Shown: positions 1-64,000, counted from the stretch's first letter. The stretch: 64,000 bases of DNA from Verrucomicrobiota bacterium (GCA_030830965.1 JAURLX010000018.1:1-64000); one strand, 5' to 3'. Numbers and translations: made by a program. The notes: generated by a model not told the origin, from the sequence alone.

Positions 1-3000
1 ACGCGGGACGTCCCCCGTGCCGTTGTAGTCGGCGAAGTCGACGCCGCCGTAGAAGACCTTCCTCTGCACCTTGCCGCTGAGGAAGTGCAGCTCGGCGACC
101 ATGGCGACGGCGTCACCGTGGGCGCCCCAGCCGCCGACGGCACCGAGGAAGTGGATGCGGTTGGCGACCGAGCCGATGGGTATCTCCACTTTCGACGGGA
201 AGGACTTAGAGTAAGCCCCTTTGAAGGCACCGCCCTTGAGCACGATCACGTTCAGGCCGTCCTTGGAATCCTTGGGGTCCACCACCTTGTAAGGGACGCC
301 ATTGGACTGGACCTGTCCGAACTGCGCGAAAGGCAGCGTGTCCCGCTTGGCCTCCTTGCTGGCGTAGAGCCCGGTCGTGGTCGAGGCGGTGAAGACCGGC
401 CCGAGGTCGAGCAGGCGGAACCGCCCGACCGTCACGCCCTCGGCGCGCACGGCGACGCTGCGGAGGTAGGCGATGACGTTGCGCAGGCCTTCGGCCCCAA
501 GGGACTCGAAGCCCTCGGGCATGAGCGAGTTCGGGGACTTGGCGCGCTCGGCGATGTCGGCGACCCTGAGCTCGGCGGACTGACCGCCCGGAAGCTTGAG
601 CTTCACGAAGGTCGGATTTTCGCTGGCGATGAGCGCTGAATACTGCGAGCCGTCCTTCATGCGGATGTTCCAGGTGCGGTGCTCGTCATCGACCATGCGG
701 TTGGGGTCGACGATATGCACGAGCATCTCGGCCGGAGGATGCGAACCGATGCCCTGCAGGTTGGGTCCGAACTCGTTGCCTTGGTCGCCGATCTTGTGGC
801 AGACGGCGCAGGCGGCCAGGAAGACTTCCTTGCCCTTGGCCATGTCGCCCGGCTTTTCGACCTCGGGACGGAGGCGGGACACGAGGTCGTCCTTGGCGGG
901 GCTGCTGCCGGCGTTGAGCTTGGCTAGGACGGCCTCGGCGCGCCTGGAGACGGCGGAGTCAGGATGACGGATGAGCTGCGAGGTCTGGAGGGGACCCAGC
1001 TGCATCGGGGAGATCGACCTGGCCTCCAGGGCGTTGAGCAGCAACGTGGCCCATTCGGCACGGCTCACGAGCGCGTTGAAGATGGCCGTACGCAGGAGTC
1101 CGGCGGACTTCGGGAAGGCGGCCGCGAGGACGGAGCCGTAGGAGAGGTCGCCGCTGGCGGAAAGGGCCTCGACGATCGCGCCTCCGACGGCGTCGGAAGC
1201 CGACCCTGAGAGGGCCGCGGTGAGAGCGGGACGGACCGAGGCGTCGGTGTTGCGCAGCGCAACGAGCGTACGGGCTGCGGACACGCGTGAATCGGCGGGG
1301 ACCGATGGGTCCGTGAGCGCCGGGATGAGACGCTTCACCAGCGGGGTCAGTTCGGCGTTCAAAGAACCATCGGTGATCCAAGAGGCCGCCACGGATGCGG
1401 CGGAAGAGGCGACCGATGCGTCGGCGGAAAGGAGTCGACGGAAAGCATCGCGGACGGAACCGAGGTCGGACGGCGCCGCGATGCGACGCAGGGCGATCTC
1501 GCGCAGAAGCGCGGAGACCAGCGTCGCGTCCTTGGAGCCGGCGGCGGCACGGACGACCTTGGCGGCGGCGTCGGGAGAAAGCGTGGCGGCGAGGGAGACG
1601 GCGAATTCGACCTTGGCCGGCGCCTTGCCGGCGAGCATCACCTCCAGCGTCGAGGCGGGATTGGCCGAAGCGGCAGCCGTGGCGGCGGCGGCTTCATGGG
1701 CGTTGGCCCAGGTCGACAGCAGGAGCGATCCCGCTTCGGCGTCGAACTCGGCGGCGCCCATCGCCCGGAGCGCGGCAAGACGTACGCGGTCATCCGGGTC
1801 GGTCACGCCGGCGCGGAGGGCGGCGGCGGGCAGGCTGATGCGTCCGGCCTCGGCGACGAGGAAGGCGTTCTTGCGCACGGCGGCGGAAGCGTCCGTGGCC
1901 ATGGTGGCGAGCAGACCGGGCTCCAGTCGGTCGAGCCGTTGGAGCGCCCACAGGGCCAGCACACGGGCCTCAGGCAGGCCATTGGAACGGGCCAGGGCGT
2001 TGAGGGGGCCGGTGGCGGAGGCCTGCAGCCCGGCATCACGCTCCATGAGCGAGCGCATCGCGTTGAATCGGACGACCTTGTTGGGATGGCTGAAGGCGGC
2101 GACGAGAGCGCCGACGTCGGTCTTGGAGAGGTCGGGATGCGAGAGCGTCTTGGCCTCGTCATGCTGAATCCGCCAGATGCGTCCGAAATAGTGCTCACGG
2201 TCGGGGCGGACGGAGGCGCCCGACTTTGAATGTAGCGGACCGCGGGTGTCGTTGTGGGCGACGACGGGTGTGTAGAAGTCGAGGACGTAGAGCGCGCCAT
2301 CGGGGCCGAACTGCAACGCAATGGGACAGAACCAGTGGTCCATGGAACGCAGCCACTCCCGGTCCTTCAGCAGGAGCTCTCCGGTGAACGTGCCGCCGCC
2401 GGGGACGAGCCTCTCGTGGTGGATGATGTCGAGGATCGGTTCCGTGATGAAGATCGTGTCGCGGTAGGCGTCGGGCCAGGCTCCGTGCTCCTGCACCGTC
2501 ACCGCGCAGGCGGCGGTGTAGAATCCGACCTGGTCGATCTGCAGCAGCGGAGCGCGATCGGGCAGGTCGGCGCGGATGACGGGTCGGCGCGGGTTGACCG
2601 CGTTGAAGGCCTTGGCGGGCGTGCCCGGGGCCTTGGCGAGGATGGATTCCGGCAGCACGACGTGCTGGATCGGGTTACCGTTGGTGGCCTTGCCATGGTA
2701 GAGCTCCATGTCGGAGGTCACCTCATTGCCGAAACTGTTGCCGCCCTGGGAGGCGATCTGCTCGATGGCGGAGCCGTCGGGACGGAAGCGGAAGGTCCCG
2801 GGGGACAGACGGACCTTGCGCTCAGGAGCGGAAGCCGGGAAGACCTCGCCGCCGCCGCCGTTGCTGGCGTAGACCCAGCCGTCGGGGGCCAGGATAAAGT
2901 GATTGGCGACGAAGTGCGTGTCGCCGGGCGTGAAGCCGCCGTAGAGCACCTGCTCCTTGTCCGCCTTGCCGTCGCCGTCGGTGTCGCGGAGCCAGACGAT

Positions 3001-4146
3001 GTGCGGCTGGCAGACCACGATCACGCCGTCGCGGTAGTGGCAGAAACCCGTGATGAGCTCGAGCCCCTCGTGGAAGATCTGCTTCTTGTCGGCCACGCCG
3101 TCGCCGTCGGTGTCGACGAGCACGCTGATCTTGTCCTGAGCCGGACGGTCGTAGCTGCCGGGCATGAGCACCCCGCCCTCCTTCCAGGCCTCGGCGTTGA
3201 GAGGACGGCGGCCGTTGGGATACTCGGGCGTCTCGGCGACCCACAGGCGTCCGCGCTCGTCCCACTGCATCGCGATGGGCTTGTTGATGAGCGGTTCCGC
3301 GGCCACCAGCGTGGCCTTGAAGCCGGGCTGCATCTGGAAGGCGGCGGCCTCCTGAGCCGGACGTGCCGGACCGCCGGCGGGATAGCGTAGGTCGACGAGG
3401 TCGGCCGGCACGCAGAGCGCATCGACGTCGGAGAGCCGGGCCGTCCAGGCCACCGCGCGCTTGATGAACGTGCGGTAGCTGAGGTGGGAATAGGTGGCGG
3501 GATTGCCGCCCTGCAGGAAGACCGCGGCGCGATGCTTGCCGGAGTCATGCAGCCAGGCCTGAGGCTGGATGTCGTAGATCGAGGCGCGCGTCTCATCGGC
3601 GGTGATGTTCTTGCGGTTGGCGGAGACCTTGGAGGTGAACGAAGCGGCCAGGACATCGATCTTCTCGGTCAGAGCGAGGTCGAAGACCGTGTCGTCGAGC
3701 AGGTCGAACGTGGAGGCGTCCTTGAGCACCGGATGGGCGCCGGTGCGGATGTTCAGCATCATCAGATTGCGGAACTTGCGGCTCTCAGCCGTCCAGCCGC
3801 CGCCGAGGACATTGCGACCCCACTCCGCGTCGCCGCCGGCGATGCCGCCGTAGACCGACACCACGCCCTTGCCGGCGGCCGCATGGGCGGCGACGGCGTC
3901 CTGAGCGGACTTGGGCAGCGCCTTGAAAGCCGAGGCGTGCAGCACAATGACGTCGTGGCCGGATCTGCCGGGAAGTTCGGCCGGCGTCGCCGCGGAAGCC
4001 TTGGCCGCCGATGTCGCCTCCAGCGACTTGACCAGCGGCCCGGAGACGGCCGGGTCGTCGCTGACGACGAGCACCTGGATGGGAGCGGCGCTGAGGACGG
4101 CGGCCAGGAAGGCCGGCGCCAGAAGGCGGGCGAAGCGGGGAAGCAT
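1..4146 (-). CDS. PVC-type membrane-bound dehydrogenase / cytochrome c fusion with N-terminal ThuA-like domain (partial, 3' end runs off left edge)
   Basis: The reverse-strand frame from ATG at 4146 (MLPRFARLLAPAFLAAVLSAAPIQVLVVSDDPAVSG...) reads open to the window edge, so it is absent from the ORF track. Signal peptide, ThuA-like region, propeller (QWDERGRLWVAETPEYPNG, DTDGDGVADK), HEAT-like region, haem motif CAVCH near 800, then a C-terminal CBM-like stretch. Confidence 0.85.
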   Translation of the reverse strand, partial: MLPRFARLLAPAFLAAVLSAAPIQVLVVSDDPAVSGPLVKSLEATSAAKASAATPAELPGRSGHDVIVLHASAFKALPKSAQDAVAAHAAAGKGVVSVYGGIAGGDAEWGRNVLGGGWTAESRKFRNLMMLNIRTGAHPVLKDASTFDLLDDTVFDLALTEKIDVLAASFTSKVSANRKNITADETRASIYDIQPQAWLHDSGKHRAAVFLQGGNPATYSHLSYRTFIKRAVAWTARLSDVDALCVPADLVDLRYPAGGPARPAQEAAAFQMQPGFKATLVAAEPLINKPIAMQWDERGRLWVAETPEYPNGRRPLNAEAWKEGGVLMPGSYDRPAQDKISVLVDTDGDGVADKKQIFHEGLELITGFCHYRDGVIVVCQPHIVWLRDTDGDGKADKEQVLYGGFTPGDTHFVANHFILAPDGWVYASNGGGGEVFPASAPERKVRLSPGTFRFRPDGSAIEQIASQGGNSFGNEVTSDMELYHGKATNGNPIQHVVLPESILAKAPGTPAKAFNAVNPRRPVIRADLPDRAPLLQIDQVGFYTAACAVTVQEHGAWPDAYRDTIFITEPILDIIHHERLVPGGGTFTGELLLKDREWLRSMDHWFCPIALQFGPDGALYVLDFYTPVVAHNDTRGPLHSKSGASVRPDREHYFGRIWRIQHDEAKTLSHPDLSKTDVGALVAAFSHPNKVVRFNAMRSLMERDAGLQASATGPLNALARSNGLPEARVLALWALQRLDRLEPGLLATMATDASAAVRKNAFLVAEAGRISLPAAALRAGVTDPDDRVRLAALRAMGAAEFDAEAGSLLLSTWANAHEAAAATAAASANPASTLEVMLAGKAPAKVEFAVSLAATLSPDAAAKVVRAAAGSKDATLVSALLREIALRRIAAPSDLGSVRDAFRRLLSADASVASSAASVAASWITDGSLNAELTPLVKRLIPALTDPSVPADSRVSAARTLVALRNTDASVRPALTAALSGSASDAVGGAIVEALSASGDLSYGSVLAAAFPKSAGLLRTAIFNALVSRAEWATLLLNALEARSISPMQLGPLQTSQLIRHPDSAVSRRAEAVLAKLNAGSSPAKDDLVSRLRPEVEKPGDMAKGKEVFLAACAVCHKIGDQGNEFGPNLQGIGSHPPAEMLVHIVDPNRMVDDEHRTWNIRMKDGSQYSALIASENPTFVKLKLPGGQSAELRVADIAERAKSPNSLMPEGFESLGAEGLRNVIAYLRSVAVRAEGVTVGRFRLLDLGPVFTASTTTGLYASKEAKRDTLPFAQFGQVQSNGVPYKVVDPKDSKDGLNVIVLKGGAFKGAYSKSFPSKVEIPIGSVANRIHFLGAVGGWGAHGDAVAMVAELHFLSGKVQRKVFYGGVDFADYNGTGDVPR

Positions 4147-4234
4147 GCCCTGAAGTTAGACGACCCCACCCCGCCCTCAATCCCTGACTTCACCCCTCAC
4201 CGCAACCCTCCCCCTCTCAGACGCACATCGGCGC

Positions 4235-5170
4235 TCAGGAAGCCCGTCCGGATGACCGCAGGACCCTGAATTGCGAGGGGGCGTGCCCGGTGCTCCGCTT
4301 GAAGGCGGCCGCGAAGCTGTTGCCGTTGGCGAAACCCACCTGCCGGGCTACCGCCTCAAGCTTGATGTCCGACTCTCCGACCAGCCGGATGGCCTGCTGG
4401 ATGCGCAGGTGCGTAAGATGGTTCATGGGCGTGCGGCCGATCTCCTTCAGACAGAGACGTCGCAGGTGCTCGAAGCTCAGGCCGGAGGCGCGGGCCAGCG
4501 TCCGCATGTCCCAGGGGTCGGCCAGCCGCGACTGGACCAGGTCCCAGAGCCGCATCAGACGTTCATCGCCACGGAAGCTGCCCGCGAACCCGCGTACGTA
4601 ATCGTAGACGAGCTCCAGCCACTGGTGGACACGGCGCGAGGATCCCGCTCCCGCGGCCTCGGCCATGAGACCTTCGACCGCCGCGCGGAAGGGACCCGGA
4701 TCGAACTCCGCGAGCACCGGCGAGCCCGCGCGGAAGATCGTGCTGGAGCGGACTCCGCCGGAGAAACGCACCCAGGCGAACTCCCAGCGCTTGCCGCGCC
4801 CCATGCGGAAACGGTTGCGCAATCCTGCGGGCAGCAGGCAAGCCTGCCCGGGAGGCAAAGCGCGCCAACGACCGTCCACCTGCACCTGTCCCTGCCCGCC
4901 CAGCCCCACCATGAAGAAGGCCCCGCTCTGCCGATCACGGACGACCTCATAGGGAGGCAGCATCTCGGCCACGCCCAGATGGGCGATCTCGAAGAGCGCC
5001 AGCTCACGGCATGGCACCCCGCCTCGCACCCAGGGCCGGGCGTCGGCCGACACGTCGGCCACGACCGCACGACGTCGCGAACGCGGATTCTCGATGTCCG
5101 TTTCAAGGGGGCGGACTTGCGTCTCGCTGTGGGGTTTTGGTTCGCTCTTCGCGGCCACGGGACTTTGCAT
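4235..5170 (-). CDS. AraC family transcriptional regulator
   Basis: ORF of 311 aa; N-terminal cupin-like sensor region and C-terminal double HTH (ARASGLSFEHLRRLCLKEIGRTPMNHLTHLRIQQAIRLVGESDIKLEAVARQVGFANGNSFAAAFKRSTGHAPSQFR). Start codon uncertain. Confidence 0.9.
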   Translation of the reverse strand: MQSPVAAKSEPKPHSETQVRPLETDIENPRSRRRAVVADVSADARPWVRGGVPCRELALFEIAHLGVAEMLPPYEVVRDRQSGAFFMVGLGGQGQVQVDGRWRALPPGQACLLPAGLRNRFRMGRGKRWEFAWVRFSGGVRSSTIFRAGSPVLAEFDPGPFRAAVEGLMAEAAGAGSSRRVHQWLELVYDYVRGFAGSFRGDERLMRLWDLVQSRLADPWDMRTLARASGLSFEHLRRLCLKEIGRTPMNHLTHLRIQQAIRLVGESDIKLEAVARQVGFANGNSFAAAFKRSTGHAPSQFRVLRSSGRAS

Positions 5171-5229
5171 AGCCGGCAGTCCGACGCTGGCAACCCCCGG
5201 CTCGGCGCACCTTCCAACCCACCCTCACG

Positions 5230-6102
5230 ATGCCCAACCCCTGGACCGGAAAAGGAAACCCCTACACGCGCGAGGAGGTGCTCGAGCGCCTGCGCGCGAC
5301 CAAGTCGGCCGGCCGGCCGATCATCGCCGCCGGGGCCGGCACCGGCATCTCGGCCAAGTTCATCGAGAAGGGCGGCGCCGACCTCGTCATCGTCTACAAC
5401 TCCGGCCGCTTCCGCATGGCCGGGCACGGCTCCACCGCGGGCATGATGGCCTACGGCGATGCCAACGCCGTGGCCATGGAGATCGGCGAATACGAGGTGC
5501 TCCCCGTCGTCGAGGAGATCCCCGTGATCTGCGGCGTGCACTGCACCGACCCCCGGCGCCGCATGTGGCACTGGCTCGGCAAGGTGAAGGACATGGGCTT
5601 CTCCGGCATCAACAACTTCCCCACACACACCATCGTCGACGGCAAGTTCCGCCAGGTGCTCGAGGAGACCGGGATGAGCGTGAAGAAGGAGTTCGAGACC
5701 GTGGCCCTCGCCCGCAAGATGGGTCTCTTCACCATCGTCTACGTCGGCTCTCCCGCCGAATCGAAGGCCATGGCCGAGGCCGGCGCCGACGTCATCATCG
5801 CCCACGTGGGCACCACGGTCGGCGGCTCGATCGGCGTGACCAACGCCACCATGACCCTGCCGGACGCCGCCAAGGCGACCCAGGAGATCATCGACGCCGC
5901 CAAGGGCGTGCGCGACGACCTCATCTTCCTCAGCCACGGTGGTCCGATCAACACGCCCGATGACGCCGCCTACATCAACGAGCACACGGACTGCGACGGC
6001 TTCGTGGGCGCCTCGAGCCTCGAGCGCATGGCGGTGGAGCAGTCCCTCACCGACCTCACGAAGCGCTTCAAGCAGATCCCGGTGAAGCGTAAGTTCTTCT
6101 GA
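5230..6102 (+). CDS. phosphoenolpyruvate hydrolase family protein (TIM-barrel, PF09370-like)
   Basis: 290 aa; PIIAAGAGTGISAKFIEKGGADLVIVYNSGRFRMAGHGSTAGMMAYGDANAVAMEIG is typical of the family. Confidence 0.9.
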   Translation: MPNPWTGKGNPYTREEVLERLRATKSAGRPIIAAGAGTGISAKFIEKGGADLVIVYNSGRFRMAGHGSTAGMMAYGDANAVAMEIGEYEVLPVVEEIPVICGVHCTDPRRRMWHWLGKVKDMGFSGINNFPTHTIVDGKFRQVLEETGMSVKKEFETVALARKMGLFTIVYVGSPAESKAMAEAGADVIIAHVGTTVGGSIGVTNATMTLPDAAKATQEIIDAAKGVRDDLIFLSHGGPINTPDDAAYINEHTDCDGFVGASSLERMAVEQSLTDLTKRFKQIPVKRKFF

Positions 6103-6106
6103 ACCC

Positions 6107-7312
6107 ATGGCTACGATTGCGGTTCTCGGCACGCTTGATTCCAAGGGCGAGGAGCACGCGTTCATCGCCGCGCTGATCAACAGGCTTGGCCACCGGCCGC
6201 TCCTGATCGACGTCGGCACCGGAGCGCCGCCATCGATGAAGCCCGACGTCACCCGCGAGGAGGTCGCGGCCGCGGCCGGCATCGACCTGGCCGCGCTCAT
6301 CGCCCGCCAAGACCGCGGCGAATGCGTCGTCGCCATGACCAAGGCCGCGCCGGTCATGCTCGCCAAGCTGGCCGCCGAAGGGCGCATCCAAGGCGTCATC
6401 TCGCTCGGCGGAGGCGGAGGCACGGCCATCGCCACCGCCGCCATGCGCGCCCTGCCCCTCGGCTTCCCCAAGTTGATGGTCTCCACCTTGGCCGCCGGCA
6501 ACGTGGCGCCCTACCTCGGCACCAAGGACATCACGATGATGCCGAGCATCGCCGACGTCGCCGGGCTGAACCGCCTTTCCAAGGTCATCTTCACCCGCGC
6601 CGCCGGCGCCATCTGCGGCATGGTGGGCCTGGAGCCCGAAACTGGGTCGACACGCCCCCTGGTGGTCGCAAGCCAGTTCGGCAACACGACCGCCTGCGTC
6701 ACCGAGGCCAAGAAGGTCCTCGAGGCCGCGGGCTACGAGGTGCTCGTCTTCGCGGCCACCGGCACCGGCGGCCGCATCATGGAGTCCGTCATCGAGAGCG
6801 GTATGGCCGCCGGCGTGCTTGACGTAACCACCACCGAGTGGGCCGACGAGCTCGTCGGCGGCGTGCTCAACGCCGGACCCGAGCGCATGGACGCCGCGGC
6901 CAAGGCCAAGGTGCCGGCCGTCATCGCTCCCGGATGCCTGGACATGGTGAACTTCGGCGAGATGGCCTCCGTGCCGGCGAAGTTCAAGGGCCGTAATTTC
7001 TACGTGCACAATCCTCAGGTGACCCTGATGCGCACGACCAAGGAAGAGTGCGCCGAGCTCGGTCGCATCATCGCGGAGAAGGCCGAAGCCTGCACGGCGG
7101 GCGCCACCGTGCTCATCCCGCGCAAGGCCATCAGCGTGATTTCCGCGCCCGGAAAGCCCTTCCATGACGCGGACGCGGACGCGGCCCTGTTCGGCGCCCT
7201 TCAGGACGGCTGCAAGCGGACCCCCGTCAAGGAATTCGACCTGGAGATCAATGACCCGTCCTTCGCCCGCGCCTGCGCCGAGGAACTGATCCGGCTGCTC
7301 GGCAGGTCCTGA
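6107..7312 (+). CDS. Tm-1-like ATP-binding domain protein (UPF0261 family)
   Basis: 401 aa; IAVLGTLDSKGEEHAFIAALINRLGHRPLLIDVGTG and GVISLGGGGGTAIATAAMRALPLGFPKLMVSTLAAGNVAPYLGTKDITMMPSIADVAGLN. Confidence 0.92.
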   Translation: MATIAVLGTLDSKGEEHAFIAALINRLGHRPLLIDVGTGAPPSMKPDVTREEVAAAAGIDLAALIARQDRGECVVAMTKAAPVMLAKLAAEGRIQGVISLGGGGGTAIATAAMRALPLGFPKLMVSTLAAGNVAPYLGTKDITMMPSIADVAGLNRLSKVIFTRAAGAICGMVGLEPETGSTRPLVVASQFGNTTACVTEAKKVLEAAGYEVLVFAATGTGGRIMESVIESGMAAGVLDVTTTEWADELVGGVLNAGPERMDAAAKAKVPAVIAPGCLDMVNFGEMASVPAKFKGRNFYVHNPQVTLMRTTKEECAELGRIIAEKAEACTAGATVLIPRKAISVISAPGKPFHDADADAALFGALQDGCKRTPVKEFDLEINDPSFARACAEELIRLLGRS

Positions 7313-7336
7313 ACGAGACAGTCCCTGCCGCCGGAC

Positions 7337-10300
7337 TCATCTGCCCAGTTCCGCGGCCGTCCAAGGCGCGCTTCGTCCGCCGGACGACTCGCGCACGGCC
7401 TTCACTTGCGAGGCCGTCACCGGCGGAGCCGCATTGCCGAATGCGGTGCGAACGTAGGTCAGGACATCAGCCAGTTGCTGGTCGTCGAGGCCCATGGGGG
7501 GCATGGGCACCACGCCGTAGACCTTGCCCTGGACAGTGACGGGGCCCGAAAGTCCGTGGATGGTCAGCCTGATGAGGGCGAGCGGATCCCCGGCGACCCA
7601 CTCGCTCCTCGCGAGCGGGGGGTAGACGCCGGTCAGACCCTGGCCCGCGGCCTGATGGCAATTGAGACAGAGAGCCTCGTAGATGGCCTGACCGGGCGGG
7701 ACGACGGCGGGAGCGCTGCCGGCGATTTTTCCAAGATAGGCGGCCTGGGCCGCTGGCAGATCCTTGGCCAGCCCATCCGAGGCAGGAAGCAGGTGACGCA
7801 CGGTCTGCCGGAGCGCATAATCCAGGAACTTGTCGGCGGGCTTCTCCGATGCGGCGAGCGCAGAGCGCAAGGAGGCCCGTCCGCCCACATGACTGAGCGC
7901 CACCACGGACTCGAGGCGCACGCGCGGGTGCTCGTCGGCGGCCGCCCTCACCAGGCGGGATTGGGCATCAGGGAGCCGATCAGCCCACTCCCCGACGGCT
8001 CGGGCCGCGTAGGCGCGGACACGGAAGTCGACGGAGGACTGCAGACGGTCGAGCAGCGCCGGCCGGACGAGGCCGTGGGACTGGAGGACGCCGAGAGCCT
8101 CGAGGCACTGGACCTCGGACCGGTCGGGCGTGATGAAGTCGTCGACGGCCGAGGCGACGGCGGCCGAGGACCGGTAGAAGAGCAGCCGTCGGGCCTGGTA
8201 GCGCGTCCAACGCTCCGCGGAGCCTAGCTGCGCGAAAAGTCCGGCCTCGGACATCGACACGAGGTCGGGCTGCTTGACCGAGGAAAGCCCCTTGGCAGTG
8301 ATGCGCCAGATCCGTCCATGGGAACGGTCACGGCGGGGGTCGGCGTAGCTGGCTTGGTAATGGCCGATGACGGCATTGAACCAGTCGCAGGCGTAGAGCG
8401 CGCCGTCGGGACCGACGGAGACGTCCACCGGACGGAAGGCCTTGCTGCTGGAGACGACGGGACTGACGATCCGCTCGGTCTTGAAGCCCGCCCCGTCGTC
8501 GACGAAACGGTGCAGGTCGACCGTGTTGCCGAAGTAGCCTCCGATCAGGGCCGCGCCTTGAAGCTCCGGTGGCATGGCCCGCGTACCAAGGATGTCGATC
8601 GAGCTGGACTTCAACGGGGAGTCGAAGAGCGAATGCGTGCCGGCGTACTCGTCCGGGGTCTCGATGGCGCCCAGCCCGGGCAGGCTGTAGTAGCCCGCGA
8701 CACGGTCTCCGCTCTTATGGAAAGGCTGGAAGAAGTCGTCGAACGCCACGCCCCAGCAGTTGTGCCCCGCCTTGCCATACTGGAAGAACGGCTGGAGCCG
8801 CTGCCGTTTGTAGTCGTAGCGCATCAGGCCAGACTTCGGCAGGTTGACGACGCCACGGGGGGTCTCCACGCGGGTGATCGCGTGCAGCCCCTGGCTCATC
8901 CAGAGCGAACCGTCAGGACCGTGGCTGACGGAGTTCACCAGTTGATGCGTGTCGCCCACGCCGAAACCCGACATGAGTACGGTGGTCTCGTCGGCCCGGC
9001 CATCGCCGTCCTTGTCCGTGAGCAACAGCAACCGGTCGAAGTCGCAGACAAGGAGCGAGAGGTAGCCGTCCCGTTCGACCAGGGGCTCGACGCCTTGAAC
9101 CATCGTAAGGCCTTCGGCGAAACGCACCGATTTGTCGGCCCGGCCGTCGCCGTCGGTGTCCTCGAGACGCAAGATGTAATCCCGCGGCTTCACGCCCGGG
9201 ACGGCCTGAGGGTAGGTGGGCGAGCAGCAGACGTAGAGACGGCCCCTGGCGTCCCAGGCGAACTGGGTGGGCTTGGCGACCCCGAGCGATTCGTCGGCGA
9301 AGAGATTGACCTCGAACCCCTCGGCGACCTTGAACGTCGCCTGCTCTTCGGCGGCGGTCATGACCGCCTCCGTGCTCACGACCGGCCCGGCCTGCGGGGC
9401 GGGCTCCATCGAACTCTCTCCGCGGGCCAAGGCCTGGATGTGCCGGTCCCACGAGGACACGAGGGGTTTGTAGGCCTCGAAATTCTGCTTCAACGAGGGG
9501 GCCGGCCCGAAGCCCTTGCCGTAGTTCTGCGAAATCCGATCCCCGTAGACGAACGACCAGTTGGCCGGACGCCAGCAGTCAGCCCAGAGACGGTTCTTCT
9601 CGACGATGGCGGGGCGGAGCCGAGCGCCCAGCTCCTGTCCGTCGGGCAGGCCCAGCGCCCGGGCGACCTGTCGACCGACCGCCTGCAGCCCCTCGGCTGA
9701 AAGATGGAGCCCGTCCACGGACGGCAGGTCCATGGCCACTTTCGTCAGATCCACGAAGGGCAGCCCTCTCCGCCCGGCTATCTCGGCCACCGCGGCGGCG
9801 TACGCCTCGAGATCCTCGCGTCTGGCGTCGGTACGCAGGTCGGGCGGACGGGCGGAGCGCATGAAGCCCGATGGCGAAAGCAGGACGATGCGCGGGGTGT
9901 GGCGGCTCAGATCATCGAGCAGCTTATGGTAGTCGGCCTTGAACCTCGCGAGCCCTGCGACCCCCTGCAGCGCCTCGGCCTGCCCGAACTGGACCAGCAG
10001 GGTCGTCGCCCCGACGGCCTCCAGCTGCCCCTTCCACGGCCCGAAGTTGAGGTCGCGCCACTGCTCATGCACGGTGTCGGCCTCCCAGGCCATGGAGCGG
10101 AAGACGGGGTTGTCCGCCGCGAAGAAAGCGGCGAGTCGGGACTCGATCTCGCCGGAACGGGCTTCGCGTACGAGGTTCTCCTGGCCGATGAAGACCACGA
10201 CCTCGTCGCGGCCGAGGGTGAATCTGCCGTCCTTGAACGGCGGCGGCGGAACCCATCCCGTCCGCGGCTGGCCGAACCGGGAGACGACATCCTCGCGCGT

Positions 10301-10996
10301 CGTGACGGGCACGCTGGTCAGCGGATCCAGCGAGATGTTGCGGAAACGTATCTCCGCCTTGCAGTTGCCATGGATCTGAAGACCGATGTGCCCGTAGGAA
10401 TCATCGATCGCCGGATCCGTCTCGGTGTAGTCTACCGTCGCCTTGCCGTTGAGGAAGATGGTGATGCGAGGGCCCTCGGCGCGTATCTCGTAACGGTTCC
10501 ATTCGCCGGGCTTCTCGAGCGTCGTGATCTCCGACTCGTCCTTGACGCCGTAGGCGGCGACACCGGTGCCCGCCCGGGCGAGGAAGCGGCGGCGTCGGGA
10601 TTCATCGTAGAGCGAGCCGGAGTGGCCCGCGCCGATGTCCGCTTGGTAGCCGCTCATCTCGTTCGGCGGGCTGGCCAGGCGGACGCTGCGGAATTGTACG
10701 CCGCCGTTCACGAAGCCCTCGGAGCCCGTGAGCCTGTACTCGAGCGTGAGGCGGAAATTGTAATACTTGGCCTTGGTGGCCAGGAACGCGTTGCGCGGAT
10801 TGCCCTGCAGCGAACCGCCGACGATCACGCCGTCCTCGACGCGCCAGACCCCTGGGTCACCCTCCCACCCTGCGAGCGAGCGGCCATCGAAGATCGGGGC
10901 GGAGGCGGCCGAGAGCCACGCGAAGCCGAAGGCGGACAGGAACGCGGCAAAGGCGCGACGGAAGGGGAAACGGAAGCGCCAGGTCGCCGAAGGCAT
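7337..10996 (-). CDS. Multidomain DUF1080 + SGNH-hydrolase-like + PVC dehydrogenase propeller + HEAT + cytochrome c protein
   Basis: 1219 aa; FDGRSLAGWEGDPGVWRVEDGVIVGGSLQG (DUF1080), SGNH-like middle domain (VVFIGQENLV...DGLHLSAEGLQAVG), propeller (FAWDARGRLYVCCSPTYPQ, DTDGDGRADK), haem motif CLNCH. Confidence 0.88.
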   Translation of the reverse strand: MPSATWRFRFPFRRAFAAFLSAFGFAWLSAASAPIFDGRSLAGWEGDPGVWRVEDGVIVGGSLQGNPRNAFLATKAKYYNFRLTLEYRLTGSEGFVNGGVQFRSVRLASPPNEMSGYQADIGAGHSGSLYDESRRRRFLARAGTGVAAYGVKDESEITTLEKPGEWNRYEIRAEGPRITIFLNGKATVDYTETDPAIDDSYGHIGLQIHGNCKAEIRFRNISLDPLTSVPVTTREDVVSRFGQPRTGWVPPPPFKDGRFTLGRDEVVVFIGQENLVREARSGEIESRLAAFFAADNPVFRSMAWEADTVHEQWRDLNFGPWKGQLEAVGATTLLVQFGQAEALQGVAGLARFKADYHKLLDDLSRHTPRIVLLSPSGFMRSARPPDLRTDARREDLEAYAAAVAEIAGRRGLPFVDLTKVAMDLPSVDGLHLSAEGLQAVGRQVARALGLPDGQELGARLRPAIVEKNRLWADCWRPANWSFVYGDRISQNYGKGFGPAPSLKQNFEAYKPLVSSWDRHIQALARGESSMEPAPQAGPVVSTEAVMTAAEEQATFKVAEGFEVNLFADESLGVAKPTQFAWDARGRLYVCCSPTYPQAVPGVKPRDYILRLEDTDGDGRADKSVRFAEGLTMVQGVEPLVERDGYLSLLVCDFDRLLLLTDKDGDGRADETTVLMSGFGVGDTHQLVNSVSHGPDGSLWMSQGLHAITRVETPRGVVNLPKSGLMRYDYKRQRLQPFFQYGKAGHNCWGVAFDDFFQPFHKSGDRVAGYYSLPGLGAIETPDEYAGTHSLFDSPLKSSSIDILGTRAMPPELQGAALIGGYFGNTVDLHRFVDDGAGFKTERIVSPVVSSSKAFRPVDVSVGPDGALYACDWFNAVIGHYQASYADPRRDRSHGRIWRITAKGLSSVKQPDLVSMSEAGLFAQLGSAERWTRYQARRLLFYRSSAAVASAVDDFITPDRSEVQCLEALGVLQSHGLVRPALLDRLQSSVDFRVRAYAARAVGEWADRLPDAQSRLVRAAADEHPRVRLESVVALSHVGGRASLRSALAASEKPADKFLDYALRQTVRHLLPASDGLAKDLPAAQAAYLGKIAGSAPAVVPPGQAIYEALCLNCHQAAGQGLTGVYPPLARSEWVAGDPLALIRLTIHGLSGPVTVQGKVYGVVPMPPMGLDDQQLADVLTYVRTAFGNAAPPVTASQVKAVRESSGGRSAPWTAAELGR

Positions 10997-11045
10997 TGTT
11001 CCTTGCGTTTCGATGGGATGGACGCGTCCCCGTCGGGGCCGGGCC

Positions 11046-11735
11046 TCAGATGAGGCCCAGGTGCCTCAGGGCTTCGGGGGTCGGGCCGGCGAACTCGATG
11101 GTCGGAACATTGCCGACGTAGCCAATGTCCTTCCAACCCTGGGGCGTCGTGTAGTAGCCACTGGCGGCAAGCCATCTGAATCGTTCGAAGAAGCGCTGGG
11201 CCGTCTTGAACTCCGTCTTGACGGATTTCTTGCCGCAGATGTCGTCGGCGATCGCACACTGCTGCGCCTCGGCGAGGTCGGCGAAGGCCTTGCCCCCGAA
11301 CCTACGTCCCGACTCGGCGTCGATCCAGGCGAGACCGTCGACGATGACCGGCCGGTCCTTCGACGTCTCATCGTAGGGAGAGCTGATCCACTCGTCGATA
11401 AAATCGGGTACGCCGAGCTCGGACGGACGCTTGTCGCCGGGCTCAGGAGGCAGGATGAGGTCGCAGAGCGCGGCGGCGGCCCGGCGGCGGGCGGCGTCGA
11501 GCGTGAGCGGCCAGAGGTCGCCGGGGCTGTAGTTCTTGTTGAGGATCGGATCGGAGCCGATGCGGGCCCCACCGGGGCCCGGGGCCCCGGTCTGGCGGCC
11601 GATGCGGGCGGAGGTCTGGGCCTCGCCCACCGGCAGGCGACTGGCCGCGGCGGCCGCGGCGGCGGCGCCACCGATCCAGCGCAGCACCTCGCGTCGGTCC
11701 ATGCGGCGAAGGGATTCTGAATGTTGGTTATCCAT
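11046..11735 (-). CDS. gluconate 2-dehydrogenase subunit 3 family protein
   Basis: MDNQHSESLRRMDRREVLRWIGGAAAAAAAASRLPVGEAQ (twin-arginine-like leader) and LCDLILPPEPGDKRPSELGVPDFIDEWI. ATG at 11735 preferred over the TTG at 11750. Confidence 0.85.
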   Translation of the reverse strand: MDNQHSESLRRMDRREVLRWIGGAAAAAAAASRLPVGEAQTSARIGRQTGAPGPGGARIGSDPILNKNYSPGDLWPLTLDAARRRAAAALCDLILPPEPGDKRPSELGVPDFIDEWISSPYDETSKDRPVIVDGLAWIDAESGRRFGGKAFADLAEAQQCAIADDICGKKSVKTEFKTAQRFFERFRWLAASGYYTTPQGWKDIGYVGNVPTIEFAGPTPEALRHLGLI

Positions 11736-11746
11736 GTTGGAGGCGG

Positions 11747-13528
11747 TCAAAGGTTGCCCTTGCGCATTTCCTCGATGAGGTGCTCAGAAGAGCGCCAGGC
11801 GAGGGCCATGATGGTCAGGGTGGGGTTCTTGTCGGCGTTGCTGCAGAAGGCAGACCCGTCGTTGAGCACAACGTTCGGGACATCCCACAGCTGGTGCCAG
11901 CGGTTGGTGACGGACTTCCTCGGGTCGTCGCCCATGATGGCGCCGCCGACCTCGTGGATGATGGAGCCGCCGGGCTCGATGGCCTTGGCCCCATCGGTGG
12001 CGGGCTTACGCACCTTGCCGCCGATGGCCTCGATCATCATCGCGAAAGTCTGCTCCATGTGCACGGCCTGCTTGAGCTCATGCTCGGACCACTTCCAATG
12101 GAAGCGCAGGACGGGAATGCCCCACTTGTCCTTCACGGAGGGGTCGAGCTCGCAGAACGAGTTCTCGTTGGGGATCATCTCGCCGCGACCGGCGAAGCCG
12201 ATGCCAGCCCCGTAACGCAGACGGACCTCCTCCTTGTAGGCCTTGCCGTAGCCCGGCCCCGCGCTTCCGGCGCCCAGGCCTGGCATGCGACGTCCCGTGC
12301 CGAACTCGATGTGATAGCCGCGGGCGAAGCCGAGCTTGCCGGCATGCTGCTCCTTGTAGAGCCACCAGGGGATGTAGACGTGGGTGCCAGCGCCCTCCTC
12401 GTTGTGGACGGGGAGGTTTTCGAAGGCAGGCACGCTGCCACCGAGCTTCGCGCCGACGGTGTCCATGATGTACTTGCCGACGAGGCCAGAGGAGTTGCCC
12501 AGTCCGGCCGGATGCCGGGCGGACCTGGAGTTGAGCAGGATGCGCGCGGTCTCGCCGGAGCTGGCGGCCAGGACGACCGCCCTGCCCTTCACGCCGCGCT
12601 CCTTGCCCGTCTTCTTGTCGATGTAGGTCACGCCGTCCGCCTTGCCGTCTTTTCCGACGGTGACGGTATGGACATGCGCGTCGCAGAGGATGTCGAGGTT
12701 GCCGGTCGCGAGGGCCGGCGGGAGGTGGACGGTGGTGGACTGGTAGTTCGCGCGGATGGAGCAGCCGCGGCCGCAGTCGGTGGCCCAGAAGCAGGCGGCG
12801 CGGGCTTTCATGGATTCCGCGAGGATGCGCTGGGCTCGCGCGTTGCCCGGGTGCAGCTTGGACGGCAGTTTTTCGAAGTCCTGCCGCACACTGAGGATGG
12901 CGCGGTGGATGGGGATCACCGGGATGCCGAACTTGGCTACGTGCTTCTTGACGTAGAGTTCGCCGGCCCGGGCCTTCGGGGGCGGCAGCAGGCAGCCTTC
13001 GGGAGAGTCAGGCGTGTTCTCGAGCCCTTCGTTGGAGCCGTAAACGCCCACCAGCATCTCGGCTTTGTCATACCACGGGGCCACCTCCTCGTAGGTCATC
13101 GGCCAGTCGAAGCCGAGGCCGTCCCTCGAGCGGGGCTTGAAATCGTAGGGGCCGTTCCGCAGCGAGATGCGCCCCCAGTGGTTGGTCCGGCCGCCGAGCA
13201 TGCGGGCGCGCCACCAGTCGAAGCGCTGCGCGGGGTTGTCGGAGGCCTGGGTGTAGGGCTCGCCGGGCACCTCCCAGCCTCCGTCGACCGTGGCGTCATG
13301 GAAGCCGAAGGGCTTCTCGCGCGTGGACATGCCACGCAGAGGCGCCTGGGCGCGGGACTGGAACATCGGGGTCTCGGTGAGCGGGTCGTAGTAACGTCCG
13401 GCCTCAAGCATGAGCACCTTCACGCCGTTCATGGTGAGCGTGTAGGCGGTCTGGCCGCCGCCGGCGCCGGATCCGACGACGATCACGTCATAGACGGGCT
13501 GCAGTTCCTTCTCGGAGATGACAGGCAT
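11747..13528 (-). CDS. GMC family oxidoreductase
   Basis: 593 aa; N-terminal FAD-binding YDVIVVGSGAGGGQTAYTLTMNGVKVLMLEAG; C-terminal VGGAIMGDDPRKSVTNRWHQLWDVPNVVLNDGSAFCSNADKNPTLTIMALAWRSSEHL. Confidence 0.93.
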   Translation of the reverse strand: MPVISEKELQPVYDVIVVGSGAGGGQTAYTLTMNGVKVLMLEAGRYYDPLTETPMFQSRAQAPLRGMSTREKPFGFHDATVDGGWEVPGEPYTQASDNPAQRFDWWRARMLGGRTNHWGRISLRNGPYDFKPRSRDGLGFDWPMTYEEVAPWYDKAEMLVGVYGSNEGLENTPDSPEGCLLPPPKARAGELYVKKHVAKFGIPVIPIHRAILSVRQDFEKLPSKLHPGNARAQRILAESMKARAACFWATDCGRGCSIRANYQSTTVHLPPALATGNLDILCDAHVHTVTVGKDGKADGVTYIDKKTGKERGVKGRAVVLAASSGETARILLNSRSARHPAGLGNSSGLVGKYIMDTVGAKLGGSVPAFENLPVHNEEGAGTHVYIPWWLYKEQHAGKLGFARGYHIEFGTGRRMPGLGAGSAGPGYGKAYKEEVRLRYGAGIGFAGRGEMIPNENSFCELDPSVKDKWGIPVLRFHWKWSEHELKQAVHMEQTFAMMIEAIGGKVRKPATDGAKAIEPGGSIIHEVGGAIMGDDPRKSVTNRWHQLWDVPNVVLNDGSAFCSNADKNPTLTIMALAWRSSEHLIEEMRKGNL

Positions 13529-13622
13529 GGGGATGGGGCTGATCGGAGGATGAAATGGGGCGGCCGGGGCACAACCGCAAAGGTTGTGACCGCGACGACA
13601 TCCCTCGGTTCCCGGGCGACCC

Positions 13623-15629
13623 TCAGCGCTTGCGCCAGCCCCAGGTGTCGTCGAAGAAACCGGCGTCGACCACCTTGCCGGGCGACATCGAGTCGGGCGG
13701 GGTGCGGAGGTCGATGACGGCCCAGTCGGGCAGCTTTGGCACCTGGCGGGCGTTGTTCAGGTAGTCGTATTCGCGGTAAGTGAACCCGCTGTTGATGACC
13801 ACGTATCGGGAGGGGTTAAGCGGATTCGGGTAGATCAGGATGGGGGCGTGCTCGCCGGCGGCGTAAGTGCGACCGTCCACCACGAGCCCCTCGGCGGTCC
13901 ACTTGATGGGGAGCCGTTCCGCGATCCTTGCCAAGACGGCGTTGCTCGAGGGGTCGCCCCAGAGGATGAGGTTGCGCGAGGCGATGTCGGCGTCGGTCAC
14001 CTGCGTGTCGGCCTTCATCGGGGCGTCGCCGCGGAACTGACGCCGCCATTCGAAGACCGCGCGTTCGCGCTCCGACTTGGTCCACGCGCCCACCTTCTCA
14101 TTGAGCGCCTTGCCCGAGGGCGAGACGAAGAGGAAGGCGTCCATGAAGGCGTCGTCGATGGGGCCGGAGACCCCGTGGCGCTTGGACGGGACGCCGTCAT
14201 CGGGAGTTCCGACCGCCCAACGCCCGTCCTTGCGGAACAGCGAGACCCTGAAGGAACGGTCGCTTCCGGCCGTCACCGTCTGGACGTCCTGTCCGTCGAC
14301 CTTGACCACGGTCGTGATGAAGCGCGACTGGGGGGACAGGCCGGCGGGCATGTCGAGGGTGAAGGCGGTGACGTTGCGGGTCATCACGTTGATGATCGCG
14401 GCGTGGACGGCGTCGGCCTGGATGCGCGCCTTGGTCCAATGCGACTCCATGCGGTCGATCTGCACCCAGTGCATGCGGTTGTAGCGGAGGAAGAACGTCT
14501 CGAAGGCCACCTGACGGGGCATGCGGTCCCGACCGGCGGAGGCCATCTGGGCCAGCCGCCGTTCGATCTCGGCCATGGAGTCCGGGTGGATCTTGTGCGC
14601 GGTCTGCGGCCCGATGATGTGCGTCATGGCGACGCCAACCTTGGCCAGCTCACGTGCCATCACGTCGGCAGCCTGCTTCTGCTTGTCGATTTCGCCGCTG
14701 TAGGCGACCAGCGGGGCGTTGGTGAAATTGACCGGCACGTCGCTCGCGTTGTACCAGCCCCAGAGGGTCTTCTGCCAGGAGGGGATCTTCGAGACATCCT
14801 CGTTCTGGAAGACGTTGAGGAACTCCGGCGTCTCCGAGAAGCCGGCGCCGGGACTGATGCCGCACCAACGATCGGCGTAATGGGCGCCGAACTGCCAGAC
14901 CGCCGCGCCGCCCATGGAGAACCCTCGGATGAAGAGCCGATCGTCGTCGATGGCGTAGGAACGACGGGCGTGCTCGTAGGCCTCCCAGAGATCGACCTCC
15001 CCCGCGAACTTGTTGGCGCAGCAGTAGCGTCCGTAGAGGTGCATCACGAGACGTCCGTCGGCGGGGACCTGGCCGACGTTGCGGCGACGGTCGGTCATGA
15101 AGGCGAGCTCCGTCAGCGTCTCGCCGCGGCCGTGGCACCAGAAATCAAGGCGCATGGGCGCGCCGTTGGCCCAGCCGGCGGGAATGACCATGCCGTAGGG
15201 CTGCACCGAGCCGTCGATGCGGGAACGGTAGCCACGGACCACCAGGCCGGTCTGGCTCGTCCAGGGCGTCTCACCCTTGGTGAAGGCGGCGGCCCGCGAC
15301 CTGCCCTCGGCGATCAGTTCGTGGGCGGACTTGATCTCCTCCTTCTTGAACACCTCGTTGTGCCGCAGCGCCCAGTCCACCGCCTTGTGATGCACTTCCA
15401 GGTCAGGAAGGAATTCCTGCAGGCGGGGATTCCTGGCCTGCGCCTTGGCGGCGGCGTCGATGTCCTTGCGGAGCAGGACAAGCGCATCGGCGAGCGCCTT
15501 GCGATCGGCCTCGGGGACAACCACCGCCTTGTCCGTGGGAGGAATCGGGCGGACCGAGGCCGGCAGATTGTCCTTCGGTCCATCAGCGAGACAAACAGCA
15601 AAGGCCAAGAGCGGGATGAGATGACGCAT
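13623..15629 (-). CDS. secreted alpha/beta hydrolase (prolyl oligopeptidase / PHB-depolymerase-like)
   Basis: Start MRHLIPLLAFAVCLADG (signal peptide) at 15629; nucleophile motif GFSMGGAAVWQFG; the upstream extension in the ORF track is not supported. Confidence 0.8.
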   Translation of the reverse strand: MRHLIPLLAFAVCLADGPKDNLPASVRPIPPTDKAVVVPEADRKALADALVLLRKDIDAAAKAQARNPRLQEFLPDLEVHHKAVDWALRHNEVFKKEEIKSAHELIAEGRSRAAAFTKGETPWTSQTGLVVRGYRSRIDGSVQPYGMVIPAGWANGAPMRLDFWCHGRGETLTELAFMTDRRRNVGQVPADGRLVMHLYGRYCCANKFAGEVDLWEAYEHARRSYAIDDDRLFIRGFSMGGAAVWQFGAHYADRWCGISPGAGFSETPEFLNVFQNEDVSKIPSWQKTLWGWYNASDVPVNFTNAPLVAYSGEIDKQKQAADVMARELAKVGVAMTHIIGPQTAHKIHPDSMAEIERRLAQMASAGRDRMPRQVAFETFFLRYNRMHWVQIDRMESHWTKARIQADAVHAAIINVMTRNVTAFTLDMPAGLSPQSRFITTVVKVDGQDVQTVTAGSDRSFRVSLFRKDGRWAVGTPDDGVPSKRHGVSGPIDDAFMDAFLFVSPSGKALNEKVGAWTKSERERAVFEWRRQFRGDAPMKADTQVTDADIASRNLILWGDPSSNAVLARIAERLPIKWTAEGLVVDGRTYAAGEHAPILIYPNPLNPSRYVVINSGFTYREYDYLNNARQVPKLPDWAVIDLRTPPDSMSPGKVVDAGFFDDTWGWRKR

Positions 15630-15715
15630 GACGACGCACGCATAGACATTTGTCCGCGGAGGCGTAAGCAAAATGTTATCTTGCATGCGCTCCTGACAGA
15701 AGCACCCTTGCAGAC

Positions 15716-16162
15716 ATGCGCCCCGCCCCGGGCATCCTTGCGGTCTTCGTGCGTGCCATCGCAATAGCGGCGGCGGCCGTGGTCGTGGGCGTAGGCGTCA
15801 GATACGCCGCCATCGGCGGAATGCTGGGCATGACCCTCATCCATCCGGTCGCGATCGGCGTCGGCACCATCCTGTGTATCGTCTGCGGCCATCAGGCGAG
15901 CCAGGCGGGCGGCATCCCCAAGGGGCTGCTCTACGCCCTTTCAGGCGTTTTCTCCCTCTGGTTCGACCTCTTCATCGCGGTGACGACCTATTTCGATGTC
16001 TGGCAGGCTTCGCCCAACCCTCCGCCGGAGGCATTCACGGACGGCGCTCAGCTGGTCGGCGTGGTGATCGGAGGCTGGATGCCCGGCCTGGCTGTCTTCG
16101 GTCTCACGCTGATCGCGTTCTGGGTCCGCAGGAACGTGAAGACGCCTCCGAAGCAGGCCTGA
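15716..16162 (+). CDS. hypothetical small membrane protein
   Basis: 148 aa with several hydrophobic segments (GILAVFVRAIAIAAAAVVVGVGVRYAAIGGMLGM...); no family recognised. Confidence 0.6.
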   Translation: MRPAPGILAVFVRAIAIAAAAVVVGVGVRYAAIGGMLGMTLIHPVAIGVGTILCIVCGHQASQAGGIPKGLLYALSGVFSLWFDLFIAVTTYFDVWQASPNPPPEAFTDGAQLVGVVIGGWMPGLAVFGLTLIAFWVRRNVKTPPKQA

Positions 16163-16227
16163 ACAACTCCGGACCCTGAATTGTTTGACCTCGCCTATCC
16201 GATGGGCAGGAGGCACTTCTCGGCCGC

Positions 16228-18015
16228 ATGGCTTTGCTCAGCCTCCTTGACGTACACGTCGGTTTCGGCGGCCCGCCGGTGCTCGACAGTCTCAATCTGC
16301 AGATCGAGGCCGGGGAGCGCGTCTGCCTTCTCGGACGTAACGGAGCTGGCAAGACCACCCTCATGCGGGTGGCGGCGGGCGAGACCCAGCCCGACAGCGG
16401 CTCGGTCTCGGTGCCCGACGGGATACGAATCGCACGGCTCACCCAGGAGATTCCCGACACCATGCCCGGGAACGTTCGCGAGATCGTCGTCGGAGGTCTG
16501 AGCGAGGCCGATCCGGCGGAGGAATGGGAGAAGGACGTCCGCGTCGACGACCTGATCGCCCGGCTGGGGCTGCCCGAGGACAAACCCTTCGACGAACTCT
16601 CGGGCGGGCTCAAGCGCCGCTGCCTGCTCGCCCGCGCCCTCGCCTCCGATCCCGGGCTGCTGCTCCTGGACGAGCCGACCAACCACATGGACCTCGATTC
16701 GATCCTGTGGATGGAGGAATTCCTCCTCGAGCGGCGCACGCCCCTGCTCTTCGTGACACACGACCGCGCCTTCCTGCGCCGCATGGCCAATCGCATCCTG
16801 GAGCTCGACCGCGGAAAGCTCACCAGCTGGTCCTGCGACTACGACACCTACCTGGTCCGCAAGGAGGAGCTCTTCGAGGCCGAGGAGCGTCAGCGCGCCG
16901 CCTTCGAGAAGAAGCTCAGCCAGGAGGAGGCGTGGTCGCGCCGCAGCCCCGGCGCCCGGCGGACGAAGTCCAACGCGCGCATGGAAGCCCTCAAGCGCCT
17001 GCGTGAGCAGCGGGCTGGGATGCGTGCCGCGACCGGATCGGCCAAGATGGAGATCAGCGAGGCCGAGCGGTCGGGCGTGCGGGTGGTCGAGGCGGAGAAA
17101 GTAGGGTTCGCCTATCCGGGAGGAAGCCCCGTCATCCGGGACTTCAGCCTGAGCCTCAGCCGCGGCGACAAGGTGGGGCTCATCGGCGCCAATGGCGCCG
17201 GGAAGACCACCCTGGTGCGCATGATGCTCGGACAGCTCGCCCCCACCTCCGGCTCGATCAAGTTCGGCACGAAGCTCGAAGTGGTGTACTTCGACCAGAT
17301 GCGGGGGCAGATCGATGACTCCAGGACCGTCGCCGAGAACATCGCCGGCGACTCCGACACGGTCGAGGTACAGGGACGTTCCCGCCACGTCATCAGCTAC
17401 CTGCAGGACTTCCTCTTCGAGCCCTCGCGCGCCCGCTCCAAGGCCAGGGTGCTTTCCGGCGGCGAACGCAATCGGCTGCTGCTGGCCCGTCTGTTCACCA
17501 AGCCCGCCAACGTCCTCGTGCTCGACGAGCCGACCAACGACCTCGACGCGGAGACGCTCGACGTGCTGGAGGACATCCTCGTGGACTACGCCGGCACCCT
17601 CATCGTCGTCTCCCACGACCGCGACTTCCTCGACAACGTCGTGACCAGCACGCTGGTCTTCGAAGGCGACGGCATCGTGACCGAGCACGTGGGCGGATAC
17701 AGCGACTGGCGCGCGGAGGTCGCCCGGCAGGCCGCCGCACGACGCTCCAAGCAGGCCAAGCCCGCCGAGACCGCGCCCAAGGTCCCGTCCCCCGTCAAAC
17801 TCTCCAACAAGGAGCGCAGAGAGCTGGAGGCCCTGCCCGGCCGGATCGAACAGCTCGAGGCCGAGCAGGCGGAACTGTCCGCCCGGCTTGGCGACCCCGA
17901 GCTTTACAAAGACGGTGGCGCCGGCGCGGCCGGACTCCAAGGCCGGCTGAGGCAGGCGGAAGCAGAGCATGCCGCCTCCCTCGCGCGCTGGATGGAACTC
18001 GAAGCGAGGAAGTGA
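16228..18015 (+). CDS. ABC-F family ATP-binding cassette protein (Uup-like)
   Basis: Two Walker A motifs (GRNGAGKTT, GANGAGKTT), two signature motifs (LSGGLKRR, LSGGERNR), no TM domain, C-terminal coiled-coil-like region. Confidence 0.93.
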   Translation: MALLSLLDVHVGFGGPPVLDSLNLQIEAGERVCLLGRNGAGKTTLMRVAAGETQPDSGSVSVPDGIRIARLTQEIPDTMPGNVREIVVGGLSEADPAEEWEKDVRVDDLIARLGLPEDKPFDELSGGLKRRCLLARALASDPGLLLLDEPTNHMDLDSILWMEEFLLERRTPLLFVTHDRAFLRRMANRILELDRGKLTSWSCDYDTYLVRKEELFEAEERQRAAFEKKLSQEEAWSRRSPGARRTKSNARMEALKRLREQRAGMRAATGSAKMEISEAERSGVRVVEAEKVGFAYPGGSPVIRDFSLSLSRGDKVGLIGANGAGKTTLVRMMLGQLAPTSGSIKFGTKLEVVYFDQMRGQIDDSRTVAENIAGDSDTVEVQGRSRHVISYLQDFLFEPSRARSKARVLSGGERNRLLLARLFTKPANVLVLDEPTNDLDAETLDVLEDILVDYAGTLIVVSHDRDFLDNVVTSTLVFEGDGIVTEHVGGYSDWRAEVARQAAARRSKQAKPAETAPKVPSPVKLSNKERRELEALPGRIEQLEAEQAELSARLGDPELYKDGGAGAAGLQGRLRQAEAEHAASLARWMELEARK

Positions 18016-18039
18016 CGAGACCGAAGCGGCGACCCCTTG

Positions 18040-20289
18040 TCAGTCCTCGAGGGCGTGGATGGTGCCGATGATCTGTCCGCGCAGCTCCCTGCCGTCGGCC
18101 GACTTGAGGTCGTACTTCAGCTGAGTCTGCATGGCGGGACGCAGCTCGGGGATGTCGAGGATCACCGTCCGCCGGTCTTCTAGGATCTTCACGGAGCGCA
18201 CGGCTACGGAGTCGTGCTTCCTTTCGGACATCTGGGACTTGCTGAACTGCATCTTGCCGTCGTTGCCGAGCTCCCCGGCCGACGCAGCCGGACCCGTCGT
18301 CGAGACATCGGGCGAACCGTAGGCGGATGACCAGACGTAGTTCCAGACCTCGAGATTCCATGCCGCGGGGTCGGCGGCGACCTCGAGGTCAAGCGGTTCA
18401 GCGAAAGAGACGCGCAAGCCGCCCTTGACCGCCGCCATGGCGAGGGGCATGCGGGCGGGGGCGCCCGTGTACCGTACGCGCTGCAGGGCGCCGTTGCGGG
18501 TCGCCGTGGTCTGCCAGCCACGCAGTCCCGTGACGTAGAGCTGTCCATCCTTCGGGCTGAAGCGTGCGCGCATGGCGCCGCTGTCGAAGGTGAAGTCGAA
18601 GCGGGCGACGCCGCCCTGCATGGGAGCAAGCGGGACGCCCGCGAGCGGCTGGGGCAGGACGCCGAACAGGGAGCAGGTGCCGTAGCTGAGGTGGAGCAGG
18701 CGTCCGTTCCAAGGGCCCCACCTGTCGGAGGTCACCCAGACCTGGCCGCCGCTGGAGTTGTCGACGTCCTTGGGGAACCAGCAGAGCGGGCGGTCGTAGT
18801 CGGTCGGCGGAGCCGCACGGTGGGCCAGGTCGACCACGCCGTAGAACCCGCCCTCCTTGATCCAGTTAAGCCGGCACACGGGCGTCCAGGTCCCCTCGTT
18901 GTCCCCGGTGGTGATCTGGCCGTCCGGCCCGACGCCGATCCCGTTCGGGGCGCGGAAGCCGGTGGCGACGACCTCCAGCCGCGTTCCGTCCGGCGGGAGA
19001 CGCATCAAGGCGCCGTGATGGTCGCAGATGTCATCGAACCCGCGGCCGCCTTTGCGCACCGGACCCGCCTTGATGAAGTAGAGGTTGCCCGCGGCGTCCT
19101 GCTGGAGGTCGAACACGAACTCGTGGAAGTTCTTGGTGACCATGAGGTCGAGGTTGAACGCCTCGTAGACGTCGGCCTCGCCGTCGCCGTCGCGATCGAC
19201 AAGCCGCCAGACACCGTCACGACAGGTCACCAGCACCTGCCCGTTGACGACCTTCAGGCCGAGCGGATGGTACAGGCCGGCCGCGTGTCGGCGCCAGGTG
19301 ACTTTCTGCAGGGCTTCATCGATGCCGGAGGCGATCCAGACGTCGCCATGGAAGGTACTCACCGCCGCAGAGCCATCGGGCAGGAAGTCCAGGGCCGAGG
19401 TGAACATCGGCGATTTCCAAGGATTCTCCTCCGGGAGCCGGATACGGTCCAGGACATAGGCCGCGTCCTTCGACGGGGAGAGTTCGCCGGAGGTCGCCAC
19501 GTCGGTGTTCCATTCACGGCCGGCGCGGACCTTCGCCTCGAGCGAAGGCCAGCCCTCTGGCTTGGAGGCGAGCGGCGGCGCATAGGCGACCTCGATCTCC
19601 GCCTGGCCCGCGGGCACGCGCCACACCGCCTGACCTTCAAGCGTGTCGGCGCGGCCGGGACCGCGCACGGCGACGCGGGGCGCATCGGAGGCGCGGCAGA
19701 GCACGACCGTGACCCCGTGGGCGGTGGAAGCGGCGATGCGCCGGATGATCAGGCGCGCCTCGTTGTGCTCGAGGGTGGTTGGACGCTCCATGACCTTGTC
19801 GCCCTCGGACGTGGCGAACGTCAGCGCGCCATCGCCGTCCTTCGGCTCGAAGCGCTTCAGCTTGAAGGCGGAGGCCGGGAGCGCCGCGTAGCCGGGCGCG
19901 GCGGGCAGGGTCCGCGCGTCCTCTCCCGCCGCGTAGCCTGCGACCTCGCCGGTGATGAAATAATGCGGGCCCATGGCGGTGGGATAGTCGCCGCGGGACA
20001 TCAGGTTCATCTCCGTCGTGAACGCACCCGACCATCCGCCGAGCACGCGACCCAGACGCAGGTCATAGGCGATCGAGGCCGGGCCGCCTTCGCCCAGTCG
20101 GATGGCGACGCCTTTGTAGGCCGTGGCCTCGATGGAGCCGTCCGCACCCTTCCCCACCCCGATCGTGCCCATGATCCATCGCCCGGGCGCCTCGACGACG
20201 GGGCTTTGCACGACCTTCCTGGCGGGCTTCTTCGCCTGGGCGCAGAGGATTGCGGCGGAAAAAACGAGGAGGACGGCGGCTGGTTTCAT
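18040..20289 (-). CDS. PVC secreted propeller protein (DUF6797-like / glucose-sorbosone dehydrogenase-like), no CxxCH motif
   Basis: Start MKPAAVLLVFSAAILCAQAKKPARK at 20289; TGFRAPNGIGVGPDGQITTGDNEGTWTP, VDRDGDGEADVYE; no CxxCH in the translation. Confidence 0.75.
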   Translation of the reverse strand: MKPAAVLLVFSAAILCAQAKKPARKVVQSPVVEAPGRWIMGTIGVGKGADGSIEATAYKGVAIRLGEGGPASIAYDLRLGRVLGGWSGAFTTEMNLMSRGDYPTAMGPHYFITGEVAGYAAGEDARTLPAAPGYAALPASAFKLKRFEPKDGDGALTFATSEGDKVMERPTTLEHNEARLIIRRIAASTAHGVTVVLCRASDAPRVAVRGPGRADTLEGQAVWRVPAGQAEIEVAYAPPLASKPEGWPSLEAKVRAGREWNTDVATSGELSPSKDAAYVLDRIRLPEENPWKSPMFTSALDFLPDGSAAVSTFHGDVWIASGIDEALQKVTWRRHAAGLYHPLGLKVVNGQVLVTCRDGVWRLVDRDGDGEADVYEAFNLDLMVTKNFHEFVFDLQQDAAGNLYFIKAGPVRKGGRGFDDICDHHGALMRLPPDGTRLEVVATGFRAPNGIGVGPDGQITTGDNEGTWTPVCRLNWIKEGGFYGVVDLAHRAAPPTDYDRPLCWFPKDVDNSSGGQVWVTSDRWGPWNGRLLHLSYGTCSLFGVLPQPLAGVPLAPMQGGVARFDFTFDSGAMRARFSPKDGQLYVTGLRGWQTTATRNGALQRVRYTGAPARMPLAMAAVKGGLRVSFAEPLDLEVAADPAAWNLEVWNYVWSSAYGSPDVSTTGPAASAGELGNDGKMQFSKSQMSERKHDSVAVRSVKILEDRRTVILDIPELRPAMQTQLKYDLKSADGRELRGQIIGTIHALED

Positions 20290-20431
20290 AAGGCGTGGAG
20301 AAGCATAGGGGCGAGCAAGGGGGTTGGAACAGGACATTAGACGGAGGCAGGGGTCGGACTTGCTGGGCGCCTGAGCCGGAATCACGAGACTCCGGCCCGC
20401 ATGAGTGCCGTCACCGGCAGGGCTTCAGCGG

Positions 20432-23400
20432 TCAGAGTCCGCGCAAGTAGGCGGCGATGTCGGCCACGCTCTGCTCCGTGAGCCCCATCTGGGCGGGCGA
20501 GAACATCAGCGACCGCTCGAGCCGCTTCTCCTCCTTGATGCGCGCGCGGGGCACGGATTGGACGAGTCCGCCCATCGACTTGATCATGAGGGGGTCGCCG
20601 GCGGAAAGCACCATGCCCGTGATGACTATACCGTCGTCGAGCACCACGCGCGTTCCTTCGAAGCCATGGGAGATGTTGTTGGAGGGCTGAGCGATGTTGA
20701 GCACCAAGGACTCCAAGGATTGCTGCTTGGCGTAGGTGGTCAGATCGGGACCGTAGTCCACGCCCTTGCCGTCGAACTTGTGGCAGGCTGCGCACACCGC
20801 GGCGGCCGCCCTGCCCCTTTCGACATCACCCTTGAGGGCGGCGATAGCCTCCACAGAGGCGAGCGGCTTGGCCCCGGCCGGCTCGGGAGGAAGGTCTGCT
20901 GCGACGAGCTTGGCGGCTGAGGCGTCGCCACCGTGCGCTTTCACCACGCCGTCGACGTCCAGGTCCTTCCAGATGCCGGACTTGCGATTGCCCAGCCACC
21001 ACTTGGCCAGGTCCCGCTGGGAAAAGTCCTTGTTCATCGAAAGCTCGACCATGGTGCCCACGGCCTCGGCGCTGCGGGTGAAGGCGAGGGTGGTGAGGTC
21101 GCGCTTGAGCGTGACTTCCTCGAACTTGCCGGAGATGAGCCGCGTGCGGACGTCGCGGACGGCGGAGGCAGGATGGAGACGCCAGGTCAGCCAGGCGTAG
21201 GCCTCGGACCATTCCATGGCCGGACCGGACATCTCCTTGGCGATGGCGGCATGCACTTCAGCCTCGCGGTCTGTCGCGGCGAGTCCGATCGCCTCCAAGT
21301 AGGAACGGTCCTTGCCGTCGAAACGGCGGGCGATCTTCACGAGCAAACGCACCGCCTCGGGCGTGCGGAAATCGCGCAGCGCCAGTGCGACCTCGCGACG
21401 CACCGCAGGCGAGGCGTCATCTGCCATCTTCTCGCAGAGCGCGAACACCTCATGACCGGCCGCGCGTAGCGCGCGGAAGGCGACGAGCCGGCGTGAGTCG
21501 TCGGATGAGCCGAGCTCCTGCCGGACGCGGGCGACGCCACGTTCGCCGAGCTGGGCGAGCAGCCAGAGCGCGCGGGAGGCGACATAGGGGTTGGCGTCAT
21601 CGAGCAGCGCGGAGACGGCTTCGAAGGCCTTGTCGCCCCGGGCCTTCAGGCGGTTGAAGCCGCCGGCCCGCACGTTGGACGAGGGGCTGCGCAGCGCGGC
21701 GATCTGGCCTTCGGTCGTGGCGAGGTCGATCTTAGGCACCACCGATTTGAACCCCTTGGGGGCGATGCGATAGATCGTACCGGCCATCGCGTTGTCACGG
21801 GTGGCATGGCCGCCCACGCCCGGGTCGAACCAGTCGGCCACGTAGATGGCGCCGTCCGGCCCCACGCATACGTCGGAAGGACGGAAACGGGTCTTGAGCA
21901 CCCCGGTGGGCTTGCCGCCGAGGAAGTCCGAGCCCGCCCAATCCTTGTCCTTGTTGGACGTGAAGAAGTCGAACCGCTCGAGCTTCATACCGGCCCCGTC
22001 GGGCTTGGGCAGGTAGCCGAAGACCACGTTCTTGCCGGCCTCACAGGCCAGAAGCAGGCCGTTCCAGCGATCACCCAGCGCGCCATTCTCATAGAAGGCC
22101 ACGCCGGTCGGCGAGCCGCCGCCGTAGACATCTCCGGCGGGCATCGTACCGGGGTCCTCCTGTCGCCATTCAGCCACCGGCGTCTCCTGTCCCGGACGTC
22201 GGTCGGCGCCCCAGGAGCGCTTGCCATCGGCCGAGGCGAACCCGGCGTTGCCGCCCTCCATGATGAGCGACACGCGGCAGGCCGGCGGGTCGTCGTTGTC
22301 GCTCTGGTACATGTCGCCGAGGGAGTTGACCGCCTGCTCGTAGGAGTTGCGGTAGTTGTGGCCCATGATGCGAGCCTCCGTGCCGTCGCTGTTCATGCGA
22401 ACCGAGAAGCCCCCGACCCAGACATTGCCGTCGTCGCTCCGGAGGCCGGCCACCGCCTGTGCGTCGACCGCCTGCTTGGTCCATTCGCCGTGGTTGTAAG
22501 GGCTGCCGATGCGGAAAGTCCGGCCGGACCTATCCGTGAACTGCGCGCAGGTATTGCCCTGGTTGAAGTTCCAGCGTCCATCCGGACCGAACGTTACGCT
22601 GTGCAGGGAGTGGTCGTGATTGCGGCCGTTGAAACCGGTGAGCAGCACCTCGCGGCGGTCGCCCTTGGCGAGGTCGATCTTCCCGTCTCCGTCGACGTCG
22701 GTGTAGACGAGCAGGTCCGGCGGCTGGGAGACAACGACCTTGCCGTCGATATGGGCCACGCCGAGGGGCGAGACGAGGTTGGTCTCCTGCGTGAAGACCG
22801 TGACCTTGTCGGCCTTGCCGGCGCCCGCGGTGTCCTCGAGGATCACGATGCGGTCGCCTTCAGGACGACGACCGGCCGTGCGCCGGTAGTTGACGCCCTC
22901 CGCGACGTACATCCGGCCCTTCTCGTCGAAGTCGATGTTCGTCGGGTTGAGGATCATCGGGGAAGTCGCCCAGACAGTGACCTCCAGACCTTCGGGCAGC
23001 GTGAAGAGTTCAGTCGGGACGGAGAGCGGTCCTGAATCAAAGTCGACCGGCTTGTACTTGGCGGGACGCTGGGTGAAGACCGCGAACTTGACGTCGGCGG
23101 AGCTGGGCTTGCCACCACGGATGGCGCCCCCGTCGTCGATGGCTACTTTGGAGACGAAGACGTCGCCCGGACCCGGCAGCTCAAAGGCGATGAAGGAGCT
23201 GGCGTGCGTCCCGATGCCTACCGGGTAGGTCTTCCCGGCCGCCTTGAGGGGTTTGCCGTCGTAGTTGCGCCCCACGCGTGTCTGACCGAGCGAATCGGCC
23301 TCCTTCCACTTGAGCTTGGTGAGATCCACCTTGGTGCCGTCCTTCAACGTCACCACGGGCTCGATCCAGTCCGCCCAGTCGCATGCAGTGGCGCCGAGGT

Positions 23401-23581
23401 CGGAGACAAGAAGGTAGAGCTCCTTCGAGCCGCCAAGCTGGGCGCGCAGTTCCAGGACCCTCTCCTTGTCCCTGGCGAGCATGATCGGGGATTCGGCGAC
23501 CGGCTTGGGCTCGGCGGCGCCCAGCAGGGCGGCGGCGACGAACGCAAGAGCCAGGGAGGGGATACGGGCATGCTTCATCAT
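20432..23581 (-). CDS. NPCBM + PVC dehydrogenase propeller + HEAT + cytochrome c protein
   Basis: 1049 aa; N-terminal NPCBM-like region (YLLVSDLGATACDWADWIEPVV...YPVGIGTHASSFIAFELPG), propeller with VDGDGKID, HEAT-like region, haem motif CAACH. Confidence 0.88.
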   Translation of the reverse strand: MMKHARIPSLALAFVAAALLGAAEPKPVAESPIMLARDKERVLELRAQLGGSKELYLLVSDLGATACDWADWIEPVVTLKDGTKVDLTKLKWKEADSLGQTRVGRNYDGKPLKAAGKTYPVGIGTHASSFIAFELPGPGDVFVSKVAIDDGGAIRGGKPSSADVKFAVFTQRPAKYKPVDFDSGPLSVPTELFTLPEGLEVTVWATSPMILNPTNIDFDEKGRMYVAEGVNYRRTAGRRPEGDRIVILEDTAGAGKADKVTVFTQETNLVSPLGVAHIDGKVVVSQPPDLLVYTDVDGDGKIDLAKGDRREVLLTGFNGRNHDHSLHSVTFGPDGRWNFNQGNTCAQFTDRSGRTFRIGSPYNHGEWTKQAVDAQAVAGLRSDDGNVWVGGFSVRMNSDGTEARIMGHNYRNSYEQAVNSLGDMYQSDNDDPPACRVSLIMEGGNAGFASADGKRSWGADRRPGQETPVAEWRQEDPGTMPAGDVYGGGSPTGVAFYENGALGDRWNGLLLACEAGKNVVFGYLPKPDGAGMKLERFDFFTSNKDKDWAGSDFLGGKPTGVLKTRFRPSDVCVGPDGAIYVADWFDPGVGGHATRDNAMAGTIYRIAPKGFKSVVPKIDLATTEGQIAALRSPSSNVRAGGFNRLKARGDKAFEAVSALLDDANPYVASRALWLLAQLGERGVARVRQELGSSDDSRRLVAFRALRAAGHEVFALCEKMADDASPAVRREVALALRDFRTPEAVRLLVKIARRFDGKDRSYLEAIGLAATDREAEVHAAIAKEMSGPAMEWSEAYAWLTWRLHPASAVRDVRTRLISGKFEEVTLKRDLTTLAFTRSAEAVGTMVELSMNKDFSQRDLAKWWLGNRKSGIWKDLDVDGVVKAHGGDASAAKLVAADLPPEPAGAKPLASVEAIAALKGDVERGRAAAAVCAACHKFDGKGVDYGPDLTTYAKQQSLESLVLNIAQPSNNISHGFEGTRVVLDDGIVITGMVLSAGDPLMIKSMGGLVQSVPRARIKEEKRLERSLMFSPAQMGLTEQSVADIAAYLRGL

Positions 23582-23724
23582 GGGGGTCCGGTCATATGAA
23601 ACCAGCCGGGGGCGGCTGACACGCCCAAAATGGCGGCCGAACCCGCTCCGAGTGCTTTACATCCTACACACTACCAGCAACTTCACGGGGGAACACAGCA
23701 CCTCGCCGGGTGTCAGTTTTACAA

Positions 23725-26700
23725 ATGTCTCCCAAGGCCGTCACTCTCGCCAGCCTGCTCGCGGCAGCACTGCATGCGGCCGACGGACCCACCACGGCCC
23801 AGCTTGAGTTCTTCGAACGGGAGATCCGGCCGGTGCTGGCCGACAACTGCTTCGAATGCCACGGCCCCAAGAAGCAAAAGTCCGGACTCCGGCTCGACTC
23901 ACGGGAGCTGGTTCTGAAAGGCGGGGAGATCGGTCCCGTGGTCGTGCCCGGCAAGCCGGAGCAGAGCCGCCTGATCATCGCCGTCCGTCATGCCGGCGGC
24001 AAGGAGGTCGCGGCCATGCCGAGCGATGACAAGCGGATCCCCGAGAAGGCCGTCGCCGCGCTGACCGAATGGGTGCGCCAGGGACTCCCGTGGCCCAAGG
24101 AGGCCGGGCCCGCGATCAGCGACCCCCGGGCTCACTGGGCCTTCCAGCCTGTCGGCAACCCGGCGGTGCCCCAGCCCAAGGATCCTTCCAGGGCCCGCAA
24201 CGAGGTCGATCGATTCCTGATGTCGGGGCTGGACGCCGCCGGACTCGCCTTCGCGCCCGAAGCCTCCCGGGAGGTGCTCGCCCGCCGCGCCTACTTCGTC
24301 CTGCATGGCCTGCAGCCCACCGAGGCGGACATCGCCGCCTTCGTCCATGACGCCGACCCGCTTGCCTACGAGAAACTGGTGGACCGCCTGATGGCGGCGC
24401 CCGCCTTCGGCGAACGCTGGGCCCGGCACTGGCTCGATGTCGCCCGGTACGCCGACACCAAGGGCTACGTCTTCCAGGAGGAGCGGCGTTATCCTTACGC
24501 CTACACCTACCGCGACTGGGTGGTGAACGCGTTCAACCGCGACCTGCCCTACGACCAGTTCCTACGCCTCCAGATCGCCGCCGACCAGATCGTCCAAGGG
24601 GCCGACACCCGCGACCTCGCCGCGATGGGATTCCTCACCCTTGGACGACGCTTCCTCAACAACACCCATGACATCATCGACGACCGCATCGACGTCGTCA
24701 TGCGCGGCACCCAGGGCCTGACGGTGGGCTGCGCCCGCTGCCACGACCACAAGTTCGACCCCATCCCCACCACAGACTACTATTCGTTGCACGCGATCTT
24801 CAACTCCAGCGAGGAGCCCGCGGAGAAGCCGCTGCTCCTGCCCTTCACGCCGACCGAAGGAACCAAGGCCTTCGAGGTCGAACTGGCCAAGCGCCAGGCC
24901 AAGCTTGATGACTTCATCCGCTCACGGCGCGAAAATTCCTACAATGCGGAGAAGACCGCCGGTTACCTGACGCTTGTGATCAAGGCGCACCTGGACGGAA
25001 AACTCGATTCCGCGCAGGAGGCCAAGCGCGCCAACCTCTACGTCTCCATCCTTCAGGGTTGGCGCAAGGTCCTGCAGGGCCGCCTCAAGGAATCCGACCC
25101 CATCTGGGGCGGCTGGCTCTTGCTTGCCCGGGCCTCCGACTCGGAATTCCCCGCGAAGTACAAGGCGCTACTGGCCGATCCTGCGCGATTCGCCGACCCG
25201 ACGCTGCGGGCCGAACTCGCAAGAAAGCCGCCGACCAAGTTCAGCGAGCTCACGGGCGCGTACGCGCAGGTGCTCGCAGAATCCCGGAAACCCGGACAGG
25301 CGGAGCGCAAGGAGCTGGCCGGCTGGATCTCGCTGCTGCGCGCCCCCGACGGACCCGAGAGCCCCACTGCCCAGTCGCTCGTCCGGACCTACAACGTGGC
25401 GGACCGCAACACACGCAACAAGCTCGAGGTGGCCGTGGAGGGATTCAAGGCGACCAGCCCTGACGCTCCCCCGAGGGCGATGGCACTGCAGGACAAGGCT
25501 CGGCCAGTCCAAGGGGTCGTCCTGCTCCGCGGCAGCCCGTCGCGCCAGGGACGCAAAGTGCCGCGGCAGTTCCTTGAGATACTGAGCCAGGCGCCGCGCA
25601 AGGAATACACCCAAGGCAGCGGGCGCCGGGAACTGGCCGACTCGGTGGCCTCAACCGCCAATCCGCTCACCGCACGCGTCCTCGTCAACCGGGCCTGGGG
25701 CCATGTCTTCGGTCAACACCTGGTGGATACGCCCAGCGACTTCGGGGTGCGCACGCCCAAGCCCGCCCAGGCCGCCCTGCTGGACCATCTGTGCCGCACT
25801 TTCATGGACGACGGATGGTCCATCAAGCGCCTGGTCCGAAGGATGGTCGTCTCCGCCGCCTTCCGCCAGTCCGTCGTCCAGAACCCGACCGCCTACGCCA
25901 AGGATCCGGAGAACCATCTTTACTGGAGCATGAACCGGCGGCGGCTCGACTTCGAGTCCATGAGGGACTCCATCCTGCAGGCCGCCGGACGTCTGGACGG
26001 ACGCCTCGGGGGCCTGCCCTTCGACCTGATCAAGGACTTCTCCAACCCCCGGCGCACGCTCTACAGCCACATCGATCGCCAGAACCTGCCCTCGCTGTAC
26101 CGCACGTTCGACTTCGCGAACCCCGACTACCACGTCGCTCGCCGTAACCTGACCACCACGCCGCAGCAGGCGCTCTGGTTGATGAACCATCCGTTCACAC
26201 GCCAGCAGGCGGACGCGCTGGCAGCGCGCGTCGCCAACCAGACCGACCCCGCGGCCAAGACCGCGGCTCTCTATCGCCTGACGCTCGGGCGCGCCCCCAC
26301 GAACGCGGAGGTCTCCGCCGCCCTCGAATTCCTGGCCATGGTCGGCAAGGAGCCTCCGCCCGCCTCATGGCTCAGCGGCTTCGGCAACTGGGACGACGCG
26401 GCCCGGAAGATGCGCTTCACTCCGATGGCCCATCTCGAGAAGGACCGGCACTCCCCCGAAGCCAGATATCCCGGGACGACGTCGAACTTTGTGTCCGTCA
26501 CCTCCAAAGGGGGCCACCCCGGAACCGACGTCATGAACGGGTCGATTCGCCGATGGTCCTCCGGCGGGGGCGGCGAGTTCCAGATCGAAGGCGACGTTCT
26601 CGTGACCTCCAAGAACAGCCGGGGCGTACGCGTCCGCGTGGCGACCGACCGTCAGGGCGTGATCGGGGAATGGCTCGTCCCGGGAGCCATCGCCACCCCC

Positions 26701-26937
26701 GTGCGCCTGCCCAAGGTGAAGCTGGCCTCCGGAGAGGAGCTTTTCTTCATCGTCGACTGCGACAAGGACTCGAACAGCGACGGATACAACTGGAACCCTG
26801 TCATCAAGTCCGCCTCCACGGGCGAGACCATCGCTTCGGCCCTGGGCGAGTTCGGCCGCAGGCCCGAGAGCCAGTCCCCCTGGTCGGCGTTCGCGCAGGC
26901 GCTGCTGCAGAGCAACGAGTTCAACTTCATCGACTGA
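23725..26937 (+). CDS. PSCyt1 / DUF1549 / DUF1553 domain protein
   Basis: ATG at 23725; FFEREIRPVLADNCFECHGPKKQKSGLRLDS (N-terminal haem motif), ARHWLDVARYADTKGY, GCARCHDHKFDPIPTTDYY, LVNRAWGHVFGQHLV. Confidence 0.92.
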   Translation: MSPKAVTLASLLAAALHAADGPTTAQLEFFEREIRPVLADNCFECHGPKKQKSGLRLDSRELVLKGGEIGPVVVPGKPEQSRLIIAVRHAGGKEVAAMPSDDKRIPEKAVAALTEWVRQGLPWPKEAGPAISDPRAHWAFQPVGNPAVPQPKDPSRARNEVDRFLMSGLDAAGLAFAPEASREVLARRAYFVLHGLQPTEADIAAFVHDADPLAYEKLVDRLMAAPAFGERWARHWLDVARYADTKGYVFQEERRYPYAYTYRDWVVNAFNRDLPYDQFLRLQIAADQIVQGADTRDLAAMGFLTLGRRFLNNTHDIIDDRIDVVMRGTQGLTVGCARCHDHKFDPIPTTDYYSLHAIFNSSEEPAEKPLLLPFTPTEGTKAFEVELAKRQAKLDDFIRSRRENSYNAEKTAGYLTLVIKAHLDGKLDSAQEAKRANLYVSILQGWRKVLQGRLKESDPIWGGWLLLARASDSEFPAKYKALLADPARFADPTLRAELARKPPTKFSELTGAYAQVLAESRKPGQAERKELAGWISLLRAPDGPESPTAQSLVRTYNVADRNTRNKLEVAVEGFKATSPDAPPRAMALQDKARPVQGVVLLRGSPSRQGRKVPRQFLEILSQAPRKEYTQGSGRRELADSVASTANPLTARVLVNRAWGHVFGQHLVDTPSDFGVRTPKPAQAALLDHLCRTFMDDGWSIKRLVRRMVVSAAFRQSVVQNPTAYAKDPENHLYWSMNRRRLDFESMRDSILQAAGRLDGRLGGLPFDLIKDFSNPRRTLYSHIDRQNLPSLYRTFDFANPDYHVARRNLTTTPQQALWLMNHPFTRQQADALAARVANQTDPAAKTAALYRLTLGRAPTNAEVSAALEFLAMVGKEPPPASWLSGFGNWDDAARKMRFTPMAHLEKDRHSPEARYPGTTSNFVSVTSKGGHPGTDVMNGSIRRWSSGGGGEFQIEGDVLVTSKNSRGVRVRVATDRQGVIGEWLVPGAIATPVRLPKVKLASGEELFFIVDCDKDSNSDGYNWNPVIKSASTGETIASALGEFGRRPESQSPWSAFAQALLQSNEFNFID

Positions 26938-26938
26938 C

Positions 26939-28375
26939 ATGATCCTACCCTCCATCAGCGATGTCAGCCGTCGGGAGTTCCTGCGCCGCTGCGGCATGGG
27001 CTTCGGCGGCCTGGCGCTCGCCTCGCTCCTGCAGCAAGAGGCGACGGCCGCCCAGGTCAGGGTCGACCCCTTGCGCCCGCTCGCGCCAAGGCCGCCGCCG
27101 CTTCCTGCGAAGGCCAAGCGCATCATCCATATCTTCGCCAACGGAGGACCATCGCATGTCGACACCTTCGACCGCAAGACCGCGCTCGACCAGCACCATG
27201 GCAAGACGCTCCCGGGCGACTACATCGCCACGGAGCGGCGCACCGGAGCGGCCTTCCGCTCGCCGTTCACCTGGCGAAGGTACGGACGCAGCGGCCTCGA
27301 GGTCAGCGAGCTCTTCGAGCGAACCGCCCAGCACGCCGACGACCTCTGCGTGATCCGGTCCATGCGCGCCGACGTGCCCAACCACGAACCCTCCCTGCTG
27401 CTGATGAACTGCGGCGAAGCCAGGCAGGTGCGGCCCTCCATGGGCTCCTGGCTCACCTACGGGCTCGGGACCGAGAACGAGAACCTTCCCGGCTTCATCA
27501 CGCTCTGTCCAAACGGGTTCCCCATCCAGGAAACTCAGAACTGGCAGTGCGGATTCCTCCCGGGCGTCTACCAGGGCAGCTACGTGAACACAGGGAAAAA
27601 GTCCGTCGATGAGCTGGTCGAGGATATCCGCAACGGCGGCCTCTCCCGGCCGGCCCAGCGCCGCCAGCTCGATCTGCTCGCCAAGCTCAACGCCGCCCAC
27701 CGTTCGGCCCGCGGCGCCGACGCGGCCCTCGAGGCCCGCGCCCAGTCGTTCGAGATGGCCTACCGCATGCAGCTCGAGGCCACCGACGCGTTCGACGTCA
27801 GTCGGGAGGACGAGAAGACCCGCGAGATGTACGGCGACACGGTCCTCGGAAGACAGTTTCTCATCGCCCGCCGACTCTCCGAACGCGGCGTCCGCTTCAT
27901 CCAGCTCTGGCACGGCGACGGCCAACCCTGGGACAGCCACGACGACCTCGAGGTCCAGCACCGCCGCCTGGCCCGCGAGGCCGACCAGCCCATCGCCGCG
28001 CTCCTGACAGACCTTAAGCGCCGGGGGCTCCTTGACGAGACCCTGGTCATCTGGGGCGGAGAGTTCGGTCGCACGCCTACGGTCGAGCTGCCTACGCCCG
28101 GTTCCAACGCCGGGAAGATCAACGGACGCGACCATAACAACCACGGCTTCACGATGTGGATGGCCGGCGGCGGCGTGAAGGCCGGGCACGTGCACGGCTC
28201 CACGGACGAGTTCGGCTTCAAGGCCGCTACCGACGTCGTCCATGTCCACGACCTCCACGCCACGATCCTGCGCCTCATGGGTTTCAACCACGAGGAGTTC
28301 ACCTTCCGCCACGCGGGCCGCGACTACCGGCTGACGGACGTGCACGGTAAGGTTGTCCAACCGATCATCGCCTGA
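26939..28375 (+). CDS. DUF1501 domain protein (sulfatase-fold)
   Basis: 478 aa; SRREFLRRCGMGFGGLALASLLQQEATA leader, RIIHIFANGGPSHVDTFDRK, VIWGGEFGRTPT, NNHGFTMWMAGGGVKAG. Confidence 0.92.
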   Translation: MILPSISDVSRREFLRRCGMGFGGLALASLLQQEATAAQVRVDPLRPLAPRPPPLPAKAKRIIHIFANGGPSHVDTFDRKTALDQHHGKTLPGDYIATERRTGAAFRSPFTWRRYGRSGLEVSELFERTAQHADDLCVIRSMRADVPNHEPSLLLMNCGEARQVRPSMGSWLTYGLGTENENLPGFITLCPNGFPIQETQNWQCGFLPGVYQGSYVNTGKKSVDELVEDIRNGGLSRPAQRRQLDLLAKLNAAHRSARGADAALEARAQSFEMAYRMQLEATDAFDVSREDEKTREMYGDTVLGRQFLIARRLSERGVRFIQLWHGDGQPWDSHDDLEVQHRRLAREADQPIAALLTDLKRRGLLDETLVIWGGEFGRTPTVELPTPGSNAGKINGRDHNNHGFTMWMAGGGVKAGHVHGSTDEFGFKAATDVVHVHDLHATILRLMGFNHEEFTFRHAGRDYRLTDVHGKVVQPIIA

Positions 28376-28376
28376 C

Positions 28377-29225
28377 ATGCGCCTCCCCGCCCTCATCCTC
28401 ACGGCCCTGCTCCCCCTCGGCTCGGCCGCCGAGACCCGCGTCCTCAAGGACCTGGCCTACCGCGATTCGGCGGCGACCGAGGACGCCTACGCCAGGGAGC
28501 GCTGCAGGCTGGACCTGACGCTGCCGGCAACGGGCTCGAAAGGATTCGCGACCTACGTATGGTTCCATGGCGGCGGCCTCAAGGCTGGCTCGAAGGAAAG
28601 TCCCTCGGAGCACTGCGACGCGATCGGCGCGAGTTTCGCAAGAGCCGGCATCGCGTTCGCCGCGGCGAACTACCGGCTTTCGCCCCGTTGCCGCTATCCT
28701 GACTACGTCGATGACGCCGCCGCGGCCTTCGCCTGGACCGTGCGCAACATCCCCGCCCACGGCGGGGATCCCCGCAAGGTCTTCATCGGCGGGCATTCCG
28801 CGGGCGGATACCTCGCCCTGCTCGTGGGCTTCGATCCTTCGCGCCTGCGCCCCCACGGGCTCGGCCTAGGCGACGTCGCGGGGATCGCCCAGGTCAGCGG
28901 ACAGGTATTCACCCACTACACCGTCCGCGAGGAACGCGGGATCTCGAAATACAGGGTCATCGCCGATGAGGCCGCGCCCTGCTTCCACATCCAGCGCGCG
29001 GTCCCGCCGGTCTTCACCGTTTACGCCCAGAAGGACATGCTCGGCCGAGCCGAGGAGAACCAGTACATGGTCGCCATGCTCAAGTCCGCCGGACACGCCG
29101 AGAACTACTCCCTCCGGGTGGACGACCGTGACCACGGCAGCGTGGGGCACAACCTGCGGAACGACGACGATCCAGCCCGGCTAGCTTTCGTGAACTTCAT
29201 CCGCAAGACCTCCGCCAACCGTTGA
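28377..29225 (+). CDS. secreted alpha/beta hydrolase / esterase
   Basis: MRLPALILTALLPLGSAAE signal; VWFHGGGLKAG oxyanion region and GGHSAGGYLALLVGFD nucleophile elbow. Confidence 0.85.
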   Translation: MRLPALILTALLPLGSAAETRVLKDLAYRDSAATEDAYARERCRLDLTLPATGSKGFATYVWFHGGGLKAGSKESPSEHCDAIGASFARAGIAFAAANYRLSPRCRYPDYVDDAAAAFAWTVRNIPAHGGDPRKVFIGGHSAGGYLALLVGFDPSRLRPHGLGLGDVAGIAQVSGQVFTHYTVREERGISKYRVIADEAAPCFHIQRAVPPVFTVYAQKDMLGRAEENQYMVAMLKSAGHAENYSLRVDDRDHGSVGHNLRNDDDPARLAFVNFIRKTSANR

Positions 29226-29230
29226 AGACC

Positions 29231-31318
29231 ATGCGACTGCGCATCCTCGCCCTTCTGATGTCCGCCGCGCTCGCCGCGGCGCCCTCCGACCCGATGTCGG
29301 AAAGCGCCGACCTCATCGTCTACGGTGGCACCTCCGCAGGCGTCATTGCGGCCGTCCAGGCGAGGAAGGCCGGCCTCACCGTGGTCATCGTCGGGCCTGA
29401 TATCCACCTGGGAGGACTCTCCAGCGGAGGACTCGGCTACACCGATACGGGCAACAAGGGGGTCATCGGCGGCCTCGCCCGGGACTTCTACCATCGCATC
29501 TGGTCCGAATACCAGAAGCCCGGGACCTGGAAGTGGCAGAAACCCTCGGAGTACGGCGGCAAGGGACAGGGCACCCCCGCCGTCGACGGCGAAAATCGCA
29601 CGATGTGGATCTTCGAACCTTCGGTGGCCGAGCGGATTTTCGAAGGATACGTCAAGGATTTCGATATTCCTGTCCGCCGGGACGAATGGCTGGAGCGGGC
29701 CAAGGGCGTCGCCCGCAAGGACGGCAAGATCGTCTCCATCAAGATGCTTTCGGGCAGGACCTACTCCGGAAAGATGTTCATCGACGCGACTTACGAGGGC
29801 GACCTCATGGCCGCCGCGGGGGTATCCTATCATGTGGGCCGCGAGGCCAGCTCCGTCTACGGCGAGGAGTGGAACGGCAATCAGGTAGGGATCCTCCATC
29901 ACCGACATCATTTCGGCGCGGTGAAGCGGCCGATCAGCGCCTACAAGGTGCCGGGCGACCCTTCCTCGGGCCTCCTTCCTAGGATTTCCGCCGACCCGCC
30001 GGGCGTACGGGGCGAGGGCGATCGCAGGGTGCAGGCCTACTGCTACCGCTGGTGCGCCACCGACCATCCGGAAAACCGCGTGCCCTTCCCTAAGCCCGAA
30101 GGCTACGATGCGTCACAATACGAGCTGCTTGCCCGGGTGTTCGCCGCCGGCTGGCGTGAGACGTTCCACAAGTTCGACGACATCCCCAACCGCAAGACGG
30201 ACACCAACAACCACGGCCCGTTCAGCTTCGACAACATCGGGATGAACTACGACTACCCCGAGGCCTCCTACGAACGACGGAAGGAGATCCTCGCCGAGCA
30301 CCGTACCTACCAGCAAGGTCTGCTCTGGTTCCTCGCCAACGACCCACGGGTCCCCGACGAGGTGCGCAAGGAGGCCGGGCGATGGGGGCTGCCCAAGGAC
30401 GAGTTCAAGGACAATGGCAACTGGCCGCACCAGATCTACGTGCGGGAGGCCCGTCGGATGGTGGGCGCCTATGTGATGACCGAGAACGAGCTCACCCGCC
30501 GTCGGACCACGCCCGACTCGGTGGGCATGGGTAGCTACACGATCGACTCGCATAACGTGCGCCGGTACGTGACCCCCGAGGGGCACGTCCAGAACGAGGG
30601 CGACATCGGGGTCGGCATTTCTCCCTACGCGATCGCCTATGGCGCCATCGTGCCCAGGGCGGAAGAATGCAGGAACCTCCTCGTGCCCGTCGCCTGCAGC
30701 GCCAGCCACATCGCCTACGGCTCCATTCGCATGGAACCTGTGTTCATGATCCTCGGCCAGTCGGCGGCGACTGCCGCCGCTCTGGCCATCGGCGCCGGTA
30801 CGGACGTCCAGTCCGTCCCCTACGAAGAGCTCCGCAAGGTCCTCGCACGGGACGGGCAGGTCCTGCAGTATGCCAGCCCCGCCAAGGCGTCCCGATCCTC
30901 ACGCCAGGCCAAGGACATCCCTGGAGTGACCGTAGATGACGAGGAAGCCGTGCTCACCGGCGACTGGCAGGCCAGTTCGGCCAACTCGGGCTTCATCGGC
31001 AACGGGTATCGTCATGATGGAAAAGGCTCCGCCCCGATGTCGGCCAAGTTCATCGGGCGACTGCCGGAAGGCGGCCGCCATGAGGTGCGACTTTCCGTCG
31101 TACCCAACTCAAACCGCAGCAAGGACGCCTTGATCAGGATCCGGCACTCCGGCGGCGTCGCCGAAAGCCGCGTCGACCTGACGGGCAACGGTGCCAAGGA
31201 CGGCTTCATCTCGGTCGGCGCCTATGATTTCGCCGCAGGCACGGCGGAGGTCGTGATCTCGAACGAGGGATCGTCGGGCTACGTGCTCATCGACGCGGTC
31301 AACTGGCGACGTGAGTAA
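29231..31318 (+). CDS. FAD-dependent oxidoreductase with C-terminal golvesin/xanthan-lyase-like domain
   Basis: ADLIVYGGTSAGVIAAVQARKAGLTVVIVGPDIHLGGLSSGGLGYTD (FAD_oxidored); C-terminus GVTVDDEEAVLTGDWQASSANSGFIGNGYRHDGKG...VLIDAVNW. Confidence 0.88.
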   Translation: MRLRILALLMSAALAAAPSDPMSESADLIVYGGTSAGVIAAVQARKAGLTVVIVGPDIHLGGLSSGGLGYTDTGNKGVIGGLARDFYHRIWSEYQKPGTWKWQKPSEYGGKGQGTPAVDGENRTMWIFEPSVAERIFEGYVKDFDIPVRRDEWLERAKGVARKDGKIVSIKMLSGRTYSGKMFIDATYEGDLMAAAGVSYHVGREASSVYGEEWNGNQVGILHHRHHFGAVKRPISAYKVPGDPSSGLLPRISADPPGVRGEGDRRVQAYCYRWCATDHPENRVPFPKPEGYDASQYELLARVFAAGWRETFHKFDDIPNRKTDTNNHGPFSFDNIGMNYDYPEASYERRKEILAEHRTYQQGLLWFLANDPRVPDEVRKEAGRWGLPKDEFKDNGNWPHQIYVREARRMVGAYVMTENELTRRRTTPDSVGMGSYTIDSHNVRRYVTPEGHVQNEGDIGVGISPYAIAYGAIVPRAEECRNLLVPVACSASHIAYGSIRMEPVFMILGQSAATAAALAIGAGTDVQSVPYEELRKVLARDGQVLQYASPAKASRSSRQAKDIPGVTVDDEEAVLTGDWQASSANSGFIGNGYRHDGKGSAPMSAKFIGRLPEGGRHEVRLSVVPNSNRSKDALIRIRHSGGVAESRVDLTGNGAKDGFISVGAYDFAAGTAEVVISNEGSSGYVLIDAVNWRRE

Positions 31319-31369
31319 GGACGGGTTCCCGTCGCAGCTGACTCCGCAGTCGGGTGGGAAATGAGGCTA

Positions 31370-31393
31370 AAACGCCGATTAAATGCGGCGTTT
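31370..31393 (+). terminator. hairpin (8-bp stem, 8-nt loop), possible terminator; weak or no T-tract
   Basis: AAACGCCG attaaatg CGGCGTTT between the stop at 31318 and the start at 31408. Confidence 0.5.
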
Positions 31394-31407
31394 AGGCTTC
31401 TACGGGG

Positions 31408-32082
31408 ATGAAACGGAGGGTAACTTGCTGCATGCCCCTACTGCGCGCCCTGCTGCTATCGTCGCTGGCACTCGTCTCCGCCCATGCGGCCGAGGCCGTC
31501 AAGCCCTCCACCAAGTCCGAGCTCTTCAACGGCAAGGACCTCTCTGGGTGGGTCTCCCATCTCCAGGATAACGCGCCTGCGGACGGCACCTGGTCCGTCA
31601 AGGACGGCCTGCTGACCTGCACCGGCAAGCCGAACGGCTACCTGCGGACAGCTCATGCCTACACGCAGTATCGCTTCACGGTCGAATGGCGCTTCACCAA
31701 GCCGGGCAACACCGGCGTCGTCGTCCACATGACCCCGCCCGAAGCGATCTGGCCGAAGAGCATCGAGTGCCAGGGGATGCACAAGAACCAGGGCGACTTC
31801 TACTTCTGGCGTGGCGCGACGCTCTCCGGCGGCACGGAACTCAAGGATAAGAAGACCGGCAAGACCCGCGGCTTCCGACTCGGCAAGCAGACCGACGCCG
31901 AGAAGCCGGCCGGAGAATGGAACACCTTCACCACAGTCTGCGACGGCAACACGGTCACCATCCTCGTCAACGGCAAGGAAGTGAACAAAGCCACCGGCAC
32001 CAACCTCACCGAAGGCTTCATCGGCCTGCAGTCCGAAGGCGGCGCCTTCGAAGTGCGCCGCTGCACGCTCGAGCCCCTCTGA
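31408..32082 (+). CDS. DUF1080 (3-keto-disaccharide hydrolase family) protein
   Basis: 224 aa; ELFNGKDLSGWVSHLQDNAPADGTWSVKDGLLTCTGKPNGYLRT...GFIGLQSEGGAFEVRRCTLEPL. Confidence 0.92.
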   Translation: MKRRVTCCMPLLRALLLSSLALVSAHAAEAVKPSTKSELFNGKDLSGWVSHLQDNAPADGTWSVKDGLLTCTGKPNGYLRTAHAYTQYRFTVEWRFTKPGNTGVVVHMTPPEAIWPKSIECQGMHKNQGDFYFWRGATLSGGTELKDKKTGKTRGFRLGKQTDAEKPAGEWNTFTTVCDGNTVTILVNGKEVNKATGTNLTEGFIGLQSEGGAFEVRRCTLEPL

Positions 32083-32113
32083 GCCGCTTCCGCCCCGGAC
32101 CTCCCCTTCCCAC

Positions 32114-33409
32114 ATGCGCCACCTCCCCGCCCTGTTCACCTTCGCGGCCTCCGCGGTCCTCGCCGATCCCGCGCCCGCCGGCTTCACCCCGCTTTTCAAC
32201 GGAAAGGACCTTTCCGGCTGGCACGGCTATAACCCCCATTCCGTCGCCAAGCTCACGGGCGAGAAGAAGGAGGCCATGCTGACGAAGATGCGCGACGAGT
32301 TCGCCCAGCATTGGTCCGTCAAGGATGGCGAGATCTACAACCCGGGCACCGGGCCGTACGCCACGACCGACAAGGACTACGGCGACTTCGAACTGGTCTT
32401 GGAGTACAACATGGCGCCCAAAGGCGACTCCGGAGTCTACCTGCGCGGAGCCCCTCAGGTCCAGATCTGGGACCCGACCGACGAGAAAGCACACAAGCAT
32501 GGCGCCCAGCTCGGCTCCGGTGCGCTCTGGAACAATTCCCCCGGCAGGCCCGGCAAGGACCCGCTGGTGCTGGCCGACAAGCCCGCCGGCGAATGGAACA
32601 CCCTACGCGTCGTGATGGTCGGCGCCCGCGTGAGCGTCTGGCTCAACGGCAAGCTGACCGTCGACCACGCGACGATGGAGAACTACTACGACCGCAAATC
32701 CGCGCTCGCCGCCAGAGGCCCGGTCTGCCTCCAGACCCACGGGGCCCCGATCCGCTGGCGCAACCTCGCGATCCGCGAGATCGACGGGGCGGAGTCCAAC
32801 CAGATCCTCTCATCAAAGGGCAAGGAAGGCTTCGCGAGCGCCTTCAACGGCAAGGACTTCACCGGCTGGGCCGGACCGATCGAGAACTACGAAGTCGTTG
32901 ACGGCGCCATCCGCTGCAAACCCGGCAAGGGCGGAACGCCCTACTATGACCGGGACCTGACCGATTTCGCCGTACGCCTCGAATTCAAGCTGCCGAAGGG
33001 CGGCAACAATGGACTCGCGATCCGTTATCCCGGCACGGGCAACACGGCCTATGTCGGCATGTGCGAACTGCAGGTGCTCGACGACAACTATGACAAGGTG
33101 AAGGGCAAGATCGACCCCCGTCAGGTCCACGGCTCGGCCTACGGCATGGTCGGAGCCCAGCGCGGCTTCCAGCGACCGATCGGCGAATGGAACTTCCAGG
33201 AGGTCACGGTTGTGGGCTCGACGCTCAGGGTCGAACTGAACGGCTTCGTCATCCTCGAGACCGACCTCTCCAAGGTCGACATGGCCACGGTCATGGCGAA
33301 GAGCCCCCATCCGGGCAAGGACCGCAAGAACGGCTACTTCGGCCTCGCCGGCCACAACGATCCGGCCGAATTCCGCAACATCGCGATCAAGAACCTGGCC
33401 GCGAAGTAA
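32114..33409 (+). CDS. Tandem two-domain DUF1080 (3-keto-disaccharide hydrolase family) protein
   Basis: 431 aa; FTPLFNGKDLSGWHGYNPHSV... and, after the midpoint, FASAFNGKDFTGWAGPIENYEVVDGAIRCKPGKGGTPYYDRDLTDFAVRLEFKL. Confidence 0.92.
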   Translation: MRHLPALFTFAASAVLADPAPAGFTPLFNGKDLSGWHGYNPHSVAKLTGEKKEAMLTKMRDEFAQHWSVKDGEIYNPGTGPYATTDKDYGDFELVLEYNMAPKGDSGVYLRGAPQVQIWDPTDEKAHKHGAQLGSGALWNNSPGRPGKDPLVLADKPAGEWNTLRVVMVGARVSVWLNGKLTVDHATMENYYDRKSALAARGPVCLQTHGAPIRWRNLAIREIDGAESNQILSSKGKEGFASAFNGKDFTGWAGPIENYEVVDGAIRCKPGKGGTPYYDRDLTDFAVRLEFKLPKGGNNGLAIRYPGTGNTAYVGMCELQVLDDNYDKVKGKIDPRQVHGSAYGMVGAQRGFQRPIGEWNFQEVTVVGSTLRVELNGFVILETDLSKVDMATVMAKSPHPGKDRKNGYFGLAGHNDPAEFRNIAIKNLAAK

Positions 33410-33428
33410 CAGGCCTCAGTCCCTCGTC

Positions 33429-33454
33429 AAAACCCCTCGATTGAGGGGTTTTTT
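33429..33454 (+). terminator. Rho-independent terminator
   Basis: AAAACCCCTC gatt GAGGGGTTTTTT, 20 bp after the stop codon of the tandem DUF1080 gene. Confidence 0.9.
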
Positions 33455-33514
33455 ATTAAGTCCCCGTTGCAAGGCGCAGGACGACAAGTAGACCTAGGTG
33501 AGCGTCCGCACCCC

Positions 33515-36500
33515 ATGCGCCTCAACCGTCTCTGCCTTTCCTCCGCCTGCCTTCTCGTGGCGCTCCCCGCCGCCGCGGAGAAGGTGCATTTCAACCGCGA
33601 CATCCGGCCGATCTTCTCCGACACCTGCTTCGCCTGCCACGGGCCGGACGAGAAGAAGGTCAAAGGCGGCCTGCGTCTTGATTCGCCCGAGGCGGCGCTC
33701 AAGGGCGGCAAATCCGGCGATCCGGCTATCGTCCCGGGCAGGCCTGAGGCCAGCCAGGTGGTGAAGCGCCTCCGGACCGACGATCCGGACGACCACATGC
33801 CCCCGGCCGAGTTCCACAAGGTGCTCAGCAAGGATCAAGTCGCGCTGGTGGAACGTTGGATCAAGGAGGGAGCCGAATACCAGGGCCACTGGGCCTTCCA
33901 GGTTCCGGTGAAACCGGCCGTGCCCGCCACGCCCGCCGGCGGCAATGCTATCGACGCCTACCTCGCCGGGCCGATGGCCGCCAAGGGCCTCACGCCGAAT
34001 GGTCCGGCGCCCAAGGCGACCCTGCTGCGCCGCGCCGCGCTGGACCTCACTGGCCTGCCGCCGTCCGACGCCGATCTGCAGGCCTTCCTCGCCGACGGCT
34101 CCCCCGAGGCCTGGTCCAAGGCGCTCGATCGACTGCTGGCCTCGCCCCATTACGGCGAGCACATGGCGGCCCAGTGGCTCGACTTCGCCCGTTACGCCGA
34201 CTCCAACGGATTCCAGAGCGACACGCAGCGCACGATGTGGCCCTATCGCGATTGGGTCATCAACGCCTTCAACGCGAATCAGCCTTTCGACGCCTTCACG
34301 GTCGAGCAGCTCGCGGGCGACCTGCTGCCGAACCCCTCCCGAGACCAGGTCGTCGCCACGGCCTTCAACCGCAACCACCGCCTCAACGGCGAGGGAGGCC
34401 GCATCGTCGAGGAATGGTTCGCCGAAAACGTCATCGACCGCATCGAGACCACGGGATCGACCTGGATGGGGCTGACGATGAACTGCTGCCGCTGCCACGA
34501 CCATAAGTACGACCCCATCTCGCAGAAGGAATTCTACCAGATGTTCGCCTACTTCAATTCGAACGACGAATCTGGCGTCCTCGGCGAATTCGGCGGCTCT
34601 GGCCGGACCCGCGCCGGCGGCAACACGCCTCCGGTCCTCCCGCTTCCCACCCCCGAACAGCAGCAGAAGATCGACGAGGCCGCCGCCGCCCTCGCCTCGG
34701 CCGATTCCGCGCTGAAAGCCATCCCGACGGCTCAACCGGAAAAGTTCGCGACTTGGCTGGCCAGCCAGCGCGCGGCCTTCGCCAAGAACGGCCTGGCCTG
34801 GCAGCCCCTCCCCGGCGAGAAGGTGACCGCCAAGGAGAACGCTGAATTCCGACGTCTGGAGGACGGCTCCTGGCTCGTCTCCGGCGGCACCGCCGCGAAG
34901 GAAACCTACGTGGTGGAGGCTTCCCCTCCCGCCGGCCTGCTTACCGCCGTGCGCCTCGAGGCGCTGCCCGACGATTCCCATCCCAACAAGAGCCTCGGTC
35001 GCGCCTTCAATGGCAACTTCGTGCTCAGCGCCTTCGAGGTGCGCCTGAGGACTGCCGATGGCAAAACCTCCAGCCTCCCCCTGGTGAAAGCGGAAGCTGA
35101 TTACGACCAGCCTGGCTGGAGCATCGCCAAGCTCGCGCCCGCCCCCATGACCAAAGGCAAGGCGAAGAAGGCCTCCAATGACAAGGCAGGCTGGGCCATC
35201 GGCGGCAACCTCGCCGAGAACCGCGTGCCTCGCAAAGCGATCTTCACGGTCGCTCCGACGACCATCCCGACCGGAGCCAAGCTCATCGTGGTGATGCGGC
35301 ATGAGGCCGTGTCGAACCATAGCATCGGCCGCTTCCGCCTGAACGTTTCCGGCCAAGACCCGAAGATGCTCTCGTTGAAGACCGACCCTGCCGCCGAGGC
35401 CGCCCGCCGGCTTCTCGCCAAGCCTGCCGATCAGGTCACCCCGGCCGACCGCAAGGCCCTCGAGAAACTCTTCGCCGACAGCCCGGACCACCCCCGCTAC
35501 GCCGCGAACGCCAAGGTCGAAGCCGCCAAGAAAGCCCACGACGCCGCCCTGTCCGCGCCGGTGACGGTGATGGTGATGAAGGAGCTCCCCAAGCCGCGCG
35601 ACGCCTTCGTGCTCCTCCGTGGCGAATACGACAAGATTGGCCCTAAGGTCGAACGCGCCCTCTTCCGCGCCCTGCCGCCCATGCCCGCCGGCGAACCGAA
35701 CGACCGTCTGGGCTTCGCCCGATGGCTCGTCGACGGCAAGCATCCGCTGACCGGCCGCATCTGGGTCAACCGCGCCTGGGAGCGACTTTTCGGTATCGGC
35801 CTGGTGAAGACCTCCGAGAACTTCGGCTCGCAGGCCGAGTGGCCGAGCAACCCCGAGCTGCTCGACTGGCTGGCGGTGGAGTTCGTCGAACGCGGATGGG
35901 ACATGAAGGCGATGTTCAAGTTGATCATGTCCAGCTCGGCCTACCGGCGTAGCGCCGCAGTGACGGACGAGATGCTCGAGAAGGACCCCGACAACCGCCT
36001 GCTGGCCCGCGGCCCGCGCTTCCGCCTCCCGGCCGAAGTCATCCGCGACCAGGCCCTATGGATCTCCGGACTGCTCGTCGACAAGCAAGGCGGCCCCAGC
36101 GTCAAGCCCTACATGCCCGAGGCGGTCTGGGACGAGACCAGCGTCTACGGGGACATGCGCAACTACAAGTCCGACACGGGCGAGGGCCTCTGGCGCCGCT
36201 CGCTCTACACGATCTGGAAACGCACCGCTGCGCCGCCCTCGATGTTGCTCTTCGACTCTTCCGGGCGGGAAGTGTGCACGGTGAAACGCTCCCGTTCCAA
36301 CACGCCCATGCAGGCGCTTTCGCTCCTCAACGAGACGACGTTCGTCGAAGCCGCCCGCAAACTCGCCGAACGGACGCTCCGCCAGCCCGGCGATGACGAC
36401 GCCCGCCTGGCCTGGATGTTCCGCCGGGTGGTCCGCCGTGATGGCACGCCGGCCGAACTCGAGGTCCTGCGCAAAGGCCTCGAGCGTCGGATGGCGATCT

Positions 36501-36646
36501 ACGCCGCAGACGCCACCCTCGCGCCGAAGCTGCTCGGACAAGGCCTCAGCCCGGTGCCCGCCGACCTCGACAAGGCCCTGCTGGCCGCGTGGACGGTCAC
36601 GGCCAACACCCTTCTCAACCTCGACGAAACCGTCACCCGCGAATGA
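33515..36646 (+). CDS. PSCyt1 / DUF1549 / DUF1553 domain protein
   Basis: ATG at 33515; VHFNRDIRPIFSDTCFACHGPDEKKVKGGLRLDS, MAAQWLDFARYADSNGFQSD, NCCRCHDHKYDPISQKEFY, RIWVNRAWERLFGIGLV. Confidence 0.93.
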   Translation: MRLNRLCLSSACLLVALPAAAEKVHFNRDIRPIFSDTCFACHGPDEKKVKGGLRLDSPEAALKGGKSGDPAIVPGRPEASQVVKRLRTDDPDDHMPPAEFHKVLSKDQVALVERWIKEGAEYQGHWAFQVPVKPAVPATPAGGNAIDAYLAGPMAAKGLTPNGPAPKATLLRRAALDLTGLPPSDADLQAFLADGSPEAWSKALDRLLASPHYGEHMAAQWLDFARYADSNGFQSDTQRTMWPYRDWVINAFNANQPFDAFTVEQLAGDLLPNPSRDQVVATAFNRNHRLNGEGGRIVEEWFAENVIDRIETTGSTWMGLTMNCCRCHDHKYDPISQKEFYQMFAYFNSNDESGVLGEFGGSGRTRAGGNTPPVLPLPTPEQQQKIDEAAAALASADSALKAIPTAQPEKFATWLASQRAAFAKNGLAWQPLPGEKVTAKENAEFRRLEDGSWLVSGGTAAKETYVVEASPPAGLLTAVRLEALPDDSHPNKSLGRAFNGNFVLSAFEVRLRTADGKTSSLPLVKAEADYDQPGWSIAKLAPAPMTKGKAKKASNDKAGWAIGGNLAENRVPRKAIFTVAPTTIPTGAKLIVVMRHEAVSNHSIGRFRLNVSGQDPKMLSLKTDPAAEAARRLLAKPADQVTPADRKALEKLFADSPDHPRYAANAKVEAAKKAHDAALSAPVTVMVMKELPKPRDAFVLLRGEYDKIGPKVERALFRALPPMPAGEPNDRLGFARWLVDGKHPLTGRIWVNRAWERLFGIGLVKTSENFGSQAEWPSNPELLDWLAVEFVERGWDMKAMFKLIMSSSAYRRSAAVTDEMLEKDPDNRLLARGPRFRLPAEVIRDQALWISGLLVDKQGGPSVKPYMPEAVWDETSVYGDMRNYKSDTGEGLWRRSLYTIWKRTAAPPSMLLFDSSGREVCTVKRSRSNTPMQALSLLNETTFVEAARKLAERTLRQPGDDDARLAWMFRRVVRRDGTPAELEVLRKGLERRMAIYAADATLAPKLLGQGLSPVPADLDKALLAAWTVTANTLLNLDETVTRE

Positions 36647-38106
36647 ACTGCAACGACCGTCAATTCCTCGGACTCGACCAGGCCACGAAGATGGCTCTGT
36701 CCCGTCGAACCTTCATCAAGGGCTCCGCCGGCGGCATCGGCCTCGCCGCGCTGGGGTCCCTGATCGGCACGCCGGCCTTCGCCGCCAACCCCGGCCGCGG
36801 CTTCCCGAACTTCAAGCCCAAGGCGAAGCGCATCATCTACCTCTTCCAGTCAGGTGCGCCGTCCCAGATGGACCTCTTCGACCCGAAGCCTCAGCTCGAG
36901 ACGATGCGCGGCAAGGACCTCCCGGACTCGATCCGCAAGGGGCAGCGGCTGACGACGATGACCTCAGGGCAGAAGAACTTCCCGGTCGCCCCGTCGATCT
37001 TCAAGTTCAAGCAGCACGGTCAGTCGGGCAATTGGTTCAGCGAACTCATCCCGCACATCGCCTCGAAATCCGACGAATGGTGCGTGGTCCGGGCGATGCA
37101 CACGGAGGCCATCAACCACGACCCTGCCATCACGTTTATGCAGACCGGCAGCCAGCTCGCCGGCCGGCCGAGCATCGGCGCCTGGTCCGCTTACGGCTTG
37201 GGCAGCGAAAACGCCGACCTCCCCGCCTACGTGGTGATGACGTCCTTCGGCAGCGGACGCCCCGACGATCAGCCGCTCTACGACCGCCTTTGGGGCGCAG
37301 GCTTCCTGCCCTCCAAGCTCCAGGGCGTGAAGCTCCGCAACAAAGGCGAGCGCGTGCTCTACCTGAAGGACCCCGACGGCATCCCGCGTGAGGTCCGCCG
37401 TGAGCAGCTCGATGAGCTCGCCGCCCTCAACAACCAACGACATGGCGCCCTCGGCGACCCGGAGATCCAGACCCGCATCTCCCAGTACGAGATGGCCTTC
37501 CGCATGCAGACGAGCGTTCCCGACCTGCTCGACCTTTCGCAGGAACCCCAACACGTCCTCGACCTCTACGGACCCGACGTGAAGCGCCCGGGCTCGTACG
37601 CCTCCAACTGCCTCCTGGCCCGACGGCTCTGCGAACGCGACGTCCGCTTCGTCCAGCTCTTCCACATGGGCTGGGACCACCATGGCGGCCTGCCCAAGGC
37701 GATCAAAGGCCAGTGCAACGACACCGACCAGGCCACGGCCGGCCTCCTCACCGACCTCAAGCAGCGCGGGCTGCTCGATGACACGCTCGTGGTGTGGGGA
37801 GGCGAATTCGGACGCACCACCTACTCCCAGGGGGCGCTGACGGAGACGAACTATGGTCGCGACCACCACCCTCGCTGCTTCACTGTGCTGATGGCCGGCG
37901 CCGGAGTGAACAAGGGCACGACCTACGGCGAGACCGACGATTTCAGCTACAACATCGTCAAGGACGGCGTCCATGTGCACGACCTCAACGCGACGATCCT
38001 TCATCTGATGGGCGTCCAGCATACCCGCTTGACCTACCGCCACCAGGGACGCGACTTCCGGCTCACCGACATCCACGGCGAGGTCGTGAAGCCACTGCTG
38101 GGCTGA
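36643..38106 (+). CDS. DUF1501 domain protein (sulfatase-fold)
   Basis: ATGA overlap with the upstream gene; ALSRRTFIKGSAGGIGLAALGSLIGTPAFA leader, RIIYLFQSGAPSQMDLFDPKP, VVWGGEFGRTTYSQ. Confidence 0.93.
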   Translation: MNCNDRQFLGLDQATKMALSRRTFIKGSAGGIGLAALGSLIGTPAFAANPGRGFPNFKPKAKRIIYLFQSGAPSQMDLFDPKPQLETMRGKDLPDSIRKGQRLTTMTSGQKNFPVAPSIFKFKQHGQSGNWFSELIPHIASKSDEWCVVRAMHTEAINHDPAITFMQTGSQLAGRPSIGAWSAYGLGSENADLPAYVVMTSFGSGRPDDQPLYDRLWGAGFLPSKLQGVKLRNKGERVLYLKDPDGIPREVRREQLDELAALNNQRHGALGDPEIQTRISQYEMAFRMQTSVPDLLDLSQEPQHVLDLYGPDVKRPGSYASNCLLARRLCERDVRFVQLFHMGWDHHGGLPKAIKGQCNDTDQATAGLLTDLKQRGLLDDTLVVWGGEFGRTTYSQGALTETNYGRDHHPRCFTVLMAGAGVNKGTTYGETDDFSYNIVKDGVHVHDLNATILHLMGVQHTRLTYRHQGRDFRLTDIHGEVVKPLLG

Positions 38107-38109
38107 GGT

Positions 38110-39618
38110 CTACCTGCCGATCTGCTGGCGGAAGAGGACCTTGAAGGGATTCTCGGCCGGGCCCTGCACGTCCTCATTGACCATCAGAGGACGGCACTCC
38201 TTCCACCAGGCCTCGTGACGTGCGATGAGGTCCTTGACGACTTCGGGATGCTCGGCGGCGACGTCATGGGTCTCGCCGTAGTCTTTGGTGACGTCGAAGA
38301 GCATCCAGACCATCTGACCGGGGGCGGACCTGCCCTTTGCGGCCTTGCCGGCCCCCTTCTGGGCGGCCTTGGGCGCGCCGGCCTTGGCCGCGGGGAGCCC
38401 GAGCCCGGGCGTCGAGGACACAAGATGCCAGCGGTTGGTGCGAACACTGGTCTGCTGAAGCCTGCCAGACTCGGGGTCCACGCCTTTGTTCATGTTGCCC
38501 CAGCGGCCGACGTGCGTGAAAAGCGTCCGGTCGGGCCATTCGACGTTTCCTCCCTCGAGCAGAGGCAGGAGACTGCGACCCTCGACCTGCGGCTGGACCT
38601 CGGCGGGGATTTCGACACCCGCGAGCCCGGTGAACGTCCTGAACACATCGATGTGGGCTGTCAGCTGCTTCACTTCGGCAGGAGCAAACCGACCCTTCCA
38701 GCGCCAAAGGGACATGGCCCGAGTGCCGCCTAGGAACGGACTTCCCTTGGAGGCCCTCATGCCGGCGTTGTACACCCGGGTGCCGGCAGTGCCGCCGTTG
38801 TCGTTCATGTAGACGACCAGGGTGTTCTCCGCGATGCCGAGCGCGTCCAGCCGAGCCAGCAGGCGGCCGACGTTCTGGTCGATGTTATGGATCATGCCGA
38901 AGAAGTTCTCGACGTCCTTGCCGAGGCCCTTGCCCTCGTAGAGAGCGGCATCCTCAGGCCGGGCATGGTAGGGGCCGTGGGGAGCGTTGGTGGGGATGTA
39001 AGCAAAGAAACGTCGTTTGGCGGCGACCTCGCCCTCGATCCAGCGCGTAGCCTGGCCAAAGAAAGCATCGGTGCAGTAGGCCTCGGTCTTCTCGAACTTC
39101 CCGTTATGGAGGATCCAGGGGCCGTAGTAGGTGTTGCCCGGGGCGTCGCCACAGCTTCCGGGGTAGGACTGCCCGATCCCTCCCGCGCCATGGATGTACA
39201 CCTCGTCGAATCCCCGTCGGCCGGGCTGGTACTCCGCCTCGTCGCCGAGATGCCACTTGCCGAACACGCCCGTACGGTAGCCCGCCTTCTGCAGCAGCTG
39301 CGGATAGGTCGTCGCCTTCAAGGTCATCCGCTCCCGCTCGAGGATCGTATGGGTCACGCCGTTCTTGAACTCATGCCGTCCGGTCATCAGCGCGCTGCGG
39401 GTCGGGGAACAGGTGGGCGAGACGTGGAAATCCTCGAATCGGACGCTTTCGGAACGCAGGCGGTCCACGTTCGGCGTCTTCAATACGGGGTTTCCGTGGG
39501 CGGAGAGATCGCCGTACCCCTGGTCGTCCGTGAGGATGAAGATGATGTTGGGGGCGGAGGCCGCCCGCAAGGAGCAGGCAACGGCCACGAGTATCAGGGC
39601 GATGGCGTTACGGGGCAT
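38110..39618 (-). CDS. sulfatase (arylsulfatase family)
   Basis: MPRNAIALILVAVACSLRAASAPNIIFILTDDQGYGDLSAHGNPVLKTPNVDRL; CSPTRSALMTGR sulfatase signature (formylglycine site). Confidence 0.93.
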   Translation of the reverse strand: MPRNAIALILVAVACSLRAASAPNIIFILTDDQGYGDLSAHGNPVLKTPNVDRLRSESVRFEDFHVSPTCSPTRSALMTGRHEFKNGVTHTILERERMTLKATTYPQLLQKAGYRTGVFGKWHLGDEAEYQPGRRGFDEVYIHGAGGIGQSYPGSCGDAPGNTYYGPWILHNGKFEKTEAYCTDAFFGQATRWIEGEVAAKRRFFAYIPTNAPHGPYHARPEDAALYEGKGLGKDVENFFGMIHNIDQNVGRLLARLDALGIAENTLVVYMNDNGGTAGTRVYNAGMRASKGSPFLGGTRAMSLWRWKGRFAPAEVKQLTAHIDVFRTFTGLAGVEIPAEVQPQVEGRSLLPLLEGGNVEWPDRTLFTHVGRWGNMNKGVDPESGRLQQTSVRTNRWHLVSSTPGLGLPAAKAGAPKAAQKGAGKAAKGRSAPGQMVWMLFDVTKDYGETHDVAAEHPEVVKDLIARHEAWWKECRPLMVNEDVQGPAENPFKVLFRQQIGR

Positions 39619-39713
39619 GCGGCCAGACTGTTTACCATGACCGGGCACGCAAGACCTACATGCCTTTTGAGCACGAATGAACCAGGGCCTGGTCGCGGAG
39701 CGGTGCGGCGCCG

Positions 39714-40514
39714 TCAGAGGCGAGCGAGACGGAAGGAACGGTAGTCGAGCTGGCCGCTGGAAAGCGCGCGATGGGGAAGCGAACCACGCACGCCCGCGAA
39801 GTCGCGCCCCAAGCCCCTCAAGGGCCATGGCATGCATTCCCTCACGAGGGCCTCGTGGCGGGTTGAGATCGCCTCCATGCCCCGCAGCACCTCGGGGGTT
39901 ATCAGGCGCATGACCTCCAACCTCAGACCTTGGCGTCCCGCCAGCGCGCCCACCCATTCCGGAATACCCGACGCATGACGGAGGTCTGCGTGCAGGAAAA
40001 CACCGCCGGGACGAAGCACGCGCGTCACCTCGGCCACGAAGCCTGGGAAATCGGGGTAGCAGTGGGAGGCCTCGACGTTGAGCACGACGTCAAAGGACGC
40101 GTCCTCGAACGGCAGGGCCTGGGCGTCGCCTTGGACGAACGTCAGACCCGGCAGACGATGGCGGCTCAGGCAGTGTCGCAGGGCTTCAGGATTGAGATCC
40201 AATCCGACGTAGGCGGCAGGGCCGAAGGCACGCACGACCCAGGAGGCCCCGCCGCCGTGGCCGCAACTGACCTCGAGCACGCGCCGGCCATGAAGCTCGG
40301 CATCGCCGACGACGTGCGCGTAGAGCTGCACATGATGCCTCACAGGCTCGTCGCAGGCGTCCAGGACGGGCCGGGTTCCATCGAGAGAATCGTAGGCGTA
40401 GTTGAGAAAATCTACGCCCCGTCCGGCGATTCGTCTGGAGAAAAAAGGGTACCAGGCGCGCCACAGGGCGCGTCGGACCGTGGGACGGGAGAGAGCCTCG
40501 CCCAGCAACCCCAT
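39714..40514 (-). CDS. class I SAM-dependent methyltransferase
   Basis: RRVLEVSCGHGGGASWVVRAFGPAAYVGLDLNPEAL; DAQALPFEDASFDVVLNVEASHCYPDFPGFVAEVTRVLRPGGVFLHADL. Confidence 0.9.
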   Translation of the reverse strand: MGLLGEALSRPTVRRALWRAWYPFFSRRIAGRGVDFLNYAYDSLDGTRPVLDACDEPVRHHVQLYAHVVGDAELHGRRVLEVSCGHGGGASWVVRAFGPAAYVGLDLNPEALRHCLSRHRLPGLTFVQGDAQALPFEDASFDVVLNVEASHCYPDFPGFVAEVTRVLRPGGVFLHADLRHASGIPEWVGALAGRQGLRLEVMRLITPEVLRGMEAISTRHEALVRECMPWPLRGLGRDFAGVRGSLPHRALSSGQLDYRSFRLARL

Positions 40515-41245
40515 CAGCTCCAGACCCCCTGTGACATCAATGCCGTGCCCGCCGCCTGCGACCAGCCACGGTTGGCGGCGGGGTTGGCCGGACTGGGATG
40601 AGGAATCCTCGCGAATTTCACGTCGAACCCTGCCAGCGCCTCCTTCGCGCGTTCCTCGGCGTAGCCTCCCACGCCGACGACGGTGCGCACGGAAAGCGCC
40701 TCGACCATACTGCGCAGCATGCGATCACAGGCCGAGTTCACGACGCGCATCGCCTCGGCCGGAAGCTCCTCGGGGACGACATTACGCCCGAGCCTGGTGC
40801 CCTCGATGAACAAGAGCGGGCAGTAGTTATGCACGACATGCCGGCCGAAGAAAGCCCTGGGCGTACCGAAGCGCTCCTGGAAAAAGCCCCAGAGCCGCCT
40901 TCCGCTCACCTCCGACCGCGGGCAGTCGAAACCTGTCACCGTCTTGGCGGGATGCTCGCGGTCCGGCCGGCCCACCGGCCCCGCCAGGCCCAGCCAATCG
41001 CGCACCGCCGCCACCTCGCCGAAAGGCACCCCGGTCTGCGCCATGCCGTAGGGCCCCGGATTCATGCCGAGAAAAAGGATCTCGCGGGGTCCCGAGGCGG
41101 CGTGACCGCGCAGATAGGCCTCATGCCGGGCCCAGGCGTAGTCCAGCGGACGGTAGACGTAGTCGGCCGGCGAAGGGAACGTGAGGCTGGCCAGGGCGCT
41201 CTTCAGCTCCAGCGCCGCGCTCACGACTCGGTCCGCCGTCGACAT
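40514..41245 (-). CDS. single-strand-selective monofunctional uracil-DNA glycosylase (SMUG1 family)
   Basis: ILFLGMNPGPYGMAQTGVPFGEVAAVRDWLGLAGPVGRP; VHNYCPLLFIEGTRLGRNVVPEEL; RIPHPSPANPAANRGW. ATG at 41245 preferred. Confidence 0.93.
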   Translation of the reverse strand: MSTADRVVSAALELKSALASLTFPSPADYVYRPLDYAWARHEAYLRGHAASGPREILFLGMNPGPYGMAQTGVPFGEVAAVRDWLGLAGPVGRPDREHPAKTVTGFDCPRSEVSGRRLWGFFQERFGTPRAFFGRHVVHNYCPLLFIEGTRLGRNVVPEELPAEAMRVVNSACDRMLRSMVEALSVRTVVGVGGYAEERAKEALAGFDVKFARIPHPSPANPAANRGWSQAAGTALMSQGVWS

Positions 41246-41343
41246 GGCTCGAGACAATCCACCCCTCGGGCGGCGGTCGAGCCGGAACGCGGTTTCCCCT
41301 TGCAGGCAGAGGGGCGCGAGCAAAAGTCGCTCTCCCTACCGAC

Positions 41344-43293
41344 GTGAGCAAAGCGCAGCCCTGGACCATCAAGGACGCCGAGGATTACTACGGCTTCAAA
41401 CGCTGGGGTGGCGACCACTTCTCCGTCGACCCCCAGGGCCATCTCTGCGTGCACCCCAAGGGTGACCACCGGAAGATCCGCATCACCGACATCGTCCGCG
41501 AGGCCGAGGCCTCCGGACTGAAGCCCCCCCTCACCATCCGCGTGCAGGACCTCCTGCGTCACCGGGTCGCCCGGCTCAACGAGGCCTTCCGCTCCGCCAT
41601 CGCCGGCGAGGATTACCGCGGACGCTACCGCGGCGTATTCCCCATCAAGGTCAACCAGCTGCGCGAGGTCGTCGAGGAGATCCTCGACGCGGGCGAGGAG
41701 TACGACTTCGGCCTCGAGGCAGGCTCCAAGCCCGAGCTGATCATCGCGCTAGCCCTCCTCGAGAACCGCAAGGCGCTCCTCATCTGCAACGGCTACAAGG
41801 ACGAGGAATTCATCGAGCTGGCGCTGATGGGTCGCAGGCTGGGCAAGCAAACCATCATCGTGGTCGAACAGCTCTCGGAGATCGACGCCATCATCCGCAT
41901 CGCGAAACGGATGGGCGTGCTCCCGCACATCGGCATCCGCGTGAAGCTCACGACCTCCGGGGAGGGCAAGTGGGCCGAGAGCACGGGCGAAAACGCCAAG
42001 TTCGGGCTTACCGCCGCCGAGATTGTCGAGGTCGCCAGCAAGCTGCGGAAGGCCAAGATGAAGGAGGCGCTGCGGCTCGTCCATTTCCACATCGGCTCCC
42101 AGGTGCCGAACATCGCCACCATCAAGAAAGCGGTCGTGGAGGCCGCCCGCTTCTACTGCGAGCTCAGCCGCATGGGCTTCCCCATGGGGCTGCTCGACGT
42201 AGGCGGAGGCCTGGGCGTCGACTACGACGGCAGCCGTTCCGCCTACGAGTCCTCCATGAACTACAGCATGGAGGTCTACGCCCGGGACGTGGTCGCGAAC
42301 GTCAAGCAGGTCTGCCGCGAGAGCCATGTCGAGGTGCCGGACATCGTCTCCGAATCCGGCCGCGCGCTGGTCGCCCCCCATTCCATCCTCATCTTCGAGG
42401 CCGTCGACCGCATCGCCCGCGACCTCGGCCCGGTGGGCAGGCTTAAGGGCCGGCCCCACCAGGTCGTCCGCGAACTGGATGCCATCCGGCTCAACCGCCG
42501 GCGCTTCGACCCGCTCGAGCGCTACCATGACGCCAAGGCCAAGCGCGAGGAGGCCCATGCTCGCTTCAGCCTGGGCAGCATGCGGCTGGAGGAGCGCGCC
42601 CTGGCCGACCGCCTCTTCTGGGACGTGTGCAGGCAGCTCCGGGCCGACCTCGCCAGCTCGGCGGACGTGCCCGACGAGCTCGCCCGCCTGGACGCGACGC
42701 TGGCCGAGCAGTACGTCTGCAACTTCTCCGTCTTCCAATCCCTGCTCGACCACTGGGCGCTCGACCAGCTCTTCCCCATCGCCCCCATCCACCGCCTGAA
42801 CGAGCGCCCGACGGTCCAGGCGACCCTGGTGGACATCACCTGCGACTCCGACGGAAAGGTGGACGACTTCATCGACTTCGAGGACGTCCGACGCACCTTG
42901 GCGCTCCACCCCCTCAAGGAGGGGCGGCCCTACTACATCGGAGCGTTCATGGTCGGAGCCTACCAGGACATCATGGGCGACCTCCACAACCTCTTCGGCC
43001 GCGTCAACGAGGTACACGCCTTCTTGGAGGACGACGAGGACGATGGGTTCTACATCGAGGAGGCACTCCCTGGATACTCGGTCGAACGCATCCTGGGCAT
43101 GATTCAGTACAACTCCGAAGACCTCTGCCGCATGCTGAAGCGGCAGGTGGACCGCGCCACCAAAGCGGACTCGGTACGACCCCGGGAGGGGGTGGCCATG
43201 GTCGACCTGTACGAGCGGCTCATTCGTGGACGCACCTACCTCATCCCGCATCGGGACGAGAAGGCCAGCCTGCGCAAATCCAACGGGCGCTGA
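41344..43293 (+). CDS. speA: biosynthetic arginine decarboxylase
   Basis: 649 aa, GTG start; PWTIKDAEDYYGFKRWGGDHFSVDPQGHLCVHP, YRGVFPIKVNQLREVVEEIL, LVHFHIGSQVPNIATIKKAV, GGGLGVDYDGS. Confidence 0.96.
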   Translation: MSKAQPWTIKDAEDYYGFKRWGGDHFSVDPQGHLCVHPKGDHRKIRITDIVREAEASGLKPPLTIRVQDLLRHRVARLNEAFRSAIAGEDYRGRYRGVFPIKVNQLREVVEEILDAGEEYDFGLEAGSKPELIIALALLENRKALLICNGYKDEEFIELALMGRRLGKQTIIVVEQLSEIDAIIRIAKRMGVLPHIGIRVKLTTSGEGKWAESTGENAKFGLTAAEIVEVASKLRKAKMKEALRLVHFHIGSQVPNIATIKKAVVEAARFYCELSRMGFPMGLLDVGGGLGVDYDGSRSAYESSMNYSMEVYARDVVANVKQVCRESHVEVPDIVSESGRALVAPHSILIFEAVDRIARDLGPVGRLKGRPHQVVRELDAIRLNRRRFDPLERYHDAKAKREEAHARFSLGSMRLEERALADRLFWDVCRQLRADLASSADVPDELARLDATLAEQYVCNFSVFQSLLDHWALDQLFPIAPIHRLNERPTVQATLVDITCDSDGKVDDFIDFEDVRRTLALHPLKEGRPYYIGAFMVGAYQDIMGDLHNLFGRVNEVHAFLEDDEDDGFYIEEALPGYSVERILGMIQYNSEDLCRMLKRQVDRATKADSVRPREGVAMVDLYERLIRGRTYLIPHRDEKASLRKSNGR

Positions 43294-43296
43294 GGT

Positions 43297-43782
43297 TCAG
43301 GCCAGTATCAGCTTCTTCCGCCTGAGCTCCTCGAGGGTGAGGCCCGGGGCCTCCCTCAAGTTCTCATAGGATTCGAGGTGGGCCAGCCAGGCCCAGTGGT
43401 CCCCGCAGTCCATGCGCTCCATGAAACGGAGACGCAGCACGGCCAGGACGCCCTTTAGTCGATAGAGCCCGTCGCCTGCATGCTCCACCTGGTCGACCAG
43501 CCGTGCGATCTTATCGACCACATGGCCCGACTTCTTCCCGAGGAGTTTGACAAGGTCGGCTTGATCCTGGGCCAAGTAGTTAAGCAGACCGACGGGATTG
43601 GCCTCGAGGTTGGCCAGGGTCCGCGTGCCCTTGTAGACGCCGACAATGAAGCGCTTGGGCTTCATCGAAATGGAGGTGACGTAGCTGCAGATGTTCAGAT
43701 TACCCCTGCCGTCCGCCGTCGTGGAAAGGCTGAACACGGGATTGTCTACGCGGTTCCATGGCTTAATGCGGATGCCTGGCAT
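43297..43782 (-). CDS. flavin reductase-like (FMN-binding split barrel) protein
   Basis: 161 aa; NPVFSLSTTADGRGNLNICSYVTSISMKPKRFIVGVYKGTRTLANLEANPVGLLNYLAQDQ. Confidence 0.75.
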   Translation of the reverse strand: MPGIRIKPWNRVDNPVFSLSTTADGRGNLNICSYVTSISMKPKRFIVGVYKGTRTLANLEANPVGLLNYLAQDQADLVKLLGKKSGHVVDKIARLVDQVEHAGDGLYRLKGVLAVLRLRFMERMDCGDHWAWLAHLESYENLREAPGLTLEELRRKKLILA

Positions 43783-43937
43783 GGGTTGATCGGGGAGCGG
43801 GGAGGTCGGGGATGGTCAGACGATTCGACCGTGGGACATCAACCGAATGAACCCGACAATCCCGGATGTCAAAAGACCCGAACAATTTTAACCTTTCAAA
43901 TAGTTGCATATAAACCCCTCTCCGTTCGAATGCCTGT
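43783..43937. promoter_or_regulatory. divergent intergenic region with locally AT-rich core
   Basis: Divergent gene starts at 43782 (-) and 43938 (+); AT-rich stretch gaacaattttaacctttcaaatagttgcatataaac in a GC-rich window. Confidence 0.4.
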
Positions 43938-44699
43938 GTGCGAAACCTGCTGACAATCCATGGATTCACGGGGTCAGGGGAAGATTACAAGGCGCTGGCC
44001 CGGGAGCTTGGGCCCGAGCGCAGGGTCATCACCCTAGACCTGCCCGGTCATGGGCGGCTCACGGGGCTGCGAACTCCCGATGACTACAGTCTACCGGCGC
44101 ACCTGGCCCGCATCGGGACCGCCGCCGGGGAGTCTCCGGTGGAAGTGCTGGGTTATTCTCTCGGGGGACGGCTCGCCCTCCACTGGGCTTTGGCCAACCC
44201 GACGCGGGTGACCCGGCTCGTACTCGTGGGCGCGAGCCCCGGCCTGCGCACGGAACGTGAACGCAGGGAACGCGTCCTCGCCGACGTCGCGTTGGGTGAG
44301 TTCATCCGATCACAGGGTGTGTCTGCCTTCATGCGCTACTGGCACGGACAGACGATGTTCCAGACGCTGCAGGACCTGCCCTCGGGGGAGTTAGATGCCC
44401 TCAAGAAGTCCAGGCTGGCGAACGACCCCGAGGGCCTAGCCCTCAGCCTGAGTCAGGTCGGCGCGGGCGCCCTGCCCTCCGTCTGGGATCGGCTCCATGA
44501 GTTGAAGATGCCGGTGGACCTCGTCACCGGCTCTCGGGACGAGAAGTTCACCACGCTGGCGCGCGAGATGCTCGCCCTAATGCCGCGTGCGAGGCACGGA
44601 GTGGTGGAGGGCTCCGGTCATGCGGTGCACATAGAGCGACCGGCCGACCTCGCGGCGGCCATCCTTGCTCGCAGGGACCCGTCAGGCGAGAACCGCTGA
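43938..44699 (+). CDS. menH: alpha/beta hydrolase, MenH-like (SHCHC synthase family)
   Basis: GTG start; LLTIHGFTGSGEDYKAL, VLGYSLGGRLALHWALANPTRVTRLVLVGASPGLRTERERRERVLADVALG, LSLSQVGAGALPSVWDRL. Confidence 0.75.
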   Translation: MRNLLTIHGFTGSGEDYKALARELGPERRVITLDLPGHGRLTGLRTPDDYSLPAHLARIGTAAGESPVEVLGYSLGGRLALHWALANPTRVTRLVLVGASPGLRTERERRERVLADVALGEFIRSQGVSAFMRYWHGQTMFQTLQDLPSGELDALKKSRLANDPEGLALSLSQVGAGALPSVWDRLHELKMPVDLVTGSRDEKFTTLAREMLALMPRARHGVVEGSGHAVHIERPADLAAAILARRDPSGENR

Positions 44700-45974
44700 G
44701 ACCGGCATCGCCTTGTTGCCGATCATCATCGGACGGCCGCTCGGCGTCATGATCTCCGTGCCGACCGGGAGTCCGGCGGCATGGGCCACGGTCGCATGGA
44801 AAGACCCGACAGTGACCGGGTCCCTGTCCACCCCATGGCCCTTGGCATCGCTGGCCCCGTGGACGAAACCGCGCTTCACGCCGGCGCCGGCCAGGACGGT
44901 GGAGAAGACCAGCGGGTGATGGCCTCGGCCGCCGCCCTCGAAGCTGGGTTTACGGCCGAACTCGGTGGTGACGGCGACCAGGGTCGTGTCCAGCATGCCC
45001 TTGGATTCGAGATCCTCGATCAGGGCGGCGAAGGCGGCGTCGAACTCGGCCCCCACGTCCTCCATCTTGTCCTCGAGCGTGGCGTGCATGTCCCAACCGC
45101 CGCTGCGGACCTCGACGAAGCGCACGCCGTGTTCCACGAGCCTGCGGGCCAGCAGGCACCCCTGCGCGAACTTGTCGGCCCCGTACTTGGCGCGCACGGC
45201 CTTGGGCTCGGCGCTGATGTCGAAGGCCTTGAGGTCACGGCTGCGCATCAGCTCGAAGGTCGAGGCGTAGAAATCGTTGTAGGCCTGGACGTTGGTGTCC
45301 GCGACAGTCGCGCCGAACCCGCGGTCCAGCTCGGCCAGGAGACTGGCGCGCTTCTCCTGCGCCCCGGTGGCCCCGACTCCGGACGTGTTGGGCAAGCCGG
45401 CCGAAGGGTCCAGGATCGGCAGCGGCGCATGGGAGGCGGAGAACCATCCGTTGCCCTGGTTGGACGGGCGGTTGACGCAGACGCTGGCGGGCAGGGTCTG
45501 GCTGCTGCGGCCGAGGAAGTGCTGAGCCCAGGCGCCAAAATTGGGGTGCTGGATGACGCCGCGCTGCTCGAAGCCCGTACGCATCAGGTACTGGGCGGAA
45601 GCGTGGACGCCCACCTTGGCCGTCATGGAGCGGATGACGCAGATCTTGTCCGAGATCTTCGCGGTGTTGGGCAGGAAGGAGGTGACCTGGAACCCGGCCT
45701 TGGTGGATACGGCGGAACCAGGGCCCTTCGAGGCCCCGACCTTGGGGTCGAATGTGTCGATGTGCGACATCCCGCCCGAAAGCTCGAGGAAGATGACGTT
45801 CTTGGCTTTTCCGAAGCCCGGGAGATTGGCCGTGGGCGCCTTGACGGCGGTCTCGGCCGCGCCCCCCAGGGCGGGCAGGACGGTGAGGCCGAAGGCCATC
45901 GTCGCCGCCTTCTCGAGGAAGGCGCGGCGATCTTCGACGTTACGGAGACGGTCGGCGAATTCGTGGAGGCTCAT
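44682..45974 (-). CDS. DUF1501 domain protein (sulfatase-fold)
   Basis: 430 aa; VIFLELSGGMSHIDTFDPK, EFGRKPSFEGGGRGHHPLVFSTVLAGAGVKRG. Confidence 0.92.
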   Translation of the reverse strand: MSLHEFADRLRNVEDRRAFLEKAATMAFGLTVLPALGGAAETAVKAPTANLPGFGKAKNVIFLELSGGMSHIDTFDPKVGASKGPGSAVSTKAGFQVTSFLPNTAKISDKICVIRSMTAKVGVHASAQYLMRTGFEQRGVIQHPNFGAWAQHFLGRSSQTLPASVCVNRPSNQGNGWFSASHAPLPILDPSAGLPNTSGVGATGAQEKRASLLAELDRGFGATVADTNVQAYNDFYASTFELMRSRDLKAFDISAEPKAVRAKYGADKFAQGCLLARRLVEHGVRFVEVRSGGWDMHATLEDKMEDVGAEFDAAFAALIEDLESKGMLDTTLVAVTTEFGRKPSFEGGGRGHHPLVFSTVLAGAGVKRGFVHGASDAKGHGVDRDPVTVGSFHATVAHAAGLPVGTEIMTPSGRPMMIGNKAMPVSAVLA

Positions 45975-48103
45975 CAGCGTATGAAAAGGAACTCGCGGGT
46001 GTTGGCCAGGGTCCAGGCCAGGTCGGTCAGGGCAAGGCCCTCGCCGAGGGCCTTCTGGGCGGCGGTGGCCTCGGCCGGCGTGGGGTTGCGAGCAAGGAAG
46101 GAGAGGTAGAGGGAGCGCACCTGCGCGGCGGGCCCGGATTCCTTCGTGGCGTTCAGCACCGCATGGCTCTTGGCGTCGGTCAGGAGCCGTGCCACGGGCC
46201 CGTTCATGAGCTGCAGGACCTGCGGCACGCTGCCGTCCACGGTGGAGGAGTTGGAGAGCATCCGGTCGCCCTGGCCGAAGACCCGGAGGAAATGCGTCTC
46301 CGCGGCCGGCTGCGGAAGCTCGCTGGCGCGCGCCAGGAGGAGCCCCTGCCGGGTCTGGGGCTTCTCGCCTTCGTAGCCGGTGCTGAGCCCGGCCTCGCTG
46401 CCGCCACCGCTCTTCTTGGCCGTGGCCTTGCCTTTCATGCCTCGCATCTGGTCGGCGGCCTGGCGGACCAGCGCGACCGTGACCTTGCCTTCCGGCAGGG
46501 TGAGCGGCTTGAGGTTATCGCCGCGACGCAGGAGGATGTTGTCGGCGGACGGGCCGACGGCGGCCACGACCACGCTGTCCCATACCTGCTCCGCGGTGAG
46601 CCGCCGCACGATCGGGCCGTTGAAGAGATAGGGCCCCTTGGAGAGGTCCGGCATGGGCGAGGCGGCGCTCTGGTAGGTGCGTGAATTGAACACCACCCGC
46701 TGGAACTCACGCAGGTCGAACCGAGCGGCCCGCATGACCTGGGTGAGGTGGGCAAGTAGCTGGGGGTTGCTGGCCGCAGACATGTCGTCGATGTCGTCCA
46801 CGGGCTCCTTGACCGCCATGCCGAAGACCTTCCTCCACACCCGGTTGGCGATGTTGGTCGCGAAACGGGGGTTGTCAGGGCTGGTCAGCCAGCGGGCGAA
46901 CTGGTCGCGGAGCTGCGCGGGCGACTTGGTGTCGACGGCGTAGGACTGCCGGCGCGCGTCACCCTCGTCCCAGTGGATGAGGGAGGGCTTGACGGACTCC
47001 CCGGGCTTAGCGTCCTCGTACTTGTAGTCCTTCGGAAAAGTCAGCCGGTTCCGGTCGGTATCGGCCAGGCGGAGGGCGTTCATCTCGCCGATCAGGCGCA
47101 CGAAGTTCTTGTTCAGCCCGGAGTCCGCGCGGGAGAGCTTGCGGATCTCCCCGAGCATGGACTCGTTCTTCATGTCGGTGGCCCCGAGGAAGGCCGCCAT
47201 CTCGTAGAACTGCCGCTGCGACCAGTCGGCAAGAGGGTGGTCATGGCACTGCGCACAGGACATGTTGGACCCCAGGAAGGTCGTGATGAGGTTGGAGACC
47301 CCGTCCAAGGGCATGTCGGCGTCGAAGAGCAGGAAACCGGCCGCACCCGTGTCGAGCATCCGTCCGTCCGCGGTGATCATCTCCTTGACCATCACGTCCC
47401 AGGTGGCGTTGGCCCCGATGCGGGCCTTCAGCCAGTCTTCGAAGGTGAAGGCGGGCAGGCGCTTGCCCAGGATGTCCTTCGCCCGCAGGAGGTCCGCCAT
47501 CCAGTTGTACATCTGGAGCGAATAGCCGGGGGACTGGAGCAGCCGATCGATCAGTCGCTCCCGACGGTCGGCGGACGCGTCCGCAAGGAAGGCCGAGGCC
47601 TCCTCCGCGGTCGGCGTGCGCCCGATCGCGTCGACATAGATCCGCTTGAGGAACTCCTCGTCGGTCGCGGGTCGGTTGGGCTTCTGGCCGTCGGCGAGAA
47701 GGCGCGCCTCGACCACCCGGTCGATGTCGGCCGCGGCGGCCGACACGACGGCGCGGGAGAAGCCGCCCTTCTGCTGGCCGGCGCAGGCCTTGGCGAACTC
47801 ACGGTCCTCAGGGGTGAGAATGGCGAGGCTGAAGCGGTAGTTGCGGGAATCCCGGGTCTGCAGGGAGATGATGTCTCCCGACAATCCGCAGAACATGGCC
47901 TCGACCTTCCGACCCTGCTCATCGGTCCAGACGTGCCAGATCTGAGGCCGATCCTCGAGCGGACGCACGGGGGTGGTGACGACGGGCTGCACCTTGACGG
48001 GGGCGGCCGCGGCCTTGGTGGCCTTCTTCTTGGGCGCGGCAGGCAGGACAGCTGCCGACAAGACCACGGTAAGAACGCTCAGTACCAGTGCCCGGGGTGT
48101 CAT
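45974..48103 (-). CDS. SHD1-like + DUF1549 / DUF1553 domain protein
   Basis: ATG at 48103 with signal peptide; IWHVWTDEQGRKVEAMFCGLSGDIISLQTRDSRNYRFSLAILTPEDREFA (SHD1-like), FLKRIYVDAIGRTPTAEEASAFL, SCAQCHDHPLADWSQRQFYEMAAF, IANRVWRKVFGMAV. Confidence 0.9.
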   Translation of the reverse strand: MTPRALVLSVLTVVLSAAVLPAAPKKKATKAAAAPVKVQPVVTTPVRPLEDRPQIWHVWTDEQGRKVEAMFCGLSGDIISLQTRDSRNYRFSLAILTPEDREFAKACAGQQKGGFSRAVVSAAAADIDRVVEARLLADGQKPNRPATDEEFLKRIYVDAIGRTPTAEEASAFLADASADRRERLIDRLLQSPGYSLQMYNWMADLLRAKDILGKRLPAFTFEDWLKARIGANATWDVMVKEMITADGRMLDTGAAGFLLFDADMPLDGVSNLITTFLGSNMSCAQCHDHPLADWSQRQFYEMAAFLGATDMKNESMLGEIRKLSRADSGLNKNFVRLIGEMNALRLADTDRNRLTFPKDYKYEDAKPGESVKPSLIHWDEGDARRQSYAVDTKSPAQLRDQFARWLTSPDNPRFATNIANRVWRKVFGMAVKEPVDDIDDMSAASNPQLLAHLTQVMRAARFDLREFQRVVFNSRTYQSAASPMPDLSKGPYLFNGPIVRRLTAEQVWDSVVVAAVGPSADNILLRRGDNLKPLTLPEGKVTVALVRQAADQMRGMKGKATAKKSGGGSEAGLSTGYEGEKPQTRQGLLLARASELPQPAAETHFLRVFGQGDRMLSNSSTVDGSVPQVLQLMNGPVARLLTDAKSHAVLNATKESGPAAQVRSLYLSFLARNPTPAEATAAQKALGEGLALTDLAWTLANTREFLFIR

Positions 48104-48201
48104 GTATGTATAACACCATAGAAGAGGGGGTGGTTGCACTTGGAAAATGCCCCCCCTGCTTGCATCCCTCCCCCTCTCCTGTCAGAACGAAAGCCCCTCT
48201 C

Positions 48202-50583
48202 ATGAACCCGCTTGCCAACCTGCGCCCGCCAGGCGTGGCCCTCAAAGCGGGCCAAAAGGCCTTCCGCGCCCTCGGAATCGACCTCGGGACGACCAACTCC
48301 ACCCTCGCCCAGGTCCGCTGGTCACCCCTGAGCCCGGACGAAGTCGACCCCGCCGAGTGCGTCGAAATCGTCCAGCCCACCCTCTCAGGCGACCACACGT
48401 CCGTCCTGGTGCCCTCAGTCGTGGCTCGGCTGCAGGACCGGGAGCTGATCGGCGAGGGCGCCCGGCGCACCCTCACGCGGGCCGTCGAACTGGGACTTCG
48501 TCCCAACGCGAACTACCTCGCGGAAGTGAAGAACGAGATCGGCACCGGCCGGATCTACCCGCAGGCCCCCGATGACGCCCGCTCACCCGCCGAGGTCTCC
48601 GCGAAGGTGCTCAGGTTCATCCGCGCGCAGGCCCGGGGCGCCGTGGCGCGCACGGTGGTGTCGGTGCCCGCCTCTTTCCAGATCGGCCAGCGCAACGACA
48701 CCCTCCTGGCCGCCGAGATGGCGGGCCTCAAGCTCGGCCCGGGCGACCTGATCGACGAGCCCATCGCCGCCTTCATCGACTTCCTCGCCCGCCAGGGCCC
48801 CGCCGTCCTGGACGGCGTGGAGGACGAGACCGAGGCGCTCATCATCGATTTCGGAGGCGGCACCTGCGACGTCGCGCTGTTCACGCTCGGCCGGCAGAAG
48901 GACGGCGGCCTGAAGGTCAGCCCCCGGGCGGTCTCACGCTACCACCGGCTGGGAGGAGCCGACATCGACCGCGCGATCGTGCACGGCCTGCTCATCCCGC
49001 AGCTCGCCGTCCAGAACGGGCTACAGGCCGAGGACTGGGAGTACGAGGTGCGCAAGGAGCAGCTGGAGCCCCAGCTCCTCGCGACGGCCGAGCAGCTGAA
49101 GGTGGGGATGTGCGAGCACCTCAACCATCGGCTGGCGCTCGGTGAGAAGCTCGACGAGGCCCTGCCCGAAGCCGTGCGGGCCTACCCCGGCATCCAGACG
49201 ATGCTGCTCGAGGACGGGCGGCGCCTCCGCTTCTCACAACCCACCATGACGGGCGAGGAGTTCGCGGCGGTGATGGAGCCCTTCCTCGACACGGAGCATT
49301 TCCAGACGCGGGAGGACGAGTACACGCTCTCCTGCTCGATCTTCGCGCCGATCGAGGACGCGCTCGAACGTGCGGGGCTACGGCCCGGCCAGATCGGGTT
49401 CCTCCTCGCGGTCGGCGGGAGCTCGTTGAACCCGATGGTGATTGAAGCGCTCCGGGAGAAGTTCGGCGAGTTCCTCGTGCATCGCTTCGAGAGCGCGATG
49501 GATATGCAGGTCGCCGTCGCGCGCGGCGCCGCCTACCACGCGCTGCTGCTGGAGCTCTACGGACGGGGCCTGTTTACGCCCGTCGCCAGCGACCGTCTCT
49601 GCATCCAGACCGACGGCGGACCGCACACGCTGATCGAGAAGGGGCAAGCGCTGCCGCACAAGGGACGCTATGTCTCCGGAAGGGGACGTCGACTCGTCGC
49701 GCAGGGAGGCCCGGTGCGGATATCCTTCATCGCCGGCCAGGGACTCTCGGCGCGGCCGGTCTTCACGGGCCTGACGGAGGACGTCGAGGCTGGCACCCCG
49801 CTGACGCTTGAATACGAGCTCGACGCCAATCAGGGCTTCACCTTCCGGGTGACACCCGGCGACGACCGGCCCTTCGAGGGAAGGGTCGAATCGCCGCTCC
49901 ACAACGTGGTCAATCCCGGCAGGGACCGCGAGGCGATCCTCGAGATCGAACGGGACGTACGCGCCGGACTGGTCCCCCGAGACCGCCTCCCCGTCACGCT
50001 GATCGAACTCGCCCTGCTGCACGGCAAGGTCGGCATGCATGACAAGGCCGTCCATCTGCTGCGCAGGGTGGTCCGGCAGTGTCCGGAGATGCGCGCCAAC
50101 GCCCTCTGCCACCTCGCCGCGGCCTTCGGCCGCAAGGGCGACGCCGAGAGACAGGAGCGCACGTTCCTCGAGGCGATGATGGCGGGCAGCCCCATCGCGA
50201 TGTTCAACCTGGCCGCGCTCTACTCGCGCAAAGGGCGCTGGCACGAGGCGATCGAGCTCTGCCGACGCTACGAGGCGGAGGAACCGAACGCCAACGCGAC
50301 GGTGCTGCTGGCACGCTGCCTGAAGGCGGTCGGGGAGACCGAGGAGGCCGACGCCGCGCTGGCCGACGCTTTCCACCGATACGGGAGGGACCTCTCGGCC
50401 CTGGACGACGTGAGCTTCTCGTGGTTCCAGACCGCGGCGGCGATGTCGGAGGAGCCGGTGCGCATGCGTCAGGCCGAAGCCGAGAAGATGCGCCGGATCC
50501 GGGCGGGACTCGGGGTCCGGCCCGACACGCGCGGGCTGCCGCCCAGACTGCTACCCGACCCACAGGAGGACCGTAAGGGTTGA
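48202..50583 (+). CDS. Hsp70 family (DnaK-like ATPase) protein with C-terminal TPR-like region
   Basis: RALGIDLGTTNSTLAQVRW, VSVPASFQIGQRNDTLLAAEMAGL, ALIIDFGGGTCDVALFTLG, LLAVGGSSLNPMVIEALREKFG; C-terminal helical repeats (MFNLAALYSRKGRWHEAIELCRRYEAEEPNANATVLLARCLKAVGE). ATG at 48202 preferred. Confidence 0.9.
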   Translation: MNPLANLRPPGVALKAGQKAFRALGIDLGTTNSTLAQVRWSPLSPDEVDPAECVEIVQPTLSGDHTSVLVPSVVARLQDRELIGEGARRTLTRAVELGLRPNANYLAEVKNEIGTGRIYPQAPDDARSPAEVSAKVLRFIRAQARGAVARTVVSVPASFQIGQRNDTLLAAEMAGLKLGPGDLIDEPIAAFIDFLARQGPAVLDGVEDETEALIIDFGGGTCDVALFTLGRQKDGGLKVSPRAVSRYHRLGGADIDRAIVHGLLIPQLAVQNGLQAEDWEYEVRKEQLEPQLLATAEQLKVGMCEHLNHRLALGEKLDEALPEAVRAYPGIQTMLLEDGRRLRFSQPTMTGEEFAAVMEPFLDTEHFQTREDEYTLSCSIFAPIEDALERAGLRPGQIGFLLAVGGSSLNPMVIEALREKFGEFLVHRFESAMDMQVAVARGAAYHALLLELYGRGLFTPVASDRLCIQTDGGPHTLIEKGQALPHKGRYVSGRGRRLVAQGGPVRISFIAGQGLSARPVFTGLTEDVEAGTPLTLEYELDANQGFTFRVTPGDDRPFEGRVESPLHNVVNPGRDREAILEIERDVRAGLVPRDRLPVTLIELALLHGKVGMHDKAVHLLRRVVRQCPEMRANALCHLAAAFGRKGDAERQERTFLEAMMAGSPIAMFNLAALYSRKGRWHEAIELCRRYEAEEPNANATVLLARCLKAVGETEEADAALADAFHRYGRDLSALDDVSFSWFQTAAAMSEEPVRMRQAEAEKMRRIRAGLGVRPDTRGLPPRLLPDPQEDRKG

Positions 50584-51794
50584 TCTGGCTCACTCCAGCC
50601 GACCGGCTCACGGCCGTCCAGTCGGCGGCCGTGCGCGCCCCGACGGCCGCCCCGCTGGTGCTGCGAGGCGGGCCGGGCTCGGGCAAGACGGTGGTGATAC
50701 TGCACCGCGCCCGACATCTCACGGACGCCCCGGGCGCGGGCCCCGTCAAGGTGCTGGTGTACACCAACGTCCTACGCGACTTCATCCGCTCGGCGGTCGA
50801 GGATCTGCGGCTCGACGCGGGTTCGGTGCTGACTTTCGACCACTGGTGCCGACTGGAGCACGAACGTCTCATCGGCGATCCGCCGCTCGACGCCAAGGGC
50901 TTCCCCGATTTCCTGAGAATACGCGGAGACCTGCTCCGCCGCATGCGTCGCGCCCGCGCGGAGCCGGCGCTGGAGGCGGTGCTGGTCGACGAGGGCCAGG
51001 ACCTCGACGCCGATTGCTACGCGCTGCTTCAACTGGCCGCACGGCACGTAACGGTGGCCTTCGACTCTAGGCAGGCGATCTACCGTGACGCGGGGTCCGA
51101 TGACATCCCGGCGACGCTCGGAGGCCGGGCCGCCCAGATCGACCTCACTTCGACCTACCGGGCGTGTCCTTTCGTGGTCGACCTTGCCTGCGGCTTCATT
51201 GAGGACCCGACGCAGCGGGAGGTCTTCCGCAGCCAGGCCGCCACCGTGCAGGAGGAGAGGCAGACGCCCCTACTCTACCGAGCTGCCGACGAAGACGATG
51301 AACGTAGGCGCCTGGTGGAGGTGCTGCGCGAGCGGCTTCACCGCAACGAAAGAGTGGCCATCCTCTTCCCGACGCTGCGACAGGTGAAGGACTACGCGGC
51401 GTTCCTCCGCACGGAAGGCATCCTGGCATCACGCCAGCCCGAGACCGACCGCCAGGGGCGCAGGCCATCGATGGATTTCGAAGGCGGCCGGCCGGCCGTG
51501 CTCACTTTCCATAGCGCCAAAGGGCTGACCTTCGACAGCGTGCTCATCCCCGGCCTGTCGACCAGCGCGCTCAGGGCCGCCCGGGATGCCGCGGGACGCA
51601 TGCTCTTCGTGGCCGTCACACGGGCGACGCGCTGGGTCTACATGAGCGGACCTTCCGGCAGAATCGACGGGAGGGTCGACGCCGCCTTCGCCGCCTTGGT
51701 CGCTCGCCGCCGCGGCACGGTGCAATCCCGCGCCGACGCGCCCCCGACGCCAGGTCAGGGCGCCCGCCGCCGCGACGACCTCACCGACATCTGA
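50580..51794 (+). CDS. compact UvrD/Rep-like superfamily 1 helicase
   Basis: TTG start overlapping the Hsp70 stop (TTGA); VLRGGPGSGKTVVILHRA (Walker A), VLVDEGQDLDADCYALLQLA (DEGQD), VLTFHSAKGLTFDSVLIPGL, RMLFVAVTRATRWVYM. Confidence 0.85.
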   Translation: MIWLTPADRLTAVQSAAVRAPTAAPLVLRGGPGSGKTVVILHRARHLTDAPGAGPVKVLVYTNVLRDFIRSAVEDLRLDAGSVLTFDHWCRLEHERLIGDPPLDAKGFPDFLRIRGDLLRRMRRARAEPALEAVLVDEGQDLDADCYALLQLAARHVTVAFDSRQAIYRDAGSDDIPATLGGRAAQIDLTSTYRACPFVVDLACGFIEDPTQREVFRSQAATVQEERQTPLLYRAADEDDERRRLVEVLRERLHRNERVAILFPTLRQVKDYAAFLRTEGILASRQPETDRQGRRPSMDFEGGRPAVLTFHSAKGLTFDSVLIPGLSTSALRAARDAAGRMLFVAVTRATRWVYMSGPSGRIDGRVDAAFAALVARRRGTVQSRADAPPTPGQGARRRDDLTDI

Positions 51795-52496
51795 TCAGGC
51801 CCCGAGGAGCGCGGCGAGGGCGCAGTGCAGCCAGAACCACGCGGCCGGCAGCAGCGAGAGCAACGCGGTGACGCAGCCGGAAACGATCATCCCCGGGACG
51901 CCCAGCAGGAGCACGCGGCCGAAGCCGGGGCGGTGGGCCTCGCAGAGCGTCACGGCGAGGTGCACGGTCACGGCGATGCGAATCAGCGGAAGGCCGGAGA
52001 ACAGTAGGACGAACTTCACGGCGAGCCCCCAGTCCAGGGCGATGACGACCAACACGAAGGCGATGCTCAGTGCTTCGGCGACCAGCCGGTTGAAGGCGAA
52101 GACGCGGAAGGTCTCGCGCCAGCCGCCGGCAGCTCCACCGGTGACGCTGAGCGCGGCCTGGGTGAACAAGGCGCCGAGCAGGGTCATGGCCAAGGGGACG
52201 ATGACTCCGAACAGGAGGCCCCATCCCGACGTGAAGACCCTGGCCATGTCGGTCTGCGGGCGCACGAACTTGTCGGTGAAGAATGCGGCGAGTTTCGAGG
52301 CCGGGGCGTTCAGCTCCTGCGGCGCGAGCTCCGTCAATCGTCGCTCCATCTCCTGCAGCCCGCGTCCGGCCGCCTCGGCCACAGGGTCGTTCGACTGCCA
52401 GAGGTAGAGGCCCGCGACGAGCACCGAACCCAGGGCGGCCCAGGTGACTAGCCAGGCCCAGGCGGACCTGGCTGACGGATCGTGGGTCGTACTCAT
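51795..52496 (-). CDS. hypothetical membrane protein (Yip1-like topology)
   Basis: Several predicted TM stretches: WAWLVTWAALGSVLVAGLYLW, LLFGVIVPLAMTLLGALFTQAALSV, ALSIAFVLVVIALDWGLAVKFVLLFSGLPLIRIAVTV. Family call weak. Confidence 0.65.
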   Translation of the reverse strand: MSTTHDPSARSAWAWLVTWAALGSVLVAGLYLWQSNDPVAEAAGRGLQEMERRLTELAPQELNAPASKLAAFFTDKFVRPQTDMARVFTSGWGLLFGVIVPLAMTLLGALFTQAALSVTGGAAGGWRETFRVFAFNRLVAEALSIAFVLVVIALDWGLAVKFVLLFSGLPLIRIAVTVHLAVTLCEAHRPGFGRVLLLGVPGMIVSGCVTALLSLLPAAWFWLHCALAALLGA

Positions 52497-52659
52497 GGGG
52501 CTCTGGCGCAGGGCCGTGCGGAAGGGGTGTGCGTCCAAGCCACCCTTGAAGCAAGCCGAAGGATGCCAGGGTTGGCGGGTATATGCTCAATCTCGGCGGA
52601 AAAGGAGCCCGCTGGTCACTTGCGATGAACGAAGGACGGGCCAACATTCGCGACGCCCC

Positions 52660-55600
52660 ATGATGCGCCGCATCATACCCCTGCTCCTCTCCTGCCTGGC
52701 GCTGGCCCAGTCCGGCGACGGGGTGAAGACGCTCACGACCTATTCCAAGGCCTACGGCGCCTCGAAGGGCTCGCCGAAGGTCGACGCCGCCAAGGAGCTG
52801 CCGCGCTATCCGGCGGTGGCTCCGACCGAAGCCCCGAAGACCTGGACGGTCAAGGAAGGCTTCCGGATGGAACTCGTCGCCCACGAGCCCTCCGTCCGCT
52901 CGCCGATCGCGATCTGCTTCGACGAGCGGGGCCGGATGTTCGTCTGCGAGATGATCGACTACTCGGAGAGGCGCGACGTGAAGCCGCACCTGGGACGCAT
53001 CTCGGTGCTGGAGGACCGCGATGACGACGGGCGCTACGAGACGGCCAAGGTCTTCGCCGACGACCTGCCCTGGCCGACGGGCCTCATCTGGGCGGACGGC
53101 GGTCTCTACGTGGCCGCCACGCCGGACATCATCCGGCTTGAAGACCGGGACGACGACGGACGCGCGGAGGTCCGCAAGGTCGCATTCACGGGCTTCGGCA
53201 CGGGGCTCAAGATCCTCAATGTGCAAGGTCTCGCCAACAGTCTGCAATGGGGTCCGGACCAACGGGTGCACGTGCTCGCCGGCGGCGGCAACCGCGGCAA
53301 GGTCTCCTCACCGCTGCGACCTGACCAGCCGGCGGTCGAGTTGGGCGGCCGTGACTTCTGGTTCGAACCGCGCACGCACGCCTTCGGACTGGAACCGGGC
53401 GGCGCTCAGTACGGGATGAGCTACGACGACCTGGGACGGAAATACGGCTGCTCCAATTCGGACCATCTCCAGCACTGGACGCATGAGGAGCCCGACGCGG
53501 GACTCAACCCGGTCGCTCCCCTGCCCTCCGGCCGACGCAGCATCGCCGTGGACGGCGGGGCGGCCGAGGTGTTCCGCATCTCGCCAGATGAACCGTGGCG
53601 GATCATCCGGACACGCTGGCGCATCTCCGGGGCGGTGCCGGGCGTGGTCGAAGGTGGCGGCCGGGTCAGCGGCTACTTCACGGGCGCGACAGGCACCACG
53701 GTCTACCGCGGCGACGCCTACGGTCCGGATTTCATCGGCAACACGTTCACGGGAGACGCGGGAGGCCAGCTCGCCCACCGCAAGGTGCTCACGCGCGCCG
53801 AAGACGGGGTCGGGATGTCCGGCGCCCGTCCCTCCGACGAAAAGGGCCGCGAGTTCGCCGCCAGCACGGACACCTGGGTCCGTGTGGTCAATTTCGCCAA
53901 CGCCCCGGACGGCTGCCTCTACCTGATCGACATGTACCGCGAGGTGATCGAGCACCCCTGGTCGATCCCGGAGGAAATCAAGCAGTACATCGACCTCAAC
54001 AGCGGCCATGACCGCGGACGGATCTGGCGGATCACGCCCGAAGGAGGCCGCCCGCCCCGTGGCGGCAAGGTGAACCTGCATCAGGCGGACGTGAAGGAAC
54101 TCGTGGCCTCGCTCGGCCACGCTAACGGCTGGCATCGTGACACCGCGGCTCGGCTGCTTACGGAAAGGGCCGACCCTTCGGCCCAGCCGCTCCTCAGCGC
54201 GACGCTCAAGGAACACCCCGCCCCGTCCGCTAGGCTGACGGCGTTCAACGTGCTGCGTCGTCTCGGCTGGTCGGACGAGGCGACGCTGGCCGCCGCGCTC
54301 CAAGGGCCGGCCGAACTGCGCGCCCGTGCGCTCTGGGCGCTGCGCCGCGACGGACCACCTGCCGGCGGCGAGAGGCTCGCCCTTTTGCTCACCCCTCTCG
54401 CTGAAGATGCGGACGCAAGGGTGCGCTTCGAACTGGCCCTGACAGTGGCACGGCTCACGGACCCGTCCGACTCGCTTCGCCTCGGTCCGGCACTGCGTGC
54501 TATCGCCGTCAAGGACCACGCCCACGCCTGGATCGCCCCCGCGGTGCTCTCGGCCAGCCCCGCGACGCTGGCCCGCGAGGTGCTGCCGGTCTTCCTGCAG
54601 GACAGGAAACTGGGCCTCAGCGCCAAGGACTTCACGGCTAAATTGATTGAGACGGCTCCGCTCGGACTCAAGGCGGAGTCCTACGACAGCCTGCTCGACT
54701 TCACGCTCAGGGACGGGGGCGAAGTGGAATGGATCAGGGCGCTCGACGCCGGACTGCGCAGGACGGGCTCGAGCCTGGCCAAGGCGGACAAGGACGGACG
54801 TCTGAAGGCCCGCTTCGACGCCGCCGCGAAGGAGGCGACACAAGGCGACGTTGCGACGCGCCGACGCGCGCTCGGCCTACTCGCGCTCTCGGATTTCCGA
54901 CGGATCAGGCCGGCGCTCGACGCATCGCTCCAGAAAGGAACCGACGACGCCCTCCGGCTGCTGGCGGTGCAGTCTGCGGCCAGATTCTCCGGCCCCGAGG
55001 CCGCCCAGTGGCTGGTGAAGGGCTTCGGCGCGCTGGACGGGCCGGCCAAGGACGCCGCCTTCGTCGCCCTGCGGGCCCGGCCTGAACGCACTACGGGCCT
55101 GCTCCAGGGACTGGAGGACGGCTCCCTGAACCCTTCGGCCCTCGCGCCCGACCAGATGGAGTCCCTCCTGCGAGCCTCGGACAAGGCCGTCGCCGCCAGG
55201 GCCGCCAAGGCCCTGGCTTCGGTGCTCCCGCCCTCGCGCGAGGAGGTCGCACGCACGTTCGCCGGCGCGGCGGACGCGAAGGGCGATGCCGAGAAGGGAC
55301 GTCAGATCTGCGAACAACGCTGCTTCATCTGCCATCGCGCCGAAGGCAAGGGTCAGGCGGTGGGGCCGGACCTCGTCACGGTGAAGAACCGCGGCCGGGC
55401 CGGCATCCTCGACGCCATCATCAACCCCAATCGCGAGGTCGCGGCCCAATACGCCGTCTTCGAAGTGCGCACGAAAGACGGAGGCTCCAGGGCGGGCATC
55501 ATCGTCGACGACAACGCGACGTCGCTCACGCTCCGCATGCCGGGCGGAGCCGAAAGCCGGATCAACCGCTCCGAAGTGGCCGGCACCTCTTCGACCGGCC

Positions 55601-55686
55601 GGAGCCTCATGCCCGAGGGGCTCGAAGCCGGCCTCACGCCCGGGGACATGGCCGACCTGCTCACTTACCTCGAAACACTCCGATGA
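52660..55686 (+). CDS. PVC-type dehydrogenase propeller + HEAT + cytochrome c protein
   Basis: MMRRIIPLLLSCLALAQSGDG signal; AICFDERGRMFVCEMIDYSERRDVKPHLGRISVLEDRDDDGRYE; C-terminal CFICHRAEGKGQAVGPDLVTVKNRG. Confidence 0.92.
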   Translation: MMRRIIPLLLSCLALAQSGDGVKTLTTYSKAYGASKGSPKVDAAKELPRYPAVAPTEAPKTWTVKEGFRMELVAHEPSVRSPIAICFDERGRMFVCEMIDYSERRDVKPHLGRISVLEDRDDDGRYETAKVFADDLPWPTGLIWADGGLYVAATPDIIRLEDRDDDGRAEVRKVAFTGFGTGLKILNVQGLANSLQWGPDQRVHVLAGGGNRGKVSSPLRPDQPAVELGGRDFWFEPRTHAFGLEPGGAQYGMSYDDLGRKYGCSNSDHLQHWTHEEPDAGLNPVAPLPSGRRSIAVDGGAAEVFRISPDEPWRIIRTRWRISGAVPGVVEGGGRVSGYFTGATGTTVYRGDAYGPDFIGNTFTGDAGGQLAHRKVLTRAEDGVGMSGARPSDEKGREFAASTDTWVRVVNFANAPDGCLYLIDMYREVIEHPWSIPEEIKQYIDLNSGHDRGRIWRITPEGGRPPRGGKVNLHQADVKELVASLGHANGWHRDTAARLLTERADPSAQPLLSATLKEHPAPSARLTAFNVLRRLGWSDEATLAAALQGPAELRARALWALRRDGPPAGGERLALLLTPLAEDADARVRFELALTVARLTDPSDSLRLGPALRAIAVKDHAHAWIAPAVLSASPATLAREVLPVFLQDRKLGLSAKDFTAKLIETAPLGLKAESYDSLLDFTLRDGGEVEWIRALDAGLRRTGSSLAKADKDGRLKARFDAAAKEATQGDVATRRRALGLLALSDFRRIRPALDASLQKGTDDALRLLAVQSAARFSGPEAAQWLVKGFGALDGPAKDAAFVALRARPERTTGLLQGLEDGSLNPSALAPDQMESLLRASDKAVAARAAKALASVLPPSREEVARTFAGAADAKGDAEKGRQICEQRCFICHRAEGKGQAVGPDLVTVKNRGRAGILDAIINPNREVAAQYAVFEVRTKDGGSRAGIIVDDNATSLTLRMPGGAESRINRSEVAGTSSTGRSLMPEGLEAGLTPGDMADLLTYLETLR

Positions 55687-56354
55687 GATACGCCCTGCTC
55701 CTCCTCGCCTGCAACGCCGTCGCCGCGGAACCGCCCGAAGGGTTCCGATCCCTCTTCAACGGCAAGGACCTGTCCGGCTGGCACGGATACAACGGGCACT
55801 CGGTCGTCAAGCTGACGGGAGAGAAGAAGGCGGCCGCGCTGAAGAAGATGCGCGACGAGCTGTCGCTCCATTGGCGTGCCGAAGCCGGCGAGCTGGTCAA
55901 CTCGGGCACGGGCCCCTACGCGACGACGGACGAAGCATTCGGAGACATCGAGCTGCGCATCGAATACCGCACGGTGGCCAAGGCGGACAGCGGCATCTAC
56001 CTGCGCGGCACGCCGCAGGTGCAGATCTGGGATCCTAACCAGGAGTTCGACCCCAAGAAGCCGGACCGCAGGCCGCACCTCGGGTCGGGCGGACTTTTCA
56101 ACAACGCCCCGGGCACGCCAGGCCGCGACCCGCTGGTCAAGGCGGACCGGCCTTTCGGCGAGTGGAACACCTTCCGCATCACGCAGAAGGGCGACGTGAC
56201 CTCGGTCTGGCTCAACGGCAAGCTGGTCGTGGACGCCGCCCGGATGCAGAACTACTGGGACCCCAAGGCCGCCCTGCCCGCCCAAGGCCCGATCCAGCTC
56301 CAGACGCACGGCGGCGAGATCCGCTGGCGCAATATTTTCGTCAGGGCACTCTGA
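55683..56354 (+). CDS. DUF1080 (3-keto-disaccharide hydrolase family) protein
   Basis: ATGA overlap with the upstream gene; FRSLFNGKDLSGWHGYNGHSVVKLTGEKK...GEIRWRNIFVRAL. Confidence 0.93.
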   Translation: MRYALLLLACNAVAAEPPEGFRSLFNGKDLSGWHGYNGHSVVKLTGEKKAAALKKMRDELSLHWRAEAGELVNSGTGPYATTDEAFGDIELRIEYRTVAKADSGIYLRGTPQVQIWDPNQEFDPKKPDRRPHLGSGGLFNNAPGTPGRDPLVKADRPFGEWNTFRITQKGDVTSVWLNGKLVVDAARMQNYWDPKAALPAQGPIQLQTHGGEIRWRNIFVRAL

Positions 56355-56459
56355 CATGACCAGGCCAGCGCTCCAGCATCGCGCCGACGAAGCACCGACC
56401 CCCGCGTCGGGCAAGGCCCTTCCGCACGCCCTCCCTCAGGGCTTCGACTCTCTACGCCG

Positions 56460-57812
<1,353 letters not shown>

Positions 57813-57825
57813 GGTCGCGTCCAGG

Positions 57826-59244
57826 TCACTTGGCCTTCTTCTTGCCCTTCTTTCTGACGGGCGTCTCACCCTCCCCTTCTTCGCCTCCACGACCGCGAGG
57901 CAGGTCGGGCTTCTCGCTCTTGGGCAGGAAGGCGGCCAGTTCGGCCTTCTTGGCGGCGAACTCCGGCTTGGTCGCAAGATTCACGTATTCGAGGGGATCC
58001 TTGGCGTCGTGGTAGAGCTCCTCGTCGCCATTGGCATAGCGGATGTAGCGCCAGTCTTCGGAACGTACGGCATGGTTGCCCCTGCCGTGGGTGGTGAGGG
58101 CGGGATGGCTCCAGGCGGAGGCGGGATCGCGCAGCAGCGAGGAGACGTCCTTGCCGTCGGCATGGGAGGGAATCGGGATGCCCGCCAGCGCCAGGGTGGT
58201 CGGATAGATGCTGGAGTAGTCGACGGGGCGGTCACACCGTGCGTCCGCAGGCGTCAAACCGGGGACTTTCCAGATGTGCACGGTCCGGGTGGGCTCCTCC
58301 CAAAGGGCGAACTTACGCCAATGGGACTTCTCGCCCAGGCTCCAGCCGTGGTCCGACCAGAGGCAGATGATGGTGCTGTCTCGGCGCGGGGACTTCTCCC
58401 AGGCGTCAAGGAGCCGGCCGACCTGGTGGTCGCAGAAGGCGATGGTCGCCAGGTAGGCCTGCACGGCCTCCTTCCAGCGCCCCGAGGCCACGATGCGCGC
58501 ATGGTCGCCCTCGGGCTTGGCCATCTTGACTCCCGCCGGCGGCACGTCCGCGAGGTCGTCGGGTAGATGCGGCGGCAACTGGATCTGGTCGAGGGGGAAC
58601 ATGTCGAACCACTTCTTGGGCACGCTGAAGGGCATGTGGGGCTTCACGAGTCCGGCCGCGATGAAGAAGGGACGGTCGGACTTCTCATTCATCTTCTCGA
58701 TGCACCAGCTGACGACGGCATGGTCAGGCATGTCCTCATCGGCGCAGGCCAAGGGCGCGAAACTGATGCCTCCGACGCCGTTGTCCTTGGCGTCAGGGCG
58801 CCCCTTGCGATTCCCGCCCTTGCCCGCGAAGTAGTCGTCGAACAGGCCTCCGCGGTCGCCGGCCCCGTGGTAGATCTTCCCGGCGCCGTAGACACGATAG
58901 CCGTTCTTGGACAGGACGGTGTTCAGCAGCAGGTCCTCGGAGATGCCAGGGCGCCAGTTCTGGCCGTTGTCGTAGCAGCCGGTGCTGGTCGGGCGGAGGC
59001 CGGACATCAGCGAGGCACGGGAGGGATTGCAGGCGGGCGCGGTGCAGTAGGCCTTGGTGAAGCTGACGCCCATCTTGGCGAGTCGGTCGATGTTCGGGGT
59101 CTTGGTCTGCGGATGCCTGCCGAGATGCCCCACCCAATGGTTGAGGTCATCGATGGGAATGAAGAGGAAGCTCGGCCGCTCGGCCGCCGGCAACGGACCG
59201 GTGAACAGGATCATCAAGGCGACCAGCAGGGCGTAACGGGGCAT
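57826..59244 (-). CDS. sulfatase (iduronate-2-sulfatase-like)
   Basis: MPRYALLVALMILFTGPLPAAERPSFLFIPIDDLNHWVGHLGRHPQTKTPNIDRL; CNPSRASLMSG signature; WSDHGWSLGEKSHWRKFALWEEPTRT. Confidence 0.93.
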   Translation of the reverse strand: MPRYALLVALMILFTGPLPAAERPSFLFIPIDDLNHWVGHLGRHPQTKTPNIDRLAKMGVSFTKAYCTAPACNPSRASLMSGLRPTSTGCYDNGQNWRPGISEDLLLNTVLSKNGYRVYGAGKIYHGAGDRGGLFDDYFAGKGGNRKGRPDAKDNGVGGISFAPLACADEDMPDHAVVSWCIEKMNEKSDRPFFIAAGLVKPHMPFSVPKKWFDMFPLDQIQLPPHLPDDLADVPPAGVKMAKPEGDHARIVASGRWKEAVQAYLATIAFCDHQVGRLLDAWEKSPRRDSTIICLWSDHGWSLGEKSHWRKFALWEEPTRTVHIWKVPGLTPADARCDRPVDYSSIYPTTLALAGIPIPSHADGKDVSSLLRDPASAWSHPALTTHGRGNHAVRSEDWRYIRYANGDEELYHDAKDPLEYVNLATKPEFAAKKAELAAFLPKSEKPDLPRGRGGEEGEGETPVRKKGKKKAK

Positions 59245-59322
59245 GGCCGGACGATGCCCCGCCCAGGGCGACCTGTCCAGAGAGGGCTTGCCCGTCACGC
59301 GTGAAGATTCGACCCTGTCGTG

Positions 59323-60531
59323 ATGCGCCCCGCCCTTTTCCTGCTGCTCCTCGCTGCGCTCTGCCCCGGTGCGGACTACTTCCCCCCGCCCGACAGCCAA
59401 GGGGGCTGGCGGATGCCTAAGGACGCCCGGGAAGCCAAGGAGAAGGCCGGCATCGACCTCGACCGACTGGAAGCCGCCTGGACGGCGGTTCAGCGCTCCA
59501 ACACCGAGAACGGAGGCCTGTTGGTGGTCAGCCGAGGATGGCTGGTGATGGAACGTTACTTCGGCAAGGCCAGGCGCGGTGCGAATCCCGACATGGCCTC
59601 GACCGGCAAGGCGGTCACCAGCATCGCCTGCGGCATCATGCTCGCTGAAAACAAGGCCCGGCTGCCCGAAGGCCTCGATACGCTGGTCTACACCAAGGAG
59701 CTCCTTCCGGAGTCCCTGCCGCTCCGCGACCCCCGCGAGGCCGGCATCAGGCTCGGACATCTGCTCTGCATGACGTCGGGCCACAACGGAGAGGGGGCCA
59801 CACCTTCGTCGGTGGTGCGCGGCACGGCCGCCCCGCTCAAGCCGGTCAAAGGGCAGGATGTCAGGGACGTCGACGGTTCGTCCCTTCGTGTGCCGCTCTG
59901 GGCCGCGCCGGGCGAAGGTTACTCCTACTCCTCCCCCGCCCCGCACATCGCGTCGATGGTGCTGCGCAAGGTCACGGGCAAGGAACTGCCCGACTACATC
60001 GATGAGAAGCTGGGCAAGCCGATGGGCTGGGGTCCCTGGGGCTACTGCCTCTACCGCGGGGACGTGGTCATGAACCACGCCAACGGGGCCGGCTCGATCG
60101 CGCTTCGGGCGACTGATGCGGCCCGCCTTGGCTACTGCCTTGCGCAAGACGGGCGATGGGCGGGACGGCAGCTAATCCCGTCGGACTACCTCCGGATGTG
60201 CCGGGAGCCGTTGAAATACAACCCGCACTTCCCCTTCAGCCTGCAGTTCGAGCACAACCACGCTGGGCAGATCGCCGGCGCCCCCCGCGATGCCTACTAC
60301 AAGACGGGAGCCGGCGGATTCTGTCTCTACGTGGTCCCCTCGCTCGACCTGGCGATCTACAAGCTCGGCGGCAAGGACGGGCAATGGAACCCAGATCTGA
60401 CGAGACTTCCCCAGCCTCCGGACGACTTCGGCCGACATTACGAGCCGCTGGTCAGCCCACGGAACGGCGCCTGGGAGAACTACAGCATCCCGCGGGTGCT
60501 TGAACTGGTCTGCGCCGCGACGGTCCGGTGA
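59323..60531 (+). CDS. serine hydrolase (class C beta-lactamase family)
   Basis: MRPALFLLLLAALCPGADYFPPPDSQGGWR; DMASTGKAVTSIACGIMLAE (SxxK), YSYSSPAPHIASMVLRKVTG (YxS/N-like). Confidence 0.9.
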   Translation: MRPALFLLLLAALCPGADYFPPPDSQGGWRMPKDAREAKEKAGIDLDRLEAAWTAVQRSNTENGGLLVVSRGWLVMERYFGKARRGANPDMASTGKAVTSIACGIMLAENKARLPEGLDTLVYTKELLPESLPLRDPREAGIRLGHLLCMTSGHNGEGATPSSVVRGTAAPLKPVKGQDVRDVDGSSLRVPLWAAPGEGYSYSSPAPHIASMVLRKVTGKELPDYIDEKLGKPMGWGPWGYCLYRGDVVMNHANGAGSIALRATDAARLGYCLAQDGRWAGRQLIPSDYLRMCREPLKYNPHFPFSLQFEHNHAGQIAGAPRDAYYKTGAGGFCLYVVPSLDLAIYKLGGKDGQWNPDLTRLPQPPDDFGRHYEPLVSPRNGAWENYSIPRVLELVCAATVR

Positions 60532-60532
60532 T

Positions 60533-61684
60533 TCAGGCCAGAGGGTGCTCGCGACGGCGCAGGGGCAGCTCGACCTTGGCGCCGCCGGCCGCGAAGGACG
60601 CGAATACGCCGGTGATCAGTTCGATGGTCTCACGTCCGGCCTCGGCTCCGCAGAGGGGTTCCCTGCCCTGCCGCATCGCGTCGAGAAGGTCGGTGGCGAC
60701 GGCCAGATGGCCGGCGACGAGACTCCTGATGTCCTTCACAGGCTCGGGCAGGCCGACGCCTGCGCTGGTCAGGGGGGTCCGCCCGCCGTCTCGGACGACA
60801 TGGATGAGCGGCTCCTCATCGACGCGCAGGTCCAAGGTGGCCTTCTCACAGATGACCTTGACGCCGAAACCCTCCTTCTTGTCCCAGAGCCCCTTCTTGG
60901 AATCGAAGAACAGCGGGATGCCCGACCTGGTCTCGTAGGCGGCGTGAATCTCGTCGCCGACGATGGAGCCGACGCCTTCGTCGCCCTCCCTGACGTCGGC
61001 GCGCACGGCCGGACGACCATCCTGGAGGACCGTGGCGCGGCAGGAGACGGGCGCGCCAGTAAACCGGGTCGCCAGGTTGAAGCCGTGGCCGCCGAGCACC
61101 CAGAGGTCGAGGCCACCGCCGCGCTGGTCCTGCTTGCCGCGCACGCGCACCTCGCGGACGGCACCGAACTCTCCGGCGGCGACGAGCTTGACGGCCGTCT
61201 CCAGCGCGGGGTGATAACGGTTGCGGTGGGCGACGGCGAGACGCACGCCGCCGGCCTTGCAGGCGCTCACGACGGCATCGGCCTCGGCCAGGGTTCGGAC
61301 GAAGGGCTTTTCGACGTAGAGGCCCTTCACCCCGGCCTCGATGGCCGCGAGGATGACCTCGGCGTGCAGGTCGATGTGTCGGGGGCAGACGGCGACGACC
61401 TGAGGACGTGTCCTGCGGAGCATCGCGAGGTGATCGGCGAAGGATTCAGGGGCCTGCAGCCGCGCCTCGGCCGCCTTGCGTCCGGCGACATCAGGGTCCG
61501 ACACGCCGACGATGCGAGCCCCGGGCACCTTGAGCCACACGGTATCGAGACCATGCCCATAATTGCCCCTGCCGGTGTGGCCGACGACGCCGACGGTGAC
61601 CACCGAACCCGCCCCTGCGCGGAGCGCCGCGGGCACGGCCGCCGCAAGGGCGAGGAATCGGCGTCTGTGGATGGGCGATCTCAT
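60533..61684 (-). CDS. Gfo/Idh/MocA family oxidoreductase
   Basis: HRRRFLALAAAVPAALRAGAG leader; VTVGVVGHTGRGNYGHGLDTVWLKVPGARIVGVSDPD, LYVEKPFVRTLAEADAVVSACKAGGVRLAVAHRNRYHPA. Confidence 0.93.
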   Translation of the reverse strand: MRSPIHRRRFLALAAAVPAALRAGAGSVVTVGVVGHTGRGNYGHGLDTVWLKVPGARIVGVSDPDVAGRKAAEARLQAPESFADHLAMLRRTRPQVVAVCPRHIDLHAEVILAAIEAGVKGLYVEKPFVRTLAEADAVVSACKAGGVRLAVAHRNRYHPALETAVKLVAAGEFGAVREVRVRGKQDQRGGGLDLWVLGGHGFNLATRFTGAPVSCRATVLQDGRPAVRADVREGDEGVGSIVGDEIHAAYETRSGIPLFFDSKKGLWDKKEGFGVKVICEKATLDLRVDEEPLIHVVRDGGRTPLTSAGVGLPEPVKDIRSLVAGHLAVATDLLDAMRQGREPLCGAEAGRETIELITGVFASFAAGGAKVELPLRRREHPLA

Positions 61685-63672
61685 CGCTGGCTACGGGGGT
61701 TGCGGTAGATGTAGAAGCGTCCGTCCTCGGCGCCACCCAGAAAATCGAGCACCCCGTCGCCATCGAAATCGACCACGGTCGGGCTGACATCATGACCTTC
61801 GATGTTCTGCTTCACGAGGGGGCCGAGGTCCTGGAAGGCCCAGCGCCCGTCGGCGTGCAGCACCTGCCGCAAGAAATTGGCGCTGGAGGAGTTGAGCAGG
61901 ATGTCCATCCGGCCGTCACCGTCCCAATCGGTCACGCAGAGCTTGCGACGGCCGCTCTTGCCGGCGAGGCCCCTGGACAGAAGCAACGGCCCGCCCTTGG
62001 GGTCCGTGAAGACCCGCCGGGGCGGAAGCAACACGCGGGCTGAGCCTCGTACGGCCCGCTCAAACAGGGCAAGGTGCCCTTCGTGATCGAGCATCACAAG
62101 GTCGCACAGACCATCGTTGTTCCAATCGACCGCGAAAGGGGTGGTACGCCACTGGGTGAGCAGGCCCTTGCCTTCGGGCCTGAGCCATCCGTAGGCCAGT
62201 TTCGGCTGCGCTCCCTCCCATTCGACCTCGACCGGACGGGCCGCTTCGAGCCGCGGCGCCTGCCGAGTGCCCGCATTGCGATGCCAGACGACCTTGCCGA
62301 GGATGGAGTTGAGGAGGATGTCCGGCAGTCCGTCGCCGTCCCAATCAGCGATGGAGAGCGTGGTATAGCCCCACTTGGCCTCACAGGGCCCCTGGATGCT
62401 GCCGTTGTAGCCGGCCATGGGTCGGATGGGAGCTCCGTCAGCCTCTATTGCGCGAGGCGCGGCCCACTTGGGCTCGGCGACCTTGGGTCCGGAGAGGTTC
62501 TCAAAAAGCATCACGTAGCCGGCGGTGTTGCCACTGACGATGTCGGTGTCGCCGTCGCCGTCCCAGTCGAAGCCGACCGGGGTGGCCAGGGCGCCGCACT
62601 TGAGTTCATCGGCCTCCTGCTGGAAATATCGGGGCGGCAGGAACTGCGGCGTCCGCTCTGCGGTGAATCCTCCGGAGTTCTCAATGAAGGCGACGCGGCC
62701 GTCCTCATCACCGACGATCAGGTCGAGGTCCCCGTCCTTGTCCCAGTCGATCGCCACGGGCACGATCATCTCCAGGTCCATGGTCAGAGACTGAGGCGCG
62801 CCAGGCAGCCGGGCAGCCTCCTGCTTCGATAGCCAGGCCGAGGGAGGCCCCTTCTGGCCGGGGCGCAGGGTCAGGCGCCTGCCTGCGGCATACTGAGGAT
62901 TGATACGTCCGCCGGTGTTCTCGAAATAGGTGAAGCCGTCCAGGAACTCGCCGCAGAGGAGGTCGAGGTCGCCGTCACCGTCCCAGTCGGCGAGGTTTGG
63001 TGAGGGCCAGCCGAAGGTCTCCAGGGGCTTCTCGTCAACACTGAGTCGGACGGGCTTGGCATAGTCAGGCTTGGCGTCGGTCCCCTTGTTGGTCGCGACA
63101 TAGACGAAGCCCCGCAGCGGCCCGCGGACCCATTTGCCCGAAGGGTCATAACCGTCGTCCCATCCGTAGTCGGTCCAGTCACCGACGCCGATGATGAGGT
63201 CGGTGCGGCCGTCGACGTTGTAGTCGGCGAAGCGCCACATGTTGGCGCGCACTTTGTTGGGATGGACGTTCGTAGGCAGAGGCAGCTTCACGGGCTTGTC
63301 CAAGCCGGTCTTGAGGAAGTCAGGATAGACGGCCCCGGGCGAAGTCACGACAGGCCTGCCGGCGACATGGCTGACCTGGACGTTCTGCAGGCCCTTGCTG
63401 ATGCGCCGGCCGGGCTTGAAGACGGGCATCTTGTCCCGCGCGGTGTCGCCGCTGGCGTTCTCGAAGAAGTAGACGCCGTTCGAAGGCTTGTCGGGACAGT
63501 TCACGACGAGGTCGAGGTCGCCGTCGCCGTCGAAGTCCATGGGAAGGGGCCAGGCCCAGAGCCCGACGCCGAGGTCGACCACGAGTCCGGGATTGTTGTA
63601 GCGAAGGCGGGCGAGCGCGGGCTCTTCGGCCGACACGGCGGACGCGATGAGAAGGAGGATGAATCGGCTCAT
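61681..63672 (-). CDS. secreted FG-GAP/VCBS repeat beta-propeller protein
   Basis: Start MSRFILLLIASAVSAEE at 63672; nine DxDxDG-type repeats (DFDGDGDLDLVVN, DWDGDGDLDLLCG, DWDKDGDLDLIVG, DWDGDGLPDILLN ...). Confidence 0.9.
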   Translation of the reverse strand: MSRFILLLIASAVSAEEPALARLRYNNPGLVVDLGVGLWAWPLPMDFDGDGDLDLVVNCPDKPSNGVYFFENASGDTARDKMPVFKPGRRISKGLQNVQVSHVAGRPVVTSPGAVYPDFLKTGLDKPVKLPLPTNVHPNKVRANMWRFADYNVDGRTDLIIGVGDWTDYGWDDGYDPSGKWVRGPLRGFVYVATNKGTDAKPDYAKPVRLSVDEKPLETFGWPSPNLADWDGDGDLDLLCGEFLDGFTYFENTGGRINPQYAAGRRLTLRPGQKGPPSAWLSKQEAARLPGAPQSLTMDLEMIVPVAIDWDKDGDLDLIVGDEDGRVAFIENSGGFTAERTPQFLPPRYFQQEADELKCGALATPVGFDWDGDGDTDIVSGNTAGYVMLFENLSGPKVAEPKWAAPRAIEADGAPIRPMAGYNGSIQGPCEAKWGYTTLSIADWDGDGLPDILLNSILGKVVWHRNAGTRQAPRLEAARPVEVEWEGAQPKLAYGWLRPEGKGLLTQWRTTPFAVDWNNDGLCDLVMLDHEGHLALFERAVRGSARVLLPPRRVFTDPKGGPLLLSRGLAGKSGRRKLCVTDWDGDGRMDILLNSSSANFLRQVLHADGRWAFQDLGPLVKQNIEGHDVSPTVVDFDGDGVLDFLGGAEDGRFYIYRNPRSQR

Positions 63673-63674
63673 GA

Positions 63675-64000
63675 TCAAAGGGGCCAGCGTCCGTCGACGA
63701 TGGGTCGACCGACAAGGCGGGACGGATCGACGACGACATGCTTCACCTTTTGGCGCTTCCAGGTGTAGGTGATGTGAACCAGGCCGTCTGAAGCCTGGAT
63801 GATGGAGGGGTAGCTGTATTCGCCGGGGTCGGATTCCAGGACGAGCGCGGCTCGCCAGTCCTTGCCGTCCTGGCTGACGGCGAGGTTCAGGGGCGTCCGC
63901 AGTCCGCCCCACTTGCCGGGCGTGCCGGCGACATGGTTGTAGACGATGAGATGCCGGCCGTCGGCCAAGGTGACGGCATCGGTGCCGCTGTTGTTGTTGG
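63675..64000 (-). CDS. exo-alpha-sialidase-like protein, C-terminal fragment (5' end beyond right edge)
   Basis: Reverse frame open to the edge: NNNSGTDAVTLADGRHLIVYNHVAGTPGKWGGLRTPLNLAVSQDGKDWRAALVLESDPGEYSYPSIIQASDGLVHITYTWKRQKVKHVVVDPSRL. Confidence 0.8.
   Translation of the reverse strand, partial: NNNSGTDAVTLADGRHLIVYNHVAGTPGKWGGLRTPLNLAVSQDGKDWRAALVLESDPGEYSYPSIIQASDGLVHITYTWKRQKVKHVVVDPSRLVGRPIVDGRWPL

Follow-up and report, generated by a model that had tools for sequence, protein, structure and literature searches.

An Hsp70-TPR protein and a compact SF1 helicase encoded by a conserved, overlapping gene pair: a candidate antiphage module

The window analysed here is a stretch of 64,000 nucleotides from a Verrucomicrobiota bacterium (contig C16 of a 1.8 Mb assembly that is 87% complete), whose close relatives carry Opitutae or Verrucomicrobia labels. 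It holds two overlapping genes on the plus strand, one encoding an Hsp70-type protein with a TPR tail and the other a compact UvrD-like SF1 helicase (Table 1). An earlier note, made from the sequence alone, had drawn this unit. We recovered both reading frames at the same positions, with the TTGA overlap between them and with neighbours pointing the other way, as it had described: a PSD1 gene lies divergently on one side and a 247-aa ORF, with no Pfam family, lies convergently on the other, both on the minus strand. The Hsp70 frame is open upstream as far as a GTG at 48088, and relatives support the ATG at 48202 as the predicted start. A promoter scan found no match to the sigma-70 consensus in the divergent intergenic region, and the putative Shine-Dalgarno of the helicase is less clear in some PVC relatives than in the window. 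The helicase and the convergent ORF meet tail to tail within a TGATCA palindrome (51792-51797), which supplies both stop codons. A third gene in the unit was considered and rejected: downstream of the helicase comes the convergent ORF, with which its stop shares this palindrome.

Table 1. Features of the gene pair and its surroundings in the window, and kinase cassettes in other records.
Feature	Position	Strand	Evidence
Hsp70-TPR protein, 793 aa	48202..50583	+	Pfam HSP70 and TPR, DnaK profile match, AF2, dN/dS
Hsp70-TPR domains	NBD, residues ~22-455; SBD-beta-like, ~460-565; TPR helices, ~573-767		
Compact UvrD-like SF1 helicase, 404 aa, TTG start, without 1B/2B	50580..51794	+	Pfam, PcrA profile match
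TTGA stop/start overlap linking the Hsp70 and helicase genes	50580..50583	+	
Putative Shine-Dalgarno AGGAGG ahead of the helicase TTG	50566..50571	+	Read from sequence
Divergent intergenic region between the pair and PSD1, presumed operon promoter	48140..48201	.	Gene orientation
Flanking PSD1/DUF1549-DUF1553 gene, outside the unit, marks the fixed site	45974..48139	-	Pfam
Kinase cassettes (IMG/VR, viral/proviral contigs)	L095:6555-10558; L092:3084-7091; L096:6595-10492		
Kinase cassette	L068:7666-11662		

The first protein matches the Pfam HSP70 family (E=9e-24) and also exceeds the cut-off of several TPR models. The Hsp70 motifs that had been noticed before are all in place (IDLGTTNS at residues 26-33, DFGGGTCDVA at 216-225 and VGGSSLNP at 404-411), and with its phosphate 1, phosphate 2 and adenosine motifs and its catalytic Lys, Glu, Asp and Thr the NBD belongs to the Hsp70 superfamily. 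Residues D27, K110, E186, D216, T221, G405 and S407 are invariant (n=9, from Verrucomicrobiota, other PVC bacteria, Bacteroidota and Alphaproteobacteria), and the predicted ATPase site is shown to be intact. The family profile aligns with the DnaK NBD and continues through SBD-beta to profile position 600, with the TPR-like helices (Pfam, AF2) at the position of the DnaK lid. The protein is not an equivalog of DnaK or HscA, scoring 85.8 bits against 822.55 for prok_dnaK and 81.4 against 708.55 for HscA.

The second protein matches Pfam UvrD-helicase (E=4e-11) and UvrD_C (E=5e-10). The helicase motifs read before by eye are present (Walker A GGPGSGKT, DEGQD, motif V HSAKGLTFD and motif VI VAVTRAT), and motor motifs I, II, III, IV, V and VI are kept in ten pairs, as in SF1A motors of the UvrD/PcrA/Rep type. 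By sequence, the predicted ATPase site of the helicase, like that of the Hsp70, is intact. The helicase profile aligns best to PcrA/UvrD (PcrA, E=6.5e-33). The earlier remark that there is little room for the 1B and 2B insertions agrees with the PcrA alignment, which skips ~80 residues of 1B and ~180 of 2B; the window helicase thus lacks the SF1A accessory domains. AF2 models of the two proteins were built from six-row alignments and have low confidence (pLDDT 67 and 57, pTM 0.44 and 0.38), so we draw only fold-level statements from them. Confidence in the Hsp70 model is low in the SBD, the TPR tail being helical and mostly at pLDDT 70-93. Foldseek led from the Hsp70 model to DnaK and from the helicase model to PcrA/UvrD/Rep and GajB.

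The helicase is present in 15 of the 55 genomes of the genus and the Hsp70 gene adjoins it in all 15; in a sixteenth genome, the Hsp70 gene is truncated by the contig end. Every non-truncated ortholog of either gene adjoins its partner, both in the genus and in four distant PVC genomes (L041, L042, L044 and L066), where the helicases are 33-40% and the Hsp70 proteins 35-37% identical. This answers the earlier call for a neighbourhood comparison across PVC genomes in favour of a conserved pair. All 19 PVC pairs have a 4-nt NTGA overlap in the same register, with the helicase start codon at the same position (7 TTG, 2 GTG, 10 ATG). The conservation of this position while the codon itself varies indicates a start that is used, together with translational coupling, and it settles in favour of the TTG a point on which the earlier note had made its proposal depend. 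Co-transcription of the two genes is strongly implied by the overlap. The pair is rare in a sample of the phylum: five of 388 genomes had a match, three of which are pair carriers. Beyond PVC bacteria, its spread is documented by two plasmid records. One is from Persicobacter (Bacteroidota), found with the helicase query (Hsp70 of 785 aa, helicase of 388 aa and a 596-aa protein), and the other from Antarctobacter (Alphaproteobacteria), found with the Hsp70 query (959, 387 and 456 aa, respectively), where the cassette is flanked by IS elements. No Hsp70-helicase pair on viral contigs was among the matches listed. Judged by this distribution of homologous sequences, the pair is an ancient unit that extends from freshwater Verrucomicrobiota to the plasmids of unrelated bacteria.

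In all informative carriers of the genus, the pair occupies one chromosomal site, divergent from the PSD1/DUF1549 gene, with flanks that are metabolic or uncharacterised and no recognised defence genes adjoining it. Seven sister genomes have the flanks without the pair: four with the flanks joined directly and three (L084, L086, L087) with a ~360-aa gene (cluster 19) in the slot beside PSD1. The slot is thus variable, since the cluster 19 gene replaces the pair in these three genomes. Carriers and non-carriers are interspersed in the tree of the flanking genes, which implies repeated loss or reacquisition via recombination at the site. The dS of the pair is close to that of PSD1 beside it, and inheritance within the genus is mostly vertical. 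Both genes are shown by their dN/dS estimates (0.11-0.18 for Hsp70, 0.12-0.26 for the helicase) to be under purifying selection. Two PSD1 orthologs beside the site (G018:C15:8279-10435 and G041:C5:576186-578336) have one in-frame stop each (TAG and TAA, respectively) in the search output, which may be due to gene decay, to an error in sequencing or to the edge of an alignment.

The neighbourhoods of the distant pairs are of another kind. In L041, a HamA gene (E=7e-53) and a helicase gene lie directly downstream of the pair and a DprA-like gene upstream. In L042, the pair is preceded by AbiEi/AbiEii and followed by NERD, REase-ARP and an AAA_5 ATPase. In L044, it occurs with a TaqI_C/MmeI-type gene and with a PLD-SNF2 helicase whose end is 5 nt upstream of Hsp70; SIR2_2 lies downstream. 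The TaqI_C/MmeI-type gene, the PLD-SNF2 helicase, Hsp70 and the compact helicase form one tight run (L044:54-8401), which suggests that the pair can join a larger restriction-like operon. These three contexts, together with the plasmids L069 and L070, are locations expected of a candidate defence module, the window genus being the exception; they are individual loci, read singly and without statistical control. In Antarctobacter, the N-terminus of the Hsp70 protein resembles a Swt1-like HEPN domain with an RNRHAH motif (E=0.0015, below cut-off). The first gene of the L080 cassette has a HEPN near its start (RNKYFH), and the two HEPN regions match each other pairwise at E=2e-5; matches to the HEPN models reach 19-22 bits, against a Pfam cut-off of 27.5.

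Relatives of the compact helicase (~345-420 aa) also adjoin other proteins, namely Ser/Thr kinases, a HEPN-methyltransferase (L080) and an ADP-ribosyltransferase (L081). The kinases occur in three-gene cassettes with a helicase of 384-394 aa and a conserved third protein of ~460 aa, for which no Pfam or PADLOC family was found, and no PHROGs family for the two that were searched. The cassette kinases match PADLOC PD-T4-6 and mad6, both labelled as antiphage kinases. The cassettes seem to represent a further subtype of this system, with a kinase as partner. The helicase tree has a clade of PVC Hsp70-linked helicases (support 0.99) and a kinase-linked clade (1.00). Homology between third genes is confined to subtypes (L092, L095, L096 and L068; L080 and L094), and the third genes of Persicobacter and Antarctobacter show none to each other. 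No whole-cassette PADLOC model was found for the kinase or HEPN cassettes. The HEPN-helicase cassettes lie at L080:3110-7876 (minus strand) and L094:381-4612 (plus strand). The former starts with a HEPN (Swt1-like)-SAM methyltransferase-like protein whose gene overlaps (ATGA) that of a 353-aa helicase; after these comes a 715-aa protein that shares homology (26%, 5e-45) with the third gene in the latter cassette. Cas_NE0113 and AbiEii genes adjoin the L080 cassette. At both L080:2119-3123 (minus strand) and L081:9363-10361 (plus strand), the gene immediately after the helicase cassette encodes a DUF1848 protein, despite the differing cassettes.

We favour the reading that the pair is a two-component module, conserved and coupled in translation, and most likely directed against phages or other mobile elements, to which we give, from its genomic context, a probability of roughly 0.6. 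The argument is that helicase-centred immune systems typically keep one motor and exchange the switch or effector that goes with it. The earlier note had proposed that the ATPase and the helicase act together, in nucleoprotein remodelling, stress response or phage defence. As a statement about one unit this is strongly supported (cross-phylum pairing, overlap, purifying selection); as a statement about function it holds in part. Of the three functions, phage defence gains from the distant neighbourhoods and from the HEPN, kinase and ADP-ribosyltransferase partners, and loses from the lack of a defence gene next to the window pair. In a defence module, the Hsp70-TPR protein would be the sensor or switch, with SBD-beta and the TPRs binding a protein signal of infection. 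It would then change shape on ATP hydrolysis and cause the helicase to be loaded or released. The helicase would act as a minimal translocase, not expected to open long duplexes by itself, and would strip or remodel phage nucleoprotein, namely complexes of replication, transcription or repair. A fused or linked effector, e.g., a HEPN RNase, might boost the response in relatives. No nuclease or toxin domain was found in the two-gene form, in which either the motor or a nuclease of the host could serve as effector.

Other readings have to be weighed against this one. That Hsp70 and helicase genes are common superfamilies is the sole point in favour of a chance adjacency, which we reject as scarcely credible given the perfect co-occurrence, the overlap in 19 of 19 pairs and the separate recovery on plasmids of two other phyla. 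The chief rival is a non-essential role in the remodelling of nucleoprotein complexes under stress, possible but, on balance, unlikely, in which the Hsp70-TPR protein would load or remove the helicase at stalled replication or transcription complexes and have no part in immunity. It is comparable in logic to HelD and HelR, which clear RNA polymerase, and fits the fixed site, the vertical inheritance, a dN/dS (~0.11-0.26) similar to that of the flanking gene, NCBIfam matches to PcrA/UvrD and HelD and the lack of defence genes beside the window pair. It also counts against defence that in the window genus the pair sits outside defence islands, between housekeeping-type flanks, evolves at its neighbour's rate and is mostly inherited vertically, unlike many defence genes with their fast turnover. 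A housekeeping role is harder to reconcile with the absence of the pair from most members of the genus and nearly all of the phylum sample, which indicates that it is dispensable, with its presence on plasmids, once beside IS elements, and with the defence neighbours and RNase-type fusion of its relatives.

The pair could also act on RNA, sensing aberrant or viral RNA-protein complexes with an SF1 motor that moves on RNA, by analogy with the Hsp70-like parts of Type III-A CoCoNuT, which are predicted RNA binders (PMC11090510). The HEPN RNase-like domain fused to the Antarctobacter Hsp70 and the scores of SF1 RNA helicase models (Viral_helicase1, SLFN-g3) on the helicase family point this way. 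We nevertheless regard RNA surveillance as improbable, more so than the stress remodeller, as the best structural relatives of the helicase are the DNA translocases PcrA and UvrD, and the ATPase motifs that are degenerate in CoCoNuT Hsp70s are intact in the window family.

Returning to the defence module, it is probably an immune module not yet described in PADLOC or in open-access papers. More tentatively, it could represent a new class of immune system, in which a constant compact SF1 motor is combined with a swappable partner (Hsp70, sometimes HEPN-fused, Ser/Thr kinase, HEPN-methyltransferase or ADP-ribosyltransferase) and often with a lineage-specific third gene, the Hsp70-type infection sensor being an ATP-hydrolysing, non-degenerate chaperone that gates the motor. 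Chaperones are known to affect how phages are sensed, as in a study that links DnaJ with bNACHT25 (PMC12169576). If true, an active Hsp70 tied to a helicase of its own would couple protein-state sensing to a nucleic-acid motor in a new manner. The swappable partners would also provide a search rule, a compact SF1 motor with an adjacent switch protein, which recovers the kinase and HEPN cassettes.

The earlier note knew of no named system with this architecture, and none was found in PADLOC or in the open-access papers searched; in the latter, a search for Hsp70-helicase defence pairs turned up only CoCoNuTs and GTPase systems. The window Hsp70 has no match in PADLOC 2.0. It shares with DnaK and HscA a full NBD with catalytic residues and, putatively, an SBD-beta-like domain, and differs from them in having predicted TPRs in place of the helical lid and no DnaJ or GrpE adjoining. 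Among PADLOC models, the window helicase best matches the UvrD part of C3a187 (NERD+UvrD, 4e-20), GajB is also matched, and the Nhi model matches the L041 and plasmid helicases; hits of this kind to defence models are common to UvrD-like motors in general. In C3a187 and Nhi a nuclease is fused to the helicase, whereas the window helicase has no fused nuclease. Gabija also has a UvrD-like SF1 motor in a two-gene operon, with profile similarity via PADLOC and PDB, but GajB models are mostly ~500-625 aa, against 404 aa in the window, and the partner is the ATPase-nuclease GajA instead of Hsp70. We rejected membership in Gabija because there is no GajA (ATPase-TOPRIM nuclease) nearby and no full-length GajB. 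The likeness to MADS lies in mad6, which matches the kinases found in place of Hsp70 in the sister cassettes, and in mad8, which weakly matches the compact helicases. MADS comprises more genes, among them genes for methylation; the window unit has two genes, no kinase or methyltransferase and no mad profile among the matches listed for it, and membership was rejected. Hsp70 is also found with GTPase/tubulin conflict systems (PMC7159879). Type III-A CoCoNuT combines an Hsp70-like CnuCD unit with the SF1 helicase CnuH in a predicted defence operon, and its Hsp70-like part has degenerate ATPase motifs and is fused to McrC (PMC11090510). Membership in it was rejected, since no McrB NxD GTPase and no CnuC/CnuH coiled-coil proteins adjoin the pair. 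CoCoNuT further differs in being built around the McrB GTPase and coiled-coils with a UPF1-like CnuH that carries helical insertions, whereas the window helicase is compact and UvrD-like.
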